Shown: piece after piece, positions 1 through 5,596 of the stretch
How positions within the stretch are numbered: position 1 is the stretch's first letter
How the letters are laid out: every line of letters starts with the position of its first letter
Origin: Bacillota bacterium
Lineage (GTDB): Bacteria > Bacillota > Clostridia > Tissierellales > Peptoniphilaceae
Direction: 5' to 3'
DNA length: 5,596 bases
Assembly (NCBI GenBank): GCA_023418835.1
Contig: JAEZYW010000094.1
Location: 1 to 5,596 of the forward strand
Notes under the pieces: generated by a model
Databases searched by the model: none
Seen by the model: the letters and a program-made list of their open reading frames with translations, nothing else
Told to the model about the DNA's origin: nothing
Position numbers and translations under genes: made by a program

Positions 1-2
1 TT

Positions 3-656
3 GCTTATATTTTTGAATTAAAGGAATTGGAAGGTAGACTTCTACAAACTCTAGCATTTGTAATTGCTGGAATTATTGGCTGCATCATTGGAAAAATTAA
101 ATTTGGCAATCTAAAAAACATAGGACTTAAAAAATCTGAAATATCTAATTATAAAGATTACCTTTGGTTTTTCCCCCTTATTTTTATCGAAGTTTTGCCC
201 CTTTTCTTTGGCATCAAAAAGACCTTAAATACTCCCATTATTATTACATATATTATATTTACAATGGCAGTTGGATTTTCTGAAGAACTTTATTTTAGGG
301 GAATAATAGCAAAAACTTTAAAAAGGAAATCCATTTTATTTGCAATTTTAATTTCCTCTTTTTTATTTTCCATTGGTCATGCATCCAACCTATTGGCAGG
401 TGCGAATATATTTGATACGATCTTACAAATTGTATTTGCATTTATTTTTGGAGTTGTAGCCGTGGAAATTAGCTTTTCAATTGATAGCCTTGTTATTCCA
501 ATTTTGTGGCATACTTTACATAATTTTATCTCTCTAATTACTATTAGAAATGAAGGCAAATGGCCTTTTATTATCGGAATTATCCAAGGTTTCATTTTGG
601 CAATCTATGGAATTTTTTTATGGAAAATTTGTACTCAACAAGTAAAAAATAAGTAG
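3..656 (+). CDS. CPBP-family intramembrane metalloprotease, 5' end outside window
   Basis: This is a polytopic membrane protein of the CPBP (CAAX protease / bacteriocin-processing, Abi) family. The reading frame is open from the window edge (GCT at 3-5). The TTG at 27 is a poor start because AAAGGAA abuts it with no spacing, so I treat the gene as cut on the left. Numbering from that TTG, the family motifs are all present: E86-E87-x3-R91 (EELYFRG), F114-x3-H118 (FSIGH) and H162-x3-N166 (HTLHN). These are the presumed catalytic glutamate and metal or active-site residues. About six hydrophobic helices are visible, at roughly 5-22, 45-62, 69-84, 102-117, 128-148 and 180-199. Family members process prenylated proteins, bacteriocins or regulators, or give self-immunity to bacteriocins. 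The substrate here cannot be read from the sequence. The gene ends in a partly broken terminator stem whose intact twin lies about 380 bp downstream. Confidence 0.87.
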   Translation, partial: AYIFELKELEGRLLQTLAFVIAGIIGCIIGKIKFGNLKNIGLKKSEISNYKDYLWFFPLIFIEVLPLFFGIKKTLNTPIIITYIIFTMAVGFSEELYFRGIIAKTLKRKSILFAILISSFLFSIGHASNLLAGANIFDTILQIVFAFIFGVVAVEISFSIDSLVIPILWHTLHNFISLITIRNEGKWPFIIGIIQGFILAIYGIFLWKICTQQVKNK

Positions 657-678
657 GTGAGTGGATATATTCTACTCA
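611..678 (+). repeat. Direct repeat copy 1 (3' end of CPBP gene plus terminator stem)
   Basis: This ~68-bp segment recurs at 993-1059 with two substitutions and one A indel. It covers the last codons of the CPBP gene (FLWKICTQQVK...), its stop codon and the left part of a hairpin. In this copy the right arm of the hairpin carries a 3-nt insertion (ACTCATCACC instead of ACTCACC) and no T run follows, so termination here should be weak. Confidence 0.85.
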
Positions 679-730
679 TCACCGACTCTCTTATCTTTAT
701 TGCTATAAGAAAGGATATAAAAATGAAACA

Positions 731-836
731 ATGTTAATTGATATAGACAAAAAGTTTAAATTTGCAGAGGTGCTGAACTATGGTATTTCATGAATTTGGA
801 GATGAAAATTTAATTTGTCGGGGAGGGAATAGATGA
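731..836 (+). pseudogene. Possible frameshifted gene remnant, unidentified
   Basis: Two short overlapping frames look like pieces of one decayed coding sequence. One (731-793) reads MLIDIDKKFKFAEVLNYGIS. The other (780-836) reads MVFHEFGDENLICRGGNR, and its TGA overlaps the ATG of the next small gene as ATGA, the arrangement seen in operons. Neither piece alone is a convincing protein and I do not recognise the family. It may equally be chance open frame in AT-rich DNA. Confidence 0.22.
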
Positions 837-994
837 AGTTAAACAAAAATAAATTTGTACCAATAGGAATGTTATTTCTGGTATTAGCAATAACTTTAAA
901 TAAGGCATCCAACATTAGTGATTTAGTGGTTGGTATCTTATATGGCATATCAATAGCTGTATTGATTATTGGAATTATCGATAGCAGAAAGTAA
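833..994 (+). CDS. Small two-helix membrane protein, 53 aa, function unknown
   Basis: The ORF starts at ATG 833 behind a strong ribosome binding site (GGGAGGG at 821-827, 5-nt spacer) and ends with TAA at 992-994. The product has a basic N-terminus (MKLNKNKF), a hydrophobic helix at about residues 9-23, a short polar linker containing NKASNISD, a second helix at about 32-49, and the tail DSRK. This is a positive-inside, two-pass hairpin topology. The stop codon lies at the very start of the second direct-repeat copy, so the natural C-terminus may have been altered by the duplication. I do not recognise a named family. It could be a small membrane partner of a lost upstream regulator, or an accessory to the CPBP protease next door. 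The Shine-Dalgarno and the hydrophobic pattern are the only support that it is translated. Confidence 0.55.
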   Translation: MKLNKNKFVPIGMLFLVLAITLNKASNISDLVVGILYGISIAVLIIGIIDSRK

Positions 995-1059
995 TTTTTT
1001 TATGGAGAATTTGTACCCAACAAGTAAAAATAAGTAGGTGAGTGGATATATTCTACTCA
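993..1059 (+). repeat. Direct repeat copy 2 (CPBP 3'-end duplicate)
   Basis: This is the second copy of the 611-678 segment. It still encodes a CPBP-like tail (FLWRICTQQVK) but no CPBP gene body precedes it. Instead it follows the 53-aa ORF directly. Its hairpin is intact. The arrangement suggests a past duplication of the gene's 3' end, or a second CPBP paralogue whose body was deleted. Confidence 0.8.
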
Positions 1060-1066
1060 CCTACTT
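1032..1066. terminator. Bidirectional intrinsic terminator between CPBP region and erm
   Basis: A perfect 12-bp stem, AAGTAGGTGAGT (1032-1043) with ACTCACCTACTT (1055-1066), is extended inward by three more pairs to a TATAT loop. Read on the - strand it is followed by ATTTTT, a good U-tract about 40 nt past the erm stop codon. On the + strand it is followed by the weaker TTATT. It therefore probably ends erm transcripts and also + strand transcripts from the membrane-protein region. Confidence 0.8.
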
Positions 1067-1107
1067 TATTAAGCTAAAATACTTATTGATGGATGTTTTC
1101 TTATCAA

Positions 1108-1833
1108 TTAGTTATTAAATAGCATATAACTTTTGAATAAAGATAGAAATTGGTCATATTCAATTTTATTTAAATCCTCAATATTTGCATATCTAATAGC
1201 TCTTTTAAATTGGTTTTTGGTAAACAATTTCTTATATTCTCCTTTAACCCATTTTGATACAAAATTCCCATAGGCTTTACGCTCCTTGGGAGCAATCCTT
1301 GACTCTTTTCTCTTTAGTGAAATAAGCATTCCATCTATTTTTGGTTCAGGGTGAAAATACCCGCGAGGAACTTTCATCAAAGCTCTTATTTTCATTTCCG
1401 ATTGAATCATTAGGGAAAGAGATTTTTTCATGTCCAATAATCTCTTTGCAAACCCGTACTCCACAATTAAAAAACACACATTAGCATTACTTTCAAATGC
1501 TATTTTTCGGACTATATCCGTACTAATTCCAAAGGGAATGTTTCCAAATATTTTGTAGGACACTTGATTTGGAAATTTATATTTTAATATATCCTCATTT
1601 ATTATTTTATAGTTTTCTTGATTATCTAATCTAGCTTCGGTTTTTTCACACATTTTTGGATCTATTTCCACCGCGGTAACAAAGTCGCAACGTTTTGCTA
1701 ATTCTTTCGTGAAATGACCTTTGCCCGAACCAATTTCAATTACATAATCCCTTTTTTCTATCTCTACCTGATTCATAATCTTTTCTATATGATTTTTTGA
1801 TGTGATAAAATTTTGACTGTATCTAATATTCAT
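1108..1833 (-). CDS. erm: Erm-family 23S rRNA (adenine-N6)-dimethyltransferase, macrolide resistance
   Basis: The product uses S-adenosylmethionine to N6-methylate the adenine of 23S rRNA equivalent to A2058, giving resistance to macrolides, lincosamides and streptogramin B. At 241 residues it has the usual Erm length. Visible motifs are the N-terminal SQNFITSK; SAM-binding motif I EIGSGKGHFT (33-42); the acidic strand end VEID (55-58); NEDIL (79-83); catalytic motif IV N98-I-P-F101; LIVEYGFAKRL; the aromatic YFHPEPK (159-165); and the C-terminal rRNA-binding lobe with EYKKLFTKNQF. By eye, compared with remembered sequences, it lies in the Erm(C)/(T)/(A) branch but is clearly diverged, and the motif IV aromatic is Phe where Erm(C) has Tyr. 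The ATG at 1833 has SD GAGAGG (1844-1839) at 5 nt. An elaborate leader precedes the gene and a terminator follows it. The exact erm class cannot be assigned without alignment. Confidence 0.95.
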   Translation of the reverse strand: MNIRYSQNFITSKNHIEKIMNQVEIEKRDYVIEIGSGKGHFTKELAKRCDFVTAVEIDPKMCEKTEARLDNQENYKIINEDILKYKFPNQVSYKIFGNIPFGISTDIVRKIAFESNANVCFLIVEYGFAKRLLDMKKSLSLMIQSEMKIRALMKVPRGYFHPEPKIDGMLISLKRKESRIAPKERKAYGNFVSKWVKGEYKKLFTKNQFKRAIRYANIEDLNKIEYDQFLSLFKSYMLFNN

Positions 1834-1838
1834 TAAAA

Positions 1839-1916
1839 CCTCTCTTCTTGAAAGGCAATAATGAATTATTCAATTATTCATTATCGCCTGCAATTATCGG
1901 ACAGATAGATAATGAA
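1839..1916 (-). promoter_or_regulatory. Erm(C)-type translational attenuator (stems 1:2, 3:4 versus 2:3)
   Basis: Four RNA segments can be read on the - strand. Segment 1 is UUCAUUAUC (1916-1908), inside leader codons 12-15. Segment 2 is GGCGAUAAUGAAU (1888-1876). Segment 3 is AUUCAUUAUUGCC (1866-1854), continuing to CCUUUC (1855-1850). Segment 4 is GAGAGG (1844-1839), the erm ribosome binding site. Segment 1 pairs with part of 2 (9 bp, perfect). CCUUUC pairs with GAGAGG (6 bp including one G.U, 5-nt loop), hiding the SD. Segments 2 and 3 pair over 13 bp with one G.U and consume the CC needed by the SD-hiding stem. A ribosome stalled at leader codon 9 would cover segment 1, free 2 to pair with 3, and expose the erm SD. 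This follows the known Erm(C) mechanism. The pairing is seen in the sequence and the function is inferred. Confidence 0.8.
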
Positions 1917-1950
1917 AATTGTTCACAACAAATATACTGAATAATAACAT
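1894..1950 (-). CDS. Erm(C)-type leader peptide with IFVV macrolide-arrest motif
   Basis: This 18-codon ORF reads MLLFSIFVVNNFHYLSVR. It has a strong SD, AAGGAG at 1961-1956, with 5 nt before the ATG. As I remember the Erm(C) leader (MGIFSIFVISTVHYQPNKK), the two align without gaps: F4, S5, I6, F7, V8, H13 and Y14 are shared, and the arrest motif IFVI is IFVV here at the same residues 6-9. In ErmCL the ribosome stalls with residue 9 in the P site when a cladinose macrolide sits in the tunnel, so stalling is expected here with Val9 in the P site and Asn10 next. Codons 12-15 form RNA segment 1 of the attenuator. The peptide is regulatory and has no known function of its own. Confidence 0.88.
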   Translation of the reverse strand: MLLFSIFVVNNFHYLSVR

Positions 1951-1979
1951 TTTTTCTCCTTAATAATATAAATTTCTAA

Positions 1980-2007
1980 ATTTTAAAATATATTGATTAG
2001 CTGGCAA
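1980..2007 (-). promoter_or_regulatory. Proximal erm promoter (P2)
   Basis: Read on the - strand, TTGCCA (2007-2002, 5 of 6 to TTGACA) is followed after 16 bp by TAAAAT (1985-1980, 5 of 6 to TATAAT). Transcription would start near 1973, about a dozen bases before the SD of the IFVV leader, which is a sensible position for an attenuator transcript. Another TTGCCA lies 24 bp further upstream (2031-2026) but has no -10 at proper spacing. Confidence 0.55.
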
Positions 2008-2032
2008 ATAATTTCTCTGAATTTTTGGCAAC

Positions 2033-2181
2033 AAAAAAGTAGACGTTTAAAACTAAAAGATTTGAGTTAGCCTAGTTATTTATAAAAAACCTATATTTAA
2101 ACTTAGAAAATTTTACCTGTAAGGATTTTTGATGAAAAAATAAGCATAACAAAGAATCTCTATTAAGAATAAAGTCTACTT
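2033..2181 (-). promoter_or_regulatory. Candidate transcription attenuator: distant inverted repeat plus U6 run
   Basis: On the - strand AAGTAGAC (2181-2174) lies 13 nt beyond the stop of the MTASIRLK ORF. Its exact complement GTCTACTT (2044-2037) runs into TTTT, making a six-T run (2038-2033). Two further A-T pairs can form across one mismatch. The right arm plus U run looks like the end of an intrinsic terminator. The arms are about 130 nt apart, however, and I found only weak pairing between them, so folding is uncertain. The rest of the interval is AT-rich with no gene that I can see. Confidence 0.35.
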
Positions 2182-2194
2182 CTATATTGATAAT

Positions 2195-2221
2195 TTATTT
2201 TAAACGGATTGAAGCTGTCAT
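2195..2221 (-). CDS. Eight-codon msr(A)-like macrolide leader peptide MTASIRLK
   Basis: The ORF is MTASIRLK followed by TAA. It is preceded by AAGGAA (2235-2230) with an 8-nt spacer and by a promoter. From memory, the leader of the staphylococcal ABC-F resistance gene msr(A) is MTASMRLK, so this differs at one residue. The RLK end is a +X+ motif (basic, any, basic), the arrest class known from the Erm(D) leader (MTHSMRLR...). Macrolide-bound ribosomes would stall with Leu7 in the P site and Lys8 incoming. No msr or other ABC-F gene lies in the window, and the next gene downstream is erm with its own leader. It may be an active first-stage sensor or the relic of a lost msr cassette. Less likely, it is the truncated start of a ribbon-helix-helix antitoxin, since such proteins often begin with similar residues. 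Confidence 0.65.
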   Translation of the reverse strand: MTASIRLK

Positions 2222-2256
2222 AAAATCATTTCCTTCTAAAAATTTTTTACAAAAAC

Positions 2257-2285
2257 AGTATAATCCAACCTGAATAAAAATACAA
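2257..2285 (-). promoter_or_regulatory. Distal promoter (P1) for MTASIRLK leader
   Basis: On the - strand TTGTAT (2285-2280) is followed after 17 bp by TATACT (2262-2257, 5 of 6 to consensus). The -35 is weak (3 of 6). Start of transcription would be near 2250, about 15 nt before the leader SD. The promoter begins only a few bases past the stop codon of the upstream repair gene, and no clear terminator separates them, so read-through from that operon is possible. Confidence 0.5.
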
Positions 2286-2288
2286 TGA

Positions 2289-3017
2289 TTATATACCAGT
2301 TCTTTCTGGCAAATACTTCCAATACCTTTTTGGCATATTGTTTTGCATCAACTTTAGGTTTTCTCTTTCGTCTATTTTTATTGCATTGTAAAATTCCAAC
2401 CAACATTCCTCAAAGAAATTGTCCTTTGAGCCTTTGTCTATATACATCGAGTCCACATCAAAATAGGAAGTTTCGCCACCGCTATAGATGCTACATTTAT
2501 TCCTATTTTTGTCTAAAATAATAAACTTTTCCTTTGGCATTCTATTTTTAAAATGAAATGTCAGCAAGTCCAAAATGTCGTTTTTGGGTTCGATTTCACT
2601 AAAAAAATAATCTCCCTTTATGACTTTAAATCTCAAAAGTCCTTTATAGCTGTGATTTTCAGAGTATACATTTTTTATTATTTGATTAAATTTAACTGCT
2701 TCTTCTGTAGAACCTTGTAAGTAGACATTTCCGTAAATATATTTTCCTTTTATGACTCTGGCAATTGCAGTTCCTTTTTCTAAATCGTAGGATCGAAATG
2801 CGGTTTTTATGCTGTTTAAAAAGTTAAATCCAAAATTTTTAACTATTGAGTCTTTAACCCTTTTATAATATTCTTTTGAAGTTTCAATTATTATTTCGTC
2901 TGATAAAAAGGAGTTTTCAGTGGATTTTGGATAAAAGTGGGCGTTTTCAATGCTTTTATATCCCACAAAAATCCCGGAAAACAATCCCTCAATAGTGTCA
3001 TCGTAGATGTATTTCAT
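2289..3017 (-). CDS. DUF4130 / TIGR03915-family putative DNA metabolism protein
   Basis: This is the partner protein that is habitually encoded beside the radical SAM repair-like protein upstream. I choose ATG at 3017 (MKYIYDDTIEGLFSGIF, 242 aa) because the family begins with a Met just before its YDxxxEGL motif. A TTG at 3026 would add three residues and overlap the upstream gene. The ATG lies one base past the upstream stop, with no strong SD, which points to translational coupling. The DUF4130 part is recognisable from about GLLRFKVIKGDYFFSEIEP onward, then HFKNRMPKEKFIILD and the C-terminal block with the acidic helix IDERENLKLMQ and MPKRYWKYLPE. No signal peptide or membrane segment is seen, so the protein is cytoplasmic. 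The family is predicted to act in DNA modification or repair by co-occurrence with uracil-DNA-glycosylase-like and radical SAM proteins. Its biochemical activity is unknown to me. Confidence 0.85.
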   Translation of the reverse strand: MKYIYDDTIEGLFSGIFVGYKSIENAHFYPKSTENSFLSDEIIIETSKEYYKRVKDSIVKNFGFNFLNSIKTAFRSYDLEKGTAIARVIKGKYIYGNVYLQGSTEEAVKFNQIIKNVYSENHSYKGLLRFKVIKGDYFFSEIEPKNDILDLLTFHFKNRMPKEKFIILDKNRNKCSIYSGGETSYFDVDSMYIDKGSKDNFFEECWLEFYNAIKIDERENLKLMQNNMPKRYWKYLPERTGI

Positions 3018-3018
3018 A

Positions 3019-4251
3019 TTATCCAAAGAAGGAAAGTTGCTCTACATTCGTTCCTTCTTGCCTCCTTATCATTTCTCTTAAATCTTCTTTGGAAGAAAAC
3101 TTACTTCCTCGATATTTTCCACCAACTGTTATAAAGTTAATTGCCCTTTTTGTAGAAATTTTCAGAAGTTTTAAATCGTCAAAGGTCAAATTTGCAAATT
3201 TTCTAGCTTGAATAATTCGCCAAGCATATGTAGTTCCAATGCCGGGAATTCGTATTAACTCTTCATAACTCGCCCTATTTAACTCCAAGGGAAAGAGGTT
3301 TAAATTTTCCAAAGCCCAATTTGCCTTTGGGTCTAGAGTCAAATCGAAGTAAGGATTATCTTTTTTTAGTATTTCTCCAGCAGTAAATCCATAGAACCTC
3401 AACAGCCAATCTGCTTGATAAATTCTGTGCTCTCGAAGCATGGGAACTTTTGTGATGCCTTCTGTAAGACTTGACTTAACCACTGGAACATATCCAGAAT
3501 AAAAAACTCTCTTTAGTTTAAAATCTTGATACAAGGATTCAGCCCTGTTTATTATGGTAAGATCATCTTCTTTGCTAGCACCTACAATCATTTGGGTGGA
3601 TTGACCTGCAGGTAAAAACAGGGGAGTCTTCTTGTGTCTCTTTTTGTCTTCGACGTATTCCGAAATTGAATCTGCGGCGTATCCCATTGGTTTAAAAATG
3701 CTTTCATAGGATTTTTGAGGTGCCAACAAATCCAAAGATTTTTGTGTAGGCAGTTCAATATTTACACTCATTCTATCGATTAGTGAACCCAACTTTTTTA
3801 TAAGTTCGTCAGAGGAGCCGGGGATGGCTTTCATATGAATATAACCATTGAAATGCTCTTTATTTCTCAAAAGATCTGCAACTTCGATGAGCTTTAACAT
3901 GGTTTCGTCTGGACTTTTTATTATTCCGCTGGATAAAAACAATCCCTCAATATAATTTCGCTTATAGAAATTTATTACCAAATCGGAAATTTCTTTGGGC
4001 GTAAATTCCGCTCTTTCTATGTGGTTTTCTTTTCTATTTATACAGTATTCACAAGAGTAGATGCACTTGTTAGTTAGAAGAATTTTTAAAAGGCAAATGC
4101 ATCTTCCGTCCTCAGACCAACAGTGGCAAATTCCAGAACTAGCTGCATTTCCAAGACCTCCCTTATTTCCTCTGGAAGAACCGCTTGATGAACAACTCAC
4201 GTCATATTTTGCAGCATCTGTAAGTATTCTAAGTTTTTCTTTTATATCCAT
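3019..4251 (-). CDS. Putative DNA modification/repair radical SAM protein (TIGR03916 type)
   Basis: This 410-residue cytoplasmic protein has the radical SAM cluster motif C63-x3-C67-x2-C70 (NKCIYSCEYC), which binds a 4Fe-4S cluster and SAM. The N-terminus carries the family signature YDVSCSSSGSSRG (16-28) and additional cysteines C42, C44, C51 and C53. The central barrel includes FLSSGI, NGYIHMKAIPG, DRMSVNIELP and PAGQSTQMIVGA. Towards the end, LREHRIYQADWLLRFYGF is followed by a helix-hairpin-helix DNA-binding segment around LIRIPGIGTTYAWRI (332-346). The last residues, QLSFFG, resemble a beta-clamp-binding motif. The ATG at 4251 is preceded by GGCGGTGAG. The gene is first in a two-gene operon with the DUF4130 protein, and a LexA-box-like site lies in its promoter. 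The family is predicted to modify or repair DNA. Spore photoproduct lyase is a well-known radical SAM repair enzyme, but this is a different family. The substrate is unknown. Confidence 0.9.
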   Translation of the reverse strand: MDIKEKLRILTDAAKYDVSCSSSGSSRGNKGGLGNAASSGICHCWSEDGRCICLLKILLTNKCIYSCEYCINRKENHIERAEFTPKEISDLVINFYKRNYIEGLFLSSGIIKSPDETMLKLIEVADLLRNKEHFNGYIHMKAIPGSSDELIKKLGSLIDRMSVNIELPTQKSLDLLAPQKSYESIFKPMGYAADSISEYVEDKKRHKKTPLFLPAGQSTQMIVGASKEDDLTIINRAESLYQDFKLKRVFYSGYVPVVKSSLTEGITKVPMLREHRIYQADWLLRFYGFTAGEILKKDNPYFDLTLDPKANWALENLNLFPLELNRASYEELIRIPGIGTTYAWRIIQARKFANLTFDDLKLLKISTKRAINFITVGGKYRGSKFSSKEDLREMIRRQEGTNVEQLSFFG

Positions 4252-4274
4252 AATCTCACCGCCTTTGTCAAACC

Positions 4275-4303
4275 ATTATATCAAACAAACGTTCTTTTGA
4301 AAA
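4275..4303 (-). promoter_or_regulatory. Promoter of radical SAM / DUF4130 operon
   Basis: On the - strand TTTTCA (4303-4298, 4 of 6) is followed after 17 bp by a perfect TATAAT (4280-4275). Transcription would begin near 4268, giving a 5' leader of under 20 nt before ATG 4251. The spacer holds the LexA-box-like sequence. Confidence 0.72.
4282..4295 (-). promoter_or_regulatory. LexA (SOS) box
   Basis: AGAACGTTTGTTTG on the - strand matches the Firmicutes LexA core GAAC-N4-GTTY. It sits between the -35 and -10 elements, where repressor binding would block RNA polymerase. It departs from the full Bacillus consensus at the outer bases and one central base. Control of a DNA-repair-like operon by LexA is a coherent reading, but binding is inferred. 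Confidence 0.65.
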
Positions 4304-4327
4304 GGTGGACAATTTAAAACTATTTTA

Positions 4328-4355
4328 TTGACAATACTACGGATAGTGATATAAT
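4328..4355 (+). promoter_or_regulatory. Promoter of padR-DUF2812-lipoprotein operon
   Basis: TTGACA (4328-4333) and TATAAT (4350-4355) are both perfect consensus, with a 16-bp spacer. Transcription should start near 4362. The spacer and the start region are covered by two copies of the operator, so a strong promoter held down by its own repressor is likely. Confidence 0.88.
4334..4353 (+). promoter_or_regulatory. PadR operator copy 1
   Basis: ATACTACGGATAGTGATATA occupies the promoter spacer and the first bases of the -10. Its core ACTA-CGGA-TAGT is an inverted repeat, as expected for a dimeric winged-helix repressor. An identical copy lies 33 bp downstream, about three helical turns away. 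Confidence 0.75.
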
Positions 4356-4366
4356 AAAATTAAGAT

Positions 4367-4386
4367 ATACTACGGATAGTGATATA
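4367..4386 (+). promoter_or_regulatory. PadR operator copy 2
   Basis: This is an exact 20-bp repeat of the 4334-4353 sequence. It begins a few bases after the expected transcription start and ends just before the ribosome binding site (AAAGGAAG, 4388-4395). Two phased sites fit cooperative autorepression by PadR. Confidence 0.75.
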
Positions 4387-4399
4387 GAAAGGAAGAATT

Positions 4400-4732
4400 A
4401 TGGCTAGGGATAATTTATCCAGTGGGGCTTTGACTGAGACAACTCTCCTTGTACTTTTGTGTCTATATGAGGAGCTCCACGGATACGGAGTGAAACTTTT
4501 AATTGAAGAAAAAACAAATGGCAGGGTGGAGCTGGGAATGGGAACCTTGTATGGGGCTTTGACAAATTTAGAAGAAAAAGGCTGGATTAGGGAATCTTCT
4601 AAAGAGGGAAGAAGAATTAATTACATAATTACTCAAGAGGGAAAGGCCCAGGTAAAAAACGAGCAAGAGAGATTGTCCAATTTATTGGATTTGGTTAACA
4701 AAACTAAGGAGAAGTACAATGATAAAGTTTAA
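4400..4732 (+). CDS. PadR-family transcriptional repressor
   Basis: This 110-residue winged-helix protein has the PadR pattern throughout: LTETTLLVLLCLYEELHGYGVKL (helices 1-2, 11-33), LIEEKTNGRVELGMGTLYGALTNLEEKGWI (recognition helix and wing start, 34-63), the wing GRRINYIITQEGKAQV (70-85), and a short C-terminal dimerisation helix. PadR proteins repress nearby genes and usually themselves. Here two identical operator copies cover its own promoter. SD AAAGGA precedes the ATG. The gene overlaps the next one by 14 bp, so the two are co-translated. The inducer is unknown. Relatives respond to phenolic acids, drugs or envelope stress, and nothing in the sequence decides among these. Confidence 0.93.
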   Translation: MARDNLSSGALTETTLLVLLCLYEELHGYGVKLLIEEKTNGRVELGMGTLYGALTNLEEKGWIRESSKEGRRINYIITQEGKAQVKNEQERLSNLLDLVNKTKEKYNDKV

Positions 4733-5339
4733 GTTGTTTTTAGATCCCATATCTTCTATTGGGCCTTGGTTAAATTCCATAGCGTCAAAGGGTTATAGAC
4801 TTGTTGCTATCAATAATTTTATCTACAAATTTGAAAAGACAGATGAAATCTATTCCTACTCTTCAACTTTTGTAGGGGCAAATACCGTAAGGGAAAATAA
4901 GGGATTAGAAAATTTATTGGAAGATTCTAATATTAAAACTTTTAGAGCGCCTTTGAACCAAGGAAATATTACCTTTGGTAAATTTAGATTTAGACCATAT
5001 GTAAAAGGCGAAAGCAATTTAGCTTCTACTTTTGGGGATTTTAATAAGGAAATACTAGTTGTAGAAACCAAAGGGAAAACTCCAGAGAAGCTTTTCACTT
5101 TAAATGAAGACATTTCAAAAGAATATAAAACCATTAGAAATGCCTATTTACAAGGATTTGTTGCCATGATTTTTTTGATGGGAATTTTGGCTTATCAAAA
5201 TATGGAAAACTTGTCGGGTTTTAGCTTTTTAGCAAAAGAAATTTTGGTATTGATAATTGCAATTTACATATTTACCATTGTAATTTCTTCCCATAAAAAT
5301 TACAAAAAGTATAAAAACTTGTCTGAAATAACAGAGTAA
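4719..5339 (+). CDS. DUF2812-family membrane protein
   Basis: The 206-residue product begins with the DUF2812 signature: KFKLFLDPISSIGPWLNSIASKGYRLVAI, then FIYKFEK and the YSYSSTF strand (residues 3-51). A cytoplasmic soluble part runs to about 140, followed by two hydrophobic helices at about 144-160 and 170-190 and a basic tail (SHKNYKKYKN), which suggests both ends lie inside. DUF2812 proteins are commonly encoded immediately after a PadR regulator, as here, and may act as a membrane sensor or partner for it. This role is inference from synteny. The start ATG lies inside the end of padR with its own SD (AAGGAG, 7-nt spacer). Confidence 0.88.
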   Translation: MIKFKLFLDPISSIGPWLNSIASKGYRLVAINNFIYKFEKTDEIYSYSSTFVGANTVRENKGLENLLEDSNIKTFRAPLNQGNITFGKFRFRPYVKGESNLASTFGDFNKEILVVETKGKTPEKLFTLNEDISKEYKTIRNAYLQGFVAMIFLMGILAYQNMENLSGFSFLAKEILVLIIAIYIFTIVISSHKNYKKYKNLSEITE

Positions 5340-5350
5340 AGGAGAAAACA

Positions 5351-5596
5351 ATGAAGAGAATATTGTTTGTTTTATTGACTATTTTATTGACTGCATCTTG
5401 TAACAAAAATTCCACAGAATTAGTAACGGCTGAGCAAAAAGATGTATTGGAATTTGTACATACTAATTTAGAAAAAAATCACAAAAATATGTATGCCCAA
5501 ATTACCAAAGAAGAATTTCAAGAAAAAAAGACGGAGATAAAAAGTAAAATAGAAGATTTTGAAGAACCTAGAGAAATTTATAACGGAATTTTAGAG
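5351..5596 (+). CDS. Lipoprotein with S41-peptidase-like N-terminal region, 3' end outside window
   Basis: The first 82 codons are present, with the reading frame open at the window edge. SD AAAGGAG overlaps the DUF2812 stop codon and lies 6 nt before the ATG. The N-terminus is a lipoprotein signal: MKR, a hydrophobic stretch ILFVLLTILL, then TASC with Cys17 as the expected lipidated residue (the -3 residue is Thr rather than the usual Leu). The mature part has EFVHTNLEKNHKNMY followed by ITKEEFQEKKTEIKSKIEDF, a pattern I associate with the N-terminal helical segment of S41-family (C-terminal-processing-like) peptidases. The catalytic part would be beyond the window, so the assignment is tentative. 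It is third in the PadR-controlled operon and would sit on the outer face of the membrane. Confidence 0.7.
   Translation, partial: MKRILFVLLTILLTASCNKNSTELVTAEQKDVLEFVHTNLEKNHKNMYAQITKEEFQEKKTEIKSKIEDFEEPREIYNGILE

Follow-up and report, generated by a model that had tools for sequence, protein, structure and literature searches.

The region upstream of the erm gene described here is a composite of two known macrolide-sensing devices, and the arrangement is seen once, being known from a single contig of 5596 bases that was analysed whole (hereafter the window). In the direction of erm, a mef-type module headed by the +X+ octapeptide MTASIRLK (leader 1) comes first, followed by an Erm(C)-type leader (leader 2) and the gene itself. 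We consider it probable that translation controlled by leader 2 is the main switch and that leader 1 does not gate transcription. Only the RNA switch of leader 2 looks complete, and leader 1 is therefore likely to be an addition that has partly worn away, not a second lock still at work. The original observation of a +X+ leader and an IFVV leader, one after the other and of different arrest class, before a single erm gene holds; both frames are present and each has its SD. The features of the window are collected in Table 1.

Table 1. Features of the 5596-base window, with the evidence for the erm gene and its control region.
Feature	Position	Strand	Basis
CPBP protease	27-656	+	
53-aa ORF	833-994	+	
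erm gene, 241 aa	1108-1833	-	NF000499 Erm match
Attenuator strand 4 (erm ribosome-binding region and start codon)	1831-1846	-	Sequence; paired in uninduced fold
Attenuator strands 2 (1888-1872) and 3 (1870-1854)	1854-1888	-	Inverted repeat I4, 89% complementary
Attenuator strand 1 (leader 2 codons)	1918-1908	-	Predicted fold
Leader 2 (IFVV class), MLLFSIFVVNNFHYLSVR with its stop	1894-1950	-	Translation; SD AAGGAG at 1961-1956
Promoter-like P2, TTGCCA-16-TAAAAT	1980-2007	-	Consensus score 10/12
Distal repeat 2, matching mef dIR2 and containing U6 (2038-2033) and GUUGCC	2027-2047	-	Repeat and alignment
R2-like segment TTCTTTGTTATGCTTATT	2139-2156	-	Aligns with mef-type attenuators
Distal repeat 1, starting 5 nt past leader 1 stop; counterpart of mef dIR1	2171-2189	-	Inverted repeat I5
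Leader 1, MTASIRLK and stop, +X+ class	2195-2221	-	SD AAGGA at 2235-2231
Promoter-like P1, TTGTAT-17-TATACT	2259-2286	-	Consensus score 8/12
TIGR03915 gene	2289-3026	-	
TIGR03916 radical SAM gene	3019-4251	-	
PadR gene	4400-4732	+	
DUF2812 gene	4719-5339	+	

The erm gene and its neighbourhood

The Erm protein passes the broad NF000499 Erm model (265.3 bits, cut-off 212) and falls under the cut-off of each of the named Erm classes listed. It is predicted to be a 23S rRNA adenine-N6 methyltransferase that belongs to none of these named classes; enzymes of this family methylate A2058 and give MLS resistance. The closest other relative among the 120 of 243 relatives listed, self included, shares 62% identity; Erm classes are usually delimited by an 80% identity rule, so on this measure the gene would form a new class. 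The motif NIPFG stands in place of the common NIPYN, the Phe being shared with P0049 and P0089. In the protein set this Erm is listed for one 5596-base contig only, with four member sequences, and a scan of genome contigs found no relative.

Among 80 loci kept out of 124 relatives, that of Lagierella massiliensis comes nearest in the radical SAM gene (77% identity), so the host is likely to belong to the Peptoniphilus group. An erm gene following the TIGR03915 gene was absent from all 12 relatives inspected (L001-L011, L013). The best Erm matches in eight of those genomes were partial alignments of 28-37% identity to frames of 283-326 aa, which we infer to be KsgA. No leader family was matched in an Rfam search, which returned two weak matches (E 0.043 and 0.99), both under the gathering scores. 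Positions 2020-2300 had no significant match in plasmids (best E 0.2, E limit 10), and positions 1840-2300 had zero matches in phages.

Leader 2 and the translational attenuator

Leader 2 (MLLFSIFVVNNFHYLSVR) resembles the Erm(C) leader, as had been proposed. It shares the FSIFV core, residues 4-8, with ErmCL (MGIFSIFVISTVHYQPNKK, L154), and as in erm(C)/erm(T)-like attenuators it is followed by a four-strand structure that hides the SD and ATG of erm, with the arrest codon 9 correspondingly placed. The window differs from these systems in having IFVV for IFVI, an MLL N-terminus and an extra, unrelated leader module upstream.

In the full fold, strands 1:2 and 3:4 are paired and both the SD (unpaired 0.13) and the ATG (0.00) of erm are hidden, which agrees with the SD-sequestering attenuator that had been described. 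With RNA removed to 1916 the attenuator fold was unchanged. Removal to 1912 raised the values to 0.29 for the SD and 0.19 for the ATG, the minimum free energy (MFE) structure having not yet flipped, and removal to 1908 flipped the MFE structure to 2:3 and partly freed both (0.39 and 0.27). The geometry therefore fits but is edge-sensitive, given an expected ribosome edge at ~1910, a flip at 1908 and none at 1912. Productive arrest of ErmCL is reported at Ile9 (PMC13148051), to which Val9 of leader 2 corresponds, and drug-dependent arrest would be expected at this codon. On fold prediction, the ErmC-type translational switch is intact at leader 2, and this leader with its SD-hiding attenuator would be the main switch of erm, acting at translation.

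Leader 1 encodes an arrest-type octapeptide

Translation of ATGACAGCTTCAATCCGTTTAAAATAA at 2221-2195 on the minus strand gives MTASIRLK, which starts 271 bases upstream of the start of leader 2. An IUPAC DNA pattern for the octapeptide matched once in the window and in 0/200 shuffles. In the class of L. massiliensis, 5 of 391 genomes held a match and all five (L089-L093) precede a mef-like gene, two of them with Ile5 as in the window; the reversed pattern, used as a control, matched none of the same 391 genomes. In viral contigs the pattern with AAATAA had no match, and the pattern with AGATAA was found in 8 viral stretches, 4 of which hold enough DNA and lead mef. Two msr(A) plasmid records (L158, L159) encode MTASMRLK, sharing 7/8 residues with leader 1.

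Positions Ser4, Arg6, Leu7 and +8 are reported to matter for arrest on ErmDL (PMC8298421), and leader 1 retains Ser4, Arg6, Leu7 and Lys8. On our reading, macrolide-bound ribosomes would still arrest at Leu7/Lys8. In the leader 1 ORF, 19-21 of the 24 bases are identical to those of five relatives, while 56-67% of the bases that align further downstream agree (binomial p 0.006-0.017; the five comparisons are not independent of one another). Conservation of the ORF beyond its flank hints at selection on the peptide.

Promoters

The two promoter-like sequences are of unequal quality. The score of P2 was reached by 25/1000 local shuffles and beats chance. The same cannot be said of P1, whose score was equalled by 555/1000 local shuffles and is at chance by consensus, though its -10 TATACT is identical to the published -10 of mef(E) (PMC4335068). 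P1 lies at the end of the TIGR03915 gene (stop at 2289), starting about three bases past the coding region. Transcription may also read through from the TIGR03915 operon into the erm region, and any transcript from P1 would be expected to read through into erm.

The RNA downstream of leader 1 is mef-like

The 230 nt past the leader 1 stop were aligned to 12 comparators, namely nine mef loci (L089-L093, L160-L163), two erm loci (L138, L144) and msr(A), and 1000 dinucleotide shuffles were aligned likewise. The best match was to an erm locus, L144 (score 82, 0/1000 shuffles as good), followed by the mef locus L092 (79, 0/1000). For the remaining eight mef loci 8-27/1000 shuffles were as good, and for L138 80/1000. 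In contrast to the peptide, the msr(A) RNA showed no likeness to the RNA after the leader 1 stop, with 539/1000 shuffles as good. Summed over all 12 comparators, which are related and hence not independent, 1/1000 shuffles was as good. The pieces held in common are distal repeat 1 (5 nt past the stop), TTCTTTGTTATGCTTATT and TTTTTTGTTGCC.

A covariance model (R1) was built from nine comparators with the window left out. Its top match in the window was at 2197-2112 (16.6 bits, E 0.028 over 5.6 kb; runner-up 12.0 bits). When the search was spread over 57 sources (294,926 bases) the window match was not within E 1 and L170 scored higher at 18.2 bits, so that the match supports homology but cannot alone prove it. 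By sequence comparison, the leader 1 module is mef-like and not msr(A)-like. The description of MTASIRLK as a leader of msr(A) type thus stands for the peptide and fails for the RNA behind it.

Among the closest known systems is mef(E)/mel (mefA/msrD), whose leader Mef(E)L is MTASMRLR. Like the window, it has an octapeptide with +X+ at positions 6-8 and a -10 of TATACT (PMC4335068, PMC10314930), distal repeats of which the first begins 5-6 nt past the leader, an R2-like segment, and a U run with (A/G)UUGCC in the second distal repeat (PMC4335068). The window differs from it in the want of a local terminator hairpin R5/R6, in weak R1/R2 and in Lys8 for Arg8 (PMC4335068), and its module is followed by a second leader and erm, not by mef. 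The msr(A) leader region resembles that of the window in its peptide but not in the RNA that follows, and its local terminator is strong (-16.4 kcal/mol).

A missing terminator and a persistent long-range stem

The distant inverted repeat that had been noted does exist. Its arms at 2171-2189 and 2029-2047 are 79% complementary with 123 nt between them, and the 3' arm runs into U6. Its proposed role as a terminator is another matter, as there is no local hairpin before the U run. The mef(E) attenuator has one distal repeat six bases past the leader and another that contains the U run; the two are proposed to pair as an antiterminator, and the terminator is a local hairpin (PMC4335068). By its position the distant repeat of the window therefore most likely corresponds to an antiterminator and not to a terminator. 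However, deletion of dIR1 in mef(E) is reported to raise uninduced expression 4.8-fold (PMC4335068), so that antitermination is not the whole role of the long-range pairing, which in the window might end transcription.

Hairpins at the last U run of the comparators were compared with the window. In the mef loci they were -13.3 (L089), -14.7 (L090), -13.7 (L091), -14.4 (L092), -14.7 (L093), -14.7 (L160), -1.9 (L161), -18.0 (L162) and -10.2 kcal/mol (L163); the values were -8.7 for L138, -9.5 for L144 and -16.4 for msr(A). Thus 11/12 comparators have a local terminator hairpin of -8.7 to -18.0 kcal/mol, the exception being L161. In the window no hairpin was found directly before U6 (2038-2033) and none at ~2140, with just -1.7 kcal/mol at ~2089. 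The competing R1/R2 segment aligns in the window, but its fold (z +0.75) is no stronger than that of shuffled sequence, whereas the nine mef loci range from -0.94 to -2.56, with -0.45 for L138 and -2.28 for L144. For the long-range fold, z is -3.08 in the window, against -4.1 to -7.84 for the comparator loci of mef and erm. Weak structures also occur in L138 (R1/R2) and in the mef locus L161 (hairpin), which counts somewhat against our reading. From these energies and z-scores, the long-range pairing has been kept in weaker form and the terminating state is missing. Since the local Rho-independent terminator before the U run is absent, we do not assign the module as a working mef(E)-type attenuator, and leader 1 is unlikely to gate transcription.

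These data bear on the two-stage control that had been suggested. In a scheme of this kind the long-range stem and U6 would terminate transcription without drug, arrest on MTASIRLK would prevent this, and the IFVV leader would then gate translation. The stem is stronger than in shuffled sequence, it does run into U6, and leader 1 retains the residues listed above. Nevertheless we think this scheme unlikely. The edge of a ribosome lies ~16 nt past the P site, and with Leu7 in the P site the ribosome would cover to about 2187, leaving most of the 5' arm (2186-2171) free. The long-range stem persisted when the RNA was truncated to 2190, 2187 or 2184 before folding, so arrest on leader 1 would not remove it. 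Further against the scheme are the want of a local hairpin, the antiterminator role proposed for the repeat's counterpart in mef(E) (PMC4335068) and the chance-level score of P1. In a fold of the long transcript with arrested leader 1, the SD of leader 2 went from 0.42 to 0.03 unpaired, which would count against help from leader 1 but carries little weight as a single fold. The translational stage is thus borne out by fold prediction, and the transcriptional stage is unsupported as drawn, since the repeat matches an antiterminator and the local terminator is missing.

At the other extreme, the upstream module could be a decayed and inert relic, with P2 and the IFVV leader alone driving erm as in erm(C). 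The loss of the terminator and of R1/R2 would suit such a history, as would the contrast between P1 and P2, but the octapeptide is still of arrest type although the surrounding RNA has diverged (on the non-independent comparisons given above), and leader 1 has a usable SD. We regard full inertness as improbable, somewhat more so than two-stage control. Short ORFs are common in AT-rich DNA and P1 is at chance, yet it is very hard to credit that MTASIRLK is a chance ORF and no leader at all, given its absence from shuffles, the five genome matches that all lead mef against none for the reversed pattern, and the mef-like RNA after its stop.

Under our preferred reading, with leader 2 as the main switch, the mef-type module would probably have been acquired as a unit, from a mef or erm attenuator, ahead of an erm gene that kept its own leader. 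If arrest on leader 1 has any effect now, the role that we favour for it is protection of the long transcript at its 5' end; arrest on mef(E)L is reported to protect the 5' end of its transcript (PMC4335068).

Drug specificity

By analogy with the leaders ErmDL and ErmCL, a difference in drug specificity between the two leaders is plausible. The +X+ leader ErmDL answers telithromycin (PMC8298421), and with an inducible ermCL-ermC operon the telithromycin MIC was unchanged (PMC13148051). We tentatively entertain a double-sensor switch, which as a whole is possible though doubtful. In it a +X+ leader answering ketolides and macrolides would set the amount or lifetime of the long transcript, through conditional long-range pairing or protection of the 5' end, and an IFVV leader answering cladinose macrolides would set translation, the whole being a fusion of mef-type and erm(C)-type riboregulators on one gene. 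Should both leaders be active, a single erm could respond to two sets of drugs. If leader 1 has decayed, the window would show one stage of control on its way out once another had replaced it.

The leader pair in other erm loci

We compared 63 other erm loci, comprising every one of the 39 that exceeded the cut-off among 249 genomes from the order together with L144 from below it, 13 from 391 genomes of the class, 2 from 398 genomes of the phylum, 4 viral and 4 plasmid loci. For each, 700 nt upstream were inspected, except for L154 (135), L116 (497) and L175 (466). This sample is no census, as it covers 4 (L153-L156) of more than 1772 plasmid records with matches and none of 31 phage records. 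A script found an IFV/IAVV-class leader in 27/63 loci, and by our reading 21/63 have a leader-like +X+ peptide and 15/63 have neither. Both classes before one erm were found in 0/63 in recognisable form, again by our reading, on which the leader pair sought elsewhere is unique to the window in this sample.

Several candidates were set aside. The +X+ strings flagged in 7/27 IFV/IAVV loci were taken as chance or overlap: six (L096, L098, L104, L108, L117, L131) lie in ORFs between -391 and -699 that other members of their class do not share, and that of L164 sits within the IFVI leader itself. Similar far +X+ ORFs in L132, L133 and L167, and extra ones in L121, L135, L138 and L176, were treated likewise. 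Apparent tandem leaders beginning MNSLFIYS or MDRLFIYS (L118, L122, L123, L142; 25-28% Erm group) were rejected because an eight-locus alignment shows a conserved terminator hairpin, AAAGCTATARATG...CATTTATAGCTTTTTTT.

In the portions available to us of seven papers (PMC4335068, PMC10314930, PMC11264731, PMC8298421, PMC10219788, PMC13148051, PMC6851288) no +X+ leader stacked on an IFV leader before erm is described. The survey in PMC11264731, as far as those portions go, spanned about 250 bp upstream, and a leader at -388 would escape it. Stacked leaders of different class are not unheard of, since the mefA/msrD operon holds both MefAL and MsrDL (PMC10314930). Loci of the erm(A) class, such as L095 and L164, also have two leaders (IAVV, then IFVI) of which the second is IFV-class, but these form part of a single nested translational attenuator, whereas the first leader of the window is +X+, mef-like and 271 nt upstream. 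In B. subtilis, attenuation acts on both transcription and translation of the rRNA methylase tlrB/yxjB, whose leader is +X+ (RYR); unlike in the window, a single leader does both (PMC6851288).

Attenuators as mobile modules

Macrolide-sensing attenuators appear as modules that move between genes. The covariance model matched in 11/249 genomes of the order, 8 times before mef, twice before erm (L182, the L144 locus, and L186, the L138 locus) and once spuriously (L187). In the class, it matched in 7/291 genomes, 6 times before mef and once spuriously (L193). The mef-type device thus stands before mef in most loci found and directly before erm in two, L138 and L144; in the window it stands before an erm that already owns a leader. 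As in the window, a mef-type module has been captured by erm in L138 and L144, and L144 is the window's best match, but both retain a local terminator and have no IFV leader. On a viral contig (L129, the same as L197) a mef leader is followed by a mef frame cut down to 266 aa and, after it, by an Erm that shares 60% identity with that of the window, an arrangement that is a possible route to such fusions.

Leader peptides and attenuators upstream of other erm genes

In eight comparator loci (L118, L122, L123, L136, L137, L141, L142 and L143), whose Erm proteins are 25–28% identical, the upstream regions have in common a leader of the type MGIAS(I/M)RIRNLVVK, together with a terminator hairpin that is conserved among them; erm in this group is apparently under +X+ transcription attenuation. 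A mef-type attenuator with its terminator also lies immediately upstream of erm-like genes at L138 (1492–1673) and L144 (1378–1585), encoding the leader peptides MTASIRLR (TTG start) and MLHSVRIRK, respectively. These genes show 36–37% identity to the window Erm.

Among viral contigs, L129 (342–2428; the same contig as L197) carries, one after another, a mef leader, a mef frame that is shortened, and an Erm with 60% identity to that of the window. Another, L131, has two IFV/LFV-like short ORFs, MGNCSLFVIDFSIFV and MGIFSIFVINTVHYQPNEK (TTG start), about 105–245 nt upstream of erm.

Other features of the window

Most aligned Erm have GNIPYNIST in place of GNIPFGIST, and among the nine aligned Gly102 is unique to the window protein. 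Two exact copies of ATACTACGGATAGTGATATA (4334–4353 and 4367–4386) overlap the promoter upstream of padR and are likely PadR operators. The direct repeat flanks the 53-aa ORF and duplicates the CPBP gene end. The palindrome is probably a terminator serving both strands.

Coordinates of window features
Feature	Position	Strand	Remarks
12/12 promoter, TG before −10	4328–4386 region		upstream of padR
Erm motif GNIPFGIST	about 1545–1519	−	residues 97–105; alignment of nine Erm
Near-exact direct repeat	611–678 and 993–1059		38 nt 95% + 34 nt 100%
Palindrome	1032–1066		3′ of erm
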